Source: Promethearchaeota archaeon (GTDB lineage Archaea; Asgardarchaeota; Lokiarchaeia; Sigyniarchaeales; SOKP01). From it: 64,000 nt of DNA. Position numbers and translations under genes: made by a program. Under the pieces are notes generated by a model. It was not told where the DNA came from. It worked only from the letters and a program-made list of their open reading frames with translations, and searched no databases. The stretch is from assembly GCA_029838195.1 (NCBI GenBank), contig JALGVJ010000013.1:1-64000 (forward strand), in the 5' to 3' direction. Numbering within the stretch: position 1 is the first letter of the stretch; each line of letters opens with the position of its first letter. This document shows, piece by piece, positions 1 through 64,000 of this stretch.

Positions 1-288
1 AAGATGATATTTTACGGCTAATTAGGACAAGTAAAATAATGTCGGTTTGAATATCAAGACTAATCCATGCTAAATTTTAAAAAAAATAATATCTTATAAA
101 GTCAAGAAATTATTAACGAGGCTTAGGTTTAAGTTATATAAATCGAATATTTACGTTATCTAAACGGTTTAAAATTACCTATACAAGAAGATATTCCCTC
201 TCTACAAAAGAAATTAATTACTTATTTGGAAATACTTTTAATTCTACGTATTTTATTGTTAATACAAAAAAATAAGAAAATTTATTTA

Positions 289-972
289 ATGATGAAACGT
301 TCAGAAATCGATAGTTTAATCCTAAAATCCATTGATATTCTCCATGAAAATAAATTTTTTCTTCCTGAATTCGCCTATTGGACCTTAAATACTTGGAAAA
401 AACAGAATAAAGAAGAAATTCATGAGATTTTAGATAGAAAATTAGGATGGGATATTACGGACTATGGTTCAGGAGATTTTCATCGTTGTGGACTCATTCA
501 TTTCACCCTTCGTAATGGAAAGTCCAATAGCGGGAGAAATTATTGCGAAAAAATTATGATTGGTTTTCCAGGCCAAAAATTACCGTGGCATTATCACTTT
601 AATAAGTACGAGGATATAATTAATAGGGGGGGAGGAAATTTAATCGTTCAAGTCTATCAAAAAACTAAGAATAATGATTTTTCTATTGAAAAGATACCTA
701 TTTTAATAGATGGTATCAAAAAAGTTAAGAATCCGGGTGAAAAAATCATTTTGAAACCCGGACAATCCATCTATCTAAATGCCGGTATCTTTCATAGATT
801 TTGGGCAGATTCTTCCGCTTCGGTGGTATTAATTGGAGAGGTATCCAGCGTGAATGATGATAAATCGGATAATTTTTATAAGGGTGTGGTTCAACGCTTC
901 ATGGAAATTGAAGAAGATGAAAACCCTATTTATTTATTATACTCGGATTATGAAAAATATCTTTTTTCTTAA
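289..972 (+). CDS. D-lyxose ketol-isomerase (cupin sugar isomerase)
   Basis: This probably interconverts D-lyxose and D-xylulose, or D-mannose and D-fructose, in the cytoplasm. The 227-residue protein matches the family end to end: MKRSEI start, FAYW, LGWDITDYGSGDF, the cupin metal site HYHF...E (about residues 101-108), RGGGNL, a second-half His in FHRFW (about 169) and the acidic end EIEEDENPIYLL. The frame is open upstream to 142, but the family begins at MKRSE, so I chose ATG 289 (ATG 292 is equally possible). No clear Shine-Dalgarno is seen. The next gene is a decayed alpha-mannosidase, so the pair may once have handled mannosides (inference). Family assignment is firm; the physiological sugar is not. 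Confidence 0.88.
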   Translation: MMKRSEIDSLILKSIDILHENKFFLPEFAYWTLNTWKKQNKEEIHEILDRKLGWDITDYGSGDFHRCGLIHFTLRNGKSNSGRNYCEKIMIGFPGQKLPWHYHFNKYEDIINRGGGNLIVQVYQKTKNNDFSIEKIPILIDGIKKVKNPGEKIILKPGQSIYLNAGIFHRFWADSSASVVLIGEVSSVNDDKSDNFYKGVVQRFMEIEEDENPIYLLYSDYEKYLFS

Positions 973-1030
973 TTTTATTGACCCATGATTTCAATCTAAA
1001 AGATCAAAAAATTCTAAGGAAGAATACCGA

Positions 1031-1681
1031 ATGAAAATAAATCGAAAAGAAAGAAACCTTTTTACTATTAAATTAGATCGCATCTAGACCTCGTCATACA
1101 TGATAAATCGTGATGTAAGTTTTGGAATAAAAGGCAAGAAACGCTAAAATGGTATGAAAAAACCCCCGCCCGCTCCTTTTAAACATGTTTTAAGAACTAT
1201 TCAAATTTGCCTGGGAAGGGTATGAAATTCATGTTATCTCCTAATCTCACTTGGATGCCGCCCAGAAATAGACAAAAATATACACGGTTCGACACGCTAT
1301 CATTACTTTTGAAAGAATTTTTACTTATATAGAAAAATATCCTCATTTTACCCAATGGCAAACATCTCCTTAAGATTTTGAATGGATAAAAAATCTACCC
1401 CCAATCTATTTGAAAAAATTAAATAGATTAGCGGAAATAACTTTAAGAAATTGTGAGATTTTATATTATACTTCCTTACCCTTTTTTTTAAATCGTCCTT
1501 ATCCGCAAAAATAACTGAACAAATCATGGAAAACCCTATCATTCAATCAATATCACGATAGATTATCCGGTTCGAGTATTCATGCCTCTCCAATAATGAC
1601 TTAATACTCCTAAAAAATTTAAATGGCCGCTTGATGGTTGAGCCATTTGAAATTCAGACTCTAAAACTTCAATCTTTATAA
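1031..1681 (+). pseudogene. Decayed GH38 alpha-mannosidase
   Basis: Pieces of a GH38 alpha-mannosidase can be read in order across shifting frames. WEGYEIHVIS-stop-SHLDAA (1212-1262) matches the HSHxDxxW zinc region. TRFDTLSLLLK (1282-1314) and FTYIEKYPHFTQWQTSP (from 1320) follow, then DFEWIKNLPPIYLKKL. After a large deletion come NRLAEITLRNCEIL and SWKTLSFNQYHD..SGSSIHA (to about 1596), which matches the NQFHDILPGSSI motif. The true C-terminus is VEPFEIQTLKL with stop at 1679-1681. Nonsense codons, two frameshifts and loss of several hundred residues (family 850-1,050 aa) make it non-functional. The start at ATG 1031 is a guess. Downstream of a D-lyxose/mannose isomerase, it points to a lost mannoside pathway. 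Confidence 0.8.
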
Positions 1682-1782
1682 TTTTAATACTTGTTTTTTT
1701 AAGGCATTTTTTGATTTCGCATTTGAAAAATGAGAACATCTCATGAAATAAGCAAAAATAAAAAAATAAGTAGAATATAGTT

Positions 1783-2868
1783 TTAGATTTTAATCTTGAT
1801 GTTGTATTTATCTAATAAAAGCCCAATTGCAATTTCAAACAAAATCGGCAAAATCCCTACGAGTATAAGCGTGAGAGGTGGAAACGTCATCAAGAAATCT
1901 CTATAATTATCTGCCAAAATTCCCACGTATAAATCTACCAGAAATGCGAGAATAAACAAGACCAACATATTCTTTCCCATCGCTGTCAGAACCGGAAATT
2001 TAAAATCAATTCGATCAAAAAGATAAAAGATGGAAATCATAAACCCAGAAACCGCAATGGCAAAAATTGCTAAGGAGGTCGTGCAATCATGATGTTCTGC
2101 GGGCTGGATCCAATCAAAACAATAAAATGCTATCATTGCAATGGTTGATGCGGGAAGTACTTTTTTTTTAAAACCCGTTAAAATATCACCTGCCTCCTTT
2201 ATCCACTGCGAAAATGATGTCGCAATGATGGCAATTGCCGCATGATTAAAAGCATTAAATGGGAATATCAACACGCCTTCTGGATATCCCGTATCAATAT
2301 ATCTATCAAAAAGGGGCAAAGCGTACAAAATGGAATGAATGATCAACATCGCAATTCCCAAATATATCCGTTTATCTGCATTTTTGATTAAATATATGCC
2401 CATATAAGCAGCAAACGTACCTATCGCTAAATTTGCCAAAGTACCATTGTAAAGCACGTTTTTAATCCAGCTTGTTCCTCCTTCTAAGAGATCTCCTCCA
2501 ATCAATCCATCATCTAAAAAAGCTAAGAAATATAATACGGCTACTCGGATGATTCCATGTTTCCAAGCTTCTTTTACTCCTGCCTTCTCCACTCTTCCGG
2601 AAAATGCTAAGTATCCAACAAAACCCAAGATAAACATGAAGATTTGCTGCCCAATATCAATAATCGTGATTAAAGGTGGATAATAATTAGCATACCTGAA
2701 TCCATGATTCAATAAAGGTGGGCCAATGATTCCCGTGCCATTTTTTCCTGATAGTGGCCACGTGATCACTGATATAATTAAAAATATTATAACCAACCCT
2801 CGGAATTGATCCAACCATTCATATCGCACGTGATACTTTTCTTGGGGTTGTTCACGTTCTTCTGACAT
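1783..2868 (-). CDS. Membrane acyltransferase, HGSNAT/DUF5009-like
   Basis: This is a 361-residue integral membrane protein with about 10 hydrophobic segments. The N-terminal RYEWLDQFRGLVIIFL matches the R-x-DxxRG entry helix of heparan-alpha-glucosaminide N-acetyltransferase-like and DUF1624/DUF5009 proteins. NHGF and a conserved-type helix, IGQQIFMFILGFVGYLAF, follow. Known relatives transfer acyl groups from acyl-CoA across the membrane to sugars; the substrate here is unknown. It stands alone, facing the mannosidase remnant. An inverted repeat overlapping a TATA-like stretch lies 43-62 bases upstream of the start. The link to sugar modification is inferred only from family and neighbours. 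Confidence 0.7.
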   Translation of the reverse strand: MSEEREQPQEKYHVRYEWLDQFRGLVIIFLIISVITWPLSGKNGTGIIGPPLLNHGFRYANYYPPLITIIDIGQQIFMFILGFVGYLAFSGRVEKAGVKEAWKHGIIRVAVLYFLAFLDDGLIGGDLLEGGTSWIKNVLYNGTLANLAIGTFAAYMGIYLIKNADKRIYLGIAMLIIHSILYALPLFDRYIDTGYPEGVLIFPFNAFNHAAIAIIATSFSQWIKEAGDILTGFKKKVLPASTIAMIAFYCFDWIQPAEHHDCTTSLAIFAIAVSGFMISIFYLFDRIDFKFPVLTAMGKNMLVLFILAFLVDLYVGILADNYRDFLMTFPPLTLILVGILPILFEIAIGLLLDKYNIKIKI

Positions 2869-2910
2869 GATAATACACTTTTTTAACTAAGTAGTTCATG
2901 TATTTTTATT

Positions 2911-2930
2911 TAGATTTAAATATAAATCTA
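2911..2930 (-). promoter_or_regulatory. Inverted repeat over a TATA-like element upstream of the acyltransferase
   Basis: The arms TAGATTTA and TAAATCTA are perfect 8-base complements with a 4-base spacer. On the minus strand the centre reads TTTATATTTAAA, an archaeal TATA-like sequence at a sensible distance from the start at 2868. It could be a promoter covered by a dimeric regulator, or chance in AT-rich DNA. Confidence 0.3.
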
Positions 2931-3661
2931 CCTCCTATCCTATTTAAAGTCTTTTATTAATACCTTTCTAAATGCTTTAAGAAATTCATAAGATCTCATG
3001 GTTTCCTCTAAAAAATAAAAAATGCGATTGCTCACACTTGCGAGATAAGGAGGTGTAATTAGAAAATCTGATGATTTTTTCAAATAAATAGAATGAGAAA
3101 TACACGTGCTCATTTTTATAACACCACATGCTCTCCCTCCCTTTAATTCGCCATGAAATGAATCTTTTACGAGTAATCTTTAAAATAATTCGGAATCTCT
3201 GCGAATAATTCATTTTTATCTGATTATTATTTAAATTTTAAGTTTCAATGGATTAATAATGAAGGCTCATTTCATGTCCATGTTGTATCTCCTATAGAGA
3301 ATGGACGGAAAGAGCATTCATTCCTCAAAAAAATCGTTGGAATTGATTGAATAATGTTTATACATGTTCCTCCTCCGTGGTATATAAAAATAAATTCCTT
3401 ATAAATACCCGACATCTATTTCTCTCCCCTTCTATCCCTCTTTCATTTATTTTCACCCCATTATATTTCTAATTATGAATGATCCCCCTCTCTATCCCTC
3501 ATGTTCCTCCCGTCCTTCTCTAATTCGCATGTTCTTGATCACGTAATGAAATAACTCACTTTCTACATTTTTTTAAAAGGAAAAAAACCTACTTTGATTA
3601 AAATCGGATAAAGAAAATTTAAAATTAAACACTTCATTTACCAAAATATTACTACAAATTC
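2931..3661. other. Intergenic region, about 730 bases
   Basis: No convincing gene is seen on either strand. A 75-codon minus-strand open frame at 2986-3213 has no recognisable motif. The plus strand is pyrimidine-rich at about 3420-3530, with repeated CTCTC, CCCTC and CTATCCCTC words. It presumably carries the promoter of the following FAD oxidoreductase. Confidence 0.4.
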
Positions 3662-5182
3662 ATGAAAAACTACATTTTATGGAATGTTAAAAACATGTCA
3701 TATAAAAAACCAGATGAAAAAGACCTAGAAGCCATGATTGGCATCGTAGGTAAGCAGTACGCCACCAATAATAAAGCTATTACTGCTTCCTACCTCGCTA
3801 AATCAGTCATGGGCCTCGAAAGCCAGATCCCTGATATCGTCGTCCGCCCAAAATACGTGGAAGAAGTCAGAAAAATCTTGCTCTATTGCTCCGAAGAAAA
3901 AATCGCCGTATCGCCCATCTCTGCTGGCCTCTCTGGAGGATTCGCTTGCCCTACCCTCAAACCCGCTGGTGTACTCCTCGACCTCGGCCGCATGAATCGC
4001 ATCATTAACATTGACGAGAAAAATCGATTCGCAATCATCGAACCGGGAGTAACCAACGGCCAATTATGGGCTTACATGCACAAACATCATCCTGATTGGG
4101 CTCCTCCCATCGCTGATGGAGCCCCCCCCGCAGCAACAGTCATGGGTGATGCCATCGACCGTGGCTTTTCTCTTTACACGTCAAGCGTGGGACCTCAAGG
4201 CGATAATTTCATGTGCGCAGAAATCGTGTTTCCTAACGGTGATATCGTAAAAACGGGTTCATGGGCATTACCCGGCGCTAAACCCTTCTACAAGTATGGT
4301 CTTGGCCCGGACATGTGGTCCTTCCTCATGGGAAGCCAAGGTGCTCTCGGCGTGGTCACGAAAGCCGCCGTTAAAATTTATCCTCATCCCGACGCTAAAA
4401 CTGTCATCGCATGGGGCATGTCCAATCCATACGACATGCAAGATGTCACGTTGGAACTTGGCATGAAGGAGTTCGGAATTGCCCATAATACGGTGATGGT
4501 CCAAGGCGGAAATTATCCTTTGGTCATGACTCGCTGGCCCAAAGACAAGATTCCTCACGATTATGAGTTTTACAAGCAGCTTGGAATTCCGGAATGGTGG
4601 ATGAATTGGGAGTGCTGGGCACAAAGCCAAAGAGAATTAGATTTCGTGGTAGAAACTATTAATGAGCATTGCAAGGATTTCGCTAAAAACCGTGCCCGAG
4701 ATGGAGAAGCAATGAAACCTTGGGAGTTACATCCAAAACAAATTGCAAGTCGATTGAAAAAGCCGAATAAAATTGCTATCCCATATTCTTTTTGGGAGGC
4801 TGGATTTTTGTTCATTACATGGTATACGCCTTGGAATGAGTGTGCCCATTTTGCGGAAATGTATTGCGCAGCAATGGAAAAATACGGATTCCCTCCTGTC
4901 ATGTGGATTGCGAGCATCGAGCGTTGTAGACAAGCAATTTGTATGCCTATCGTGTGTTTTGATTCTACCAAGCCTGAAGACTTTGAAAAGGTACAAGATC
5001 TTAATAGGGAAACCACAGAATACGGGCTTGAGCAGGGCTGGTTAAATTATCGTCCAGATCCCTTCGTACACGCTCCTCTTACGTACAGCAGGGCAGCGAT
5101 GTACTGGAAATATTTGCGGGCGTTCAAAAAGCTTGTAGATCCGAATATGATCATGCATCCTGGACGATTAGCTTTGCCATAA
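3662..5182 (+). CDS. FAD-binding oxidoreductase, GlcD/PCMH type
   Basis: This flavoprotein dehydrogenase probably oxidises a 2-hydroxy acid or related alcohol and passes electrons to the Fe-S/CCG protein encoded next. The FAD-binding PCMH domain fills the N-terminal half (PDIVVRPKYVEEV, ISAGLSGGF, VLLDLGRMNRI, EPGVTNGQL, GSQGALGVVTKA). The end LRAFKKLVDPNMIMHPGRL is typical of FAD-linked oxidases. ATG 3695 (MSYKKPDE) is a plausible alternative start, as the 11 residues before it look weak. The stretch from 3720 to about 4480 is much richer in G+C and C-ending codons than the rest of the gene and its neighbours. The gap to the partner is 40 bases, so co-transcription is likely. The substrate cannot be read from sequence. 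Confidence 0.8.
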   Translation: MKNYILWNVKNMSYKKPDEKDLEAMIGIVGKQYATNNKAITASYLAKSVMGLESQIPDIVVRPKYVEEVRKILLYCSEEKIAVSPISAGLSGGFACPTLKPAGVLLDLGRMNRIINIDEKNRFAIIEPGVTNGQLWAYMHKHHPDWAPPIADGAPPAATVMGDAIDRGFSLYTSSVGPQGDNFMCAEIVFPNGDIVKTGSWALPGAKPFYKYGLGPDMWSFLMGSQGALGVVTKAAVKIYPHPDAKTVIAWGMSNPYDMQDVTLELGMKEFGIAHNTVMVQGGNYPLVMTRWPKDKIPHDYEFYKQLGIPEWWMNWECWAQSQRELDFVVETINEHCKDFAKNRARDGEAMKPWELHPKQIASRLKKPNKIAIPYSFWEAGFLFITWYTPWNECAHFAEMYCAAMEKYGFPPVMWIASIERCRQAICMPIVCFDSTKPEDFEKVQDLNRETTEYGLEQGWLNYRPDPFVHAPLTYSRAAMYWKYLRAFKKLVDPNMIMHPGRLALP

Positions 5183-5222
5183 GGCTAATATAAATTAAAA
5201 ACTAAGAGAGGTTGAAAATAAA

Positions 5223-6653
5223 ATGGCAAATAAAACTGGAATGGAAAGATTAGAAGAACTGAAAGGCCAAATCTTCAAATGTATTCACTGTAAGGCCTGC
5301 AGATTCGCTTATTCAGGAGAACCAAGCCGAAAAGGCATTGGTGAGTATAAGGGTAAACAGAAAACGGTTTTGTATGAAGGAATGGTAGATTCCTGTCCGG
5401 CTGGCATAGAATACGGCTGGGAAGCATTCTGGAATGCTGGAAAAGTCTGGATTGCACGCTCCATATTGAATGGAGATTTGGAGTTCTCTGAAGAGGTTCG
5501 TGATGTAATCATGCCATGCATTACATGCGGGATGTGTTCTGCTCAATGTGAAAACAAGATTCCTACTGTTGATATCATTGAATCACTTCGAGCCGCATGT
5601 ATTGAAGCAGGTGTTCCAATGATTGAAAAACATGAATTAGTAAATAGACTTGTTAAGGAATTGAATAATCCCTATGGTGGCAAGGCAGAGGAACGATTTA
5701 AGTGGGCTAAAGACGCAGGTTTGGAAAAATACATTAACAATAAAGGTGCGAAAATAGGCTATTTTGTGGGTTGTACTGCTTCTTATCGACAAATTGAAGT
5801 GGCTGTAGCAACAGCAAAACTTTTTGAACAATTAGGCATAAATTTCACTTTAATTGAGGAAGAAGTATGCTGTGGAAGTCCTTTTTTTAGAATAGGAGCA
5901 GTAAATACAGCTCAAGAACTGATGAACAAGAATCTTGAATTATTTAAGGGGTTAGATATGGTATATTTTTCGTGTGCTGGGTGTTACAGGACCATAACTA
6001 TTGATTATCCTAAATGGATGCCTGAAGGTGAAAAGCTTCCTTTTAAGACTCAACACGCCTTCGAGCTAATAGCCCGATTAATTCAACAAGAAAAAATAAA
6101 ATTCAAACCTAACAAAGAATTAAAGGGTAAAGTTGTGACTTATCATGATCCGTGCCACACAGGGCGACACTTCGGCATTGATTTTGAACAAGAGCTTATA
6201 AAACAGAGTAAAAATTTAATGTTCGATATGAGAAAAATTACTCAAAAAATTGATGAGTGGTTCGAAATTCCACGAGTTATTCTCAGAAAACTTCAAGAAG
6301 ATGTTGGTATTGTGTTCAAAGAAATGTATCGAATCAAGCTGAATTCCATGTGTTGCGGTGCAGGAGGTGGAGTTCGGGCGGGCTATCCTGATTTCTCCTT
6401 ACGCACGGCAAGCCTTAGATGTGATGAAGCGAATGCAATTGGAGCTGACATTCTCACGACGGAGTGCCCGTTCTGTTGGAGGAATCTTACTGATGCTAAT
6501 GAATTATATGGACATGGCATGAAAGTCATGGGGGTGCTTCAGATGATTACTGAATATGGTTTATTGGATATAGTGGCTTCGCCTTCCGAACAAGATTTCT
6601 TGACACCTTCTATTCGCGAGTTAGAAGAGGAGGGGTCAAAGAAAAAAAAGTGA
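5223..6653 (+). CDS. (Fe-S)-binding protein with two CCG domains (GlcF/HdrD-like)
   Basis: This is the predicted electron-accepting partner of the upstream FAD oxidoreductase. The N-terminal third has ferredoxin-like cysteines, CIHCKAC..SCPAG and CITCGMCSAQCENK. The first CCG domain contains VGCTASYRQ, EEVCCGSPF and SCAGCYR. The second contains HDPCHTGRHFG, MCCGAGGGVR and TECPFCWRN. CCG domains bind Fe-S clusters in heterodisulfide reductase subunits and in lactate or glycolate oxidases. The start is supported by GAGAGG about 10 bases upstream, an internal-operon pattern. It could serve lactate/glycolate oxidation or another flavin-to-Fe-S electron route; the sequence does not decide. Confidence 0.82.
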   Translation: MANKTGMERLEELKGQIFKCIHCKACRFAYSGEPSRKGIGEYKGKQKTVLYEGMVDSCPAGIEYGWEAFWNAGKVWIARSILNGDLEFSEEVRDVIMPCITCGMCSAQCENKIPTVDIIESLRAACIEAGVPMIEKHELVNRLVKELNNPYGGKAEERFKWAKDAGLEKYINNKGAKIGYFVGCTASYRQIEVAVATAKLFEQLGINFTLIEEEVCCGSPFFRIGAVNTAQELMNKNLELFKGLDMVYFSCAGCYRTITIDYPKWMPEGEKLPFKTQHAFELIARLIQQEKIKFKPNKELKGKVVTYHDPCHTGRHFGIDFEQELIKQSKNLMFDMRKITQKIDEWFEIPRVILRKLQEDVGIVFKEMYRIKLNSMCCGAGGGVRAGYPDFSLRTASLRCDEANAIGADILTTECPFCWRNLTDANELYGHGMKVMGVLQMITEYGLLDIVASPSEQDFLTPSIRELEEEGSKKKK

Positions 6654-6931
6654 AAGGGGAAGGCACTTACTAAATCTTTTTTTTTCCTCATTTTTGTTTA
6701 GATATTTTTTCATTTAATCCCGTATTATATTTTTGGTTCAATTGTAAAATAAATTTTCTAATTTAAGAAAACGATTGATTAAAGGTTTTTAGATAATAAT
6801 TAAAACTCGAGGATTCGCATTTCATGAGAAGAAAAGGGATGGGAAGGGGAGAGAGAGAAGAAAACAAAATTTTTAAAAGGCATGATATTTTATTTAACAC
6901 TAAAGCAATTGTTTTAAAATTGTGGAGAACC
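6654..6931. other. Intergenic DNA before the leuA leader
   Basis: AT-rich DNA with a T9 tract around 6678-6686 that could end the preceding operon. An in-frame ATG at 6824 would lengthen the leader peptide, but that stretch is only Arg/Lys/Glu-rich, and the better ribosome site lies at 6924-6927. Confidence 0.35.
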
Positions 6932-7051
6932 ATGCCTCAGAGAATAACAATTTTTAAGAGAAGCCTTGTTCTGAGGAAGGATTCTTCGATAAAACGATTG
7001 CTTGGGTCTTTAATCTTATTAAACTCTTTATTATTATTATTATTATTATAA
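6932..7051 (+). CDS. Putative leucine leader peptide, 39 aa, upstream of leuA
   Basis: A short frame starts at ATG 6932 behind GGAG (6924-6927, 4-base spacing). It encodes a 39-residue peptide with 14 leucines, ending in seven consecutive TTA codons (7028-7048) and TAA. It lies about 87-99 bases before a 2-isopropylmalate synthase, the first committed enzyme of leucine synthesis. The stop codon abuts a C-rich arm that can form two competing hairpins. In bacteria this arrangement is classical attenuation (leuL). Leader peptides of this kind are not an established archaeal mechanism, so the function is inference. A drifting TTA microsatellite is the main alternative. Confidence 0.5.
   Translation: MPQRITIFKRSLVLRKDSSIKRLLGSLILLNSLLLLLLL
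6935..6976 (+). promoter_or_regulatory. Hairpin at the start of the leader peptide
   Basis: CCTCAGA (6935-6941) and TCTGAGG (6970-6976) are perfect 7-base complements separated by 28 bases. The first arm lies immediately after the leader ATG. Ribosome movement through the leader would melt it. A role as a pause hairpin is possible but unproven. Confidence 0.3.
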
Positions 7052-7115
7052 CCCCCTCCTTTCGAATTGAGGGCAATATATCTTGTTTGCATGATTCAAG
7101 GGGGGGATTCTTTTT
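7052..7115 (+). promoter_or_regulatory. Candidate attenuator: two mutually exclusive hairpins and a T-tract
   Basis: The arm at 7052-7058 (CCCCCTC) can pair over seven bases (one G-T) with the G7 run at 7100-7106. That run is followed by ATTC and T5 (7107-7115), a terminator-like form. Part of the same arm, 7054-7058 (CCCTC), pairs perfectly with GAGGG at 7069-7073, which would exclude the first structure. The same arm is also complementary, with mismatches, to the GGTGG-type sequences at the leuA start, so control could be translational instead. A ribosome stalled at the last leucine codons would cover this arm. Confidence 0.45.
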
Positions 7116-7149
7116 ACACTAAGTGAAATTAAAATAGGTGGAAATAGAG

Positions 7150-8763
7150 GTGGAAGGAAAAAAAGAAATAAATGTTTCGAAAATGATGGAAGTAATCAGG
7201 GAAGAGTTGCTCCTGCCTGAGAAAGCTTACTTTTTCGATACTACGCTTCGGGATGGAGAGCAAACCCCCGGAATAAGTTTTACATTGGAGGAGAAAATTT
7301 CCATTGCCCGTGCGTTGAATGAACTGGGCATTGACGTGATAGAGGCTGGATTTCCGGTGGTTTCTCAAGGAGATTTTGATGCTTGTCGGGAAATTGCCCA
7401 TTTGGGTTTAGATTCCGAGGTCATTGGATTGGCAAGATGCAATATGGTGGATATAGATAAGGTCATTGAAGCCGATATGGATAGCATTCACGTGTTCATT
7501 GCGACCTCGGATTTGCATTTAAAGGAGAAACTTCAGATGACGCGTGAGGAGGTCTTGGAACAGATTGAAAAGACGGTGTCATATGCTAAAGAGCATTACT
7601 CAACCGTGTTATTTTCTGCGGAGGATGCGACTCGTTCCAATTTAGACTTTCTATTAAAAGCCAACAAGCTAGCGGTGAAATGCGGGGCCACGCGCATTAA
7701 TATTCCGGATACTGTTGGAACTATCACGCCGAAAGCGTTCGGATACATCGTTCGCAAGCACCATGAATTCTTGCCAAAAAACGTGCGAATTGCGGTTCAT
7801 TGTCATAATGATTTTGGATTGGCCGTGGCAAATACAATTGCGGGGTTTGAAAATGGAGCATCAGAAGCTCAAACGACCATAATGGGTTTAGGAGAGCGGG
7901 CCGGTAATGCTTCTTTTGAGGAAACAGCCATGTCCTTGTATGCGCTTTATGGCATTCCCATGAACATCAATACTCGAAGAATTTTTCCCACGGCAAAATT
8001 AGTGGAGAGTTATTGTGGTGGAAAGATTAAAATCGGAAGGCTTCAGCCTTTAATTGGGCAAAATGCCTTTGCTCATGAGTCGGGAATTCATGCCCATGCA
8101 ATGATTAAGAATGCTCGCACGTATGAACCCTTATCCCCCGAGTTAATTGGCATCAAGAGATCGGACTCCATGGAGGAGATTGTTCGGCAGTCGATTAAAT
8201 TGGGGAAACATACGGGAGGGCATGCGCTTAAAGCCAAATTAAAGGAATTGGGCGTGAATACTACTGAAGAGCAGTTTAATAAGATAATGACAAACGTCAA
8301 ACGATTTGGCGATAAAGGACATGAAGTATCAGAGGAGGATTTCTTGGCAATCGTGAAAGACGTGTTGGGACAAATACCAGAACAAGAGCAATTTGTTCAT
8401 TTGGAGGAATTAACCGTATTGACGGGTTCGGTGACACCTACAGCGACCGTGAAGTTACAAATTAAAAATAATGGTGAATATATCGAGAAATTGGCTTCTT
8501 CTGTTGGTGTTGGCCCAGTAGATGCGAGCGTCAAAGCAATTGTCAAGTGTTTTGAGCCCATGAGTAAAATCAAACTCTTGGAATATAATATTGAAGCGGT
8601 TACGGGAGGTACGGAGGCTTTAGGACACGTTTCCATTGAATTAATGGACTTAGAAAGCAATCATATCGTGAAATCAAGCGCAACTCATGAAGATATTGTC
8701 ATGTCGTCGGTTTTAGCTCTCTTGAAAGGATTAAACCGGCTTTTAAAAGCAAAAAACAGTTAA
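7150..8763 (+). CDS. leuA: 2-isopropylmalate synthase (LeuA family)
   Basis: The family condenses acetyl-CoA with 2-oxoisovalerate in leucine synthesis. The HMGL-like TIM barrel shows DTTLRDGEQTPG, HCHNDFGLAVANT and ESGIHAHA. A full C-terminal LeuA dimer/regulatory domain is present (SVTPTATV, YNIEAVTGGTEALG), as needed for end-product feedback. I chose GTG 7150, with AGGTGG eight bases upstream (7136-7141). GTG 7138 and ATG 7183 are alternatives. Archaeal relatives include citramalate and homocitrate synthases, but the leucine-rich leader upstream favours isopropylmalate synthase. The stop overlaps the stop of the converging aminotransferase. No other leu genes are in the window. Confidence 0.82.
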   Translation: MEGKKEINVSKMMEVIREELLLPEKAYFFDTTLRDGEQTPGISFTLEEKISIARALNELGIDVIEAGFPVVSQGDFDACREIAHLGLDSEVIGLARCNMVDIDKVIEADMDSIHVFIATSDLHLKEKLQMTREEVLEQIEKTVSYAKEHYSTVLFSAEDATRSNLDFLLKANKLAVKCGATRINIPDTVGTITPKAFGYIVRKHHEFLPKNVRIAVHCHNDFGLAVANTIAGFENGASEAQTTIMGLGERAGNASFEETAMSLYALYGIPMNINTRRIFPTAKLVESYCGGKIKIGRLQPLIGQNAFAHESGIHAHAMIKNARTYEPLSPELIGIKRSDSMEEIVRQSIKLGKHTGGHALKAKLKELGVNTTEEQFNKIMTNVKRFGDKGHEVSEEDFLAIVKDVLGQIPEQEQFVHLEELTVLTGSVTPTATVKLQIKNNGEYIEKLASSVGVGPVDASVKAIVKCFEPMSKIKLLEYNIEAVTGGTEALGHVSIELMDLESNHIVKSSATHEDIVMSSVLALLKGLNRLLKAKNS

Positions 8764-9953
8764 ATTGATTTTTTTAAAAAATCTTCTAAATAATTATACG
8801 CCGTTTCTAAGGTTGGTAAATCGGGTAAAAACGTAAAACGCACGTGTTTTTTACCGTAAAATCCAAATCCAGAACCATATACGGCGCAAACGCCCGTATA
8901 TTTTAAAAGATCAATTACAAATTCTTTATCATTTTTCCATTTTTTAAATTCTTCGAGCTCGATTCGAGGAAATAAATAAAACGTGCCCTCAGCATTAATG
9001 CAATGAAATCCCTCCATTTGTCGTAATCGTTTGTATGAATAATCCCTGCGTTCCTTCAACTTACGAACCATACTCTTAGTATGGGGTCCAGGATTCTTCA
9101 AGGCTTCGATAGCGGCGAATTGAGCATTAGAATTTGCACACAAACGAGAGCGGGCGATTTTTTCAATCCCTTCTTTTAATTCTTTTAATTTCCCATAGGG
9201 GTCATGAAAGTACATGTAGCCTAATCTCCAGCCCGTAGCCATGTGGGCTTTGGAAAAACCATTTAATCCGATGAGGGGAATATCTTTAGATAAAGTAGCA
9301 GGGCACGTATATTCTTTTTCAAAAACGATTTGGTCGTAGATTTCGTCCGATAACACGATTAAGTCATGCTCTCCCGCAAGATCTAAAATCTCTCGAATGC
9401 TTTTTTTATCATATATCACGCCCGTGGGATTGTTAGGAGAGCTGATTAATATGGCTTGGGTTTTTGGAGTAATTTTTTTTCTTAAATCTTCAATATTGGG
9501 AGACCAATCGTTTTCTTCTTCTAATTGGTATTCTACAGGCACGCCGTCAAAAAACCGAGAATAATTTATGTAAAGAGGATAACTCGGTCCGGGAATGAGA
9601 AGTTCGTTTCCATTTTCCAGCAAGCTAGCAAGAATGAAAAAAATCCCTTCTGTCACTCCGGCTGTTATTAAAATATCATCGGGTTCCAAGTTAATGGAAT
9701 TTTTCTCATTTTCATGCTTGCATACTTCTTCTCTAAGTTCTCTCACGCCCAAGCTATCGACATAATAATTTTGTCCGGAAAACGTGGAATCTGATAAAGC
9801 CTGGGAAATATATTTTGGCGTGTCAAAATCATACCTGGCAGGGTCTCCAATATTCATGTGAATGATTTTTTTTCCACTTTTTTCCACTTGCTCCGCGACC
9901 ACGGCGATGTCTCTAATAGCATATTCTAAATCTTTAACTCTTCTTGAAACCAT
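8760..9953 (-). CDS. Class I/II aminotransferase (alanine/aspartate type)
   Basis: This is a PLP-dependent aminotransferase of fold type I. IGDP near residue 36, SSPNNPTG (about 171-178), LSDEIY and the PLP lysine in GFSKAHMATGWRLGY (K235) are all present, and the length of 397 aa is normal. The YYVDSLGV and GPSYPLY regions resemble archaeal alanine or aspartate aminotransferases. Because it faces leuA it may act in branched-chain or alanine transamination, but convergent genes need not share a pathway. The two stop codons overlap. Family is sure; substrate is not. Confidence 0.85.
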   Translation of the reverse strand: MVSRRVKDLEYAIRDIAVVAEQVEKSGKKIIHMNIGDPARYDFDTPKYISQALSDSTFSGQNYYVDSLGVRELREEVCKHENEKNSINLEPDDILITAGVTEGIFFILASLLENGNELLIPGPSYPLYINYSRFFDGVPVEYQLEEENDWSPNIEDLRKKITPKTQAILISSPNNPTGVIYDKKSIREILDLAGEHDLIVLSDEIYDQIVFEKEYTCPATLSKDIPLIGLNGFSKAHMATGWRLGYMYFHDPYGKLKELKEGIEKIARSRLCANSNAQFAAIEALKNPGPHTKSMVRKLKERRDYSYKRLRQMEGFHCINAEGTFYLFPRIELEEFKKWKNDKEFVIDLLKYTGVCAVYGSGFGFYGKKHVRFTFLPDLPTLETAYNYLEDFLKKSI

Positions 9954-10124
9954 TTTCCTTTAATGAGATCTGGTGCTAAAAAAGTTGGTCTATTTATTGA
10001 AAAAGTATTATAAGATTAAATAAGGTTATCATTTACTTTTATTCCAAAAAAATATATTGCCTTTTCATTATTAAGTTCATAATAAGTTAAATCTCGTAAT
10101 GATCTTGGGGAGTTTCATACATCC

Positions 10125-13100
10125 ATGACGATTATTGAAGGTAAGACTGCGTATCCCTATTTGACAGTTTTTAAAAAGGAGCCATTTGAATCGTTCACGT
10201 TAATCAAGCAAAGAAATATTAATGATTTTTATACCAGTAATAAAGAAAAAATTTTTAAAATTCATGACCATTTCCAAGAGAATCTGTTCAAGTATCAAAA
10301 TCTTAACTTGGAAAATATTTATTGGTTTTTATTATTGAATAAATACTTGAAACAACCCGATCCCTTTAATGCAGAACAGATCTACGAGTTTATAAAGAAA
10401 TGTGAGCGAATAAAAGAAAATAAATTAGGGTTTAAATTCACTCCTACCGCAGATTGTGAACCCGATATTTGGTCCACGTATTATGCGCTCATGAGCCTTC
10501 ATTTTTTGGGAAAGTTAGAGGAGTATTTGTTTTCACGTGGATTAGAACAATCCATTACCTTCATTAAAGATTTTATTTTTTCTCATTCGAAAGGCACCCG
10601 ATTTCTTCATTGTTTGGATGCCCGCTGTGAGATTGAAAATAATATTTCTCCCGCAAGAACGTTATATTTTATTTTAGAAATATTTTCCTTATTAGAATTC
10701 GATATACGAGGAAATAGGGAAAAATTTCGTCCTTTTATTGGCGTTCGGAGAAAGGATCCTTCTCTGGTTTTTAAACTTTCATGTTTATTATATTTAGATT
10801 TGGCATCCAACGTAAAAGAGAAAGAGATTCTGTATCTTTATCAATTTCAGAGAAAAAATGGGGGGTTTAATTTCAAGGAGGGAATAGGAAATTCGAGGGC
10901 TACATTTTGGATAACTTGGGTATTATATAATTATAGTTGGCTTGTAGATTATGATCCTTCACGTATTTATTCATTTATCATTAATCGATTAAATAATCTC
11001 ATGAAAAAAGAGGAAGAATGGAATTTAACTATATTAGCGGAAGTTTCGAAATTAATTATTACCTTATCTCTGATTTGGAAAAAATTTATTGATGAAATAG
11101 AAAGAGTGGTATTTGATGAGTTAGAAAAAAACAAATTCATTGATTTAAATCGGGTCGAGGCGATATTTGGGTTAGATACCACGACAATCCAAGAAATTTT
11201 TTCCTACATTAACGAAAGCTATAATTTTAATCTTCGAATTTTAACCATGAAGAGTGAATTCTCCAAGTTCGTGAATGACCTCAGCAGTACCAACTTGAAC
11301 TTATTGGCCACAACCCTCTATGAGGAGATTTCTAAAAATAGCGTGATATATATTTCTGATATTTTAAAAAAATACAACACTAAATTTCGCTCTGAACAAT
11401 TAAAAATCAAGGATGTCGATGTTCTCCTCAAAAAAATGATTTCTCACCATTTCTTTAATGGAACACTAAGGAAAAAAAGAACCTTATTAAAAAGGGTAAA
11501 ATATTTTTTCTATGTGAGTCAAGTTCCCGAACACGTGATTGTATCGGACATGGATATAAATGCTGAGAAAATCTTTGAAGAAAAACTGAAATTAAAAGAG
11601 ATTAAAAATGACATCTACAATATCATCTTGAATCTTAAAAATGCAACCTCCCAAATTAAGGAGGAAATTGAAAGTTATTTAATGATGGATGAAGTTGAAT
11701 ATGCTAAAAAAAGATTAAGCTTAATTACTCGTAGCAAGTTAATGGACGCTGACTTTCTTAATGAAAACATCGAAAATTCTTTTAATGAAGAATTGTATTA
11801 CATGAACATTCAATCTGTATTAGCGGCAGAAATATCTCGTTGGAAAGAATTATATTCCGTGTTAAGTTTAAGATTAAATGAAACCGAAAAATACCTAAAA
11901 GAAAAAATTAAAGAGAAGGAAGAGCTAAAAAATTATGAACTTCTTTTGGATAAATTAGAAGAAAAAATATTCGCTGCGGCTGAAGCATTTAATAAATATA
12001 TTAAGGCGTTTCGAATTTTTCTTAGAACGATTTTAGAACAACAGCAAGCGGAAAACGTTTATGATACTATAATGAAAGAATTTAACACGTTAAAAGAAAA
12101 GGTTGAGATGTTTGATGAAAAAATTCAACGGTTTTCTCAAAAAATAATAACTAAAGAAGATATGGTACGGAAAAAACATAAAAATATTATTGAAAAGTGG
12201 TTGGGAATAAAAGAAGAATTAGATATGATCTTAAATTATTATTCAGAAGGGTTTTCCTTCTTTAACCAAGTTATGGTAGAGTTAGCCCATCTCGAGCGAG
12301 AATTAGAAGATCGTCTGTCCGAAATTCATGACCAAGCGAGTCAAAAAATTTATGGTAGCGAGTTTAAAATAGCGTACGAGATTATTCAAAATCAATCAGA
12401 TTTAATCTTACAAGAACTTTCCGTAAAATTAAAATCTTTAAAAACTACCGTGGAAGGGGAGATTAAGAAAAAACAAAAACTATATCTCCTTTATCGGTAT
12501 CTTAATGAGAATATAGATAAAATGGAAGAAAGATACATTAAAAAAGTCGGTGATCGAGTTCAAGCTCTGCGGGATAAAATTATAGAAGAACAAAATCGTT
12601 CTAAGATCGAAGATTTTGAAAGTTTTACTTCAGAAAAGATTATAGATCTCAAGAATGATTTGCAAGAGTTCAGGAAGAAGTTAAAAGATCATGAGGTTTT
12701 ACAAAACCTTGAACTGAAACAAGTTACTAAAGAAATAGAGAAAATTCAGGATAAATTTGAAGCGTACAATAAAAAATATCTTTTAAAATTAGAAAATTGT
12801 AGAAAAACCATCTCGAGTTTTGATGAAAAATTAAAGGTAACGCTTATTCAATGGGATAAATTTTCGATGTTTTTTAAGAATGAGCTTTCCATATTAAAGG
12901 AAGAATTGATAGACACGCTTCTTCTGTTAAAGATTGACCACCTCTCTAATAAATATAATTCAGATAGCATTAATCTAAAAGAACTAAAAAAAGAAACTAA
13001 TCTTTCTTGCAAATTTTTAATAGAAAAAATTAAAAATTTAATCGAATCATCAAAGGTGGAGGGCCAATTACATGAAGATAAAAAATGCTTATTGATTTTC

Positions 13101-14555
13101 TCGGAGCATTATTACAAAAACAGGGAATTGAGGTATTTCATTGATAATAAATTAATCAAAGATAGCCAAGAAAAAATGGGTAAAATCTTAGCATTATTCG
13201 ATTCTGCCGTGAAAAAAATGACGTTAAGCGTGAACTTCTTAGAAATTCAAAACCGAATTAATGATATAGAAAATTTTGAGCTTCCCCTTAAAAAGCAATT
13301 TGAACAAAAAATAAGATTTTTAGATATTGATCTAAATAGCCGAACTGAATACCTCGAAACAAGAGAACATTTTTTTTCTCTTATACAGCGTATCAAGCAT
13401 GCTTTAAATCAAATCAAGACGAATCTCAAACTCTTTAAAGAGGCTCAAACCTTAATAATTACTCGTTTTGAAGCCCTTAAACTGAAGTTACAGAAAATCT
13501 TTTCTAAATTAATGGAAGAAAGTGACAATGTAAGGTCCTATCTGAGAGTTAAAAAAGCATTTGAAGAATTTAAAATAGATTTTGAGCGATCCTTAACAGA
13601 AGTTGATAAAGCTATTGAAGAAAATATTAGCCGAATCTTGAATCAAACCGAAGAGGCAAAAAAATTCACTCCAGAACTCCAAGCCTTGCGAGTGAAGGCT
13701 AAAAACCAGCTCATTGAGGAATACAAAAATAAAAAAGATAAGCTAGAAAAAATGCTCGAATTACTAAAAAACAAGCTCTTTCAAGGGAATCTCTTAACCT
13801 TAATAAACGATTCCAAAATTCGTTTATCTCAATTATTAGGGACGCTTCAGAGAAAAGTAGAAGATACCATTGAAATAAAAGAATTCAAGCGTGCCCAAGC
13901 TACTGTTCAAAAAAGAGTGAAAAACATTAACATGGAAATAAAAAACATTCATCGCGAAATCAGAAATCTCGTAAAAACTTATAATAAACAAGCAATAGGA
14001 TTTGAAACACAGAGCAAATATATTTTGGACGATTTTGAACACTTTCTCAATGAATATGGTGCAGCCCTCTTGGAAAAAGAAAAAACTCTCGAGCGAACCA
14101 TTTTAAAAGAATACGTTTCCATGACGATTAAGGCCGTCACGAATCAATACCTCACGATTGGATTTCTCAACCATGAATTAGGAATTAAAAAGCAAAACAT
14201 TCAAGATCATTTGCTTTTTTTAATCAGTTCTGGGCAATTACAAGGCAAGTATGACCCTCGCATGGGATTATATTATGAAAATCCCCAAGTATTAAAAGAT
14301 TTAGACGAGAATGAATTAGAGGTAATAAAAACTATGAATTTCAGAGTCTACATGTTCTTAAATCGACTTAAAAATTTTACTTCACAATATTATTCCATTA
14401 TCGCCTTTTTCGCAAGTTTTCTCACTATTTCTTATTATTTATTCACATTATCGGGAGGAAATCCTTTAGCTCTCATCATTCCTGCCATTGTTCTAATCAT
14501 GCTATTGAGCTTCATGTTTTTAAAGAAAAGAAAAGAAGAAAAAATAAAAATCTAA
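10125..14555 (+). CDS. Giant coiled-coil protein with N-terminal toroid-like domain and C-terminal membrane anchor
   Basis: No named family was recognised for this 1,476-residue protein. The first 300 residues have helical repeats resembling prenyltransferase/terpene-cyclase alpha/alpha toroids: PDIWSTYYALMSLHFLG (about 115-131), then NGGFNFKEG and SRATFWITWVLYNY (about 245-270). Residues about 480-1,320 are almost pure Lys/Glu/Leu heptad-like coiled coil. A winged-helix-like segment follows (YVSMTIKAVTNQYLTIGFLNHELGIKK in two pieces, then LISSGQLQGKYDP, about 1,327-1,380). Two hydrophobic helices (about 1,420-1,442 and 1,446-1,466) precede a basic tail, KKRKEEKIKI. It probably projects a long cytoplasmic rod from a membrane. 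The ATG start stands behind AT-rich DNA without a clear ribosome site. Confidence 0.8.
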   Translation: MTIIEGKTAYPYLTVFKKEPFESFTLIKQRNINDFYTSNKEKIFKIHDHFQENLFKYQNLNLENIYWFLLLNKYLKQPDPFNAEQIYEFIKKCERIKENKLGFKFTPTADCEPDIWSTYYALMSLHFLGKLEEYLFSRGLEQSITFIKDFIFSHSKGTRFLHCLDARCEIENNISPARTLYFILEIFSLLEFDIRGNREKFRPFIGVRRKDPSLVFKLSCLLYLDLASNVKEKEILYLYQFQRKNGGFNFKEGIGNSRATFWITWVLYNYSWLVDYDPSRIYSFIINRLNNLMKKEEEWNLTILAEVSKLIITLSLIWKKFIDEIERVVFDELEKNKFIDLNRVEAIFGLDTTTIQEIFSYINESYNFNLRILTMKSEFSKFVNDLSSTNLNLLATTLYEEISKNSVIYISDILKKYNTKFRSEQLKIKDVDVLLKKMISHHFFNGTLRKKRTLLKRVKYFFYVSQVPEHVIVSDMDINAEKIFEEKLKLKEIKNDIYNIILNLKNATSQIKEEIESYLMMDEVEYAKKRLSLITRSKLMDADFLNENIENSFNEELYYMNIQSVLAAEISRWKELYSVLSLRLNETEKYLKEKIKEKEELKNYELLLDKLEEKIFAAAEAFNKYIKAFRIFLRTILEQQQAENVYDTIMKEFNTLKEKVEMFDEKIQRFSQKIITKEDMVRKKHKNIIEKWLGIKEELDMILNYYSEGFSFFNQVMVELAHLERELEDRLSEIHDQASQKIYGSEFKIAYEIIQNQSDLILQELSVKLKSLKTTVEGEIKKKQKLYLLYRYLNENIDKMEERYIKKVGDRVQALRDKIIEEQNRSKIEDFESFTSEKIIDLKNDLQEFRKKLKDHEVLQNLELKQVTKEIEKIQDKFEAYNKKYLLKLENCRKTISSFDEKLKVTLIQWDKFSMFFKNELSILKEELIDTLLLLKIDHLSNKYNSDSINLKELKKETNLSCKFLIEKIKNLIESSKVEGQLHEDKKCLLIFSEHYYKNRELRYFIDNKLIKDSQEKMGKILALFDSAVKKMTLSVNFLEIQNRINDIENFELPLKKQFEQKIRFLDIDLNSRTEYLETREHFFSLIQRIKHALNQIKTNLKLFKEAQTLIITRFEALKLKLQKIFSKLMEESDNVRSYLRVKKAFEEFKIDFERSLTEVDKAIEENISRILNQTEEAKKFTPELQALRVKAKNQLIEEYKNKKDKLEKMLELLKNKLFQGNLLTLINDSKIRLSQLLGTLQRKVEDTIEIKEFKRAQATVQKRVKNINMEIKNIHREIRNLVKTYNKQAIGFETQSKYILDDFEHFLNEYGAALLEKEKTLERTILKEYVSMTIKAVTNQYLTIGFLNHELGIKKQNIQDHLLFLISSGQLQGKYDPRMGLYYENPQVLKDLDENELEVIKTMNFRVYMFLNRLKNFTSQYYSIIAFFASFLTISYYLFTLSGGNPLALIIPAIVLIMLLSFMFLKKRKEEKIKI

Positions 14556-14615
14556 AAAGCAATAGTTCGGAAAATAAGAGTTATAATTAATTATTGTCTT
14601 TTTTTTTCTCAAGTA

Positions 14616-15413
14616 ATGAACCGAAAAAAATTTAATTCTAAAGTGGACAGACTTCTTCAAAGAATCCCGGCACTTGGTAAATTGCTCACTACTCTTTTTA
14701 GTGCTCAAGAAGTATTAATGCTGGAGATCTTTAGATTTTTAGATCAAAAATTTCACGTGAATTCCTTGATTTTCCTTGATAAATATTTATTTAAAGGAAG
14801 ATGGGGAGGAAAAATCGTTCCTTTAAACATTAATCTACAACCAGACATGAGCTTTTTACCTTCGCAAGAAATATTAGAACTTCTCAGTAGATCAAGTGTC
14901 ACGGGCATTTCATATTGTTATTGTAGGAATGTCCAACGCAAGCACGGAAAACCCAATTGCGATCATCCCATCAATACATGCATTCATCTTGGTTTTGGCA
15001 AGGATTTAAAAGAAATACCTTTCAAATCTGAAAATTTAAAAAAGGTATCTAAAGAAGAAATAAGAAAAATTTTAATCGAATCTGACGAGCGGGGATTAAT
15101 TCATCAATTAATTTATTATCCAAGTCCAGACTTCTATTATGTTGCCTGTAATTGTTGCCCTTGTTGTTGTGTTGTTTTAAGCAAGTTTCTAAAAATGGGA
15201 GCACCTCAAGTAATTAAAAGTGATTTCATTGCGGAAACGGATTTATCTAAATGCGCGAATTGCGGAAATTGCGTGCAATGGTGCTATTTTGGAGCAAGAA
15301 AAATGAACAACGGGCGATTGGCCCTCACCCCATCCCTCTGTTTCGGTTGTGGAATCTGTATTTCGAAATGTCCAAATAGAGCAATTTCCTTAAAGAAGAA
15401 ATTAAAAAATTAA
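14616..15413 (+). CDS. Cysteine-rich 4Fe-4S protein
   Basis: The C-terminal region is a classical two-cluster ferredoxin: CANCGNC..C (213-223) and CFGCGICISKCP (242-252). Upstream is a second cysteine-rich part: SYCYCR (about 100-104), C115 and C122, then CNCCPCCC (178-185). The N-terminal 60 residues are helical, with no signal peptide. The layout suggests an iron-sulfur electron carrier or an assembly-type protein with an extra metal site of unknown kind. It lies 60 bases downstream of the giant coiled-coil gene on the same strand, but no functional link is evident. Specific function unknown. Confidence 0.7.
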   Translation: MNRKKFNSKVDRLLQRIPALGKLLTTLFSAQEVLMLEIFRFLDQKFHVNSLIFLDKYLFKGRWGGKIVPLNINLQPDMSFLPSQEILELLSRSSVTGISYCYCRNVQRKHGKPNCDHPINTCIHLGFGKDLKEIPFKSENLKKVSKEEIRKILIESDERGLIHQLIYYPSPDFYYVACNCCPCCCVVLSKFLKMGAPQVIKSDFIAETDLSKCANCGNCVQWCYFGARKMNNGRLALTPSLCFGCGICISKCPNRAISLKKKLKN

Positions 15414-15499
15414 TGCTTTACATGTATTTTCTAAAAGAAATATCTTTTTATAAAAAATGATGATAATAATAATATTGATATAACGGTGTTAATTTTTTT

Positions 15500-16489
15500 T
15501 TATCCTTGTTCGCCAGGCGTTTTTATCAAAAGATCTTCAATTTCTTTCTTAAATTTAGTTCTAGAACCCACGAGATTTAAGAATTTGTGAGGTGGATCAT
15601 TCGCTTTATCTTCTACCCAATAATTTTTTCCTGGTTCTTCATCTAAAACTAATCGATAACCCGACACCTCTTCAAAATATTTATCACACCCTCGAATAGC
15701 ATAATATACCGTGAGCAAATCCCAAGTAAAATTTCCTTTATGATTGGTTCCCAAGTAAAATTCATAACACTTACGGACGGGATTTTCCTCAGGTGTTTTA
15801 GTAGGGAGCATTTTACCATTTAAAAATTCACTTCCATGAGTCTGGACGACGAGTTCCGTGGGCCAATGATTAAGGGCGGTTCGGGCGGCAGGCCAATCCA
15901 TCCTCCAATTGAGGCGTTCAATATCCTTGGGAAAGCGACCCCATCCCATGGTAACCAGTTTTTTAACTTTTTTCCTTACCAAATCCATTCCGGAGAGCTC
16001 ACTGAACTCATCAGGACCTGATTTTAAAAGATCACCAAGAGCAGAGAGTAAGCCTACGGCTATTATAACCACAGAAGAGTCTTCAGCTTCTGAGAGTAAA
16101 TGGCGGTATAACGGGACTGCGTCCCACGTGTTAGGAATTTTAATTTCATCTAAATTAAAAAATTGAACCACTTTTTTTGGATAATAATTTCGCCCAGAAG
16201 CAATTACTTCTTGTTGATGTTCTCTATATTCCTTAAACCTACTTCCATTTTCGAAATCTTCATTTTTTAAATAACCTATGGGAAGATTTCCTCTATCATA
16301 ATAGGTATTAATGGTATGAGCAATTTTCACGGAAGAATCCAAGGGCACATCGCAAATAACGCCAAGGATGGTTGCTTCTTGGAGATCTGCTAGTGCATGG
16401 AGAATTGCCAAAGCACCACAATCATCACAGTCGAGATCCATGTCCGTATCGTAAATGACGGGGACGGATTTATTGTTTGAGCTTGACAT
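15500..16489 (-). CDS. Inosine-uridine-preferring nucleoside hydrolase family protein
   Basis: Proteins of this family cleave the N-glycosidic bond of ribonucleosides. The N-terminal calcium-binding motif is present in modified form: YDTDMDLDCDDCGALAIL near residue 13, against the usual DTDPGxDDAxA. MGWGRFP, ERLNWRMDWPAA and FTWDLLTVYYA fit the later metal and ribose-binding elements. The length of 329 aa is normal. The extra Asp and the Cys in the first motif make it a divergent member, so substrate choice is open. It is the last gene of a minus-strand run with independent-looking spacing. Confidence 0.75.
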   Translation of the reverse strand: MSSSNNKSVPVIYDTDMDLDCDDCGALAILHALADLQEATILGVICDVPLDSSVKIAHTINTYYDRGNLPIGYLKNEDFENGSRFKEYREHQQEVIASGRNYYPKKVVQFFNLDEIKIPNTWDAVPLYRHLLSEAEDSSVVIIAVGLLSALGDLLKSGPDEFSELSGMDLVRKKVKKLVTMGWGRFPKDIERLNWRMDWPAARTALNHWPTELVVQTHGSEFLNGKMLPTKTPEENPVRKCYEFYLGTNHKGNFTWDLLTVYYAIRGCDKYFEEVSGYRLVLDEEPGKNYWVEDKANDPPHKFLNLVGSRTKFKKEIEDLLIKTPGEQG

Positions 16490-16574
16490 TTTCTAGTAAA
16501 ATTTAATTAATTAATCTCTCTAATTTATAAAATTCATAAAATATAGGTATTAATAAGATAATTAAAGATTTAAT

Positions 16575-18737
16575 TTATTCATGATCTATGAGGATGTGAA
16601 GTTCATTTTCATTTCTTTTTTCTAAATAACCTAAATAACAAGCTTGATTGAGATGAATAAAAAAAGTGTTTTCTAAAATATCTTCTTGCTCAGCTAATTT
16701 TTTTAATTTGGAAACTTCGATTTTACCTTCAATTGCATAGATTCGTGCTAAATTAATGAGCGTTTTTAACTTCTTGTTGTAAGAGGGTTTTCGGGCGTCC
16801 GTCTTTTTAACAGATTTTTTTTTAATTCCTTTTATTGTCATCATTCTTTTTTTTAATCGGCTCTTGGAAAGATCAGCTACATCAGAAAAAAAAGTTATTC
16901 CATATTTTCTAAATTTTTTAAATTCCAAGCTATTTGAGAATTTCTCCATTTCTTCCAAAATTTCTTCGATGGATTTATTAGATAGAATTTCTCTTTCTCG
17001 TTCTTTTCGTTCCTGGAACTCTTTAATGAAGTCCCATTCCGAGAAAGGTTTCTTTTTCTGTGTGAAATTAATTGCGGAGCGAGGAATTTTTGTTTTTAAA
17101 TCCAAGCATTCTTCATTAGAAAGAATGGTTTTCATGCTATTTTTTTTTTTACATGCAACTTTAAAGTAGGGTACATCCACGGTATTTTTAGTAATTAATA
17201 TATAACAACGACCCGGAGAATGTCTTCCAGTTCGCCCTCGCCTCTGAATGTAGCGAATTTCGGAAGGGATGGGTTCATAAAAAATGATAGCATCTACATT
17301 AGGAATGTCCAAACCTTCTTCCGCAACACAAGTAGCACATAAAATATTAATTTCGTTTTCTCTAAACTTTCTGATTATTTCACTTTGTTCTGACTGAGAA
17401 AATCCTTTATCTTCGTGTTTAGTTGCTTGTCCTATAAACTTCTCTATTTTTATTTCCTCGGGTAATAGTAATTGCAATCTTTTTCTCAAAACCGTTGCCA
17501 TTTGGCGATATTGAGTGAAAATAATAATTTTTTCATTCTTATAATGATTTAATTCTTTATTTATGATTGAAAGAGTCAAATCGATTTTAGGATGATGTAA
17601 ATTCATAAACTCGTTTTTTTCCAATAGGGAATAAATGTAGTTAAAATGTTCCGAATTCGATATGCGTATAGCGGCACTATTATTGTTTCTTGCTTTAAAC
17701 GCAATGGTCTCTAAAAATGTTTTAAAAAGACGAATATCTTGGGTTTCCAACAAATCTTTACCATGTAATATAGAAATACAACTAGAACAATAAGAGAAGA
17801 TGGAATGGATGTTTAAGTTTTTTTCTCTCACGATATCAATTATTTTAGGATTGGTGTAATAAAGGTTATTTAATAGTATCTCTGTTTCTACTGCCTTATC
17901 TAATAAATCCTCAAATTTTAAGGAAAGGGTCAGATCTTCCGCTATACGTAAAAAATCTATTTTCGAATAATATTTTTTATGAGGATTTATTAAACCTCGT
18001 TGGATGAAAAATCTCAAGAATTTTTTAAATAAAGCGTCCCAAATAACGCTTATTTTAATGAATTCCAATGGTAAAACAGTATATTTTAAATAAAGTTCAA
18101 TATCATGTAGATATCGTTCCACGTCCGGATCTTCTCTCGATTTAAATATTACTTTTTCAATACTTAAATTATCGCAAATTTGCTGGATTCTCTCTAGATC
18201 TTTACCAGGAGATGCTGTTAAGCCTAATATGAGCGGATCATTACACGTTTTCAGGTATTCCTTAGCAATTCCTGTATAAGCATAGTTTCCCCTCGTTCTA
18301 TGAGCTTCATCAATGATTAGCAAGCAAATAAAAGATAAATCATAGCGTTTTCTCATGACGTCATTTTTTATTACTTGAGGGGTAGAAATAATGATCTGGG
18401 ATTTTTCGAATAAAACAAATCTTTCCTCGGGTTTAATTTTTCCCGTTAAAGATACTATTTTCTCTTCAGGAATTGTAAGAAATCTTTTACAAGAGCGCTC
18501 GTGTTGAGCGACTAGTGGTCTCGTTGGAGCAAGAATTAATATTTTTCCTTCAGGATATTTTTTAAGCGCTTCTGCCATGAGAAGCACGCCGATGACCGTT
18601 TTACCTAAACCCGTGGGCAATACTACGAGGGAATTTTTATCCTTTATTTCCTTTAAAATATTAGCTTGATATTCTCTAAAATCAATGGTATTTTCTTTTA
18701 AAAACTCTCCATTAAAATAGACAAAATTACATTTCAT
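16575..18737 (-). CDS. Hef/FANCM-like superfamily 2 helicase lacking the nuclease domain
   Basis: Archaeal Hef acts at stalled replication forks. Helicase motifs are in order: FREYQ (21-24), PTGLGKT (41-47), PTRPLVAQ, DEAH (143-146), TASPG (174-178), IIFTQYRQ, EGLDIPNVD and QRRGRTGRHSPG. The long helical insert between the two RecA domains is as in Hef/MDA5. The protein ends at 720 residues with no ERCC4-type nuclease motif (ERKx3D). The tail is basic, with a winged-helix-like LKTLINLARIYAIEGKIEVSKL segment, and ends acidic. A separate nuclease subunit elsewhere is possible. No operon partner is obvious. Confidence 0.83.
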   Translation of the reverse strand: MKCNFVYFNGEFLKENTIDFREYQANILKEIKDKNSLVVLPTGLGKTVIGVLLMAEALKKYPEGKILILAPTRPLVAQHERSCKRFLTIPEEKIVSLTGKIKPEERFVLFEKSQIIISTPQVIKNDVMRKRYDLSFICLLIIDEAHRTRGNYAYTGIAKEYLKTCNDPLILGLTASPGKDLERIQQICDNLSIEKVIFKSREDPDVERYLHDIELYLKYTVLPLEFIKISVIWDALFKKFLRFFIQRGLINPHKKYYSKIDFLRIAEDLTLSLKFEDLLDKAVETEILLNNLYYTNPKIIDIVREKNLNIHSIFSYCSSCISILHGKDLLETQDIRLFKTFLETIAFKARNNNSAAIRISNSEHFNYIYSLLEKNEFMNLHHPKIDLTLSIINKELNHYKNEKIIIFTQYRQMATVLRKRLQLLLPEEIKIEKFIGQATKHEDKGFSQSEQSEIIRKFRENEINILCATCVAEEGLDIPNVDAIIFYEPIPSEIRYIQRRGRTGRHSPGRCYILITKNTVDVPYFKVACKKKNSMKTILSNEECLDLKTKIPRSAINFTQKKKPFSEWDFIKEFQERKEREREILSNKSIEEILEEMEKFSNSLEFKKFRKYGITFFSDVADLSKSRLKKRMMTIKGIKKKSVKKTDARKPSYNKKLKTLINLARIYAIEGKIEVSKLKKLAEQEDILENTFFIHLNQACYLGYLEKRNENELHILIDHE

Positions 18738-19034
18738 CGTTCATGGTTTAAAAACAAGTTTCGGATTATAAAAAACCAGAGAGTAGTGAATTATTAAATA
18801 TTAATTATAGATTATTAATGCGTCCCTCTTTTTTTACCTTGAGAAAAAAATTATTAATCCATCGATAAGCTCACCAAGAGAATTATCATCATTACTTAAT
18901 GATTGAACCTTAGTAAAAAAATAGCTTAGTAGTAGCAGGAAAAAGGGAAAAAATCACTTAAAATCGAATTAACCTCAAAATTATAAATTCTTTCCCCAAA
19001 AAAATAATAGCTTCTAATTTAATATTAAAACATG
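18738..19034. other. Intergenic region, about 300 bases
   Basis: AT-rich DNA between two minus-strand genes. It presumably holds the helicase promoter and the end of the transcript entering from the MBL gene. No RNA gene or open frame of interest was found. Confidence 0.35.
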
Positions 19035-20045
19035 CTAAATTTCATTCGGCATGAATTTGAACTCATTTTTTCCTAATGTTCTCTTTATCAAGCCTTCTTG
19101 TTCTAATTTTTTAAGGGTTAAACAAACATATCCCCGTGCCATGTTTCGTATTCTGCTCGTTCCATTAGGATATAATGCTTTTACGATTTCTGAGGCTGCA
19201 ACGCCGTTTTTAGAATTATTTCGCACTAACCTTAAAATCTCTTCGGTTCGTTTCCGCCGATGAGCTAATAACTCTTTAATCCTTTCCCTTGGAGCTTCAA
19301 TGGGACTTCCGTGAGAGGGTAAAATTAAATTTAAATTAGGTAAGTCTAATAGTTGTTGTAAGCTATTTATATAATCATCTAAATTAGAATCGGGAGGGCC
19401 TAACCACGTCGTTATGGATTTGAGCACGTTATCTCCGGAAAACAAGATCCCTTTATTTTCACTATAGAGAGAAATATGACCAAAACAATGCCCGGGTGAT
19501 GGAAATACTTTCCATTCCTCGTTATTTATTATTAAAATGCTTTCTTCCTCAATAATCTCATCGGCTTTGTCAATAAAATGAACTCCGAAAACCTTGCGGT
19601 ATAAATATCGCGAAATTTTTTTTATGAACCATAATTTAATTCGATTTTTAAGAGTTGGAACGTTCAAATAATCTTCAAAATAATCCATTTCATGCATTTT
19701 ATCAAACATTTGCTTGTTTTTAAGTGCTTTAGCCATAGTCTCCGTTAATACGATTTTGACTCCTAAATATTTTTTAATTAAATATAAACCGCCTACGTGA
19801 TCACCATGCGGATGAGAGGGAAGAATACGTGTTAAATTAAATTCCTTTCCTTCAATTTTATATTGTTCCTCAATTTTTTTAACGTGTTCCACGAAATATT
19901 CCACGGTTTTTTTATCTCCATATCCTCCATCAAAGATCAAGCCATCTTTTCCGGCGATCACGTACAAGTTTTCAGGAGGTCGACGAATACCCAAAAATTT
20001 CCCTCGCTCTTCAATGCAAAAAATTCCCGGGAAAATTTCATTCAT
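19035..20045 (-). CDS. Metallo-beta-lactamase-fold hydrolase with C-terminal winged helix (LACTB2-like)
   Basis: The MBL zinc motif reads SHPHGDHVGG (about residues 77-86), followed by SPGHCFGHISLY, SGDNVL and LPSHG, so all metal ligands are in place. After residue 250 come LLAHRRKRTEEIL and a winged-helix end, as in LACTB2-type RNases and related hydrolases. Known members cleave single-stranded RNA or thioesters; the substrate here is unknown. It lies just upstream of the PAP2 gene's 3' end with its own promoter space. Confidence 0.78.
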   Translation of the reverse strand: MNEIFPGIFCIEERGKFLGIRRPPENLYVIAGKDGLIFDGGYGDKKTVEYFVEHVKKIEEQYKIEGKEFNLTRILPSHPHGDHVGGLYLIKKYLGVKIVLTETMAKALKNKQMFDKMHEMDYFEDYLNVPTLKNRIKLWFIKKISRYLYRKVFGVHFIDKADEIIEEESILIINNEEWKVFPSPGHCFGHISLYSENKGILFSGDNVLKSITTWLGPPDSNLDDYINSLQQLLDLPNLNLILPSHGSPIEAPRERIKELLAHRRKRTEEILRLVRNNSKNGVAASEIVKALYPNGTSRIRNMARGYVCLTLKKLEQEGLIKRTLGKNEFKFMPNEI

Positions 20046-20119
20046 TTTTATTGGTATAATTTAATTTCCTTTTTTTAATTAATATGGAAAAGGATTAAAA
20101 GTTTAAGATTCCTTTAGTT

Positions 20120-20905
20120 TCAACCATTATCTTTTTCTAACTTTGTATAGGTAAGTTTCCCTATCACCCATGCTAAACTCACGCCTGTAATTTCATCTAT
20201 AATATAATGCTGTTTCACGAAAAGCGTCGATAATACAACTCCAATCGCAATAATGATATTAATTATAGCCCATATTTTAAACTTCTTTGAATTATCTATT
20301 TTATAATTTTGATACCAAGCGAAAGCTAAAATTACAGAAACGGCAGCGTGAAGACTGGGAAAACAATTAAAAGAAGTATCGGTTCTATAATATCCATACA
20401 TTATTTTGGCCCAAAAATTTTCTTTATAAACATCCTCAATGGCAAACAGCTCAATTCTCCACCAATACGTTGATACCGGAAAAAAGATATAAACTATTAA
20501 TGAAATTGCACCAATGAAAATTAAAGACCATGCTAACGGGTATCCTTTCTTTGGAGCTATAAAAACAAAATAAATAAAAGAATAACCAATCATGGTAAAA
20601 AATAAAAAGACGTAAAAAATCGCCATTTCAGGAACAAAAGGGATGAGATTATCTAAGGGTCCAAAAACATGATCTAACCGATATCCCTCTCCTTCTGAAT
20701 AGAGGGCCCCCGTCCAAACATATCCGACCCTCATGATCAAACCAATAAAAATTAAAAGAGATAAAATTAGATTCAACGTCATGTACGCTAACTTTTCGGA
20801 AATTGGAGATGTTTTTCCCTTAAAAAAAACTTTCTCTAAGAAGGTTTGGAATTTTTTAACCAAAGAAATAAATAGCACCATTTTTTTGATTTTTCTACGG
20901 ATCAA
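20120..20905 (-). CDS. PAP2-family membrane phosphatase/phosphotransferase
   Basis: This has about six transmembrane segments and 261 residues. Two of the three PAP2 active-site motifs are clear: the SFNCFPSLHAA helix start (PSxH) and a histidine motif in VKQHYIIDEITG (SRxxxxxHxxxD-like). The KxxxxxxRP motif is not evident, as in the inositolphosphotransferase branch. It probably removes or transfers phosphate on a lipid head group at the membrane. There is no operon partner; the upstream neighbour is a gene fragment. Confidence 0.75.
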   Translation of the reverse strand: MIRRKIKKMVLFISLVKKFQTFLEKVFFKGKTSPISEKLAYMTLNLILSLLIFIGLIMRVGYVWTGALYSEGEGYRLDHVFGPLDNLIPFVPEMAIFYVFLFFTMIGYSFIYFVFIAPKKGYPLAWSLIFIGAISLIVYIFFPVSTYWWRIELFAIEDVYKENFWAKIMYGYYRTDTSFNCFPSLHAAVSVILAFAWYQNYKIDNSKKFKIWAIINIIIAIGVVLSTLFVKQHYIIDEITGVSLAWVIGKLTYTKLEKDNG

Positions 20906-21030
20906 AAATATTATAAAACATGTATCAAGACAGAAAAAGTTTCCTTTACATTATCAAAACTTTTTTTATATTTTCTTATGATTTCTTAACGTTATTCGCT
21001 TCATTTTCTTAAGACTAAAAAGAATGGAGA

Positions 21031-21279
21031 TTAATCTTGTTTAAATTCTTTCTGAATTTTGGTCCAAAGTTCTCTTTCGGTCATGGGGTGTAATTTTTCT
21101 TGTTTAAATCGTTCTTTACACGCTTTATAAAGGGCACGATTATAAGGCACTTTAAGGGAATGAGTGTCTGCTAATTCTAATAAGTATCCATTTAAATATT
21201 CTAATTCATCTTTTTCTCTTTTGATCGTGATGACATCTTGAGCCATGCTATTTAAATTCATGTTATTGAGGAAGTTCAT
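21031..21279 (-). pseudogene. C-terminal fragment of ketopantoate reductase-like protein
   Basis: The 82-residue frame matches only the C-terminal domain of 2-dehydropantoate 2-reductase family proteins (about 300 aa): NSMAQDVITIKREKDELEYLNGYLLELA and VPYNRALY in order. The NADP-binding Rossmann domain is absent. Upstream, remnants such as ANELKEG are interrupted by stops and by a 19-base tandem duplication. It is therefore a decayed gene end rather than a small functional protein, though expression of the fragment cannot be excluded. Confidence 0.6.
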
Positions 21280-21300
21280 GAAAATTTTATTAGTAATAAC

Positions 21301-21338
21301 CTTCTTTTAATTCATTTGCCTTCTTTTAATTCATTTGC
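21301..21338. repeat. Perfect 19-base tandem duplication
   Basis: The unit CTTCTTTTAATTCATTTGC occurs twice head to tail (21301-21319 and 21320-21338), within the decayed 5' part of the ketopantoate reductase fragment. It looks like replication slippage in a region no longer under coding constraint. Confidence 0.85.
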
Positions 21339-21586
21339 ATTAAATGAATATTCAATTTTTCCTTGATGAGAATTAATTATGTATTTATTAATATCCAATT
21401 CCAAATTATAAAAATAGCTAACATATCTGATAAAATTGAGGGTTCTTCTTCTTTTATCTGATCAATCAATCTTTGCATAAAAATTATCCAAAATTCTAAA
21501 ACGAAAAACTCCTTCAAAAACTATATAAATGAATGTTTTCTATTTTTCTAAATGCTAAATTAATTTAATAGAGGAATAATAATAAA

Positions 21587-22390
21587 ATGAATGTCAAAGA
21601 TGAATATTTAGAATTTAAGAATCAAAATAATCTAAAAATTCATAAATTTAAAGATAGAGTTATTTTGCAAAACTTTATACGAGATAGACTCGATGATATT
21701 TGGAAGAATCCACCAAATTTTAGATATGGTGGTTTGATGTCAAATTATATGACTAAGTTCGCATTAGGATTTGCTTACTATGATTGTAGACCTACTTCAT
21801 TTTGTAAAAAATATTGTTATGGCCTTCACATTAACGGACTACATGATTTTTATATGTTCAGATTAGGAGTAATTACATCAGAAGCGCTGAAAACGAATGA
21901 TAGAAGATTTTTAAATGGCTTAACTAAAAAGATCAAAAATTTAAAATATCTTAAAATAGGCCATTGGGGCGATGCTGTTCTTGAACAAATACCAATTATT
22001 ATTAATCTGGTAAGAGAATGTAAAAATACTAAATTTTGGTGGTATACAAAAAAGCAAGAAATCGCATTTGAAGCGAATAATTATAATCTTAAAAATTTAA
22101 GAGTGTATCTCAGCCTTGATCCCAATACTGATTACCCCTCTAAAGAGGATTATCCTTATGGGATAACATATTTCTTCGGAGAAAACGAATTACATCCAAA
22201 TCATTCGGACATTATAAATGATAAGAGATTGGTGGCAATCTTTCCACAGAAAAAAGGTCGAAAAGTAATAGATCCCGCTAACTATGGATTGGCGCATCAT
22301 CCTAAGATTTGTTTAGAGAAAGAATTATTATCTCAAGGATTCAAGGGAAATGAAATGTGCTTATCTTGCGAAGGGCGCTGTAGATATTGA
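21587..22390 (+). CDS. GP88-like protein with cysteine motifs
   Basis: This 267-residue soluble protein recalls the phage gene-product-88 family. It has a central SFCKKYCYGLH motif (about 66-76), an IGHWGDAV segment, WWYTKK, YLSLDPNTDY and a C-terminal CLSCEGRC. The cysteine pairs suggest a bound metal or Fe-S cluster. Its function is unknown to me. The start ATG 21587 follows GAGG (about 21571) at a long spacing. It sits in an accessory patch beside a DNA methyltransferase stub and a gene fragment, so arrival by virus or plasmid is plausible. Confidence 0.45.
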   Translation: MNVKDEYLEFKNQNNLKIHKFKDRVILQNFIRDRLDDIWKNPPNFRYGGLMSNYMTKFALGFAYYDCRPTSFCKKYCYGLHINGLHDFYMFRLGVITSEALKTNDRRFLNGLTKKIKNLKYLKIGHWGDAVLEQIPIIINLVRECKNTKFWWYTKKQEIAFEANNYNLKNLRVYLSLDPNTDYPSKEDYPYGITYFFGENELHPNHSDIINDKRLVAIFPQKKGRKVIDPANYGLAHHPKICLEKELLSQGFKGNEMCLSCEGRCRY

Positions 22391-22555
22391 GAAATTCCAA
22401 TAAAAATATGAATAAATGGGCGAATTACCAATATTAATTCTTATATACTTTAATAAATGAATTTTAACTTGTTCAGCTATAGCTTTTGCCATTAATGGGG
22501 GTACACCATTTCCTATTTGTTTTAAAATTGAGCTTTTCGTTCCTTTAAAATTCGT
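22361..22555 (-). pseudogene. C-terminal stub of a DNA cytosine-5 methyltransferase
   Basis: Read on the minus strand, the frame from 22555 gives GTKSSILKQIGNGVPPLMAK in a row, then AIAEQVK. QIGNxVPPLxAxAIA is the conserved motif X end of C5 methyltransferases. Nothing of motifs I-IX is found upstream, and the frame is preceded by a stop. The recognisable part ends near 22450; the frame then runs antisense into the GP88-like gene. It is a remnant of a lost restriction-modification or phage methyltransferase. Confidence 0.7.
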
Positions 22556-22752
22556 TCATATACGTAAAACACGGAATTCATTTAATTATAAGGTAAATCT
22601 GAAGACGATCGAATTTTAAATCACTGAACAATCCGTCTTTTTAATATTCAAAAATATGAACATGAAAAGAAAAATTTTTTCAAATAAAAAAAAAAAATTA
22701 TAAAAATTATTATTGCATTCGGGTAAAGAAATAATTTGATGAATTATCTCCC

Positions 22753-22965
22753 TTATTTGAAGTATTTAATAGCTAAGATAATGTCATCTCTCGTTACTTT
22801 CTTTCTTTTAGAGTGCTTAGTTAAACTGAGAGCATTTTTTGTAATTTTTTCTGCCGATCGAGTTAACCAATCAATTAGCTCATCCACTGCATCACGAGCT
22901 ACTATTATAGCTCCATTGTGCTTCATTAACCTTCTAATGGGAGACCAGCTAATATATTCAGACAT
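22753..22965 (-). CDS. Archaeal histone
   Basis: This is a 70-residue histone-fold protein that binds and wraps DNA as dimers and larger assemblies. Elements align with HMf-type histones: SPIRRLMKHNG (helix 1), ARDAVDELIDWLTRSAEKI (long helix 2), KHSKRKKVTRDDIILAIK (loop 2 and helix 3). The KRKKVTRDD part is the usual DNA-binding loop. The start is well defined, with GTGGAGGA about eight bases upstream. There is no long tail. It is monocistronic, with long non-coding DNA on its promoter side. Confidence 0.9.
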   Translation of the reverse strand: MSEYISWSPIRRLMKHNGAIIVARDAVDELIDWLTRSAEKITKNALSLTKHSKRKKVTRDDIILAIKYFK

Positions 22966-23713
22966 TTTAATTCCTCCACTAATTTTTTATTTTAATGAAT
23001 ATTGTAATTTAGAATTTTTTATTAAAGATATTCTTATAATATGAATTGTATTCCATGTATTTAAAGATTTTGGTTGATATAAGAAAAGTAGAAAAAAAAA
23101 ATTAAAAAAAATTAACGACAAAAATCCATTTAATAAAAGGATCAATATCGTGTAAGTTCAGTCTTTTTTTTCAAAATTGTTATCCTACTGAATATTGACC
23201 CCAAGTTTGCCATAAGCATGAACCTAAAAAACCAATTTTTATAATAAGCAAGTAATTTTGGAAAAAAATGAAATTTTGTAAAATTTTGAAAAGGAAAAAT
23301 ATTCATGCTTTCAGCGATTCTTCATATGATAAAAAATTATTTTTAGCAAATTCTTGAGTGCATGATGGTTATCGGGCGAGAGATTGTCCCAATTACGAAT
23401 TTTTCTCAAATTTAAATCTAAATTTCCATTAATTTATTTAATATATTTAAAATTAGTACTTCATCATTGAGGATTTAAGTGGTTACTTGTAGTACGTTCT
23501 TTAACCACGAAAAAAAATGTAAATTAAAAGAAAAATATTCAAGAATATCGTGTTAGATTCAGTATATTCAGTTAGAAATGAAAATAAAACATGAAAATAC
23601 TCAAGATCTATCATTCAAAAAAGATATTTAAGGAAATAGATAATAAATAAATGGAATAACAAATTTATCTTGTTGAAGTTTATATTTATAGATCCCATTT
23701 AACCTCGTTTTAA
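22966..23713. other. Long AT-rich intergenic region
   Basis: About 750 bases hold the histone promoter (read leftward) and the promoter of the DUF4443-like gene (read rightward). Two similar words, AATATCGTGTAAGTTCAGT near 23145-23161 and AATATCGTGTTAGATTCAGT near 23544-23563, may be related sites. A short minus-strand coding-like fragment lies at about 23311-23430. No RNA gene was recognised. Confidence 0.4.
23311..23430 (-). pseudogene. Possible short gene remnant
   Basis: On the minus strand a frame reads INGNLDLNLRKIRNWDNLSP then DNHHALKNLLKIIFYHMKNR and stops at 23311. Composition and helical pattern look like a protein C-terminus, but no start is seen and I do not recognise a family. 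It may be a decayed gene end or chance. Confidence 0.22.
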
Positions 23714-24400
23714 TTGGAAGAGATGTTGCATGAATTAAATAGCCTGTTTGAAAGTGATACCATAAAACCTTCATACTTGCATGCTCATATTATCTTAGCC
23801 CTTTATATCTTCAATGATCACAAAGAAGGTTTAGGTAGATATAAACTAAAAAATGAATTAATTCTCGGAGCAGGTACGGTGAGAACCTTAATCACGAGGT
23901 TAAATGAGAAGACTAATTTCATTCAAGTTAAAAGTGATAAAAACAAGCGCAAGGGACACGTTTTAACAGGAGAAGGAAAGAAGTTCATAAAAAGGTTAAA
24001 AGAAAAAATTCCTATATTAGAGAAAGGGGATACAGAAATATTACAAAAAATTCTCATAGATTCAGAAGAAAATGAAAGTTTTTTTTGTTTAGTTAAAAAC
24101 GTGGCTAAAAAAATTGTGACGGGAATAGAACAAAGAGATGCAGCAATAAAGATTGGAGGATTAGGAGCTACGTGTTTAATATATAATGGAAACACTCTCG
24201 TTTTTCCCCCTGAATCAGCAGAATCTTCTAATAATCAACAACTTCATGTGGATGAGGAAATCGTACAATATTTTCAATCAAAATTGCATTCTCATGGAAT
24301 TTCGTTAGAAAAAAATGATGTCATAGTAGTAGGAGTCGCATCTGGAGATTTTAAAAAAGCACGATTGGCAACCTTAAATGCAGCGCTTACATTGATATAA
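23714..24400 (+). CDS. HTH regulator-like protein with DUF4443-type domain
   Basis: A winged helix is visible in residues about 20-95 (GLGRYKLKNELILGAGTVRT, then LITRLNE and GHVLTGEGKKFI). A C-terminal domain follows with AAIKIGGLGATCLIYNGN and VIVVGVASGDFKKARLATLNAA, as in archaeal DUF4443 proteins. It is probably a transcription factor with a ligand-sensing domain; the ligand is unknown. The longest frame begins at TTG 23714; ATG 23723 is as likely. It is followed after 13 bases by the JAMM protease gene, so the two are probably one transcript. Confidence 0.6.
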   Translation: MEEMLHELNSLFESDTIKPSYLHAHIILALYIFNDHKEGLGRYKLKNELILGAGTVRTLITRLNEKTNFIQVKSDKNKRKGHVLTGEGKKFIKRLKEKIPILEKGDTEILQKILIDSEENESFFCLVKNVAKKIVTGIEQRDAAIKIGGLGATCLIYNGNTLVFPPESAESSNNQQLHVDEEIVQYFQSKLHSHGISLEKNDVIVVGVASGDFKKARLATLNAALTLI

Positions 24401-24413
24401 AATAATTAAAAAG

Positions 24414-24908
24414 ATGCATGATGGTATCATGAAACAAGAAAAAGACATAAAATTAATTATTTCTCAAAAACTAAAAGATAAATTAAAGGAATGTGTTAAT
24501 AAAGCTCGCCCTAATGAAGCGTGCGGGTTTATTTTCGGTACCATAGAGGAAATTAAAAAAAATGGAGAATTTGAATATCATTATTTAGCTCAAAAATTTT
24601 ATTGCATGGAATCGAGCGAAAAATCTACCGTCTCTTTTTTAATTTCAGATTTCGAACGATTTAATGAAGTCTTCATGGAAGCATCACAGCAATTTAAGCT
24701 TCAATTAATAAGCATCTTTCATTCTCATCCCGGTGGGGCATATCCTAGTGGTGTGGACCATGATAACATGAAATTTTTAGATCGCTGTGGAATTAACGCA
24801 TTTAAATCTCAAATTTGGACTATCATGGATGCTTCAAATTTTGAATTGAAGGGATTTATCTATTTAAATAATGAATTGCTTCAAATTGACATTTTAATGG
24901 TTTCTTGA
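24414..24908 (+). CDS. JAMM/MPN+ metalloprotease (Rpn11-like)
   Basis: The zinc isopeptidase motif is complete: an upstream Glu in NEACGFIFG (about residue 35), then HSHPGGAYPSGVDHD (about 102-116). Six residues separate the second His from the Ser, against seven in Rpn11. Family members remove ubiquitin-like modifiers or cleave small sulfur-carrier proteins. The gene faces the proteasome beta gene, which makes a role in modifier removal attractive, but no ubiquitin, E1 or E2 gene lies in this window. ATG 24429 is an alternative start. It is probably co-transcribed with the DUF4443 gene. Confidence 0.8.
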   Translation: MHDGIMKQEKDIKLIISQKLKDKLKECVNKARPNEACGFIFGTIEEIKKNGEFEYHYLAQKFYCMESSEKSTVSFLISDFERFNEVFMEASQQFKLQLISIFHSHPGGAYPSGVDHDNMKFLDRCGINAFKSQIWTIMDASNFELKGFIYLNNELLQIDILMVS

Positions 24909-25061
24909 GCATTAATGAGACCCCAACGAGAAAAATATAACTAAGTATTAACCAAGATTAAAAATCTGAATTTTATATATAAGATTCTTTTATTCTCTCA
25001 CAAATTTTACGTGCTAAAAAAGAAGCAATACTTTAAAAAGGAAATAGGAGGTGTTTAGCAT

Positions 25062-25709
25062 TTAAAGAACTTTTTTATAGCCCTCTTTATCGACCGAGCA
25101 TGCTTGTATTTTAAAACCGGAAGCAGCATCTCTTTCTCTTGCTGCGGTTATTGCCGTTTTCACGAGTTCAATTCCTTCCTCCTTACTCATGTCAGAATGC
25201 CAATCCGCTTCTAATACGCCTAAAACAAAAGGCGAGCCAGAACCAAACGATATAAATTTATCCTCTTCATAAAAAGTCCCTAATAAATCAACCCCATATA
25301 GCTTGCCTTGATTCTCAGATAAAGAGTAGCCTCCAACAATCATCATGGCAAGATAATATGATCGTCCACTAAACAGAATATTTCTTAAAATAGTTGCGAT
25401 GTATTTAGGTTCTGGAATCTTTTCTTTCTCTACTTCCCTTAATTTAGATATGGCTCTCAATTGATTGATAATGTATTGACAATCCGCAACCCCTCCCGAA
25501 ATGGTTGCTGCCGTATATTTGTTTATCTCAAAAAGCTTCTGAGCCGTTTTTGTCGCCACGGTATAGCCTGCTGTAGCTTGAGATTCCGTTCCCATTACCA
25601 CGCCTTCTTTAACTTTAATCCCTACTGTTGTCGTGCTTGATTGAATGATGTGCTTCAAGGAATCCTTATCCATGTTCAACATCCTTTCTATATTTTCCAT
25701 CCCTATCAT
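25062..25709 (-). CDS. psmB: Proteasome subunit beta
   Basis: This is the catalytic subunit of the 20S proteasome. The propeptide of about 25 residues ends QSS, before the mature Thr of TTTVGIKV (residue 26). In mature numbering Thr1 and Lys33 are present. Position 17 is Glu (GTESQAT), as in Thermoplasma, and position 19 is Gln rather than Arg. SISGGVADCQ-like, GSGSPFVLGVLE and AARERDAASG follow as in the family. Other ATG starts (25700, 25673) would shorten the propeptide. It converges with the JAMM gene. No alpha subunit is in the window. Confidence 0.92.
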   Translation of the reverse strand: MIGMENIERMLNMDKDSLKHIIQSSTTTVGIKVKEGVVMGTESQATAGYTVATKTAQKLFEINKYTAATISGGVADCQYIINQLRAISKLREVEKEKIPEPKYIATILRNILFSGRSYYLAMMIVGGYSLSENQGKLYGVDLLGTFYEEDKFISFGSGSPFVLGVLEADWHSDMSKEEGIELVKTAITAARERDAASGFKIQACSVDKEGYKKVL

Positions 25710-25862
25710 CTCTTACATGTCAGAATATTTTTCTAAATTTCTTTAATTTCATTAATGAAAATTGTTATTTTTATTTTTCTTTAATAAATCATAATTTTTA
25801 GAGAGCATTAAAAAAATTTTAAAGAAATCCTTTCTTATTTATTTTATCTATTAAATATCAAT

Positions 25863-26255
25863 TTGGCGTATAATAAAGTGGCACGCAGTCAAGGAAGAAG
25901 CCAAAGGAAATATACGGGAAAAAAATACAAGCATTTTAGGAAGAAAAGAAAACGAGAACTCGCACGTCCTCCCATTGATACGACCATTGGTGAAGAAAAG
26001 AAGAAAAAACAAAGAGTCATGGGAGGAAATTACAAGATCAAATTATTCTCTACCAGTTATATAAATGTCACGGATCCCCAAACTAATAAAACTCAAAAAG
26101 TTAAAATCACGGGTTTCGAAGAAAATAAGGCTTCAAAAGATTTAAATAGACGCCACGTGATCACCAAGGGAGCCATCGTGAATACTGAATTAGGAAAAGC
26201 ACGAGTCCTCTCAAGACCAGGACAGGATGGCCAATTAAATGGCATTCTAATTTAA
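25863..26255 (+). CDS. rps8e: 30S ribosomal protein S8e
   Basis: This is a small-subunit ribosomal protein found only in archaea and eukaryotes. The 130 residues match the archaeal form: basic N-terminus with SQGRSQRKYTGKKY, KKRELARPP, RVMGGNYKIKL, NRRHVITKGAIV and VLSRPGQDGQLNGI. The start is TTG 25863; no in-frame ATG lies before the conserved residues and no clear ribosome site is seen. SRP19, often its neighbour in archaea, is 1.4 kb away on the other strand. Confidence 0.93.
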   Translation: MAYNKVARSQGRSQRKYTGKKYKHFRKKRKRELARPPIDTTIGEEKKKKQRVMGGNYKIKLFSTSYINVTDPQTNKTQKVKITGFEENKASKDLNRRHVITKGAIVNTELGKARVLSRPGQDGQLNGILI

Positions 26256-26362
26256 ATTCACTTTTTTGAACAAAAACATTGATTTTCTAAGCTTTAAAGT
26301 TAATTACCATTATCCTAATTTTAAAAACTATTAAAATTACAACTAATAAAAGATAAATTATT

Positions 26363-27043
26363 ATGATTTTCTCAATTACTTGGTTAGGCATTTTGCCTTT
26401 TTCGCTTTTTTATATTTATAAATATTATCAAGCAAGAAAAAATGAAGATCATGCTGCCATAAAGCTCTATCAACCCTTAACCACGATTTTATCCTTATTA
26501 ATTTGCTTTCTTTCCTTTCTCTCTCCTTATTCCAATCCCGTGTTTACTACGTGGATCATTATCGCCATGTCAATAGCGCTTATTGGCGATGTCCTAAACA
26601 TTGATATGACCGACATGAAGGTCGTAATTCGGGGATTATTAATTTTTTTTGTAGCCTATTTCATCTATACCATCCTCACATTCATGCTTGCTGATTTTAC
26701 TTTAATAATGGTTATTCCTATCATGCTAATGATGATCATTTTAACCGTTGTTTGTTTTCTCATCTGGAACAACTTGCCTTCATATTTAGAAAAAATAGCA
26801 ATGGTGCTTTATGGAGCATTATTATCTCTAATGGTAGCTGCCGGTATGGCGACCTTTTACTCCCCGACTTTTTCTTTACTGACTTCTATAATACTTACTC
26901 TGGGATTTTTGTTCCTTTATCTCGGAGATATTGAATTTGCTTTATCAAGTTATTGGAAACCCTTGAATTTTCCATATGGACCCATGCTTTATTCTGGAGG
27001 ACAATTACTCGTGGCTATAAGCCTTTTCTTTTGTTCTCTCTAA
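26363..27043 (+). CDS. YhhN/TMEM86-like membrane protein
   Basis: This 226-residue protein has about eight hydrophobic helices. The pattern AMSIALIGDVLNI, then LYGALLSLMVAAGMATF and FLYLGDIEFALSSYW matches YhhN family landmarks (two Gly-Asp membrane motifs). Eukaryotic members hydrolyse lysoplasmalogens; archaeal function is not known. The catalytic-type acids are present in both halves. It is a single gene 107 bases after S8e and may share its transcript. Confidence 0.6.
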   Translation: MIFSITWLGILPFSLFYIYKYYQARKNEDHAAIKLYQPLTTILSLLICFLSFLSPYSNPVFTTWIIIAMSIALIGDVLNIDMTDMKVVIRGLLIFFVAYFIYTILTFMLADFTLIMVIPIMLMMIILTVVCFLIWNNLPSYLEKIAMVLYGALLSLMVAAGMATFYSPTFSLLTSIILTLGFLFLYLGDIEFALSSYWKPLNFPYGPMLYSGGQLLVAISLFFCSL

Positions 27044-27221
27044 TATTTTAATATCTAAATCTTTTTTTTCATTTCCCATTTAATAACTTCCTAAAGAAGA
27101 TTCTCTCAGTAAACTAATTCTTAAATCTGTTGATCCTTTCCCTCCAGTTTAAGTAATTAAAAAATTAGAAAAATTTCCTGAAAAATATTGCCTATTACGA
27201 AATCATTATATTACTTTTAAA

Positions 27222-27593
27222 TCACTCTTGAATTTTTATATTTTTTACTGTAGCATTCTTTCCACTAATGATTTCCGTATTTTTACTCTCACAATGGCGA
27301 CATTGAAATAATTGAAGCCCCGTTAGCTGCGCTTCTTCACTTAAACTAACCGTTGATTCTTTCCCACAGTCCCTACACCTAATTTTACCGGGAACGATCT
27401 CGATTTTTAACTCTGCTCCTTCCGCAATGGAACCCGTCGTTGCCATCTTAAAAGATTGTTGCAATAAATGAGGCACGATTAGTGTTAACTCCCCTATTTC
27501 GATATAAACCTGCGTGATCTTTTTCGCATTATATTTCATCGCAGTAGCTTCAGCAACTTTAAATATGTTATAAGCAAAAGAAAATTCATGCAT
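27222..27593 (-). CDS. hypA: Hydrogenase nickel incorporation protein HypA
   Basis: HypA binds nickel at its N-terminus and delivers it with HypB during [NiFe]-hydrogenase maturation. The protein begins MHEFS with the nickel-binding His2-Glu3. Its zinc ribbon reads CRDCG...CRHCESKN (about residues 73-102). The length of 123 aa is usual. It implies a [NiFe] hydrogenase elsewhere in the genome. It lies 40 bases after SRP19 on the same strand, with AAGGAAG before the start, so the two are likely co-transcribed. Confidence 0.9.
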   Translation of the reverse strand: MHEFSFAYNIFKVAEATAMKYNAKKITQVYIEIGELTLIVPHLLQQSFKMATTGSIAEGAELKIEIVPGKIRCRDCGKESTVSLSEEAQLTGLQLFQCRHCESKNTEIISGKNATVKNIKIQE

Positions 27594-27633
27594 ATTTTTT
27601 ATCTTCCTTTTTCAATCCCGAAATAATTCTATT

Positions 27634-27921
27634 CTAACTTGTCTTTCTTAATTCCTTAGCAATTTCTTTAATAACCCTGGATTTTTTCTTGCCCTTCGGA
27701 TCAATTAGTACTCTGCCCGGAGCATCCCACCAAGTTCGAGGGTATCGGCTCACGTTATCCATTTCCACCTTATACCCTAATCGCTTTGCTGCTTTGGCTA
27801 TATCAGCTAAAGAAACTTTATCTAGTGCTAAATTCTGAGGAAGACGCCTACCCTCTTTTCTTGTCCTCCTTTTCTCAAAATATTGTGGCCAAAAAATGAG
27901 AAATGGCTTCCTTGTTCTCAT
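27634..27921 (-). CDS. srp19: Signal recognition particle 19 kDa protein
   Basis: SRP19 binds the tip of the archaeal SRP RNA and prepares it for SRP54. The 95 residues carry family landmarks: FWPQYFEKRRTRKEGRRLP, LGYKVEMDNVSRYPRTW, WDAPGRVLIDP, and a Lys/Arg-rich end. The length is normal for archaea. It heads an apparent two-gene unit with hypA. Confidence 0.92.
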   Translation of the reverse strand: MRTRKPFLIFWPQYFEKRRTRKEGRRLPQNLALDKVSLADIAKAAKRLGYKVEMDNVSRYPRTWWDAPGRVLIDPKGKKKSRVIKEIAKELRKTS

Positions 27922-28277
27922 GAAAATCCCAAAGTTATGTTATTTATAAAAACGTTCTAACTCTTTTAAAAATTTTGAGTATAATTCATAAAAATTCTAT
28001 TTAAAATTTATCTCTCACGTTCATGAGATGCTACAAGAAAATTACGAGTACTTCTCTTAAAAGTAAGAACTTGCGGGTTTGACTAAAAAAACTTTATTTT
28101 CAATCTTTCATTATCTTTTTCATTAAAATTAACATGATTTACCACTCTAATTAAAATAAAAAATTTTTGATTTCTTCAAGCATTTTATTAGAGTACAAGC
28201 ATTTCATGAATTTTATTGACGCAAGATAAAAAAATAAGGCTGCTTTAAAAAAGAATTAAAGGGTTAATTTTAAAGAT
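27922..28277. other. Intergenic region with tRNA promoter
   Basis: No gene is seen. The tRNA-Pro lies immediately to the right. GCTTTAAAAAA at about 28243-28253 is a plausible TATA box about 25-30 bases upstream of the mature 5' end. The left part holds the SRP19 promoter. Confidence 0.35.
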
Positions 28278-28315
28278 GGGAGGGTGGTCTAGCTTGGTAT
28301 GATACTCGGCTGGGG

Positions 28316-28345
28316 TTATTCTGCAAACGCCGCAGAAAGACAGAT
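28316..28345 (+). other. tRNA intron 1 (position 37/38)
   Basis: The 30-base insert is at the canonical archaeal site after anticodon neighbour G37. It contains a perfect 6-base stem, TTCTGC/GCAGAA, with a 7-base loop. CAG near its 3' end can pair with CTG of the anticodon loop, giving a relaxed bulge-helix-bulge for the tRNA endonuclease. Confidence 0.75.
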
Positions 28346-28366
28346 GCCGAGTGGTCGGGGGTTCAA

Positions 28367-28396
28367 TTTTCTTGAAGATTCTTCGAGAAAGAACAA
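28367..28396 (+). other. tRNA intron 2 (within the T-loop)
   Basis: These 30 bases interrupt the T-loop. They fold into an 11-base-pair hairpin (28367-28377 with 28381-28391, two G-T pairs, loop ATT). The repeated word CAATT at both edges (28364-28368, 28394-28398) makes the exact splice points ambiguous. Without removal the T-loop would have 37 bases. Confidence 0.65.
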
Positions 28397-28593
28397 TTCC
28401 CCCCTCTCCCATCTTCAAAAAAAGTCTTAAAATTGCCAAAAATATCTTACTATTTTTCATTAAAGGAATTAATTCTATTTGAACTCTAGAAATCATTTTA
28501 AACTAGAGAAAAATCAGTAATAAAATTAAGACATTTCTCTAAGTTTTTTTCAATTTACAATTATTTTAAAGATAATTTAATTTAAGGGGGCAG

Positions 28594-28613
28594 AGTAAAA
28601 TGACTTTTACTCC
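28594..28613 (+). terminator. Hairpin followed by a T-rich tract
   Basis: GAGTAAAA and TTTTACTC are perfect 8-base arms around a 4-base loop, followed by CCTATTTTTTA. It lies 180 bases beyond the tRNA and before a broken transporter gene. It may end a transcript from either side. Archaeal termination depends mainly on the T-tract, so the stem may be incidental. Confidence 0.3.
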
Positions 28614-28752
28614 CTATTTTTTAATAAAGGAAAGATGTTAGATTTTATAAAATAATATTGAATCTTTAAAATAGAAGCACAACAAATTTTCCCTTTTATG
28701 AATTAAAAATGAAAAAATTGACATGAAAGATTAAAAAAGGCAGGGATTTGGC

Positions 28753-29813
28753 ATGATAAGACCACGGTTCACTTTCAAGCATTTCATTTTTTTCGTGGCT
28801 TTAAATATTATCATTAATACGGATGCTGGATTTTTAGCGCCTTTAATTTCGAAGATCATGAATGTTTTTGGAGTTTCTTTGGTGGAAGTTTCTTTTTTTT
28901 TTATCATGAATGACATTAATTCCTGTTTTATTGATTCCCGTGTTTGGATTGATGGCGGATAAATTCAAGAGAAATTTACTTGTATTTTTTATAGTATTAG
29001 GAGGTGCAATTGTAAACTTGATGATGGCGTTTATTAGTGCCTATTTAAAAAATTTTATATTATTCTCAATTTTTGGAATAGGGGCGGCGTTAATGAATGC
29101 AGCCATTGGGCCAACATTATTTTTACTTTTAATAGATTTTGTCCCTCCAAAAAATAGAGCGAGCATTATTGCATGGTTAGGAATATCCGGAACGGCAGCG
29201 ATTGGATTTGGCTGCATCATATCCAGCATTATCCCTACTATTATATATGGCTCACAATTTCCCTTATGGTTTCCTTGTTTCGTTGATGCAATTGTTGGTT
29301 TCATCTTTTCTCTTTTGATTTTGTTGATAAAGGACCCTCTACGTGGCATTCAGGAAGAAGGCTTGCAAGAATTATATGAATCTGGAGGATCATATAATTA
29401 TACGCTAACTTTTATGGGAGCAAGAAGATTATTGAAAGATCCCGTGAATAAGCGGCTTATCTTATTTGATTTTTTCATTGGAATTAGATATGCTCTATTA
29501 GGAACATATTTCATAACATTTTTAATCGAAAATCACGGATTAAATGAATTTACCGCTACTCAACTCATGTTTGGGTTATTAAGTATTCAATTAATTGGTC
29601 AGATTTATTTTGGAAGAAAATTCTTTGAAGTAGGAGCCATTCCTTCTTCAGGAGCAATGTTAGCAGAAGTTCTACTATTGGTCGCTCACGTTTTTCATTT
29701 TTCTTCTTTTTAATATTCCCGCCTTTATCATCCTTCTTACAATGCGAACTGGAATAATTCCATCTATTGATAATGTCCAACAACGCTTAAAAGAACGAGT
29801 TAAATTTACTTGA
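28753..29813 (+). pseudogene. Broken MFS transporter
   Basis: A major-facilitator-type membrane protein can be read in three successive frames. Frame 1 from ATG 28753 has TM1 and ends in junk after about 28905. Frame 2 (about 28910-29713) holds VFGLMADKFKRN, a MFS loop motif, and several membrane helices. Frame 3 (29709-29813) gives FNIPAFIILLTMRTGIIPS and a normal end. The first shift is near the T10 tract at 28893-28902 and the ATGAATGA repeat after it; the second is at 29700-29710. The total is about 350 codons, shorter than the usual 400-450, so some helices are gone too. A sequencing error could explain one shift but less easily both. Confidence 0.65.
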
Positions 29814-29898
29814 AGTATTTTATTCAATAAAAATAAGAAATGAAGGATGTCATGCGATTTTCTCTTCATTTGGCATGACTTTTTAAAAATGTTCAAGA

Positions 29899-30138
29899 TC
29901 ATGAGGAGGTGCACTCCCATCCGAGCTCATCTATGATTTTCATGAGCTCATCATCTAAATCTTGAAAAAACGACTCCTTCTCTTAACCCGGTCAAGAATT
30001 GCTTCCGGTTAATTCAGGGGCAAGAATTGAAGGATTAATGAGAATCATGGCGATTATAATGATTATAAGAATAACTACTAAGGTGATGATGATGGTATGG
30101 CTCGCTCTTTTAGGTTTATCTGAATTTTTAAATAGCAT
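29899..30138 (-). pseudogene. Small pilin-like membrane protein with in-frame stops
   Basis: From ATG 30138 a 48-codon frame encodes a short basic N-terminus (KNSDKPKRASH), one strong hydrophobic helix (TIIITLVVILIIIIIAMIL) and a short outside part ending at TGA 29992. The same frame continues past that stop and a second one with coding-like sequence (ESFFQDLDDELMKIIDELGW, then ECTSS) to 29899. The N-terminus resembles archaeal type IV pilins or small anchored proteins. It is either a pseudogene with two nonsense mutations or a 48-residue peptide followed by chance sequence. Confidence 0.35.
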
Positions 30139-30452
30139 ATTCCCTCGTTATTATAATTTGAATCTCCACTTATCATGGTAAAATATTGTTATAAATTCAT
30201 TTTTGATTTAATATATTTATTTTCTAGGAAAAGATATCATTATCAATATCTTTAAAAATATGAGGATTTAACTCATTCAAACAATCCTTGAATATTTCAT
30301 TTATTATCTATCATCATTTGCCTATTATAAATTATAACGAGTCGATTCTTCTTTAAATTTAATTATTATTACTAGGAGTAGTAGGATTAAAAATCTCTTT
30401 TTAAAATATATTCCAGTAAAGAAGTTTGTTTAAAGAAAAAGAATCATTCGCA
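30139..30452. other. Intergenic region, about 310 bases
   Basis: Very AT-rich. It probably holds the 3' end of the receiver gene on the right and the promoter of the small membrane frame on the left. No other feature was recognised. Confidence 0.3.
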
Positions 30453-30827
30453 TTACTCACAAGAAGATTGAATTTCTCTTATTCTATCAATTAATTTATT
30501 GATTCCAAAAGGTTTTTCCAAAAAACCATGGATTCCCATTGCTATAACTTCCTCTTTAACCGTTTTATCTGCGCTGGTAAATATGATTTTAGATTTTGAA
30601 CTAATAGACAAGATTTCTCTAGATGCATCTATTCCATTTTTCACCGGCATTCTATAATCCATCAAAACGATGTCTGGTTTTTCATTAAATTCCTTGAACA
30701 TCTCAACAGCTTCTTGGCCATTATTAGACACCCCTATAATGTAAAATCCCACCAATGTCAATACTTTTTCATAAAGAACTTGAATCGACTTATCATCTTC
30801 TACTATGAATATTGATGTTTGTACCAC
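30453..30827 (-). CDS. CheY-like response regulator receiver domain
   Basis: This single receiver domain of 124 residues has no output domain. Acidic pocket EDD (10-12), phospho-acceptor Asp in LMDYRMPVKNG (about residue 57), Thr/Ser in IIFTSADK and Lys in FLEKPFG are all present. It should be phosphorylated by a histidine kinase encoded elsewhere. The start is GTG, with GGGGAT about eight bases upstream. It stands alone, so its target is unknown; single-domain receivers are common in Asgard and other archaea. Confidence 0.87.
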   Translation of the reverse strand: MVQTSIFIVEDDKSIQVLYEKVLTLVGFYIIGVSNNGQEAVEMFKEFNEKPDIVLMDYRMPVKNGIDASREILSISSKSKIIFTSADKTVKEEVIAMGIHGFLEKPFGINKLIDRIREIQSSCE

Positions 30828-31392
30828 TTTAAAAATCCCCTAATAAATGAACAATTTTAATACCTAATATGTTTATTATAAATAGGCTGTTATTTGTTTT
30901 TTTCCTTTTTAAAAAATAACATGATCTTTATATCATAAAAGCTTCATCAAATTTAGAAGAAAATTTTAATAGAATTAAAATGAATTTTAAAAAATTAGTT
31001 GGAAATGTAATTTCTCTTTCTCTTTTTAATTTTCCTAAGGGAGCGATCTTTCATCAGATGATTATTCGATAATGATTTTATTATGTATTCTCGTTTTGAT
31101 TTTAAAATCATATTGATAGTTTAAATGAAAGCAGATTTGCTAATTTCATAAAATTATTCTGCTTAAATTTGTAAATCCTTAATTTTTCATCCAAAGTTTA
31201 TTTATTACAAATTAAATAATCATCAACCATCTCTCATTTCATTTCTTTATTTCCACTAAGTTATGCATAAACAATCTTGCTCATTGTATAACGTTTACAC
31301 TAAACATAAAATCGATAAATCAAACCTTAAAGGATTTACTACTTTTAACACAATTATTAAAAATAGGAAATAAATATAGTAAGGTTAAAAAG
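30828..31392. other. Intergenic region, about 565 bases
   Basis: AT-rich spacer between divergent genes. A 30-codon plus-strand frame starting near 30981 has no recognisable features. Both flanking promoters must lie here. No RNA gene seen. Confidence 0.3.
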
Positions 31393-32430
31393 TTGGTGTT
31401 AAAGACAGAAATAACCGAGATGTTTGGAATTAAACATCCCGTGTTTGCGGCACCCATGGGACCGTTCTATACGAAAGAATTAACGGTAGCCGTTTCAGAA
31501 GCTGGAGGAATGGGTGTCATAAGCCACACGAACTTGTTAGGAAGGGATAGTTTTACCCAAATGAAAGAAGACATGATGTATGTCGTTGAACTCACGGATA
31601 AGCCATTTGGGTTCAATATTAGGACAGGCAGAATGCAATTTGATGCAAAAAAATTATGCCGACAGATTCCCAAATTTATATTAGAAAATCAGAGAGTTCG
31701 AGAGCAGTGTGTCTATGCATTAACGAGTGCGGGCTCGGCCCGAATGCTTCCTGGGAGCAAGTCATTTCAAAAATTACGTCAAGAAAGTAATATTAAGCAT
31801 TTTCACGTGGCTCCAGCAGCATGGTTGGCAGATAAATGTGTGGCTGCTGGTGTCGATGGAATGGTGGTAACTGGCTCCGAAGGTGGAGGACACCAGTCAT
31901 ATGAGAAAACTGGAACCTTAGTGCTCCTTCAAATGGTTAAAGAAAAATATCCTGATGTCCCCATCATAGCATGTGGCGCATTTGGAAATGGCTATGGCCT
32001 TGCCGCTGCGTTAGCCTTGGGTGCAGGTGCTATAGCAATGGGTACACGATTTATAGCTTCAAAAGAAAGTGAGTTTCATCCAAAATACAAGGAAATTATT
32101 CCCCCAGCGATGCCTAAAGATACAATTCTTGTTACTGGCTTTTTAGGTCCTATTAGGCTTTGGAAAAATGAATATGCGATTCATCATGGCTTAGTAGAGG
32201 ATAAATCACAAAAGATTGCTTTAGAACAACAGTTTACCATGCAAATGTTAATTGAGGATGGGAAACATTATGAGTCGGTATATTTAGAAGGAGATTTGGT
32301 ATCAGGGGCGATTCCTTTAGGTCAGAGTTGTGGTTTAGTTCGAGATATCAAGAGCGTGTCTGAAATAATTGAATCAATCGTGAAAGTAGCAGAGGAGCAA
32401 TTGAAAAAAGTATCAAAAATCATACAATGA
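31393..32430 (+). CDS. NPD/nitronate monooxygenase-like flavin oxidoreductase
   Basis: This is an FMN-binding TIM-barrel enzyme of the 2-nitropropane dioxygenase/enoyl reductase II family. PVFAAPMGPF at the N-terminus, GVISH, DGMVVTGSEGGGHQS with the catalytic-type His (about residue 172), IIACGAFGNGYGLAAALALGAGAI and MGTRFIASKES are in order. It may detoxify nitronates or reduce a CoA-linked enoyl substrate; the sequence does not decide. The start is TTG 31393; GTG 31396 is adjacent. Monocistronic. Confidence 0.78.
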   Translation: MVLKTEITEMFGIKHPVFAAPMGPFYTKELTVAVSEAGGMGVISHTNLLGRDSFTQMKEDMMYVVELTDKPFGFNIRTGRMQFDAKKLCRQIPKFILENQRVREQCVYALTSAGSARMLPGSKSFQKLRQESNIKHFHVAPAAWLADKCVAAGVDGMVVTGSEGGGHQSYEKTGTLVLLQMVKEKYPDVPIIACGAFGNGYGLAAALALGAGAIAMGTRFIASKESEFHPKYKEIIPPAMPKDTILVTGFLGPIRLWKNEYAIHHGLVEDKSQKIALEQQFTMQMLIEDGKHYESVYLEGDLVSGAIPLGQSCGLVRDIKSVSEIIESIVKVAEEQLKKVSKIIQ

Positions 32431-32488
32431 GATTCATGTAATAAAGGCAAGTTTTTATTTTATATTTTTTAGAAGGAGAAATATTTTT

Positions 32489-33217
32489 TCATTTTTTAGC
32501 AATAATTGCTAAAAATTGATTTTTTTTTTTCAAATAAAGAGTAGCATTCCTAAATCCTGCTTTTTTAAGCAATATGGGAAAATCTTCTATTTCTCGAATT
32601 ATCGTCCTCGTGATTTTATTTTTTTTTAATCGTTGGGGAAATATTTCTTGATCAAAAGTGGTTTCTAAAACTAAAAAATTTCCATTTTTTTTAAGAACGC
32701 GGAAAATTTCTTTTAATGCTTGCGCAAGATCTGACCAAAAATTAACGGAATTTACCGTAATGCATGTGTCGAACATTTCATTTGGGAAGGGTAACTTGTT
32801 AACGCTTGCAAAATGAATTTTAACAATACCTTCCTTGATAAAAGTCTCATTTCTCTTTTCAGCAACCTCAACCATGGTAATAGAATGATCAATTCCATGA
32901 ATTTTCCCAGAAGCATTAAGATCTTTTATGGTTTTAGCAAGAGTATGAATGAGATATCCCGCACCGAAACCAATTTCTAAAAAAACGCCGTTAATATTGG
33001 GGTTAAGGAGATTTAATCCCCACTTACACAATTCTGGGCATATACCTGTGAGATCGGGCACTAATTTACCCATTTTCCCGTTGGGTTTGGCACAATGTTT
33101 ATAGATATTAAGAGAAATGGCTTCCAGTAACTTAACGGTTTTTTTTAATTCCTTATTTTCTATCATGGAATTTTCGATGTTTTCCATTAAATATTTAATG
33201 GTTTCTTTATTATTCAT
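32489..33217 (-). CDS. Class I SAM-dependent methyltransferase
   Basis: The Rossmann methyltransferase core begins with VFLEIGFGAGYLIHTLA (motif I, about residue 82), then GKIHGIDHS (motif II acidic residue), FDTCITVNSVNFWSD (motif IV) and LKEIFRVLKKNGNFLVLE. This is the UbiE/Coq5-like pattern. The N-terminal 70 residues are helical and contain KHCAKPNGKMG, which may shape the substrate pocket. The substrate is unknown. Confidence 0.72.
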   Translation of the reverse strand: MNNKETIKYLMENIENSMIENKELKKTVKLLEAISLNIYKHCAKPNGKMGKLVPDLTGICPELCKWGLNLLNPNINGVFLEIGFGAGYLIHTLAKTIKDLNASGKIHGIDHSITMVEVAEKRNETFIKEGIVKIHFASVNKLPFPNEMFDTCITVNSVNFWSDLAQALKEIFRVLKKNGNFLVLETTFDQEIFPQRLKKNKITRTIIREIEDFPILLKKAGFRNATLYLKKKNQFLAIIAKK

Positions 33218-33388
33218 GAGGTCAAGAGGATTTTTACATCGCGTATAAATTTTTATGTTTTTAATTACTAAAATCTTCCTTTAGAAAAAAATAAATTATG
33301 AATATAAAAATAAAAATTGTGAACAAAGATACCAATCATTGAATATATTATTTAAAAATCGAAATATTTTAGTTAATAAAAAAGAGGG

Positions 33389-33847
33389 TCAAATCTCCAC
33401 GTGGGGTGAAGATTTATATTCTTTTAATACTAAATTAGAAACCGTTCTCGAAACGTGAGGATGTTCATTTAATTCCCGAATGAACGCGTGTACATCATCT
33501 GATTCCTTGAATCGGCAAATTAAAGCGGCAGATTGATCTCCAGTAGTATGGAAGACAGAACATACTTCCGGCATTTTAGAAAGCTCTAAAAGCACCTCTT
33601 CCGTATGCTTTCCATCTATTTGAATCCGAATTAAAAACGTTAATTTGTACCCCAATTTGGTATTATTTAATTTAAGGGTATATCCTTCGATGATTTGATT
33701 TTCTTTTAATTTGGTAATTCGGTTATGGATGGTACCGATACTGATTCCTAATTTTTCTTGGATTTCTCTATAGGAGGTGCGAGCATTTTCTTGGAGTATT
33801 CTAATGATATCCTTGTCAATTTCATCTAATTCCTTCCCTTTTTTCAT
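33389..33847 (-). CDS. Lrp/AsnC family transcription regulator
   Basis: This 152-residue protein has the usual two-part form: an N-terminal HTH (LDEIDKDIIRILQENARTS then YREIQEKLGISIGTIHNRI) and a C-terminal RAM domain that binds amino acids and forms dimers (CSVFHTTGDQSAALICRF, HPHVSRTVSNLVLKEYK). It is probably a global or local regulator of amino-acid metabolism. An 18-base perfect palindrome lies 222 bases upstream of its start and may be an operator for it or for another dimer. Confidence 0.88.
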   Translation of the reverse strand: MKKGKELDEIDKDIIRILQENARTSYREIQEKLGISIGTIHNRITKLKENQIIEGYTLKLNNTKLGYKLTFLIRIQIDGKHTEEVLLELSKMPEVCSVFHTTGDQSAALICRFKESDDVHAFIRELNEHPHVSRTVSNLVLKEYKSSPHVEI

Positions 33848-34204
33848 GAGATAACCTTTTGAAGGTCGATTTTATTCTAACAATAATTGATTATTTGAAC
33901 AATATTTAAAATTTTTCTATTATTCCAAAAAAATTTAAAATATTTGAAAAAAAAAATATCTCTTTATTAAAGAAATTTTAATAATAGTGAAATTGTTTTT
34001 TAAATAATTAAATAGTATCCAAACGATAATAAATTGCTTTAAATAAAACCATTAACGCGATAAATTTCTCATGATAATTATCATGATTATTAAAATAGTA
34101 ATTGATGATTCAATAAGACTAGTTGAGTGTGTTTCAACCAAGTTGTTCTTAAAAGCGGGGTTGTTGATTTTTATAGAATTTTTAAACTAATGAGAGAATA
34201 TTCG
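33848..34204. other. Intergenic region upstream of the Lrp gene
   Basis: About 360 bases of AT-rich DNA containing the palindrome at 34069-34086. No open frame of note was seen. Confidence 0.35.
34069..34086. promoter_or_regulatory. 18-base perfect palindrome
   Basis: TCATGATAATTATCATGA is a perfect inverted repeat without spacer. Its length and symmetry fit a site for a homodimeric regulator such as Lrp, DtxR or MarR types. It lies between the Lrp gene and a small open frame, both on the minus strand. Confidence 0.4.
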
Positions 34205-34357
34205 TCATATTTCGTATTTTTCCTTCCATTCTCGCTGTTTTTTTATGGGGTCATCTCTCATTTTACATTTATGATGGATCTCATTTTGTCGTGAAAATTC
34301 TTGATCTAATAACTCTTCTAACTTTTCGTCAATAGGTTCTTCTTTATTATTTACCAT
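34205..34357 (-). CDS. Small charged protein, 50 aa, hypothetical
   Basis: A minus-strand frame from ATG 34357 to TGA 34205 encodes 50 residues: an acidic helix (KLEELLDQEFSRQNEIHHK) followed by a basic stretch with KKQREWKEKY. AGGTGGGA lies about 10 bases upstream as a ribosome site. Codon use is like that of its neighbours. No family is recognised. It is probably a genuine small gene in an otherwise empty 930-base gap. Confidence 0.45.
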   Translation of the reverse strand: MVNNKEEPIDEKLEELLDQEFSRQNEIHHKCKMRDDPIKKQREWKEKYEI

Positions 34358-34778
34358 TCTTTCATCCCACCTTTAGAAACTAAGATTTCGTTAAATAATT
34401 CATCATATATTTCTTATGGTTTCGAAAAATTAAAAATATAATGGAAATAAATTATAATTCCTAAATAATAAAAAAATCCCACCCTTTGTTGAATTTGTAA
34501 TGCAACGAGGAAAAAAAGAATATTTTGATAAATTTCCTGCTTAGACAATTCCATATCACTTTATCTTGATTGAAACATCAGCTCTCATTTTTCATTGTTT
34601 TTCTCTTTCTTTTTCCCGAAGTAATTGTATTTAAAATGGTAAATTTTTAAAAATTGCTTCCGTCTTGTTTAATTTAAGCTTTTAATACAAAAAATTTAAC
34701 CATCATTAATTTTTTTATGAATAAAGATTTTGTGTACCAAGGTCTAAATCATACTCGGTGAAAAAACTCTTTTTTATT
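34358..34778. other. Intergenic region, about 420 bases
   Basis: AT-rich, with no coding or RNA signal recognised. It presumably includes the promoter of the 50-residue frame and the 3' end of the msrB transcript. Confidence 0.3.
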
Positions 34779-35183
34779 CTAAGAACTTTCTTTTGGCTTA
34801 AATTTTAATGCGTCAGAATTCATGCAATATCGCATATTAGTAGGTGGAGGGCCATCATCAAATATATGTCCTAAATGCCCTTTACATTTACTGCATGAGG
34901 CTTCCGTACGAATTATGCCGTGGCTATAATCCGTCTTGGTTTCTATGCTTGAGTTTTCAATAGGAGCAAAAAAACTTGGCCATCCTGTGCCCGAATCGAA
35001 TTTCGTTTCAGAATCAAATAAAGGATTTCCGCATCCTGCGCAATAATATGTTCCTTTCTGGTGATTATCCCAATATTTACCGGTAAAAGGACGTTCTGTT
35101 CCTTTTTTTCTGAGAATGTAGAATTGTTCTTTGGTGAGGATTTTTTTCCAATCTTCTTCCGTTTTTTTTATAGAAGATTTCAT
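34779..35183 (-). CDS. msrB: Peptide methionine (R)-S-oxide reductase
   Basis: MsrB repairs R-sulfoxides of methionine. The 134 residues show the zinc site CAGC...CSKC, FDSGTGWPSFF, DYSHGIIRTEASC and the catalytic Cys in MRYCMNSDALKF (about residue 123). The sequence is of the usual single-domain form without a resolving partner fused. It lies 103 bases downstream of hisI on the same strand. Confidence 0.93.
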   Translation of the reverse strand: MKSSIKKTEEDWKKILTKEQFYILRKKGTERPFTGKYWDNHQKGTYYCAGCGNPLFDSETKFDSGTGWPSFFAPIENSSIETKTDYSHGIIRTEASCSKCKGHLGHIFDDGPPPTNMRYCMNSDALKFKPKESS

Positions 35184-35286
35184 GAGAAATATAAATTCAA
35201 AAATAAATTTTAACTAAATGGTTCTAAATTATTTGAAATTACACGGGAGACCGAATAGAAGAAAAATTGAAATCTCTTTTTAATTA

Positions 35287-35697
35287 TTATCCATAAACCT
35301 TTTTTGGATCAAATAATTGCGTACTAATTTCGACGAGCTCTCCCTCCTTGAATTCTCTATAAAAACAAGAATAGTACCCCTCATGACAAGCAGCACCTTC
35401 CTGTTTTATCTTAAATAACAAGCAATCCATGTCGCAATCTATTAAAACCTTTTCTATTATTTGAATGTGTCCTGATGTTTCCCCTTTTTTCCATAAAGTG
35501 TTTCTAGAACGCGAGTAGTAATGCGCATAGCCTGTTTGAAGAGATTTTTTCACGGCTTCCTTATTTGCAAAGGCAAGCATTAAAACTTCTCCAGAAATAT
35601 TGTCCTGGGCGATGATGGGAATTAATCCTCCTTCCAATTTAGAAAAATCTAATTTTTCTATTAACGTTTCAATTTGTTGGTCTGTATATTTAATCAT
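35287..35697 (-). CDS. hisI: Phosphoribosyl-AMP cyclohydrolase
   Basis: HisI opens the adenine ring of phosphoribosyl-AMP in histidine synthesis. GEVLMLAFANKEAV, YYSRSRNTLWKKGETSGH, the metal-binding DCDMDCLLF and the zinc site CHEGYYSCFYR are in place. The length of 136 aa indicates a stand-alone cyclohydrolase without the HisE domain. No other his gene is nearby; it shares a short divergent promoter region with trpS. Confidence 0.93.
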   Translation of the reverse strand: MIKYTDQQIETLIEKLDFSKLEGGLIPIIAQDNISGEVLMLAFANKEAVKKSLQTGYAHYYSRSRNTLWKKGETSGHIQIIEKVLIDCDMDCLLFKIKQEGAACHEGYYSCFYREFKEGELVEISTQLFDPKKVYG

Positions 35698-35758
35698 ATT
35701 TTAGTAAATTTTTTTGACAATATTTAATTTATCATGCAAAAAAGAAGTGAAGTTAAGA

Positions 35759-36859
35759 ATGACAGACGAGTTCAAAATTGATCCCTGGAGTTCCACTAAT
35801 ATCATGGAAGAAGATTACAAAAGATTGATAAAGGAATTCGGAATTGAAGAAATGTCGGATTCTTTAAGGGAAATTTTTAAAAAAAATCGGTTTATTCGGA
35901 GAAAAATTATTTTTGGCCATCGTTCGTTAGATACTATCTACAGAGCTATTGAAAAAGGTAAGAATTGGGCAGTAATGAGCGGAATTAAACCTTCGGGACC
36001 ATTTCATTTAGGGACCATGACAACTGCTTTAGAAATCGTTGAATTCCAAAAGATGGGAGGGAAAGCCTATTATTGCATCGCAGATATTGAATCATGGGAG
36101 GATAATGGGATCCCTTATGAAGAAGCAGAAGAGATAGCAGTGGATAATTTGGCAGATATTTTAGCCTTAGGATTGGATCCCTCTCCGAAAAAAGCTTATA
36201 TTTGGAGACAATCCCAAGAACCAATCGTAAAAGATGCTTGTTTCAAGGTTAGCCGGCTGGTAACAAATAACATGTTACATGCGATATATGGAGAAAAAAC
36301 GTTTGGATTATATTTGGCCGCACTCATTCAAGTTGGTGATATTCTCCTGCCCCAAATCCTTGATGGCGCTCAACCGACAATTGTACCCGTCGGAATTGAT
36401 CAAGATCCTCACATTCGATTAACACGTGATTTAACCCGCCGATATTATAAGAAGTTCTTCCTACCCGGCTCTACGTATCATTATTTATTGACAGGGCTCG
36501 ATGGCTCGGAAAAAATGTCTAAACGAAATCCAAATAGTTATTTCACGTTTAATGAAGATCTCAAATCCATTGAAAAAAAAATCATGGGGACTCTGACGGG
36601 AGGCCGTAGAAATAAAAAAGAGCAGAAAGAATTAGGTGGTGAGCCCCAAAATTGCATGATATATAAAATTTTGATGTATCATTTCGAAGAAAGCGATGAA
36701 AAACTGAATGAGGATTTCTTAGCATGTATTCATGGAGAATTAATGTGTGGACCTCACAAGAGAGAATGCGTGGAGAAAGTAATAGAGTTCATTAAAAAAC
36801 ATAGGGAAAAAAAGGAAAAGCTAATAGATAAAGCAAGAGAATTACTCAATATCATTTAA
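35759..36859 (+). CDS. trpS: Tryptophan--tRNA ligase (archaeal/eukaryal type)
   Basis: This is a class I synthetase. The HIGH motif is PSGPFHLG, the KMSKS motif is KMSKRNP, and PVGIDQDPHIRLTRD is typical of archaeal and eukaryal TrpRS. I chose ATG 35759 (MTDEFKIDPW), which has GAAGTGA just upstream. The frame is open back to TTG 35714, but that part is not conserved-looking. The 366-residue length matches archaeal enzymes. It is divergent from hisI. Confidence 0.93.
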   Translation: MTDEFKIDPWSSTNIMEEDYKRLIKEFGIEEMSDSLREIFKKNRFIRRKIIFGHRSLDTIYRAIEKGKNWAVMSGIKPSGPFHLGTMTTALEIVEFQKMGGKAYYCIADIESWEDNGIPYEEAEEIAVDNLADILALGLDPSPKKAYIWRQSQEPIVKDACFKVSRLVTNNMLHAIYGEKTFGLYLAALIQVGDILLPQILDGAQPTIVPVGIDQDPHIRLTRDLTRRYYKKFFLPGSTYHYLLTGLDGSEKMSKRNPNSYFTFNEDLKSIEKKIMGTLTGGRRNKKEQKELGGEPQNCMIYKILMYHFEESDEKLNEDFLACIHGELMCGPHKRECVEKVIEFIKKHREKKEKLIDKARELLNII

Positions 36860-37037
36860 ATATTTTACCTTTTTTCTCATAAATTACTTATTTTCTGAAC
36901 TTTATCCTCTCCCTCTCTCATTATTTTTAAAGGATGGAGGAAAATAAAAAACTTTCATGTTTTATCCCTATTATTAAATGTTTATTCTTTCTAAAAATGT
37001 AAAAATATAAAGAATTTAATTTTTTATTTATCGACGA

Positions 37038-37982
37038 TTACGGGATTAAGTCGTTTAAAATTTCGCTACTATTTTTAATTAAATCCGGAATGTGATCTAA
37101 TATCTTGAATTTTAAATCTTCCTCAAAAATTATCGATAAATAAAATTTTTGTCCCTTGCATTGAAATTGGTGTAAATAGGAAACATGTGGGTTTTTTTCA
37201 TTAAGGTAATTATAATAATCGCTATAAGACTCCTCTTCAATGCGCTTTAAAATAAAAAGATGCTCCTTAATAGCTTCTAATAATTTAACGTGTGATTCCG
37301 CCTCTACTTGATTATTATAAAATTCACTCACGATTATCCCTCTTTCATCAAATAACACCAGAGAAACGCAATCAAACTCCACTAAAAATTTCTCTATCAC
37401 TAAAGATAATTCTAAAAATTTATCATTAAACATAGAAAGTCCATAAGAGATAAGATGCACGATAGAAACAATATCATAAATTGAGGTCTGTTGGAATACT
37501 ATTTTGAATGAGGTGTATTTTTCTTTAATTATATTGGTTAATTCATTGACATCTTCATTTATTTCCTCGTAATCGCGTACAATGGGGTCATATTTATGAA
37601 ATGTCACGATGACATGCACGCTTGGATTTTCTTCTTGAAAATATGATAAAATATTATCTAAATAATCCAAGGATGTTTGAAACTTTTCCCGGTCTTGAAT
37701 GTCAATTACATAAATTAGTAAATCTGTTTCGCCAAAATATAGATCTTTATGCGAAACATAAAGGTTGCGGTAGACCTCCTGACCACCCATATCCCAAAAT
37801 GAAATTAACATTCCTAAAAAGATAGTTCTGGAATATTGTACTTTTATGGTAGGTTTTAACTCTTGAATTTCTTCTTCAAAATCATATTTCTTATTAAGAG
37901 CAGTCAATATAGAGGTTTTTCCGGCGTTATCGAGCCCAGAAATGATGACTTTCCTTGCAATTAATTTATATTTTTTCTCCAC
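37038..37982 (-). CDS. Rag/Arf-like small GTPase with C-terminal longin/roadblock-like region
   Basis: The Ras-superfamily domain shows G1 GLDNAGKTS (16-24, Arf-like), a switch Thr near 45, G3 WDMGGQE (63-69) and G4 HKYD (129-132), the Rag/Gtr form rather than NKxD. The Gln of GGQ is present. From about residue 190, CVSLVLFDERGIIVSEF and later strands suggest a longin/roadblock-type domain, as in Rag proteins. There is no prenylation motif. It is a hallmark type of Asgard genomes, thought to act in membrane or nutrient signalling; the role here is unknown. No partner gene is adjacent. Confidence 0.8.
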   Translation of the reverse strand: MEKKYKLIARKVIISGLDNAGKTSILTALNKKYDFEEEIQELKPTIKVQYSRTIFLGMLISFWDMGGQEVYRNLYVSHKDLYFGETDLLIYVIDIQDREKFQTSLDYLDNILSYFQEENPSVHVIVTFHKYDPIVRDYEEINEDVNELTNIIKEKYTSFKIVFQQTSIYDIVSIVHLISYGLSMFNDKFLELSLVIEKFLVEFDCVSLVLFDERGIIVSEFYNNQVEAESHVKLLEAIKEHLFILKRIEEESYSDYYNYLNEKNPHVSYLHQFQCKGQKFYLSIIFEEDLKFKILDHIPDLIKNSSEILNDLIP

Positions 37983-38291
37983 AGTAAATGTAGCTCCTTT
38001 TTTTATTCAAAACCTTCCTCTTATAGGATAAAAAGTAAAGATCTTGATCTTAATTTTTAAATAAAACAAAAAAAAACTTGTTTTTAACTTTTTATATTTT
38101 TTATTTAAAAGGCGTGTCCGCTTTTTAACTTTTTTTGAGCTTGAAAATAGTTCCTTTATTAATTGCTCCAAAAATTTATTGTAGAAAACAAGAAAAAACT
38201 TCGAAATCTGATGATATCCACATGACATTCATTTTTAAGAATGAAAATGACGAGCTATTCTTCAAGAAAATTACTAAAATTAAGGATAATA

Positions 38292-38495
38292 TTGATCGAA
38301 GAACAAGATGTATTTTTAGGAAATTTATTGTATCAAGTGAAATATGAATTTTTTAATAAAATTTCGGATTATAAAGCCAAATTAAACGAATGTATTCAAA
38401 ATATCGAAGAAAAATTAAAATCCACGATATATAAGGAGCTATACCGGGAAGTAATGGCGGAATTGATGAAATATTTTGAGGAAGATAAATTTTAA
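38292..38495 (+). CDS. Small helical protein, 67 aa, hypothetical
   Basis: From TTG 38292 the frame reads MIEEQDVFLGNLLYQVKYEF and continues as amphipathic helix (KLNECIQNIEEKLKS) to EEDKF. The frame is open upstream to ATG 38241, but that part looks like out-of-frame AT-rich DNA. No family is recognised. It is divergent from the GTPase gene by about 300 bases and could be related to it, though nothing shows this. Confidence 0.42.
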   Translation: MIEEQDVFLGNLLYQVKYEFFNKISDYKAKLNECIQNIEEKLKSTIYKELYREVMAELMKYFEEDKF

Positions 38496-38660
38496 GAGCC
38501 TTTAGCAATATGAGCTTATCCGATAATTGGCTTTCCCTTTTCAAGATATACTCCAAGGTTAAAAAACGAATTTATATAAGAAGAAAAGAGGTTTAGAGTA
38601 AAATTTAGAATAGAAGGCGGTTTATTGACACGTGTAAAAGAGTTAAAAGAAATAAAAAAA

Positions 38661-39083
38661 TTATTCTCCTATAATAGTACAAAAAATAGTTCTCGTGCGG
38701 GATTTTTCATCAAATTCGCAAAATATAATTTGTTCCCAAGTTCCAAGTAATGCTCTCCCTCTTTGAACCGGAAACGTCTGAGAAGTTTTAATTAGAAAAC
38801 TCCGCACGTGGCCTGCTCCGTTATGATCTCCCCAAGTATCGTGATGCTTATATCGACGATCATACGGAATAATTTTTTCTAAGAATTCTTCTATATCGTT
38901 GTTTACTAAGCCAGGTTCATATTCTGTAGTAGAAATTGCACCTGTGGAGCCAGGTACGTGTATATTGACAATACCGTTTTGAATCTCGCTTTCTTTTATG
39001 ATGTCTTGAACTTGAGATGTTATATTAACGATATAGCAATAGGGTTTTGTTTTAATTTGAAATGCTTTTTGAAAGACCGTCAT
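38661..39083 (-). CDS. YjbQ/UPF0047 family protein (secondary thiamine-phosphate synthase)
   Basis: The 140 residues match the conserved YjbQ fold: IHVPGSTGAISTTEYEPGL, HHDTWGDHNGAGHVRSFL, QRGRALLGTWEQIIFCEFDE and SRTRTIF. Bacterial members can replace thiamine-phosphate synthase; most have no defined role. The histidine/aspartate metal site appears intact. Single gene. Confidence 0.85.
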   Translation of the reverse strand: MTVFQKAFQIKTKPYCYIVNITSQVQDIIKESEIQNGIVNIHVPGSTGAISTTEYEPGLVNNDIEEFLEKIIPYDRRYKHHDTWGDHNGAGHVRSFLIKTSQTFPVQRGRALLGTWEQIIFCEFDEKSRTRTIFCTIIGE

Positions 39084-39236
39084 TTTTAAGTGGTCATGAT
39101 TGCTTTTATTTTTAATAAATAACGTGAGATTTTACATTTATTTGTTGTTTTAAAAAATTTAATAGACATGCATTTTTAAGTAAAATAACGATTTGAATGT
39201 TTAGCTTTTTTTGAAAAACTTGAGTCATGTGCTACA

Positions 39237-39662
39237 ATGAGTGAACGGCTAAAAGAATTTTACAATAAAATTCATGATAAGAAAAACAATATTCCATTAT
39301 ACGTATCTATTTTAATAAGGGAACCCAAAGGAAGTTTGATTGACTTCAAGATTAAAAAAGAGGAAAGCAATATTCTAAAAATCATTGCACATGATGATGA
39401 TCAAAAGGGCTGGTATCCTCACTCTGTTCATATCCCTTTAAAGAATTTAGGATTAGATGACAGCGCTAAAAACAAGGAAATATTAAAATACCTTTCTAAT
39501 CCCGCATTAATCACGAGCGATAAGGCAACAAGAGAATATGTAGAAGATCTCTTGAGGAGATACGTGGAAATCTTACCAGAAAAGAAAAAGCATTTTTTCA
39601 AAACAAAAAGGTTCAAGAAAAAGAAAGAATTTCAAATGGGCATGAAAATGAAAGGATTTTAA
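39237..39662 (+). CDS. Hypothetical protein, 141 aa
   Basis: The family is not recognised. The first 100 residues look like a mixed alpha/beta domain (YVSILIREPKGSLIDFKI, ILKIIAHDDDQKGW, SVHIPLKNLGLDD), followed by a helix and a very basic tail (KKKHFFKTKRFKKKKEF) that may bind nucleic acid. The ATG start has no clear ribosome site. It converges with the MetG-beta gene, with stops 3 bases apart. Confidence 0.6.
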   Translation: MSERLKEFYNKIHDKKNNIPLYVSILIREPKGSLIDFKIKKEESNILKIIAHDDDQKGWYPHSVHIPLKNLGLDDSAKNKEILKYLSNPALITSDKATREYVEDLLRRYVEILPEKKKHFFKTKRFKKKKEFQMGMKMKGF

Positions 39663-39665
39663 ATG

Positions 39666-40001
39666 TCATTTAACTTGGCTTCCGGGAGGGATGTTTTTAC
39701 CACGCTCATCTACTTTTAACAAGAAGGGTTCCCCATTAACATCCACGGCAAGGAGCATTCCTTGGCTTTCATATCCCATGAATTTTTTTGGTTTCAAATT
39801 TGTAAGGACGATAATTTTTTGTCCAATCAAGGCATTTTGCTCATAGAATGGTGCTATTCCTGTAATGATCTGCCTTAAAGAACGTTCTCCTAAATCTACC
39901 ATTAATTTATATAACCTTCGAGAATTTGGTATTTTCTCACAATTTTTTACCATTCCTACCCGTAAATCTACTTTTTTAAAATCTTCTAACTCAATGATCA
40001 T
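39666..40001 (-). CDS. tRNA-binding domain protein (MetRS beta-like)
   Basis: This stand-alone OB-fold is related to the C-terminal domain of methionyl-tRNA synthetase and EMAPII/Arc1. DFKKVDLRVGMVKNCEKIP, RQIITGIAPFY, LKPKKFMGYESQGMLLA are typical. It probably improves tRNA binding by a synthetase in trans. I chose ATG 40001, which has GAGGTG six bases upstream. The start overlaps the end of the TrmI gene by 11 bases, so translation is likely coupled. Confidence 0.85.
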   Translation of the reverse strand: MIIELEDFKKVDLRVGMVKNCEKIPNSRRLYKLMVDLGERSLRQIITGIAPFYEQNALIGQKIIVLTNLKPKKFMGYESQGMLLAVDVNGEPFLLKVDERGKNIPPGSQVK

Positions 40002-40893
40002 TATTTTCACCTCTTAGGGGCATTCCTGTCATGTCTATTATTTCCTTCTTTTTTGGTTTTTTTTCTCTATATGGATTTTCTTTAAATGGTTCCACTTTTC
40101 TCCCAAAAGTTAAGTATCCCGTGTGACCAATCATGCGCGTTTCAGGGCGAGTGGCATTTTCTTTTACTTGTAATCTCCTTTCTAGCAATTCTATCGTTAT
40201 TACTTCAATGAAATCGTTATTTTTTAAGGAAAACGTATTTTTTTTTACTTGTTCCATGGTAGGCGAAAAACAACAAATACTACCGCTAAGTCTCAAATAC
40301 TTTTTAATTTTAGGAATGGCGTCCCATGGTGTGGGCATGTCTAAAACAACGCAGTCGACATCTCGAAGTTCCAGATCTTTTTTTAAGATATCTCCTTCTT
40401 GAATGGTCACGACTTCTTGCAGTCCGGCTCTTTTCACATTTTTAAGGGCACGATTTAAGGATTTTTCTCGCACGTCATAGGAATACACGTGTCCATTTGG
40501 CCGAACATAATTTCCTAAAATACACGTTAAGGCACCTGATCCGCATCCTGCTTCAATTATAATGCTTCCTGGACCAATACCCGTATATAAGAGTATTAAA
40601 CCGGCATCTTTCGGATAAATAATTTGAGTTTTTCTTTTCATGTGGAGGATGTAATCTGAGGGAAGGGGTTTCATGACGTAGAATTTATAGCCTTGTGTTT
40701 CTAAAGGCTTGGAGAAAATACACGATCCAAAAGGTTTCTTGTTAATAAGCTCATCAAACTCGATAAACCCATGATGCGTGTGGAAAGTTTCCCCCGCTCG
40801 TGCTTGAACAAGCCATCTTTTTCGATCCTCTAGGATCAAATAAATTAAATCATTTTCTTGAATAATGTTCTCATTCTCTTTTTGCACTGTCAT
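39991..40893 (-). CDS. trmI: tRNA (adenine-N1)-methyltransferase TrmI
   Basis: This makes m1A at positions 57/58 of the tRNA T-loop in archaea. The N-terminal beta-rich domain (GETFHTHHGFIEFDELI) is followed by the methyltransferase core: IIEAGCGSGALTCIL (about residue 111), SYDVRE, LDMPTPWDAIP (motif IV) and ETRMIGHTGYLTFGRK. The length of 300 aa is slightly long because of a Lys-rich tail. It overlaps the downstream tRNA-binding gene; both act on tRNA. The target loop is the one that carries an intron in the tRNA-Pro of this window. Confidence 0.9.
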   Translation of the reverse strand: MTVQKENENIIQENDLIYLILEDRKRWLVQARAGETFHTHHGFIEFDELINKKPFGSCIFSKPLETQGYKFYVMKPLPSDYILHMKRKTQIIYPKDAGLILLYTGIGPGSIIIEAGCGSGALTCILGNYVRPNGHVYSYDVREKSLNRALKNVKRAGLQEVVTIQEGDILKKDLELRDVDCVVLDMPTPWDAIPKIKKYLRLSGSICCFSPTMEQVKKNTFSLKNNDFIEVITIELLERRLQVKENATRPETRMIGHTGYLTFGRKVEPFKENPYREKKPKKKEIIDMTGMPLRGENNDH

Positions 40894-41060
40894 GGCATGA
40901 AGGTTGTATCTTACTTAATTTTAATGCATTCAAGTTATTCTACTTTATTCTAAATTAAATTTTATTTTTTAAAATCTGGAATAAAAAGATATAAAAAAAA
41001 TAAATTCTTTTTTCACTTAAACCTAATAATGTTTGGTTCTTTTTTATATAAATAACTTTC

Positions 41061-41984
41061 ATGAGTTCATCTATGAGCAAGGATAAATCCCGTAGAAATC
41101 CCCCTTCTTATAGAGATCTTCAACGTAAAATAGAAATTTCTCGAACGAAAAGAGACAATTTAAATAAGAAAACTAAAGAATATATCAACCAACTTCAAGA
41201 GATCGAAGATGATATTAACGAATCTCTTAAAATTGCCAGGGAAGAATATAAAAAGAAAAGAGATTACTGGAATGACAAGGTTAAAAAATTAAAAATAAAA
41301 AAGAATGAATATAAAAATCTATTAGAAACGCTCACCGAAGAGAGAAAAAAAATACTTAAAAAAAAAGGAGATCCAGCTTCCAAAAACAACTTTCTTACCA
41401 TTAAACAAATTGAACGTAAAATAGAAAACTTGGAAAGAAGAATAGAAACAGAAAATTTAGAAATTGCTGAAGAAAACGCTATCATTGATAAGATAAAAGA
41501 ATTGGCGAACAAGAAACAAGAAATCTTGAGTGAGCAATTAAATGATAATTTATACAAGATAGAACGTAAAATTGAAATCGTGAAAATCAATTTAAATAAA
41601 ATCTATGAACAACTAACCAAGTGGTCCAATAAATCTCAAGAATATCATAATAAAATGCTGGGACTGTATGATAAAGTCGACACTCTGAAAAAAGATAAAA
41701 AGCGTATCGAAGAAGAATTAATAGAGAACAAAAAAATGGCAGATCGATACCATGAAGAATTCATTACGCTAATGAATCAATTAAAAACCGTGTATAAGGG
41801 ACAACGGTTTAAAAGAACTACCCAGAGAAAAAGACCATTGAAAAAAGATAAAAGAAAAGATTTAAAGAAGGAATTAGAGAAAATAAAACAAGACAAATTG
41901 GCAGAAGCATTAGAAAAGCAGAAAGCTGGAAAGAAATTAAATATTTATGAAGTTCGACTCATTTTAGAGAAATCAAAAGGATAA
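41061..41984 (+). CDS. Archaeal coiled-coil protein (often misnamed phosphoserine phosphatase)
   Basis: This 307-residue protein is almost entirely coiled coil (about residues 20-245), with heptad-like Leu/Ile and Lys/Glu. A basic linker (KRTTQRKRPLKKDKR) leads to the conserved archaeal end KLAEALEKQKAGKKLNIYEV. Proteins with this architecture are widespread in archaea and carry no phosphatase motif. The role is unknown, perhaps ribosome- or RNA-associated given the basic regions (inference). ATG 41073 is an alternative start. Confidence 0.68.
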   Translation: MSSSMSKDKSRRNPPSYRDLQRKIEISRTKRDNLNKKTKEYINQLQEIEDDINESLKIAREEYKKKRDYWNDKVKKLKIKKNEYKNLLETLTEERKKILKKKGDPASKNNFLTIKQIERKIENLERRIETENLEIAEENAIIDKIKELANKKQEILSEQLNDNLYKIERKIEIVKINLNKIYEQLTKWSNKSQEYHNKMLGLYDKVDTLKKDKKRIEEELIENKKMADRYHEEFITLMNQLKTVYKGQRFKRTTQRKRPLKKDKRKDLKKELEKIKQDKLAEALEKQKAGKKLNIYEVRLILEKSKG

Positions 41985-42104
41985 ATTCGTTTTTCTCTTC
42001 AAGGGGAAGGGTCTGATAAATTAACTAAGGGGGGGATAAAATTTAAATAAATTTCCTTTATACTTTTTTTAATACTTAATTAAAAGTTATAGGTTTTTAT
42101 TAAA

Positions 42105-42839
42105 ATGCCAATTGAAGGCTTGACACTCTTAGACCTATTATTTGGGAGTTTTGGATTAATTTTCATGATTGTTTCCATAATAATTGGCTTGAAAATCGTT
42201 TCGAAATATTTTACATATAAACTTAAAGCTACCATTCCAGTTGGACTAACTTGGTTATTATTAAGCACGGCATGGTGGGGTGCTGCCATATCTTTCGTGT
42301 TATATCTAATTGCTGGCACGACGCTAAGTCTTTTTTATTATTTATTAGTGGATAATATTTTTCTTCCCATTGCTCTTCTGTGCTGGATCTATTCATTTGC
42401 CACCATAATGTATCCTCAAGTAAAACGAAAATTATTGATAATATATTCCGTAATTTGCCTTCCTTATGAGGTTCTCCTCCTCTCATTTTTAATTATCGAT
42501 CCAGAACTCGTGGGTACGAAAGAAGGCATTTTTAATTCTTCGAATGACCTATTTGTCTTAGTGTTCTTATTGTTCAGCATCGCAACTGCTCTGATTACCG
42601 GAATATTATTTGCTAGGAAATCCATGCAATCTGAAGATCCCAATATTCGATGGAAGGGGAGATTTCTATTAATAGCATTTATCTTTTTTACAATAGCGGG
42701 ATTATTAGACGCTGGAATTCCAACAACTCCCGTGACCTTGATCATTGCTAGATCAATTCTGATTTCTAGCGCATTTCTTTTCTATTTAGGATTTTTCTTA
42801 CCCGAAAAATTAGCCAATAAACTAGGGAAGAGGGAGTAA
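42105..42839 (+). CDS. Seven-helix membrane protein, hypothetical
   Basis: The 244 residues contain seven hydrophobic segments separated by short loops, including LTWLLLSTAWWGAAISFVLY and RWKGRFLLIAFIFFTIAGLL. The sixth loop has the motif NIRWKGRF. I have the impression that similar 7TM proteins occur in several copies in Asgard genomes, but no function is known. There are no catalytic or transport motifs. Single gene. Confidence 0.6.
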   Translation: MPIEGLTLLDLLFGSFGLIFMIVSIIIGLKIVSKYFTYKLKATIPVGLTWLLLSTAWWGAAISFVLYLIAGTTLSLFYYLLVDNIFLPIALLCWIYSFATIMYPQVKRKLLIIYSVICLPYEVLLLSFLIIDPELVGTKEGIFNSSNDLFVLVFLLFSIATALITGILFARKSMQSEDPNIRWKGRFLLIAFIFFTIAGLLDAGIPTTPVTLIIARSILISSAFLFYLGFFLPEKLANKLGKRE

Positions 42840-43145
42840 TGATAAAAATTATTTTTTTTTCCATAATTTTATTTTAATCTGAATTCTCATTATAATTAAT
42901 GAAGTATGCGATCCGCGTGAATTTCTCAAAAATTTCCTTGTTTTCCATGGTTCTTTATGAGTTGTTCTTAAAAAAGCGTGAAAATAAAAGTAGAAATTTT
43001 TTTCCTGTTGAATTAAAACGATTTTGGAGGTTTTTCTATTGAAAATTAAATTTTTAAGGTTAAGGGATAAATATAAATGAATTAAATTTTAATTTCACTA
43101 TTTCTTTTTTATTTCCATCAATAATCATTAAAGAAATGACCAACA
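42840..43145. other. Intergenic region, about 305 bases
   Basis: A strong Shine-Dalgarno-like GGAGGT at about 43025-43030 precedes only a 13-codon frame. A 31-codon frame starts at ATG 42949. Neither has a recognisable product. The SHMT promoter is presumably near 43050-43110. Confidence 0.3.
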
Positions 43146-44474
43146 TTGAGTGAAAAATTAGAAAAAATACGATCGATTTTAATGAATCATCATGAGACCT
43201 TTAACCAATCCATTCCATTAATAGCATCGGAAAATATTACCAGTCCTGCTGTCCGAGAAGCTTGTAATTGCGATTTCTCTCATCGTTATGCAGAAGGCTG
43301 GGTAGGGCAAAGAGTTTATGCTGGTTGCAAATATATTGATGAGATTGAACAAATTTGTATCGATTTAGCAAAACAATATTTTAGATGCGTTCATGCGGAC
43401 GTGCGTCCGATATCCGGAGTAGTGGCGAATTTAGCATTATACAATGCTTTTACTTCAGAAAATGGTGGAAGGATGTGTGCCATGCCCATTCCGAAAGGAG
43501 GACATATCTCTCATGCTCCAAAAATCGCGAGTTCAGGACGTCCCATTTATGGAACGGCAGGCACGGTAAGGGGATTGGACGTGCGGTATTTAGCTTTTGA
43601 TGAAAAAAACATGAACATTGATGTAGATGGCTCAATAAAAATCATTCGTGAATTCAAACCAGAATTAATTTTATTTGGAGGATCCGTGTTTCTCTTTCCT
43701 CATCCCGTTAAAGAGTTAAGAAACGTAGCAAATGAAGTAGGAGCAAGCATCGGATATGATGCAGCACATGTTGCCGGACTCATAGGGTCAGGCTATTTCC
43801 AAGATCCATTGAGAGAAGGTGCAGATGCCATAGCCATCAGTACTCATAAGACTTTACCTGGACCTCAACACGGAGCAGTGCTCACGGATAGAGAAGATCT
43901 CATTGATGAGTTGAAAAATGCGGTATTTCCCGCATTAATGTCAAATCATCACCTTCATAATGTAGCGGGGTTAGCCATTGCGTTATTAGAAATGCTAGAG
44001 TTTGGAAAAGAATATCATAAAAAAGTAATTGAAAATGCTCAAACATTCGGAGAAGCTCTAGCTGAAGCAGGATTTAATGTACTCTGTGAACATTTGGGAT
44101 TCACGAAATCCCATCAAATAGTAGTGGACGTGTCCAACTTTCAAAAAGACGTGGGCTTGGGAGGAGATATTGAGAAACTCCTAGAAAAAGCAAATATCAT
44201 CATCAATAGAAATCTCTTACCCTGGGATATCCGAGAAGGCAGACATTACATGAATCCTGGTGGATTACGACTTGGAACTAGCGAAGTGACTCGCTTAGGA
44301 ATGGGAAAAAGCGAAATGAAGCAAATCGCCGAATTTTTTAAATCTTTAATCATTGATAAAAAAGACCCCAATAAAGTAAAAAAAGAAGTGGCAAAATTTA
44401 GAAGAGAATTTCAATCAGTAAAATATTGTTTTCAATCCACCAATTCTGCCTATGGATACTTAAAATTCTATTAA
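43146..44474 (+). CDS. glyA: Serine hydroxymethyltransferase
   Basis: This is a PLP enzyme converting serine and a pterin carrier to glycine and methylene-pterin. IPLIASENITSPAVREA, RYAEGWVGQRVYAG, YDAAHVAGLI, the PLP Lys in STHKTLPGPQHG (about residue 235) and GLRLGTSEVTRLGMG are present. The 442-residue length fits archaeal enzymes. The start is TTG 43146, since no ATG precedes the conserved N-terminus in frame. It is probably separate from the rpoD operon 105 bases downstream. Confidence 0.9.
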   Translation: MSEKLEKIRSILMNHHETFNQSIPLIASENITSPAVREACNCDFSHRYAEGWVGQRVYAGCKYIDEIEQICIDLAKQYFRCVHADVRPISGVVANLALYNAFTSENGGRMCAMPIPKGGHISHAPKIASSGRPIYGTAGTVRGLDVRYLAFDEKNMNIDVDGSIKIIREFKPELILFGGSVFLFPHPVKELRNVANEVGASIGYDAAHVAGLIGSGYFQDPLREGADAIAISTHKTLPGPQHGAVLTDREDLIDELKNAVFPALMSNHHLHNVAGLAIALLEMLEFGKEYHKKVIENAQTFGEALAEAGFNVLCEHLGFTKSHQIVVDVSNFQKDVGLGGDIEKLLEKANIIINRNLLPWDIREGRHYMNPGGLRLGTSEVTRLGMGKSEMKQIAEFFKSLIIDKKDPNKVKKEVAKFRREFQSVKYCFQSTNSAYGYLKFY

Positions 44475-44578
44475 ATTTTTTTCCTTTCTTTTTCCAATCG
44501 AGGCATAAAATTTAACTAGAATAAAGTATTTTATACCTCATCAACGTTTTTTATTACAATTATAACACGATTACGAAA

Positions 44579-45412
44579 ATGAATATCGAAATTCTCGAAA
44601 GAGATGAGCATTCTTTAACCTTCTTAGTGGAAGGAATTTCCATAGAAATGGCAAATGCCATAAGAAGAATCATCTTATCAGAAATTCCCGTAATGGCTAT
44701 AGATGAAGTTATCATTTTAAAAAATGACTCTGTCCTTTATGACGAAATCTTAGCGCATCGATTAGGTTTAATCCCTCTCACTACGGATTTGGAAACCTAT
44801 AAACTTCCTCAAGAATGTGAGTGTGGAGGGTATGGATGTCCTCTTTGCCAAGTTTCATTAACATGCGAAATCACGAATACTACTAACAGTCCTCTCATGA
44901 TCTATTCTCGGGATTTAAAATCCAATGATCCTAAAATTGTACCTGTAAGTCCTGATATTCCCATCATCAAGATTGATAAGAATGACAGCATCATTTTCGA
45001 AGCTTATGCCGTACTTGGAACTGCAAAGGAGCATGTAAAATGGCAAGCAGTATCTAACATTTTTTACAGATATTTACCGGACGTTTCCATCGATAGTGAG
45101 AGATGTAAAGATTGTTCTGATAAATGCGAAGGAGGAAAAATGTGTCCGGAGAGGCTTTTTCGATATTCCGAAAAGAATGCTCCTTCTTTAATCGAGGATT
45201 ACTGGAGATATTGCACGCTATGCGAGGCGTGTGCAAAAAACTGTCCGAATAAAGCTATTAATGTGAATTGGAAAGAGAACTCCTATATTTTTTCCATTGA
45301 AAGTGATGGTGTTTTACCATTCAATGTTTTAATCAAAAAAACTTTTGAAATTTTTTTAGAGAAACTAGATGAATTTGAAAACAAGCTCATGAACCTTCAA
45401 ATAGAGACATGA
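44579..45412 (+). CDS. rpoD: DNA-directed RNA polymerase subunit D
   Basis: This is the Rpb3/alpha-like assembly subunit. EGISIEMANAIRRIILSEIPVMAIDEV, split by short loops, and LAHRLGLIPLTTD are hallmarks. A cysteine-bearing loop CECGGYGCPLC follows. The insert domain has two ferredoxin-type sets, CKDCSDKCEGGKMCP and CTLCEACAKNCP, so both 4Fe-4S clusters of the archaeal subunit are likely kept. It is first in the operon with L18e, L13 and S9. Confidence 0.95.
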   Translation: MNIEILERDEHSLTFLVEGISIEMANAIRRIILSEIPVMAIDEVIILKNDSVLYDEILAHRLGLIPLTTDLETYKLPQECECGGYGCPLCQVSLTCEITNTTNSPLMIYSRDLKSNDPKIVPVSPDIPIIKIDKNDSIIFEAYAVLGTAKEHVKWQAVSNIFYRYLPDVSIDSERCKDCSDKCEGGKMCPERLFRYSEKNAPSLIEDYWRYCTLCEACAKNCPNKAINVNWKENSYIFSIESDGVLPFNVLIKKTFEIFLEKLDEFENKLMNLQIET

Positions 45413-45486
45413 AGCATCAAAAATTTATTAAAATATCCATGATTTAAACTATTAAACGATAATATTAACTGTGAATGTATTAAAAA

Positions 45487-45843
45487 ATGAGCCATCGAAT
45501 AACCGGGCCATCCAACTATTATCAGCGTAAACTGATAAGGGACTTATGGAAAACTAAAAAAAGAATCTGGAAAACCGTGTCAAAAAAGCTTAGTGGTCCC
45601 AGAAAAAATCGTGTTGAAGTCAATCTTTATAGAATAAACAAGAAGACGAAGGAAGGCGATGTTATAGTCGTTCCGGGAAAAGTTTTAGGCGTAGGAGAAT
45701 TGGATCATGAAATTACTATTGCGTGTTTAAATTGCTCGGAATCTGCTAGAACAAAAATATTATCTTCAGGAAGCAAGCTCTTGTCGATAGAAGAATTATT
45801 AGAACAAAATCCGAAAGGAAGTAATGTTAAAATCTTTTGTTGA
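45487..45843 (+). CDS. rpl18e: 50S ribosomal protein L18e
   Basis: This archaeal/eukaryal large-subunit protein is 118 aa long. KLIRDLWKTKKRIWKTVSKKL, RVEVNLYRINKKTKEGDVIVV (in shorter blocks), PGKVLGVGELDHEITIAC and SIEELLEQNPKGSNVKI match the family. It lies 74 bases after rpoD and 26 before rpl13. Confidence 0.94.
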   Translation: MSHRITGPSNYYQRKLIRDLWKTKKRIWKTVSKKLSGPRKNRVEVNLYRINKKTKEGDVIVVPGKVLGVGELDHEITIACLNCSESARTKILSSGSKLLSIEELLEQNPKGSNVKIFC

Positions 45844-45869
45844 TAAAATTTGGTTAAGAGAGGTTTTAC

Positions 45870-46340
45870 ATGCCTGAATACATACTATTAGATGCTAAGG
45901 ATAAGATATTAGGTAGGTTTTGTAGCCAAGTGGCAAAAAAACTATTGTTAGGTCAGCATGTTGTGGTAATCAATGCAAAAGACGCCATTATTAGTGGAAA
46001 TAAGAGAGCCATTCATGAGAAATATTTAGCACGCTTGAAAATTCGAACAGCAACGAACCCACGGCGAGGTCCCTTTCATAAAAGGCGTCCTGATACGTTC
46101 ATGAGAAGGGTGATCAAACAAATGCTACCCCGCAAGAAACTTAGAGGAAAAGAAGCTCTTACTCGTGTTCACGTGTATATTGGAGATATTCCTGAGAGAT
46201 TTAAAAAAAGATATAATAAATTAATACATGGCGAAATAAAAAATGCAGATAAAAGGCGCCTTTCCTATTACAATAAATACATTACATTAGATAATTTATG
46301 TTCGAGAATTGGATGGAATAAGGAGAACATTGAGGTGTAA
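45870..46340 (+). CDS. rpl13: 50S ribosomal protein L13
   Basis: The protein has 156 residues. LLDAKDKILGRFCSQVAKKLL, VINAKDAIISGNK and the archaeal TFMRRVIKQMLPRKKLRGK region are clear. GAGAGG lies six bases before the ATG. Its short spacing on both sides confirms operon membership. Confidence 0.94.
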   Translation: MPEYILLDAKDKILGRFCSQVAKKLLLGQHVVVINAKDAIISGNKRAIHEKYLARLKIRTATNPRRGPFHKRRPDTFMRRVIKQMLPRKKLRGKEALTRVHVYIGDIPERFKKRYNKLIHGEIKNADKRRLSYYNKYITLDNLCSRIGWNKENIEV

Positions 46341-46345
46341 AAATC

Positions 46346-46762
46346 ATGTCTGAAAAAGTTAAAATTATTCAAAGTTCAGGTAAACGAAAAACTGCCATTG
46401 CAAGAGCTACGTTAAGACATCCTGCAAAGGGCCAAATTAAGATTAACAATGTCCCTCTTCATTTATATGAACCCGAACTCGCCCGATTAAGAATTCAAGA
46501 AGTATTAGAGATAGGATATCATCCCAAATTAGATAAGTGTGATATTTCAATAAAAGTAAAAGGTGGAGGAATAATGGGACAGACAGATGCCGTCCGAATT
46601 GCCTTGGCAAGAATCATTACTAAATTTATAGGGACTAAAACCGTTGAACAGGCGTTTCGAGAATATCAAGACACCCTTTTATCAGGAGATTCAAGAAGAA
46701 CCGAACCGAAGAAATTTGGAGGCAAGAAAGCCAGAGCTCGCCGTCAAAAATCTTTTCGGTAA
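46346..46762 (+). CDS. rps9: 30S ribosomal protein S9
   Basis: The protein has 138 residues. SSGKRKTAIARATLRHPAKG, KVKGGGIMGQTDAVRIALARI (shorter blocks), SGDSRRTEPKKFGGKKARAR and the C-terminal KSFR, which reaches the P-site tRNA, are typical. The start has GAGGTG eight bases upstream, inside the end of rpl13. In many archaea rpoN and rpoK follow here; in this window converging aroA follows. Confidence 0.95.
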   Translation: MSEKVKIIQSSGKRKTAIARATLRHPAKGQIKINNVPLHLYEPELARLRIQEVLEIGYHPKLDKCDISIKVKGGGIMGQTDAVRIALARIITKFIGTKTVEQAFREYQDTLLSGDSRRTEPKKFGGKKARARRQKSFR

Positions 46763-46786
46763 ACGTTTACTTTCCATCTCTTAACC

Positions 46787-48109
46787 TCATTTAAATTCTA
46801 TTTTTGCATTTAGTTTTTTTAAGTGTTCCGTGAAATTAGGATAAGAATCGTTTATTATTTCAATATTTTTTATTATCGTGCTAGTAGATGCACGAAGGGC
46901 GGCAATGGTACACGCCATGGCGATTCGATGATCATTATTATGATTAATCTCTGTTCCATTTAACTCCTTACATTGATGTATTATCATTTTATCCTCAAAT
47001 TCTTCTACTTTTACTCCCATTTTTCTTAATTCCCTTGCCATTACGGAAATACGATCGGATTCTTTTAATCGTAAACTTGTTGCATTGTATAGCGTAGTGT
47101 TCCCTCTTGCTTGTGTTCCCAAGACGCAAAGAATGGGGAATAAATCTGGAATGTCCTTACAATCGATATCGATTCCTTCTAAAGGATGCGTATCAATGTT
47201 TCCATTAATGAGGACGCGGTGGTTTTTTGAATCTACTTCAATTTCAGCTCCCATTTCTTTTAAAATTTCAATGATTTGCTTATCGCCTTGAGGTGTTTCA
47301 ATATCTAGATTGGAAATGACGACTTGTTCTTTTGAACTTAATACAGCCGCACATATTAAAAAGGCTGCGGAAGAAAAGTCGCCGGGAATTTCATATTCTC
47401 TCCCTTCTAATTCTTGATTCACGGGAATCCGAAAATAACCGGTTCTATCCTTTTTTAACACCTCCTGAACCTCACCTCCAAATGCGCTTAATACATCTTC
47501 AGTAATTTTAATATAAGGATAAGAAATGAGAGGAGAGATGATATTTATAATAATAGAATCTTTCTGAGCGCATTTAATCATGGGACACGTAATTAATAGA
47601 GCGGTAATGAACTGTGAGCTAATATCTCCTGGAATTGAAATGGACTTACATGATTCTTTTACTCGCTCAACATGTAAGATATCATCCGTTAACTTGTATG
47701 TAGCTCCTAAAGAATCAAGAGATTCCAAAAGAGGTCGAATGGGACGATTTTTCGCAAGAAATTCTCCGGTCAAAGTTAAGCCTCCTTCTACGAACAAGCT
47801 TATCGCACTAAACATCCTGATGGAGGTCCCGGAATTCTTACAATCCAATATTTTTTTACATGCTTTAAAAGGAAAGTCCTTTTTTTTTATTCGGTATCGA
47901 TAAGATGATAGTTCTTTTATTTCAACTCCCAGTTCCTTTAATATATTTATTGTTACTCCCACATCTCCGCTCGTTAAAGGGTTGATTAGGGTAGATGGAT
48001 CATTTGCGAGACTTGCAACTACAAAAGCTCGATGAGAATAGCTTTTAGAAGGAGGAGCTCTCACTTCGCCTCGCAAACAGTGAGAACCACCATTAATCTT
48101 TAAATCCAT
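46787..48109 (-). CDS. aroA: 3-phosphoshikimate 1-carboxyvinyltransferase (EPSP synthase)
   Basis: This is the sixth shikimate-pathway enzyme. APPSKSYSHRAFVVASLAN holds the substrate Lys and Arg. NSGTSIRM, PGDISSQFITALL, PGDFSSAAFLICAA, LRLKESDRISVMA and NHNDHRIAMA are present, in family order. I chose ATG 48109 (MDLKING); the frame opens 13 codons earlier, but those residues look non-coding. It is divergent from aroC, its pathway successor, across 86 bases, suggesting joint control. Confidence 0.93.
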   Translation of the reverse strand: MDLKINGGSHCLRGEVRAPPSKSYSHRAFVVASLANDPSTLINPLTSGDVGVTINILKELGVEIKELSSYRYRIKKKDFPFKACKKILDCKNSGTSIRMFSAISLFVEGGLTLTGEFLAKNRPIRPLLESLDSLGATYKLTDDILHVERVKESCKSISIPGDISSQFITALLITCPMIKCAQKDSIIINIISPLISYPYIKITEDVLSAFGGEVQEVLKKDRTGYFRIPVNQELEGREYEIPGDFSSAAFLICAAVLSSKEQVVISNLDIETPQGDKQIIEILKEMGAEIEVDSKNHRVLINGNIDTHPLEGIDIDCKDIPDLFPILCVLGTQARGNTTLYNATSLRLKESDRISVMARELRKMGVKVEEFEDKMIIHQCKELNGTEINHNNDHRIAMACTIAALRASTSTIIKNIEIINDSYPNFTEHLKKLNAKIEFK

Positions 48110-48195
48110 TAAATAATTTAAAATTGTATTGAATAAAATATTAATCACGAAGGATTAAAATAGAACGGAACGTAAAGGAAAAATAGTGAGTTAAA
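48110..48195. promoter_or_regulatory. Shared divergent promoter region of aroA and aroC
   Basis: Only 86 bases separate the starts of two consecutive shikimate-pathway genes, so both promoters must overlap or abut here. The stretch is AT-rich, with TTTAAAATTGTATT- and AATAAAATATTAAT-like TATA candidates. No clear operator repeat is seen. Confidence 0.4.
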
Positions 48196-49299
48196 ATGGG
48201 TGATAATGTCCTCGGAACGCGTTTAAAAATAACGTCATTTGGTGAAAGTCATGGAGATGTTATTGGTATCGTATTAGATAGTATTCCCGCGGGATTAGAA
48301 ATAGATATGGACTACGTGCGCACGCAACTTCGGTATCGAAGGCCAGGACAATCTCGTTTGACTACAAACCGCACGGAACATGATGAACCCGTGATACTTT
48401 CAGGTGTTTTTAAAGGGAAAACCACGGGGGCTCCTCTCTGCATAATAATAAAAAACAAGGATGTAGATTCTTCTTCTTATGAAAAAAATAAATTTCGCCT
48501 AAGGCCTTCCCATTGCGATTTTTCCGCATGGAAACGATATGGAGGCCATGCGGATTATCGGGGCTCGGGAAGATTTTCCGGAAGAATAACGGCAGGATTT
48601 GTAATGGCGGGGTCAATTGCAAAACAAGTCTTAAAAAAATATAGCATCTTTATCTTCGCATATACGAAAAGCATAGGTGCCGTGACAGATGATAAAACTT
48701 ATATCATTGATGATTTAAGTAAATATCTCGAAAAAAGAGAACAATCACCAGTGAGAGCTCTAAATGATGAAAAATCAAAATTAATGGAAGAATTAATTGA
48801 GCATGTCAAAAAGGAGAATGATTCAATAGGGGGTACCATAAAATGCATGATATATAACGTACCCCCCGGCATCGGCAGTCCTGTATTTAACAACCTTGAA
48901 TCTAACATCAGTAAGGCAATCTTCTCGATTCCAGCTATTAAGGGTGTAGAATTTGGTGCCGGATTTAAAGCTTCTCTAATGAGAGGCTCCCAACATAATG
49001 ACCCTTGGATCATAAAAGATGGGGTAATTAAAACATCAAAAAATGATGCTGGAGGTATAATCGGGGGAATTTCCACGGGAATGCCCATTGAATTTACAGT
49101 TGCCGTGAAGCCTACTTCTACTATCGGAATCCCGCAAAATACAGTAGATATTGAAACCATGCAAGAAATTCAAGTAAAATTTGAGGGCCGTCATGACCCT
49201 TGCATCGTGCCGCGAGCGGTTGTCGTGGTGGAATCAATGGCCGCCATCGCTTTACTCGACCAAATGCTCATGGAAGGAAAAATACCTCTAGTTTTATGA
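48196..49299 (+). CDS. aroC: Chorismate synthase
   Basis: It converts EPSP to chorismate using reduced FMN. All three signatures are present: GTRLKITSFGESHGDVIGIVLD near the start (in blocks), RPSHCDFSAWKRYGGHADYRG (in blocks) and the late FEGRHDPCIVPRAVVVVESM. RYRRPGQSRLTTNR is intact. The 367-residue length is normal. No fused flavin reductase is present, so reduced FMN must come from elsewhere. Confidence 0.95.
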   Translation: MGDNVLGTRLKITSFGESHGDVIGIVLDSIPAGLEIDMDYVRTQLRYRRPGQSRLTTNRTEHDEPVILSGVFKGKTTGAPLCIIIKNKDVDSSSYEKNKFRLRPSHCDFSAWKRYGGHADYRGSGRFSGRITAGFVMAGSIAKQVLKKYSIFIFAYTKSIGAVTDDKTYIIDDLSKYLEKREQSPVRALNDEKSKLMEELIEHVKKENDSIGGTIKCMIYNVPPGIGSPVFNNLESNISKAIFSIPAIKGVEFGAGFKASLMRGSQHNDPWIIKDGVIKTSKNDAGGIIGGISTGMPIEFTVAVKPTSTIGIPQNTVDIETMQEIQVKFEGRHDPCIVPRAVVVVESMAAIALLDQMLMEGKIPLVL

Positions 49300-49535
49300 A
49301 AAACATTAATCCTTAATAGAATCAAGTTTGCATTAGACGTCCTTGTATTTTTAGCAAGAGTGAAGGTAAAAACCTCTTGTTAAGAAAATTACTTAAGATT
49401 CCTTGAGGAGCTGCTTAAAGGAAAAAAATAAGAATTTTTAAAAGGTTCAAAGGATTAAAAAGCATGTGAATCAATTTATAAAAATTGCACTCCATGTGAA
49501 ATGAATATAAGGTGAAAATATAAAAGGCTAAAAAA

Positions 49536-49769
49536 ATGAACGAGAAAATTGATACATCCGGCCAATTTATTGAATTCTACAAAAAAAAAGGAGATTATTT
49601 GTATGAGCTTTCTCAGAATCACTTCATGAACAGAGAATATAAAAAGACTTTAGAATTATTGAATCAGGCTTATAGCATGTACGTGAAAGCGGGCGCAAAA
49701 GAAGATGCTGAAAGAATCAAGCAACGATTTAATCAAATTAAGGAAAAGTATTTAAAAAAAAAAAAATAA
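49536..49769 (+). CDS. Small TPR-like helical protein, 77 aa
   Basis: Two helices, GDYLYELSQNHFMNREYKKT then LELLNQAYSMYVKAGAKEDA, resemble one tetratricopeptide hairpin. A Lys-rich end with KEKYLKKKK follows. It may be a small adaptor; no function can be assigned. Codon use is normal and the ATG lies after an AT-rich promoter-like stretch. Confidence 0.5.
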   Translation: MNEKIDTSGQFIEFYKKKGDYLYELSQNHFMNREYKKTLELLNQAYSMYVKAGAKEDAERIKQRFNQIKEKYLKKKK

Positions 49770-49920
49770 AATCTTGAATCATGGTTTAAATGTTTATTTC
49801 CTCTATTTTTTGAATTTCGGATGTATTGTAATTGTTCTAACGAGAATCTCCTTGAGAATTTTCCCGTTAGTAATCATTAATGAAAGAAAAAGATAGCACC
49901 ACGAAAAATACCTTTAAAAC

Positions 49921-50415
49921 CTAAGAAATTAACCCCGCATTTTTCATGCCTTCCAAGATATTCTTTATATGGGTTCCCCTCCAAAAAATTTTACGACAAG
50001 CGGGATTTCGACATCGGTAAAAGATGTCATGATAATTAAAAGTAGCTTCTTCCACCTCTTTTTTAATACTCTCTTTATTTGTTATTAATTGTAATTTAGA
50101 ATTACATTTTGAGCATCTTGCTTTATCCATGGTAAAATCAAATTCTAAATTCAATTTTTCTTTTAATTGCTTTAAATAATTGTATACGCCTTCTCCTTTT
50201 ACGTAAATCGATATGGGGCGAGCTTTTTTGTAAAAGGAATAATCTCTTGTAATAAGGATTCTATTCTCTCTCAAGGCATGTTCTAATAACTTCTTGTCAG
50301 AAATGGGATTCATTCCATAATATTTCTCTAAATCATTCGCATAAAGGGTATCATGACCAAAAATTCTCAAAAATCGCGCGAGTCGACCTAACATCGCATC
50401 CACTAAAAACTTCAT
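49921..50415 (-). CDS. Mut7-C RNase-like (PIN-fold) protein
   Basis: FLVDAMLGRLARFLRIFGHDT at the start (acidic PIN-like motif) and RILITRDYSFYKKA are hallmarks of Mut7-C/DUF82. A zinc ribbon follows, CSKCN...YRCRNPACRKIFWRGTH. Family members are predicted RNases. I chose ATG 50415 (MKFLVDAM) over the TTG four codons earlier. Its RNA target is unknown. It is divergent from the FmdE-like gene. Confidence 0.85.
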   Translation of the reverse strand: MKFLVDAMLGRLARFLRIFGHDTLYANDLEKYYGMNPISDKKLLEHALRENRILITRDYSFYKKARPISIYVKGEGVYNYLKQLKEKLNLEFDFTMDKARCSKCNSKLQLITNKESIKKEVEEATFNYHDIFYRCRNPACRKIFWRGTHIKNILEGMKNAGLIS

Positions 50416-50427
50416 GGAGTTTCTCAA

Positions 50428-50741
50428 GGATAAGAATGATAAGAGAAATAAATAAATATTTTCTTTTTATGAAATTTTATCGTTCCTTATCTTATAAAAA
50501 TTTAGCTAAATCTAAAAAAATCATCATGTCATTATAACCAATTTCATCTTTAAAACCTTCGGAGAAGAAGGGAAGACAATGGAAACGAATGGGGATTCCT
50601 ATTTAAAATTACGTCTTCCTTATTTTTTTCTCCTTAAATGAACGGCTACATTTCCATGTACGATTCATAAAAATTTATAATGATAAATGTCTTTTTATTC
50701 CACAATTAAAAGAAAAACCGCATGGAAGTGAAAAATAAATT
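50428..50741. other. Intergenic region with nested hairpins
   Basis: Between divergent genes. It contains CCTTC/GAAGG (about 50556-50571) and GGAAGAC (50571-50577) pairing with GTCTTCC (50613-50619), with an inner GGAA/TTCC stem, then TTATTTTTTT. This could be a terminator for an unannotated transcript or a small structured RNA. No open frame seen. Confidence 0.35.
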
Positions 50742-51281
50742 TTGGACGCTAAACAACTCATGAAAAAAGCAGTAAAATTTCATGGACATGCATGTCCCGG
50801 TTTAGCTTTAGGTGTCATGGTCGCTAAATATATTCTAGAACACGGTAATGACTTTTCTATAGATGAAGAATTAGTTGCTGTCGTTGAAAATAATAACTGT
50901 TCGGTCGATGCCATTCAAGCATTAATTGGTACTACCTTCGGTAAGGGAAATTTAATTTTTCTCGATTTCGGAAAGAATAATTATACCATTTATAATCGAA
51001 CTCAAAAAAAAGGAATAAGAATTTCCTTAAAATCGAGTGGATTACGAAGCCGTGATATGTCTCGGGAAGAACGCATCGAACAATTGTTAAATTCTGCTCC
51101 GGAAGATGTGTTTGAAATCAAGCCTGTAGAATTTAATCCGCCAAAAGAAGCAGAGATCCATGAATCCATTCGCTGTGATAAATGTGGAGAACCGACCATG
51201 AGCACCCGCATTAAAATACATGAAAATAAAAAGTTATGCATTCCCTGTTATAATCAAATGGTGAACCGTTTAAATGAATGA
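50742..51281 (+). CDS. FmdE family protein with zinc ribbon
   Basis: The N-terminal domain KFHGHACPGLALGVMVAKYIL, VENNNCSVDAIQALIGTTFGKG (in blocks) and the acidic middle match FmdE-like proteins, first named from formylmethanofuran dehydrogenase operons. The C-terminus has a zinc ribbon CDKCGEP...CIPCYNQ. Many archaea and anaerobic bacteria carry stand-alone copies with unclear molybdenum-linked roles. The start is TTG 50742; ATG 50760 would remove six residues. It overlaps the next gene by 8 bases, so coupled expression is likely. Confidence 0.82.
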   Translation: MDAKQLMKKAVKFHGHACPGLALGVMVAKYILEHGNDFSIDEELVAVVENNNCSVDAIQALIGTTFGKGNLIFLDFGKNNYTIYNRTQKKGIRISLKSSGLRSRDMSREERIEQLLNSAPEDVFEIKPVEFNPPKEAEIHESIRCDKCGEPTMSTRIKIHENKKLCIPCYNQMVNRLNE

Positions 51282-52035
51282 AACAGATCCACCAATCCTG
51301 CCTGGAGCAGGTCCTTTCTTTTTTGAGGGAAATGAAATTGGAATCTTGTTGCTTCATGGTGGTGGAGGAGGGACCTGCGCTGATTTAGAACCATTAGCTC
51401 GTGAGCTTCATGAATTAGGGGGATTTACGGTTTCTGTCCCCCTATTACCCGGTTACGGTCGCTCTCCCGAAATATTGAGAAAAACAACCGTGATGGAATG
51501 GAAAGAACACATAAAAAAAGAATTAAACCGTTTAAAAAAGAGCTGTAAAAAAATTTTCGTAGGAGGACACTCCATGGGTGGATTATTGACGCTCATTACT
51601 GCCAGCAAATTCGAGTTAAATGGCATCTTTCTTATTGGCACTCCCATTGGATTTGGAAGTAAACTTCCCTTACTTGTCCCTCTTTTGAAAGTGTTTATAA
51701 AGTACTATCCTGTAGGAGTTGAAGAATTAAAAAAAGAAACCCAGGGAAAATGGGTGGGATATGATAAAATTCCTTTAAATCTCGTAGGCAAGGTTAAAAA
51801 ATTAATGAAAGAAATGAAAACCGTGTTACCACGCATTACTATTCCCGTTTTAATAATGCAAGGACGCTTGGATACTGTGATAAAAAAAAACAGCCTGGAG
51901 TACATCTATAATAATATAAGTTCCAAGGAAAAAGAAAAAGTTTGGTTAGAGCATAGTGATCATCCCATTTTAGATTGTCCCGATCATGAGGTAATCGTCC
52001 AAAAGGTATATGACTTCATTAAAAAATATAGCTAG
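51274..52035 (+). CDS. Alpha/beta hydrolase (carboxylesterase/monoglyceride lipase-like)
   Basis: The oxyanion region LLHGGGGGTCADLEPLA, nucleophile elbow GGHSMGGLLT (Ser about residue 99), catalytic Asp in MQGRLDTVI and His in HSDHPILD form a complete triad. The 253-residue layout resembles Est30-type carboxylesterases. It may release acyl groups from glycerides or small esters. It overlaps the FmdE-like gene, and the next gene is an acyl-CoA dehydrogenase-type enzyme, so a lipid link is possible. Confidence 0.82.
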   Translation: MNETDPPILPGAGPFFFEGNEIGILLLHGGGGGTCADLEPLARELHELGGFTVSVPLLPGYGRSPEILRKTTVMEWKEHIKKELNRLKKSCKKIFVGGHSMGGLLTLITASKFELNGIFLIGTPIGFGSKLPLLVPLLKVFIKYYPVGVEELKKETQGKWVGYDKIPLNLVGKVKKLMKEMKTVLPRITIPVLIMQGRLDTVIKKNSLEYIYNNISSKEKEKVWLEHSDHPILDCPDHEVIVQKVYDFIKKYS

Positions 52036-52208
52036 AAGATCTATTTTCTCTAATAAGAAAACCTTATTTCAAAACTCCAAAATATTTAAATAGTATCAGT
52101 AATGTCTTCTTTTTTACATGATATTTAAAAATTAAAAATCATGTCTAAAAGAACCTATTTTAAAAACACCATGAAATATCTTAACCAAAATAAAGGGTTT
52201 GAGTTTTA

Positions 52209-53147
52209 ATGGATTTAGAAGATTTAAAGGTTGTAGTAGTGGGTGCCGGCACGATGGGGCACTCCATTTGCCAAGTGTATGCTCAAGCCGGATATCGAGT
52301 AAGTTTAGTAGATTTAAATTCCGCTATCTTAGATAAGGCATTATCAAAAATAACTTCAAACTTGGATGTCTTAAAGGAATTTAACATGTTGGGAGGCCAA
52401 GAAATACCAAAGATTCTTAACCGAATTCAATTCACGACTGATCTCAAGAAAGTCGCAACAAAAGCGGATCTAATCGTCGAAGCGGTGTTTGAAAGGGCGG
52501 ATATAAAACGAGATTTGTTTGTTAAATTAGATGAGTATTGCTCGAAAGATACCATATTCGCAAGCAATACCTCGGGATTAAACGTGTTTAAAATAGCAAA
52601 AATTAGCCATCCTGAGCGATTGATCATCCATCATTGGTTTGCCCCTCCTCACGTGGTCCCACTAGTAGAAGTAGTTCCGGGGCGTAAAACTTCTGATGAT
52701 GTCATTGAGTTTTCCCTTAGATTGTTAAAACGATTGGGGAAAAAACCAATAACATTGCGAAAATTTTCCGACTATTTTATTGTAAATAGAATTCAAAATG
52801 CCATCTCATCTGCTGTATTCCAATTAATCTTAATGAAAACAGCCACTCCCGAAGATATTGATGTGGCGGTAAAACATACTTTGGGAATTAGATTGCCCAT
52901 TGTTGGAGTCGTTCAGACCTTGGATTTTACTGGTTTAGATTTGGTCTATGATGTGGTTAAAAATCTCGGCACGGAACTTGGATTCATCAAGGAAAAAATT
53001 GATCAAGGGCATCTTGGAGTGAAGACTTCAAAGGGTATATATGATTATGGAAACCGCTCAGAAGAACAAATTCTTAGAAAAAGAGATGAGAAATACTTGA
53101 AATTATTGAATTTTCTTTGGCAAATCAATGCGTTTGAGCCTATTTAA
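52209..53147 (+). CDS. 3-hydroxyacyl-CoA dehydrogenase family protein
   Basis: The NAD-binding motif VVGAGTMGHSI (about residues 10-20), DLN acidic end, SNTSGLNV, catalytic-type His region IIHHWFAPPHVVPLVEVVPG, and the C-terminal domain with DYFIVNRIQNAI and TSKGIYDYG are in order. It may oxidise 3-hydroxyacyl-CoA in beta-oxidation or a crotonyl pathway. The PPHVVPLVEVVPG form also occurs in carnitine and gulonate dehydrogenases, so substrate is uncertain. Confidence 0.82.
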   Translation: MDLEDLKVVVVGAGTMGHSICQVYAQAGYRVSLVDLNSAILDKALSKITSNLDVLKEFNMLGGQEIPKILNRIQFTTDLKKVATKADLIVEAVFERADIKRDLFVKLDEYCSKDTIFASNTSGLNVFKIAKISHPERLIIHHWFAPPHVVPLVEVVPGRKTSDDVIEFSLRLLKRLGKKPITLRKFSDYFIVNRIQNAISSAVFQLILMKTATPEDIDVAVKHTLGIRLPIVGVVQTLDFTGLDLVYDVVKNLGTELGFIKEKIDQGHLGVKTSKGIYDYGNRSEEQILRKRDEKYLKLLNFLWQINAFEPI

Positions 53148-53285
53148 TCCAAGTTAAGGAATCGCTTTCGTACAATGAACGTAGTGCCGGAAAATTTTTA
53201 AAAAGATTTAATATTATCAAAAGATTTGAATTATTAGAAATGAATTATCTTCCTTAAAAAAAGATGTAATTAAAACCATTTCAGA

Positions 53286-53729
53286 ATGTTAATACGTGAA
53301 TTTTTTGAAAGAGACATTGACGAGATTACACATCTCATGAAAAATCTGTGCACGTTAAAAGGGCAAGAGTTTGATGAAGAAAAATGGAGGGAGAATTTAC
53401 AAAAAAGCATGAAGGAAGATATTAATTCTGAAGTGATTGTAGCGGTCGATGATACATCTCAAGAAGTAGTGGCAATGGGGCATTTTTGTATCAAAAAGAG
53501 TAAAAATGAGATTCCATTTGGATACATTTCAGATTTAATCGTTAAGGAGGAGAATAGAAGATCGGGAATTGGAGAGAAAATCATGCGATACATGATCGAT
53601 CGCTTTAAAAATAATCACGTGCAATCCGTTCGGTTAGTGGTTGATTCTAATGTTAAAGAATCAGCGAGAACGTTATTTAAAAAGTTAGGATTTCAAGAGA
53701 TTGCACGGTTATATGAATTAAAGATTTAA
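53286..53729 (+). CDS. GNAT N-acetyltransferase
   Basis: This 147-residue GNAT domain has the acetyl-CoA loop NRRSGIGEKIM (R-x-x-G-x-G, about residues 93-103) after YISDLIVKEE, and a late strand with FKKLGFQEIARLYE. The target is unknown; single-domain GNATs modify proteins, polyamines or antibiotics. ATG start without clear ribosome site. Single gene. Confidence 0.85.
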   Translation: MLIREFFERDIDEITHLMKNLCTLKGQEFDEEKWRENLQKSMKEDINSEVIVAVDDTSQEVVAMGHFCIKKSKNEIPFGYISDLIVKEENRRSGIGEKIMRYMIDRFKNNHVQSVRLVVDSNVKESARTLFKKLGFQEIARLYELKI

Positions 53730-53800
53730 TCCTAACTCATGAAACAAATTACACTTTTTTATAACAACCATGAATAATTTAATTTATTTGAGAGATAGTC

Positions 53801-55051
53801 ATGATAAGAGAAGTAGAAAAAGGGCATACCTTATTAGTTAAAGGGCCCACGAGAGTAACGCTGTTAAATGGAAAATTAGAAATATTTGGAAAATTAATCA
53901 CGCCTCCCAAGGAGCGAACAAAAGAAGGAGAGGAAGAGAGAGAATATCATGAAGAAAAAGGAGTTTTAATCATTCCTGCAGGTACTTCTTATCCCTTATA
54001 TTGTGTTGAAAAATGCAAATTCGAAATTTTTTCTTCGAACTTGGACGAAAATTTAATGGAAGTGGACGAAAATACGATAAGCGATAGCTGGATAGAGATC
54101 AAGGATAAAATCCTTAGCTTTATCAAGAAAAATACAGATAAAAAACCGATAAAAATAATGGTTTTAGGTATCAGTAGTGGAAAGACCACGATTTTAAAAT
54201 ATCTAGCGAATAATTTTTTAAGAGAAGGATTAAAAGGGGGATACCTCGATACGGATCTTGGGCAACAATTCATTTATATTCCAACAACGATAAATATTGG
54301 AGAAATTTCGGAACCGTTAGTTTCAGGGGATAACATCCATCCCGAAGAGACTATTTTTATTGGAGCAACCTTTCCAAAAGGTAATTTCAAGTTTATATTG
54401 CCTAAAGAAAGTAAAAATCTCATCGAGAAGTTTAAACAAAACCATGAAGATGCCGATTTTATCCTAATCGACACGGATGGATGGATTAAAACAGAAAACG
54501 GCATCATTTATAAGAATTTTTTCATTAAAACTGTAGATCCGGATATTATCATTGTATTTTATGATGAAACGGTGGAAGAATTAATAAAAATTGTTGAAGA
54601 AGCGAGCCAAAAAAAGGAGAGAAAGATCTTTAAAATTACCGAATTAAATAAGTATTATTTTGAGAAAAATAAAGATGAGAGGCGGTTTATTAGGCAATCC
54701 CTTTTTTCAAAACATTTTGCATCATTTCGAAAAATCGTGCTTCCCTTAGATGATATTAAATTCGTTAAGAAAGAATATGATAAAGAAAAGGACGAAATCA
54801 TCGAAATCGAATTGGATCTGGAGGAATTAATTAAATTACCTTATCATTATGTCATAACGGCACTATTAACAGAAAATTCAGAGTTAATTAACATGGCTTT
54901 GCTCTTTAACATTAATGCAGAGCCAGAAAAATCGTATATTTTAATTTATAGTGATATCCCCTATAAGGAGCAAGTAAAAATAAAAAAAATTCTAATTGGG
55001 AGCCTCCGCTTGTCAACAAAAGGAAATCATCAGGGATATTTATATCTCTAA
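53801..55051 (+). CDS. Clp1/Grc3-type polynucleotide 5'-hydroxyl kinase
   Basis: The N-terminal beta domain (LLVKGPTRVTLLNGKLEIFG) precedes a P-loop, GISSGKTT (123-130). LDTDLGQQ (149-156) is the Clp1/Grc3 signature, and IDTDGWI follows. Archaeal members phosphorylate 5'-OH ends of RNA or DNA, and eukaryotic ones act in tRNA and rRNA processing. It could act after tRNA splicing, which is notable given the intron-bearing tRNA in this window. Length 416 aa. Confidence 0.85.
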   Translation: MIREVEKGHTLLVKGPTRVTLLNGKLEIFGKLITPPKERTKEGEEEREYHEEKGVLIIPAGTSYPLYCVEKCKFEIFSSNLDENLMEVDENTISDSWIEIKDKILSFIKKNTDKKPIKIMVLGISSGKTTILKYLANNFLREGLKGGYLDTDLGQQFIYIPTTINIGEISEPLVSGDNIHPEETIFIGATFPKGNFKFILPKESKNLIEKFKQNHEDADFILIDTDGWIKTENGIIYKNFFIKTVDPDIIIVFYDETVEELIKIVEEASQKKERKIFKITELNKYYFEKNKDERRFIRQSLFSKHFASFRKIVLPLDDIKFVKKEYDKEKDEIIEIELDLEELIKLPYHYVITALLTENSELINMALLFNINAEPEKSYILIYSDIPYKEQVKIKKILIGSLRLSTKGNHQGYLYL

Positions 55052-55246
55052 AAATCGTTTTTTAATTTCCCTCTCCCTTTATTTAAAGGAATATTATTTT
55101 AAATAATTCAATATCTTTTTTTGAAACCCGTAGATTTAATAAGTTATTAATGCTTTATGGATGCTTTAACAATTGGTTCTCATCATGGTACTTCTGAGCG
55201 TTTTCTTCAATAATTGTACTTTAGCGCCGTGACAAATTATATAGGC

Positions 55247-56728
55247 ATGAATGAAAATATATTTATCAAGCGTCCCATGGTAAACGACTTGATATCACAT
55301 TTTGTTAAATTAATGAGGAAAGAGAGTTTTTCTGACTCAGAATTAGATTTATTTCGTTTAGGAAATTCTTTAGGACTGGATTTAACGGGTTTTGCTAGCT
55401 TAAAAGCTTCTCAAGATAATGAATACGTGAACACGATTCGAGCGGCATGCTTGAAATTATTTACATCAAACGAGAATCATCTTTCCCAAAATAACATGTT
55501 CTATATAGGTTCCATCGATTTCATGACTTGTGATGAGCCAAATGGTAAAAAATTCTTTTTATTAGAAACAAACGGGGGCTCTAATAGAGGGCTTTCCATT
55601 CTCACTAATGAACAACAAGGATTAATACATGACGGATATCTCGAAGCAGTTAAACAAGCCTTGAGATTAAATAGGAGAAATGATGATAAATTGCTCGTAT
55701 TGGTGGGGATCCCTCCTGAGGATGGACTAATCCACGAAAAATTACTCCTCATCGAACATTTGAGGAAATGTTTGAGAAAAACGGGAAAAACCATGAGCGT
55801 GTGTGATATACATTCGGTTAAAAAGAATTTAAAATTTGATATCGTGTTTATTATAGCGGATTACCGCCAATTATCCGGAACATTATCATATTCAAATAAC
55901 TGGGTGTTATTGAATGGCGAAAAAATTAGTGTATTAATAGGCGATGGCATTGCCAGGCGATTAGCAAATAAGCAGTTTCAAGATTTATTTCATGAAAATG
56001 TCCAAAAAATTAATACCCTCATTGTGAATCCAATTTTCAAGATCACTGATGATAAATCGCTGACTTACCTCGCTAGTTATCTTTCTAAGGAAGATCTTGA
56101 AAAATTTAATTTGAAAAATCTTATATTTACAAAAGTATGGAATGAACAAAAATTAATTGAAAAATTACAATATTTATTAAAAAAGTATAAAAGACCTTTT
56201 ATCATAAAGCCTCATGGAGGCTCTGGTGGAGCAGGTGTCCTCCCTTTTGGATCAGAAATGTTCCAATCGAAGGAATTTTCCATTGAAAAAGTAATCTCAT
56301 GGAGTAAAAAGGAATATTATGATAAATTCTTGAAAAATCGCAACCCTTTCCCATACACCGTCCAAGAAATGGCTCAGTTTTCACTAATCGACTGGAAAAA
56401 TTCTAAACACGCTTTTGATTTAAGATTATATTTAGCTCAACAGAATTCAAGAATCATTCCAATTGGGGGATTAGCTAGAATTGCAAGAGGTACATTTAAA
56501 GGGACCTTAAATAAACAAGAATTTGTCGTGAATCTATCGGGTTATGATGGTCAAATTGAAGTAGAGAGAGGATTAGGGCTCTCAAGAAAGAATTGTGAAA
56601 TTTTAAACTTAACTCACGATGATTTAGTTAAGTGCTTTTCGATCGGGTGTGTACTGTTTGCCAATATGGCAAAAAATTATTATAAAATCGTTAAATTTTC
56701 TAAATGGGATGAGATTCTCGGAGAATAA
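55247..56728 (+). CDS. ATP-grasp-like ligase
   Basis: The family is not named with certainty. The C-terminal half looks like an ATP-grasp fold: PFIIKPHGGSGGAGVLPF (glycine-rich lid, about residues 315-333), AFDLRLYLAQQ (about 388-398), GGLARIARG and VNLSGYDG. The N-terminal 230 residues contain LLETNGGSNRGLSILTNEQ and are not assigned. I chose ATG 55247 (MNENIFIK); the frame opens at TTG 55214. The next gene, an M14-like hydrolase, starts 5 bases later, so the two are surely one operon. It probably joins an amino or carboxyl substrate to another; the substrate is unknown. Confidence 0.68.
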   Translation: MNENIFIKRPMVNDLISHFVKLMRKESFSDSELDLFRLGNSLGLDLTGFASLKASQDNEYVNTIRAACLKLFTSNENHLSQNNMFYIGSIDFMTCDEPNGKKFFLLETNGGSNRGLSILTNEQQGLIHDGYLEAVKQALRLNRRNDDKLLVLVGIPPEDGLIHEKLLLIEHLRKCLRKTGKTMSVCDIHSVKKNLKFDIVFIIADYRQLSGTLSYSNNWVLLNGEKISVLIGDGIARRLANKQFQDLFHENVQKINTLIVNPIFKITDDKSLTYLASYLSKEDLEKFNLKNLIFTKVWNEQKLIEKLQYLLKKYKRPFIIKPHGGSGGAGVLPFGSEMFQSKEFSIEKVISWSKKEYYDKFLKNRNPFPYTVQEMAQFSLIDWKNSKHAFDLRLYLAQQNSRIIPIGGLARIARGTFKGTLNKQEFVVNLSGYDGQIEVERGLGLSRKNCEILNLTHDDLVKCFSIGCVLFANMAKNYYKIVKFSKWDEILGE

Positions 56729-56733
56729 TCGAT

Positions 56734-57888
56734 ATGAATCTTGAAATCTTAAAAAAAATCCTTTTTCCCGAACAAAGAAAGATTCTTTTTGAGCAAATTT
56801 TAACTGATTTCCAAAGAGCATGTCAACTTCCTTGGTTACGCTTTGAGGTGCATGAAACACCCGAAGGAAAAATTCTTTTCATTAGATTTAGCTCAAATAA
56901 AGGGGAACAAAAAAGTAATTCCTTAAAAATCTTTATTGGGGCTCAACACAATGAATATAATGGATTATTTGGAATTTTAGAATTTTTAAGGATAATTAAT
57001 AGAAATGAAAATCTATTACAAGAATTTCTAAATAAGAATCAGGAAGTATTTTTCTTTCCCTTAATGAATCCCCACGGCTTTTTAAATCCTACTATTACTA
57101 ATAAATCAGGCTATTATCTTAAAGATGGTACTAACTTAAATCGTTATTGGTATCGAACATTCATGGGCGATTTAAGGAGAAATATTACTAATGACTCTCT
57201 ATTTGATGTTCCACCTCAAGCTAAATTATTAAAAAAAAAAATGGTGCCATTCTGGAAAGAGGAGGAGGTATCCATCTTTATTGTGGATTTTCATGAAACG
57301 TCTCTATTAAGAAGATTTCCGTTAGATTTGAAAAATACGCTTACTCCTCATCAAATCATTGACCATTGGCTTAAAAAAGAATTAATTGAAAATATCATGA
57401 CACTTAATCAAATTCCCTTAACCAACGAAGAAGTTTTTAGAGTAGAATCGCTCGATAAAGAACAAAACTGGGTCTTGAATTTAAAAATTGAAGAGGCAGA
57501 ATTAATCAAAAAAGGATTTAAAGAATTTCTAAAATTAAATGAACATAAATTGCCCTTTTATTTTTATTGTAGCAGAAAAAGCAAAAAATTCTGTCAAAGA
57601 GTAGCATTTAATGTATATCAAAAAATGAAAGATAAATTATGGACGATAATTAACCCTGTTATTGGACACTATTTTCACGAGCACGGCTGTTTTATTCACC
57701 TGAATGAGAATGCTCAGCGAAAGAATTTTTATGTGTTTGAATTAGAATCAGATAAACATTTTTTCGATTTATTTGATGAAATTAAAAAGGTCCACTCGAA
57801 TCCCAATTATTTAAATGAGAAACGCGTGTATTTAAATTATTCGATCGAATTAGTAGCGAACGTGATTCAAGAAATCCTGAAAATTTGA
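56734..57888 (+). CDS. M14/succinylglutamate desuccinylase-like zinc hydrolase
   Basis: Landmarks of the M14 carboxypeptidase/AstE fold appear in order: GAQHNEYNG (69-77), FPLMNPHGF (108-116), GTNLNRYW (132-139), VDFHETS (184-190) and a late FELE (335-338) that may hold the general base. The first zinc motif is usually HxxE; here the aligned His is Gln71, with His72 next to it. Such enzymes hydrolyse amide bonds of acyl amino acids or peptides. Tight coupling to the ATP-grasp gene suggests a ligase/hydrolase pair acting on one compound. Confidence 0.65.
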   Translation: MNLEILKKILFPEQRKILFEQILTDFQRACQLPWLRFEVHETPEGKILFIRFSSNKGEQKSNSLKIFIGAQHNEYNGLFGILEFLRIINRNENLLQEFLNKNQEVFFFPLMNPHGFLNPTITNKSGYYLKDGTNLNRYWYRTFMGDLRRNITNDSLFDVPPQAKLLKKKMVPFWKEEEVSIFIVDFHETSLLRRFPLDLKNTLTPHQIIDHWLKKELIENIMTLNQIPLTNEEVFRVESLDKEQNWVLNLKIEEAELIKKGFKEFLKLNEHKLPFYFYCSRKSKKFCQRVAFNVYQKMKDKLWTIINPVIGHYFHEHGCFIHLNENAQRKNFYVFELESDKHFFDLFDEIKKVHSNPNYLNEKRVYLNYSIELVANVIQEILKI

Positions 57889-57893
57889 TCTTT

Positions 57894-58025
57894 ATGAAGG
57901 AAAGGAGGTATTTGATTAAACCCCTTGAAATTTCCCCGGAATGTATTAAAATTCCTTTTTATTTATCCTTTAATATAAAGATCAATTTTCTTCTTTTCTT
58001 AAATGAATTCAAAAATCAAAATTAA
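57894..58025 (+). CDS. Possible small protein, 43 aa
   Basis: A frame begins at ATG 57894, six bases after the M14-like gene stop, or at TTG 57912 behind GGAGGT. It contains YLIKPLEISPECIKIPFYL and a hydrophobic Phe/Leu-rich end. There is no family match and no conserved feature; it may be chance in AT-rich DNA. The good ribosome-site-like sequence is the only argument for it. Confidence 0.2.
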   Translation: MKERRYLIKPLEISPECIKIPFYLSFNIKINFLLFLNEFKNQN

Positions 58026-58070
58026 TAATTTCAATCTCCTTATATTTTCTTTTTCCTTGTTTCTTTTCCG

Positions 58071-59057
58071 TCAATTTTCCGTGCGGTTAAAAAATTCTAT
58101 AATTGAGGCTACTATGAGTAATTCGTTTTTTTTCTGGAGATGCCCTCCTTTTTTAAATAGAATTTGATTGGACGGTGGCACGTCTAAAAATGAGATAAGC
58201 TCCTCAAAATTGAAAAATTTGGTAATTTTATCGTTTTTCGCATGAATTAATAACAATCGCTCAACGAGCTTTTTCCATTCTTGCGGCTTAACTTGTTTTT
58301 TATAGATTTTCAATTTTAAAACGGGAGATAATTCTAAATTTTGCTCCTTTCGGATCTTTAAGATATTACCTCTAATATAATATCTTAATTTAAGGATGGG
58401 ATTTAATCGCTGGAATGTTTTTCTAAAATTAGCAACGGAAGAAATTACTACAATTTTTTTAATTTTCTCATTTGGAAAAGCTTTAATTAAAGCTGGTAAC
58501 GTTCCATGACTTACCCCAATACAATAAATATTCGAATTTTTTAAAAAATCTTGATTCATGACCCATTGTAATATGAAATCAAAATCTTGGATTCGCTGAA
58601 CATGGTCCGTTTTCTTCCCGACTTTTTTTGATTTTCCGAGCCCTCTTGGGTCATGAATTAAAATCTGATACCCGTGAAGTGCAAGCGGATAATAAAGATA
58701 TTGAAGAGATTCTTTAGTATCAGAAAACCCTTGGTTCACGATAATTATTGAATTTCTTGAAATTCTTTTTTGTTCATTTTTGGATCGTATAAGTTCACCT
58801 ATTAACCAAGCTTTTCTGGGTCCTTCAACAGGAATTTTAATTGGTGAGACTTCTAATGAATCGATTTTAAGTAAGGGCCATCGATCATGCCATAAGTCCT
58901 TACAATTCCAATATATTTCAAAAGGGAAGTAGACAATTAAAAAGGTAGTAAAGGATAAAATTAAACATGTTTTGAAATCATTTCCCCATGAAGCATTCAC
59001 GTACCAGATAAAGGCACTAAATATTAAATCGAAAGCAATTAAAACAAATCGTTTCAT
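58071..59057 (-). CDS. Membrane-anchored alpha/beta hydrolase
   Basis: Two hydrophobic helices at the N-terminus (residues about 4-48) anchor a hydrolase domain. NQGFSDTKESLQ, HDPRGLGKSKK, the nucleophile CIGVSHGTLPALI (Ser about 175), Asp in HAKNDKITKFF and His in KKGGHLQKK make a plausible triad. It could be a lipid esterase or thioesterase at the membrane. It converges with the M14-like gene. Substrate unknown. Confidence 0.72.
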   Translation of the reverse strand: MKRFVLIAFDLIFSAFIWYVNASWGNDFKTCLILSFTTFLIVYFPFEIYWNCKDLWHDRWPLLKIDSLEVSPIKIPVEGPRKAWLIGELIRSKNEQKRISRNSIIIVNQGFSDTKESLQYLYYPLALHGYQILIHDPRGLGKSKKVGKKTDHVQRIQDFDFILQWVMNQDFLKNSNIYCIGVSHGTLPALIKAFPNEKIKKIVVISSVANFRKTFQRLNPILKLRYYIRGNILKIRKEQNLELSPVLKLKIYKKQVKPQEWKKLVERLLLIHAKNDKITKFFNFEELISFLDVPPSNQILFKKGGHLQKKNELLIVASIIEFFNRTEN

Positions 59058-59390
59058 TGTTTAATTCTTTAAAGAATAACCCTTTTCATTTTTCATCCTC
59101 AATTATTTTGAATACATGATGCTTATTATTAAAGTTTGAGCCATGGAATTACGCGTGTAAGCTTTTCTGATTCTTGTTTATAGAAACCGTGAGGAGTTGA
59201 GAACCCGAAAGACTTTATAAAATCCTTTATCTTTTTTTTAAAAAAGTTTTTCAAGTTAAAATGAGGTTAAAAAGAAATCCATGAAAATTTCAATTTATTC
59301 TTGACACTCCTCTTTCATTTGATTTAGCACTCTCATATAAAAATAGTCAATTCAGTTATTTTTAAAAATAATTATCCATGATCTAAACCC
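59058..59390. other. Intergenic region, about 330 bases
   Basis: Between divergent genes, so both promoters lie here. No open frame or RNA gene was recognised. A run of T9 near 59232-59240 stands before the MFS promoter region. Confidence 0.3.
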
Positions 59391-60689
59391 ATGACTGAAA
59401 ATAATACAAATGCTCAAGTTTCAAGGTCATCCAAGTATTTCAAATTAATGCTTATCATCCTCTTATTCGTCCAGATTCTTGATGCTTATACGACTACTTA
59501 CACCGCATCTTTTCCGTCAAAAATTATTGAAGAATTTCTTCCTAATTATTCTCCCAATGAGGCAAATTCCATCATGGCATTAAGTATTGGCATTGCTACA
59601 ATTGGCATGTATTTCGTGTTTATCAATCAATTTTTATCAGATAAGGTAGGAAGAAAAACCATGCTTTTCATCACGACTCTGGGAATGGGAGCTTCGGCAT
59701 TACTATTGGCACTTTCAAGCAATATTATCCAATATACTATTTTCCTATTTCTCACATACTTATTTTTCTCAAGCGACATGTGGATTATTTATATTAATGA
59801 AGAAGCAGAATCAGAGAAAAGAGCGTATTATACAAACCTCCTCTTAGCCGGTGGAGTATTGGGACCTATATTAATGCCCATTTTTCGCTCTATTTTCATA
59901 ACGGAAACTTCTCCGGTAGGGTCTTGGCGGGGAATGACTTATTTCCCCACCTTTTTAGGAATTCCCTTAGCACTTATCATTTTATTTACCATTAAAGAAA
60001 CATCTAAATATGAAGAAATAAAAAGGGGAAATGTACCACGTTCATCCATGGAAAACTCCTCCCTACTAAAAGTAAATTTGAAATATTTATTTACTTCTTC
60101 TCGAAAAGAAGAATATCTTGCTATTTTAGTCATGAGTTTTTTGACGGGCTTGAATTTTATTTTTCTGCAATTGGCAGAAAGCTTTGCAGCCTCCTACACG
60201 ACTCTTTCAGAGAGTTTAATAAATATAGTAATATATATTGTAGCAATTAGCGTAATAATAGCATATTTACTCACGGGAATCTTGGCCGATAAATTTGGAA
60301 GAAAACCATTACTCTACCTCTTTTCTTTATTGATGCCAATCGGGGCGATATTATTATATCTTGGAGGCCAAATGACATCAAATAACTTTATTATCGTGGT
60401 ACTTGGAATTGTTTGTGGTTATGTAGCTTATGATGCGCTTCAAGTATTATTACGAATTGTGGTGTTTGAAGTCGTGCCTACGGATAAACGTGGAACGGGT
60501 AGTGGATTAAGGGCTTTTACTCAATCCCTTGGAATCACTCTGGGTTTCATGATTGGTAGCGTTTTAACCTTATTTTTCGGATTAGGAATGGCCTTCATCC
60601 TATTAAGCCTGCCCTTACTTCTGAACATGATATTCATATTTAAATTTTTAAAAGAAACAAGGGGTACGAATTTGAGCTTGATTAAATAA
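59391..60689 (+). CDS. MFS transporter
   Basis: The 432 residues have 12 predicted helices. The MFS loop motifs are seen twice at symmetrical places: FLSDKVGRKTM after TM2 and LADKFGRKPLLY after TM8. EVVPTDKRGTGSGLRAF before TM10-11 is typical of the sugar-porter-like branch. The substrate is unknown. It is intact, unlike the MFS pseudogene at 28.8 kb. Confidence 0.83.
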   Translation: MTENNTNAQVSRSSKYFKLMLIILLFVQILDAYTTTYTASFPSKIIEEFLPNYSPNEANSIMALSIGIATIGMYFVFINQFLSDKVGRKTMLFITTLGMGASALLLALSSNIIQYTIFLFLTYLFFSSDMWIIYINEEAESEKRAYYTNLLLAGGVLGPILMPIFRSIFITETSPVGSWRGMTYFPTFLGIPLALIILFTIKETSKYEEIKRGNVPRSSMENSSLLKVNLKYLFTSSRKEEYLAILVMSFLTGLNFIFLQLAESFAASYTTLSESLINIVIYIVAISVIIAYLLTGILADKFGRKPLLYLFSLLMPIGAILLYLGGQMTSNNFIIVVLGIVCGYVAYDALQVLLRIVVFEVVPTDKRGTGSGLRAFTQSLGITLGFMIGSVLTLFFGLGMAFILLSLPLLLNMIFIFKFLKETRGTNLSLIK

Positions 60690-60954
60690 CTCATTTATGA
60701 AACTCTTTTTTATTCCTTCTATTCCATGAAATTGAAAATATTCAAAAGCATAATAAAAACAAGTAGATTAAAAATTCTATGACCTATCTTAAGAAAAATG
60801 TCAAATAATAGAAGCTCTCGATAAAAAAATGTAATTTCTCTCTTGATAAATAGTTCATTTTATTTTTCTTGAAGGCATTCAAATAGTTTCATTCAGTTCC
60901 GTTCTGGCTCTATGAAATCACTCATTCTCGTTTATAGTAATTTTTTTTTTCAAA

Positions 60955-61281
60955 TTATTTTTTTGCCTTATCTGGAGGACATCCGAAATCATTCCGAACT
61001 TTGCAATCAATTTTACTCGAACTCCCCGGGCATGGTTCACATTTAACTTTTCGCAACATTTTCACTACCTCGTCAACCTCCGGTCCGAATTCCTCATCTT
61101 CCGTTTCGTCCGCAAGCATCTCATCGTCAATTTTACTCAAGTCATAATCCAAATCTTCTTCCAAATTATCTTCTACTTCATAGAGATCAATGACTTCATC
61201 CCCATCTTCATCTTTTTTTCCCGTTGGAATTTCATCATCTATTTCTTCAATGAGTGGTTGTTTTTTCTTTTTTTTAGCCAT
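60955..61281 (-). CDS. Acidic protein with C-terminal cysteines, 108 aa
   Basis: A Lys-rich start (MAKKKKKQP) is followed by about 65 residues dominated by Asp and Glu (EEIDDEIP, EDNLEEDLDYD, DETEDEEFG). A compact end follows, with four cysteines: VKCEPCPGSSSKIDC and FGCPPDK. The end may bind zinc or an Fe-S cluster; the acidic stretch is probably disordered. No family is recognised. The start codon and position are clear. Confidence 0.6.
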   Translation of the reverse strand: MAKKKKKQPLIEEIDDEIPTGKKDEDGDEVIDLYEVEDNLEEDLDYDLSKIDDEMLADETEDEEFGPEVDEVVKMLRKVKCEPCPGSSSKIDCKVRNDFGCPPDKAKK

Positions 61282-61418
61282 GATAAACCTCTTTATTATT
61301 TTTTTATATTGAATTTAAATGATCATAAAATGAAATAAAATTTAGATTTTTTGATTGGACTCTCTTGAAAAAATTAACAAAACAAGGAAAAAAAGTAAAA
61401 AGAAAAAATTTATATAAT

Positions 61419-62708
61419 TTATTGTTTTTCCGCGATAATGGCCTGTTCTAATTGTTTTCTTGCTTTCTCCTTTTGTTCTTCGCTCAATGGGCAGTCGGTT
61501 ATTTTCCAGAATCGATATTCTTGGTTTAAATAGGCGGGACATTTCTTCCTACGCTCCTTAGCACAATCCGTTATTTGCCAGCATTGAAAGGTTTTTTCAT
61601 AGAACTTGTGAAACTTACGTGGTAATTTTTTATAATTGAATTCTGTTTCCCTGAGATAATCATCTAAATTATTAGAATTATAAGTATTCCAAAATAATAC
61701 GGTTTTCCCCTTGTTCTCTTCTTCAGTTATATAATCCATGAGAGCAGCCATCGTTTTTCCCGTATACGTAGTATCTAATTTAAATCCTTTTTCTTTTCCT
61801 TCTAATTCATGCACGAGATCAACAGCCTTCTGACTTTTTTCTGTTACAATCCCATATGCAGAGCCTCGATATCCTTCAATGATTTTGAAATCATTTTCGG
61901 TTACTTCCACGTGCGGAATGGAAGGATCACGTTCATGTAAATAGTTTAAAGCCTTATTTGCAACTTTAAGAAAATTAGAGGGATTAATTACAATATCTTC
62001 TGAGACTTTAACAACATGGATCTTCGTTTTCAAGCCCAAGAGCTTACAGCCTGCGCCTATACCAGCAGCAGTTCCAATCGATCCTCCCGCGCAGAATATG
62101 ACATCAGGAATGGACGCAATTCCTTGATCAATTTGTTCTTTTAACTCAAACATGGCATCGATGAATCCTACAGTGCCCAAAGAGGTACCAAATCCGAAGA
62201 GGGGAGTTCCTCCAAACGGCATTAAAAAATATCGAGGATGAATTAATCGAAATACTAAACTTTTTAATAAAGCTCTTTCATTACTCTTAGATAAATGCAA
62301 TTTTGCTCCAAAATAATCATATAATAACAAGGAACGCTGTACATGCCAAGTAACTGGTTGAGGGGCAAGAAATAGGTGACATTTTAATCCCAATTGTTGG
62401 GTCGTTATAGCACAAGCCAAACCTTGATTTGTTCCAATTCCTCCGAGGGTAATTACCCCTTTTTTCTTTTCTTTTAAGATTTTCCCGAAAATGAATTCAA
62501 ATTTTCGGAGTTTATTTCCTCCATAAACATCACTAACTTTATCATCTCGCTTGATAAAAATTTTTTCTTCCTTTAGATTTAAATGTTTTTCCAAATTAGT
62601 CAATCGTTCCACAGGAGTAGGCGCATTAGGAATGAGAGGGATAAAAGGAACTTTTCCCTTTAAATTAGGAAATTTTTTATATAAAATAGGTTCCCTAGTA
62701 GTCTCCAT
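61419..62708 (-). CDS. ACC deaminase/D-cysteine desulfhydrase-like PLP enzyme with cysteine tail
   Basis: This is a fold-type II PLP enzyme. IFIKRDDKVSDVYGGNKLRKFEF holds the PLP Lys (K66, in GGNK). GGIGTNQGLA binds cofactor phosphate-side groups, and FCAGGSIGTAAGIGAG and DTTYTGKTMAAL follow. From residue 376 an extra 54-residue tail has CWQITDC, KKCPAYLN, RFWKITDC, resembling the two-CW cysteine domain. Family members deaminate ACC or desulfurate D-cysteine. The tail may bind a metal and is not part of the standard enzyme. Confidence 0.78.
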   Translation of the reverse strand: METTREPILYKKFPNLKGKVPFIPLIPNAPTPVERLTNLEKHLNLKEEKIFIKRDDKVSDVYGGNKLRKFEFIFGKILKEKKKGVITLGGIGTNQGLACAITTQQLGLKCHLFLAPQPVTWHVQRSLLLYDYFGAKLHLSKSNERALLKSLVFRLIHPRYFLMPFGGTPLFGFGTSLGTVGFIDAMFELKEQIDQGIASIPDVIFCAGGSIGTAAGIGAGCKLLGLKTKIHVVKVSEDIVINPSNFLKVANKALNYLHERDPSIPHVEVTENDFKIIEGYRGSAYGIVTEKSQKAVDLVHELEGKEKGFKLDTTYTGKTMAALMDYITEEENKGKTVLFWNTYNSNNLDDYLRETEFNYKKLPRKFHKFYEKTFQCWQITDCAKERRKKCPAYLNQEYRFWKITDCPLSEEQKEKARKQLEQAIIAEKQ

Positions 62709-62846
62709 ATAATTATTAACTTTCGTTCATAAAAAATCTTTATTGGATGATGAAAGAAGGGAGGAAAAAGAACAAGCCATCAAGAACAAAGGGGAAAACT
62801 ATGCATGCTCTTTTTCTAAAAAACAGGGTTTTTAAAAATAAAATCC

Positions 62847-63827
62847 TCATGTCATTCCAATATCTGATTCAATGAGGCGGGTTATTCCGATATCGAAGAA
62901 ATTATCAAAAATACTGAGAAAATAATTAATAATATTTCTAATTCGCAATTCATTTCCATCACCGTCATTAACTTCTATTTTCTCGAATCGTTCATGAAGG
63001 CTAGTTAAATAATCTTGAAATTGCGAAATTAATTCTAAAGAAACTTTTTCATAATTGTGGATGATTTGAATTAAGAGATCGGGAATTCTAGAAAGGAGTG
63101 GAGCATATTTCTGAATGATAGGGGTGGGAAGATTTTGAAGATTTAAGGACGCATTAATAAAATCTCTTGTATATAATAATATTACCCTATTACCTAAAAA
63201 GTGAATCACGGGTAAATTAGAAAATCCTTTAGAATAGGGATATTCGGATAATCCTGTAATAAGAATACGTGTACCTAAAGAATATTTTCTATCAATTTCT
63301 GCTAAAAGTAAGTCATCAAAATTACCTTTTCTTCCCTCTATAATATGGGATATAATAGTGTTAAATACATTAGCAAGATCTATTAAAACTTCGTAAAAGG
63401 TAGTTTTTCTCGTGTCTAATAAAAAATTAACGAAAAACTCATTAGTTTCGGGGAGATTTTTAAAATCTAAACCGATTATTTCTTTCCGGGATTCTATTAG
63501 TAATTCATATAAAAGAGACTCATTTTCTGGATAATATTTAATGAAGATTTTATCGGTGTTTAATTTAAATGCTGATATTAACGCTTGTTTCATTAATTTC
63601 AGGGGCCATTCTTTACTATCGATTCTTAGTACCGTCTCTTCTTCTTCGTCGTCATCTCTTGTTCGAATAATAATTGATTTATTATCGATTGGATAAAGAT
63701 TGACTTCAGATTTCTCTACTAAATGGGCTTGATTCGTCCATTCTTGGGGAAACGTTATTGCTTTAGAATTTCCCAATTTAATTACACTTCTCACGTATCT
63801 CTTTTTTAAATTGTCCTTTCTCGTCAT
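62847..63827 (-). CDS. AbrB-PhoU-like regulator
   Basis: The N-terminal 55 residues form a SpoVT/AbrB DNA-binding domain (RYVRSVIKLGNSKAITFPQEW, in blocks, then NLYPIDNKSIII). The remaining 270 residues are mostly helical and match the archaeal PhoU-domain type (two three-helix bundles, with KEIIGLDF and ANVFNTIISHII). It is probably a transcription regulator of phosphate uptake or a related process. No pst genes are in the window. An ATG start with divergent AT-rich upstream DNA. Confidence 0.72.
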   Translation of the reverse strand: MTRKDNLKKRYVRSVIKLGNSKAITFPQEWTNQAHLVEKSEVNLYPIDNKSIIIRTRDDDEEEETVLRIDSKEWPLKLMKQALISAFKLNTDKIFIKYYPENESLLYELLIESRKEIIGLDFKNLPETNEFFVNFLLDTRKTTFYEVLIDLANVFNTIISHIIEGRKGNFDDLLLAEIDRKYSLGTRILITGLSEYPYSKGFSNLPVIHFLGNRVILLYTRDFINASLNLQNLPTPIIQKYAPLLSRIPDLLIQIIHNYEKVSLELISQFQDYLTSLHERFEKIEVNDGDGNELRIRNIINYFLSIFDNFFDIGITRLIESDIGMT

Positions 63828-64000
63828 TTTATTTCATAAATAAGTAATTATAATGGTTATATTGATATATAAATAAAACAATTTATTATATGTTTTAAGT
63901 GTTATATAATTTTATTAAGATTTAAGAATCATGCGAAATAAATGAATGAGTAATAAAACGATTTAAATAATGAAAATTTTTCCAAAGATATCCATTTTCT

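Follow-up and report, generated by a model that had tools for sequence, protein, structure and literature searches.

A conserved leucine-rich leader upstream of leuA in Lokiarchaeia and its candidate role as a ribosome-operated switch

Introduction

The question raised by this locus is whether an archaeon adjusts leucine synthesis through ribosomes that translate a short, leucine-rich frame upstream of leuA. The bacterial leu, trp and ilv operons are controlled by ribosome-mediated transcription attenuators of the E. coli leuL, trpL and ivbL type, and attenuation at a translated leader, taught from bacteria, is the textbook example of what follows when transcription and translation are coupled. 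The locus lies in a 64,000-nt stretch of DNA, analysed at its full length and hereafter called the window, from a genome (94 contigs, 4.5 Mb) of the Lokiarchaeia, which are related to the archaeal ancestors of eukaryotes. A preliminary description of this DNA had proposed leu attenuation and had stated that no leader-peptide attenuation of amino-acid synthesis is known to be established in archaea. Our search of the open-access literature agrees in finding no description of leader-peptide attenuation in an archaeon, and we regard priority for archaea as provisional. A 2021 review of archaeal transcription-translation coupling does not mention attenuation (PMC8116511). A passing remark in one methods paper counts archaea, with bacteria and eukaryotes, among the groups in which functional uORFs act by attenuation, and the passage concerned gives no archaeal example.

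Results

The leader in the window encodes MPQRITIFKRSLVLRKDSSIKRLLGSLILLNSLLLLLLL followed by TAA, with 14 Leu among its 39 codons and seven consecutive TTA codons at its end. Translation confirms the frame as the preliminary description had given it, together with its ribosome site (Table 1). Further in-frame ATGs lie upstream of 6932, as far as 6824, and other starts are possible, but ATG 6932 is the likely start because a Shine-Dalgarno (SD) sequence and a TATA-like box precede it. Judged from the sequence, the transcript would start near 6900. Among the relatives, 26 of 29 distinct sequences have an SD-like site before the leader, and a T/A-rich box (by eye) is found about 50-65 nt 5' of the leader start, with about the same spacing as in the window. 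With its one TATA-like box in front of the leader, the locus fits a single transcript that carries both the leader and leuA. The next gene product is 2-isopropylmalate synthase, as had been read from the sequence, with a score of 591 bits against NCBIfam NF002085 (cut-off 517). The gene upstream of the leader has its own oligo-T about 24-32 nt past its stop. An Rfam scan of positions 6650-7300 returned nothing near any gathering score, so no T-box or other curated RNA family was found there, and a plasmid search with the leader region gave no match.

Table 1. Features of the leuA leader locus in the window, and positions of the Trp-rich leaders in other genomes of the family
Feature	Position	Strand	Basis or remark
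TATA/BRE-like promoter element AAAATTTTTAAAAG	6866..6879	+	Sequence; judged by eye, no motif statistics
Leader Shine-Dalgarno GTGGAG	6922..6927	+	4 nt 5' of ATG
Leucine-rich leader peptide gene, 39 codons + TAA	6932..7051	+	Translation; kept in 30/30 family genomes
Putative control run, seven Leu (UUA) codons at leader end	7028..7048	+	Translation; Leu kept with varying codons in relatives
Predicted RNA hairpin, outer arms 7053-7061 and 7098-7106	7053..7106	+	Folding, arm-swap co-variation
U5 after hairpin, terminator-like	7111..7115	+	In window; T5 or longer in only 2/30 relatives
leuA Shine-Dalgarno AGGTGG	7136..7141	+	AGGT kept in most relatives
leuA, 2-isopropylmalate synthase	7150..8763	+	Start GTG 7150 from alignment to relatives
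Trp-rich leaders before trp genes	L139, L140, L141, L145, L146, L258:3058-3109, L259:2827-2878, L260, L261, L262, L263:615-681		Positions on trp strand

A LeuA search of 97 related genomes gave 30 same-family orthologues at 76% identity or more, the window genome included. All 30 family genomes with this leuA, which span 9 genera, carry a Leu-rich short frame that stops about 90-135 nt before leuA, and Leu is kept in this frame while codons, flanks and length vary. The preliminary description had named such conservation against varying nucleotides as the test of its reading, and the family passes it strongly. It had also named what would speak against that reading, namely relatives with no such frame or with a length-variable TTA repeat in broken frames. 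Neither is seen: in the 29 distinct sequences among the 30, on which the frame and codon tallies are based, the leader frame is open in all, the +1 frame in none and the +2 frame in one, and the Leu codons vary. Leu makes up 38% of the leader residues and 8% of those in LeuA, and it occupies the C-terminal positions -2 to -5 in 24-28 of the 29 sequences with differing codons (at position -4, TTA 18, CTC 5, CTT 3 and TTG 2). Within the last six leader codons, UUA accounts for 72% of the Leu codons, compared to 43% in leuA, and the rest of the leader is not enriched; these counts come from related sequences that are not phylogenetically independent. The leader N-terminus is often M-K-x-L-Q-like.

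With a threshold of at least 7 Leu in the last 12 residues, a Leu-rich tail is found upstream of 27 of the 30 leuA genes and of 0 of 91 other genes on the sense strand. The controls are regions 5' of trpE, hisG, prephenate dehydratase and ilvB-family genes in this genome set, put through the same scan; two of the 91 pass the threshold on their antisense strand, and these are trpE regions overlying an upstream gene. The three leuA leaders under the threshold (L020, L021 and L032) have 6 Leu of 12, and L032 is the least typical. None of the LeuA paralogues within the same genome is preceded by a leader, and no Leu leader lies within 400 nt of the LeuA orthologues of families f3 and f4 and of other classes. 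Isopropylmalate dehydratase family genes likewise show no convincing Leu leader upstream.

The leader stop is followed by a predicted hairpin whose place is nearly fixed. In all 29 distinct sequences its outer stem starts between -3 and +5 nt from where the stop codon ends, and most of the hairpins reach to 35-44 nt short of the leuA start. In the window, the arm CCCCTCCTT pairs with AAGGGGGGG, and its first base is 1 nt past the leader stop. Against dinucleotide shuffles of these sequences, which are related and not phylogenetically independent, the hairpin has a mean z of -3.5, and an upstream control window has -0.07. The stem sequences differ widely among relatives. In an alignment-free arm swap with fixed windows, the 5' halves fold with their own 3' halves at a mean of -19.4 kcal/mol, compared to -12.3 kcal/mol with the 3' halves of relatives, and among the 29 candidate partners the own 3' half is the best in 14 cases and one of the best three in 21. 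By this comparison the predicted hairpin arms co-vary, which argues against a DNA operator, since an operator would keep its sequence. RNAalifold on a MAFFT alignment returned no structure, which we think is due to sequences too diverged and hence misaligned.

If the 15 nt that follow the stop are blocked, as they would be by a stalled ribosome, the fold is weakened by a mean of 10.7 kcal/mol. When the 5' arm is blocked, single-sequence folds give the 3' arm no consistent new partner, and thus no conserved antiterminator is visible. A run of T5 or longer occurs within 40 nt after the hairpin in 2 of 30 genomes, the window genome among them, and the T fraction 3' of the hairpin is unremarkable. 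The mean unpaired probability of the leuA SD (AGGT) is 0.68 with and 0.65 without the hairpin. The 3' arm is 75% purine, compared to 24% in the 5' arm, and it is SD-like in 24 of 27 cases, which leaves a standby-site model open; no conserved start codon is seen at the usual distance from this arm.

Of the family genomes, 11 yielded a trpE, and each of these has a Trp-rich frame ahead of its trp operon; trpE is not detectable in the window genome. In genomes whose trp cluster, as found, begins with a gene other than trpE, it is that gene which the Trp leader precedes. The leaders end in TWFWDWRWHA, TWFWAWRWHA, TWFWAWRWHV, TWVWAWRWHA, TWFWVWRWHA, TWFWFWHWHA, RWQWLWRA (two genomes), RWHWSWRA and GWQMPWRY (two genomes), the last with only two Trp, below the threshold and recognised by eye. 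A stem encloses the stop of the Trp leader, with compensatory differences between groups, and it is weak in L260. Runs of T6-8 lie before trpE in some of the trp leaders. The regions upstream of hisG and prephenate dehydratase show no convincing His or Phe/Tyr leaders. Between the Trp leader and trpD, L258-L262 also contain a conserved palindrome (CTTTATTATATTGAATTCCAATATAGTAAAG in L258), and in L260 at least, a small frame of about 80 codons lies directly 5' of trpD.

Three genomes of the same order and other families (G063, G065 and G072) carry Ile/Val/Leu-rich frames before a true ilvB. At three loci 5' of ilvB (L178, L180 and L182), a segment after the stop of an Ile/Val/Leu-rich leader is complementary to the leader's own SD, as in GGAAGGAGT with ACTCCTTCC in L180 and GGAGTCAATT with AATTGACTC in L182, where CTCTC is also complementary to the ilvB SD. 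A further ilvB locus (L179, genome G069) has a frame ending VSFMVAFIIFF, after which come a perfect hairpin, AAAGCGGTA...TACCGCTTT, and then, immediately ahead of ilvB, TTATTC, resembling an intrinsic terminator.

Leu leaders with a long hairpin at the stop precede leuA in two genomes of family f2, which belongs to this order as well (G061 and G070). Leu-run leaders with a predicted hairpin enclosing the stop also precede leuA at four loci of the Altiarchaeota (L066, L072, L100 and L103), with the endings LLLLLLRQRA, LLLLLLGLRE, LLLLLLRLRE and LLLLLRPRA. By sequence, the unrelated Altiarchaeota are a second archaeal group with leucine leaders; no convincing Trp leader was found upstream of their trpE. 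L067 is a weaker Leu-leader candidate. Short similar frames ending KPLLPTMGLLPQA and KPLLLTLRLLPQA lie 5' of leuA in the Euryarchaeota RBG_16_67_27 (L070) and RBG_19FT_COMBO_69_17 (L071), and these are possibly weak Leu leaders.

Discussion

Comparison among relatives establishes the leader, the conservation of its Leu residues, the predicted hairpin, its co-variation and its fixed place beside the stop; ribosome stalling, the sign of its effect and its output are what we infer from them. We put at about 0.88 the probability that these elements form a cis-acting, ribosome-operated leucine switch on leuA. Cognate specificity counts for such a switch, because Trp leaders precede trp and Ile/Val/Leu leaders precede ilvB. 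In the switch that we propose, the transcript would start upstream of the leader, and ribosomes would translate its 39 codons. When charged Leu-tRNA is scarce, a ribosome would stall on the terminal Leu codons, most of them UUA, and would cover the 5' arm, which starts within about 5 nt of the stop, so that the hairpin is prevented and leuA is on. When leucine is plentiful, the ribosome would terminate and leave, the hairpin would form, and leuA expression would be low.

The output could take several forms. We give roughly even odds to transcription being lost past the leader, through termination by the polymerase or dependent on FttA once the ribosome shield is gone. A more doubtful output is that the 3' arm, purine-rich and SD-like, becomes exposed and serves ribosomes as a standby site; mRNA processing or decay would be an unlikely one, and some other output seems less likely still. 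FttA-dependent termination is plausible and would make a U-tract after the hairpin unnecessary, because FttA acts on U-rich nascent RNA and, according to one proposal, is shut out when a ribosome is coupled (PMC11616081). Caution on the output step is advised by Streptomyces coelicolor, because its similar-looking Leu leader before leuA failed to show the behaviour expected of classical attenuation (PMC1262725).

Classical transcription attenuation of the E. coli trp or leu type, in which stalling favours an antiterminator and a GC-rich hairpin with a U-tract otherwise terminates transcription, is suggested by the window hairpin, which is GC-rich and followed by AUUCUUUUU, and by the T6-8 runs before trpE. 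Across the family this mechanism looks unlikely, since T runs past the hairpin are rare and the T fraction there is unremarkable, the 3' arm lacks a consistent alternative partner when the 5' arm is blocked, and archaeal termination is described as depending on poly(U) or FttA (PMC8116511). An intrinsic-terminator reading of the hairpin, good in the window, was rejected as unconserved. Of the attenuation proposed in the preliminary description, the translated, leucine-sensing leader is well supported by comparison of sequences, and the U-tract terminator and the antiterminator that strict attenuation by premature transcription termination would use in bacteria are not conserved. Translational control would have the stalled ribosome open the hairpin and free the 3' arm as a standby site for leuA that is otherwise hidden. 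The purine bias and SD-like sequence of this arm and the distance from the hairpin end to the leuA start fit it; the unchanged accessibility of the leuA SD and the lack of a conserved start codon at the usual distance from the arm do not, and we consider it improbable though worth keeping in view. Sequestration of the leuA SD by the hairpin is unsupported on the same accessibility values and was rejected.

The frame could also encode a small Leu-rich, perhaps membrane, protein that has no part in regulating leuA, as its hydrophobic C-terminus and recurrent N-terminus might suggest. This is very improbable, because strong conservation is limited to the leucines, Trp-rich and Ile/Val/Leu-rich peptides take the same position before trp and ilvB, and a co-varying hairpin stands at a fixed place past the stop. 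As for a chance TTA repeat or a U-rich terminator of the upstream gene, the window copy is indeed a pure TTA run in an AT-rich region. The relatives, however, replace TTA with other Leu codons in frame, the other frames are closed, none of the 91 sense-strand control regions has such a tail, and the upstream gene has its own oligo-T. The probability of this explanation is close to nil, and a chance repeat is already refuted by the relatives.

The sequence comparisons strongly support ribosome-mediated amino-acid sensing in archaea, and the parts tested give no support to attenuation of the strict bacterial type. More tentatively, leader-peptide control might be a general archaeal mode, used for leu, trp and ilv in Asgard archaea and separately for leu in Altiarchaeota, and acting through factors such as FttA that sense lost ribosome cover and not through bacterial-type terminators. 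The conserved leu, trp and ilv leaders in Lokiarchaeia offer natural reporters with which to follow coupling in the archaea closest to eukaryotes, and they make archaeal ribosome control of polymerase, possibly via FttA, directly testable.

The closest parallels are the bacterial attenuators. Like the present leaders, they serve the leu, trp and ilv pathways and consist of a short frame, preceded by an SD, in which codons for the amino acid made by the operon follow one another, and of a hairpin that a stalled ribosome would affect. A leader with cognate codons before its cognate operon and a conserved hairpin in reach of a stalled ribosome are both found here, whereas an intrinsic terminator (judged by the U5 of the window and the T runs of its relatives) and a mutually exclusive antiterminator (judged by single-sequence folds) are not conserved. 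The host and the promoter type are archaeal, the hairpin starts right at the stop of the leader, and a single hairpin seems to act as the switch, because a conserved U-tract and a visible antiterminator are absent. The actinobacterial LEU element 5' of leuA likewise combines a Leu-codon leader with a conserved RNA structure and no obvious terminator, but its structure is a pseudoknot with a closing stem in which Leu codons pair with the leuA SD (PMC1262725). No such base stem can form here, since (UUA)7 and AGGUGG lack complementarity, and what comes after the stop is a simple hairpin. In translational attenuation of the ermC type, a ribosome stalled on the leader also remodels downstream RNA; however, ermC hides the SD of the main gene, which remains equally accessible here, and its trigger is a drug, whereas amino-acid supply would be the trigger here. 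FttA (aCPSF1) acts at the elongation complex, prefers U-rich RNA, such as the UUA run here, and may, as has been proposed, be kept away by a ribosome coupled to the polymerase (PMC11616081). Loss of ribosome cover could therefore stop transcription without a hairpin terminator, although that study does not tie FttA to amino-acid leaders. Elsewhere in the window, positions 53801-55051 encode a protein with the P-loop domain (Pfam PF16575) of the mRNA cleavage and polyadenylation factor CLP1.
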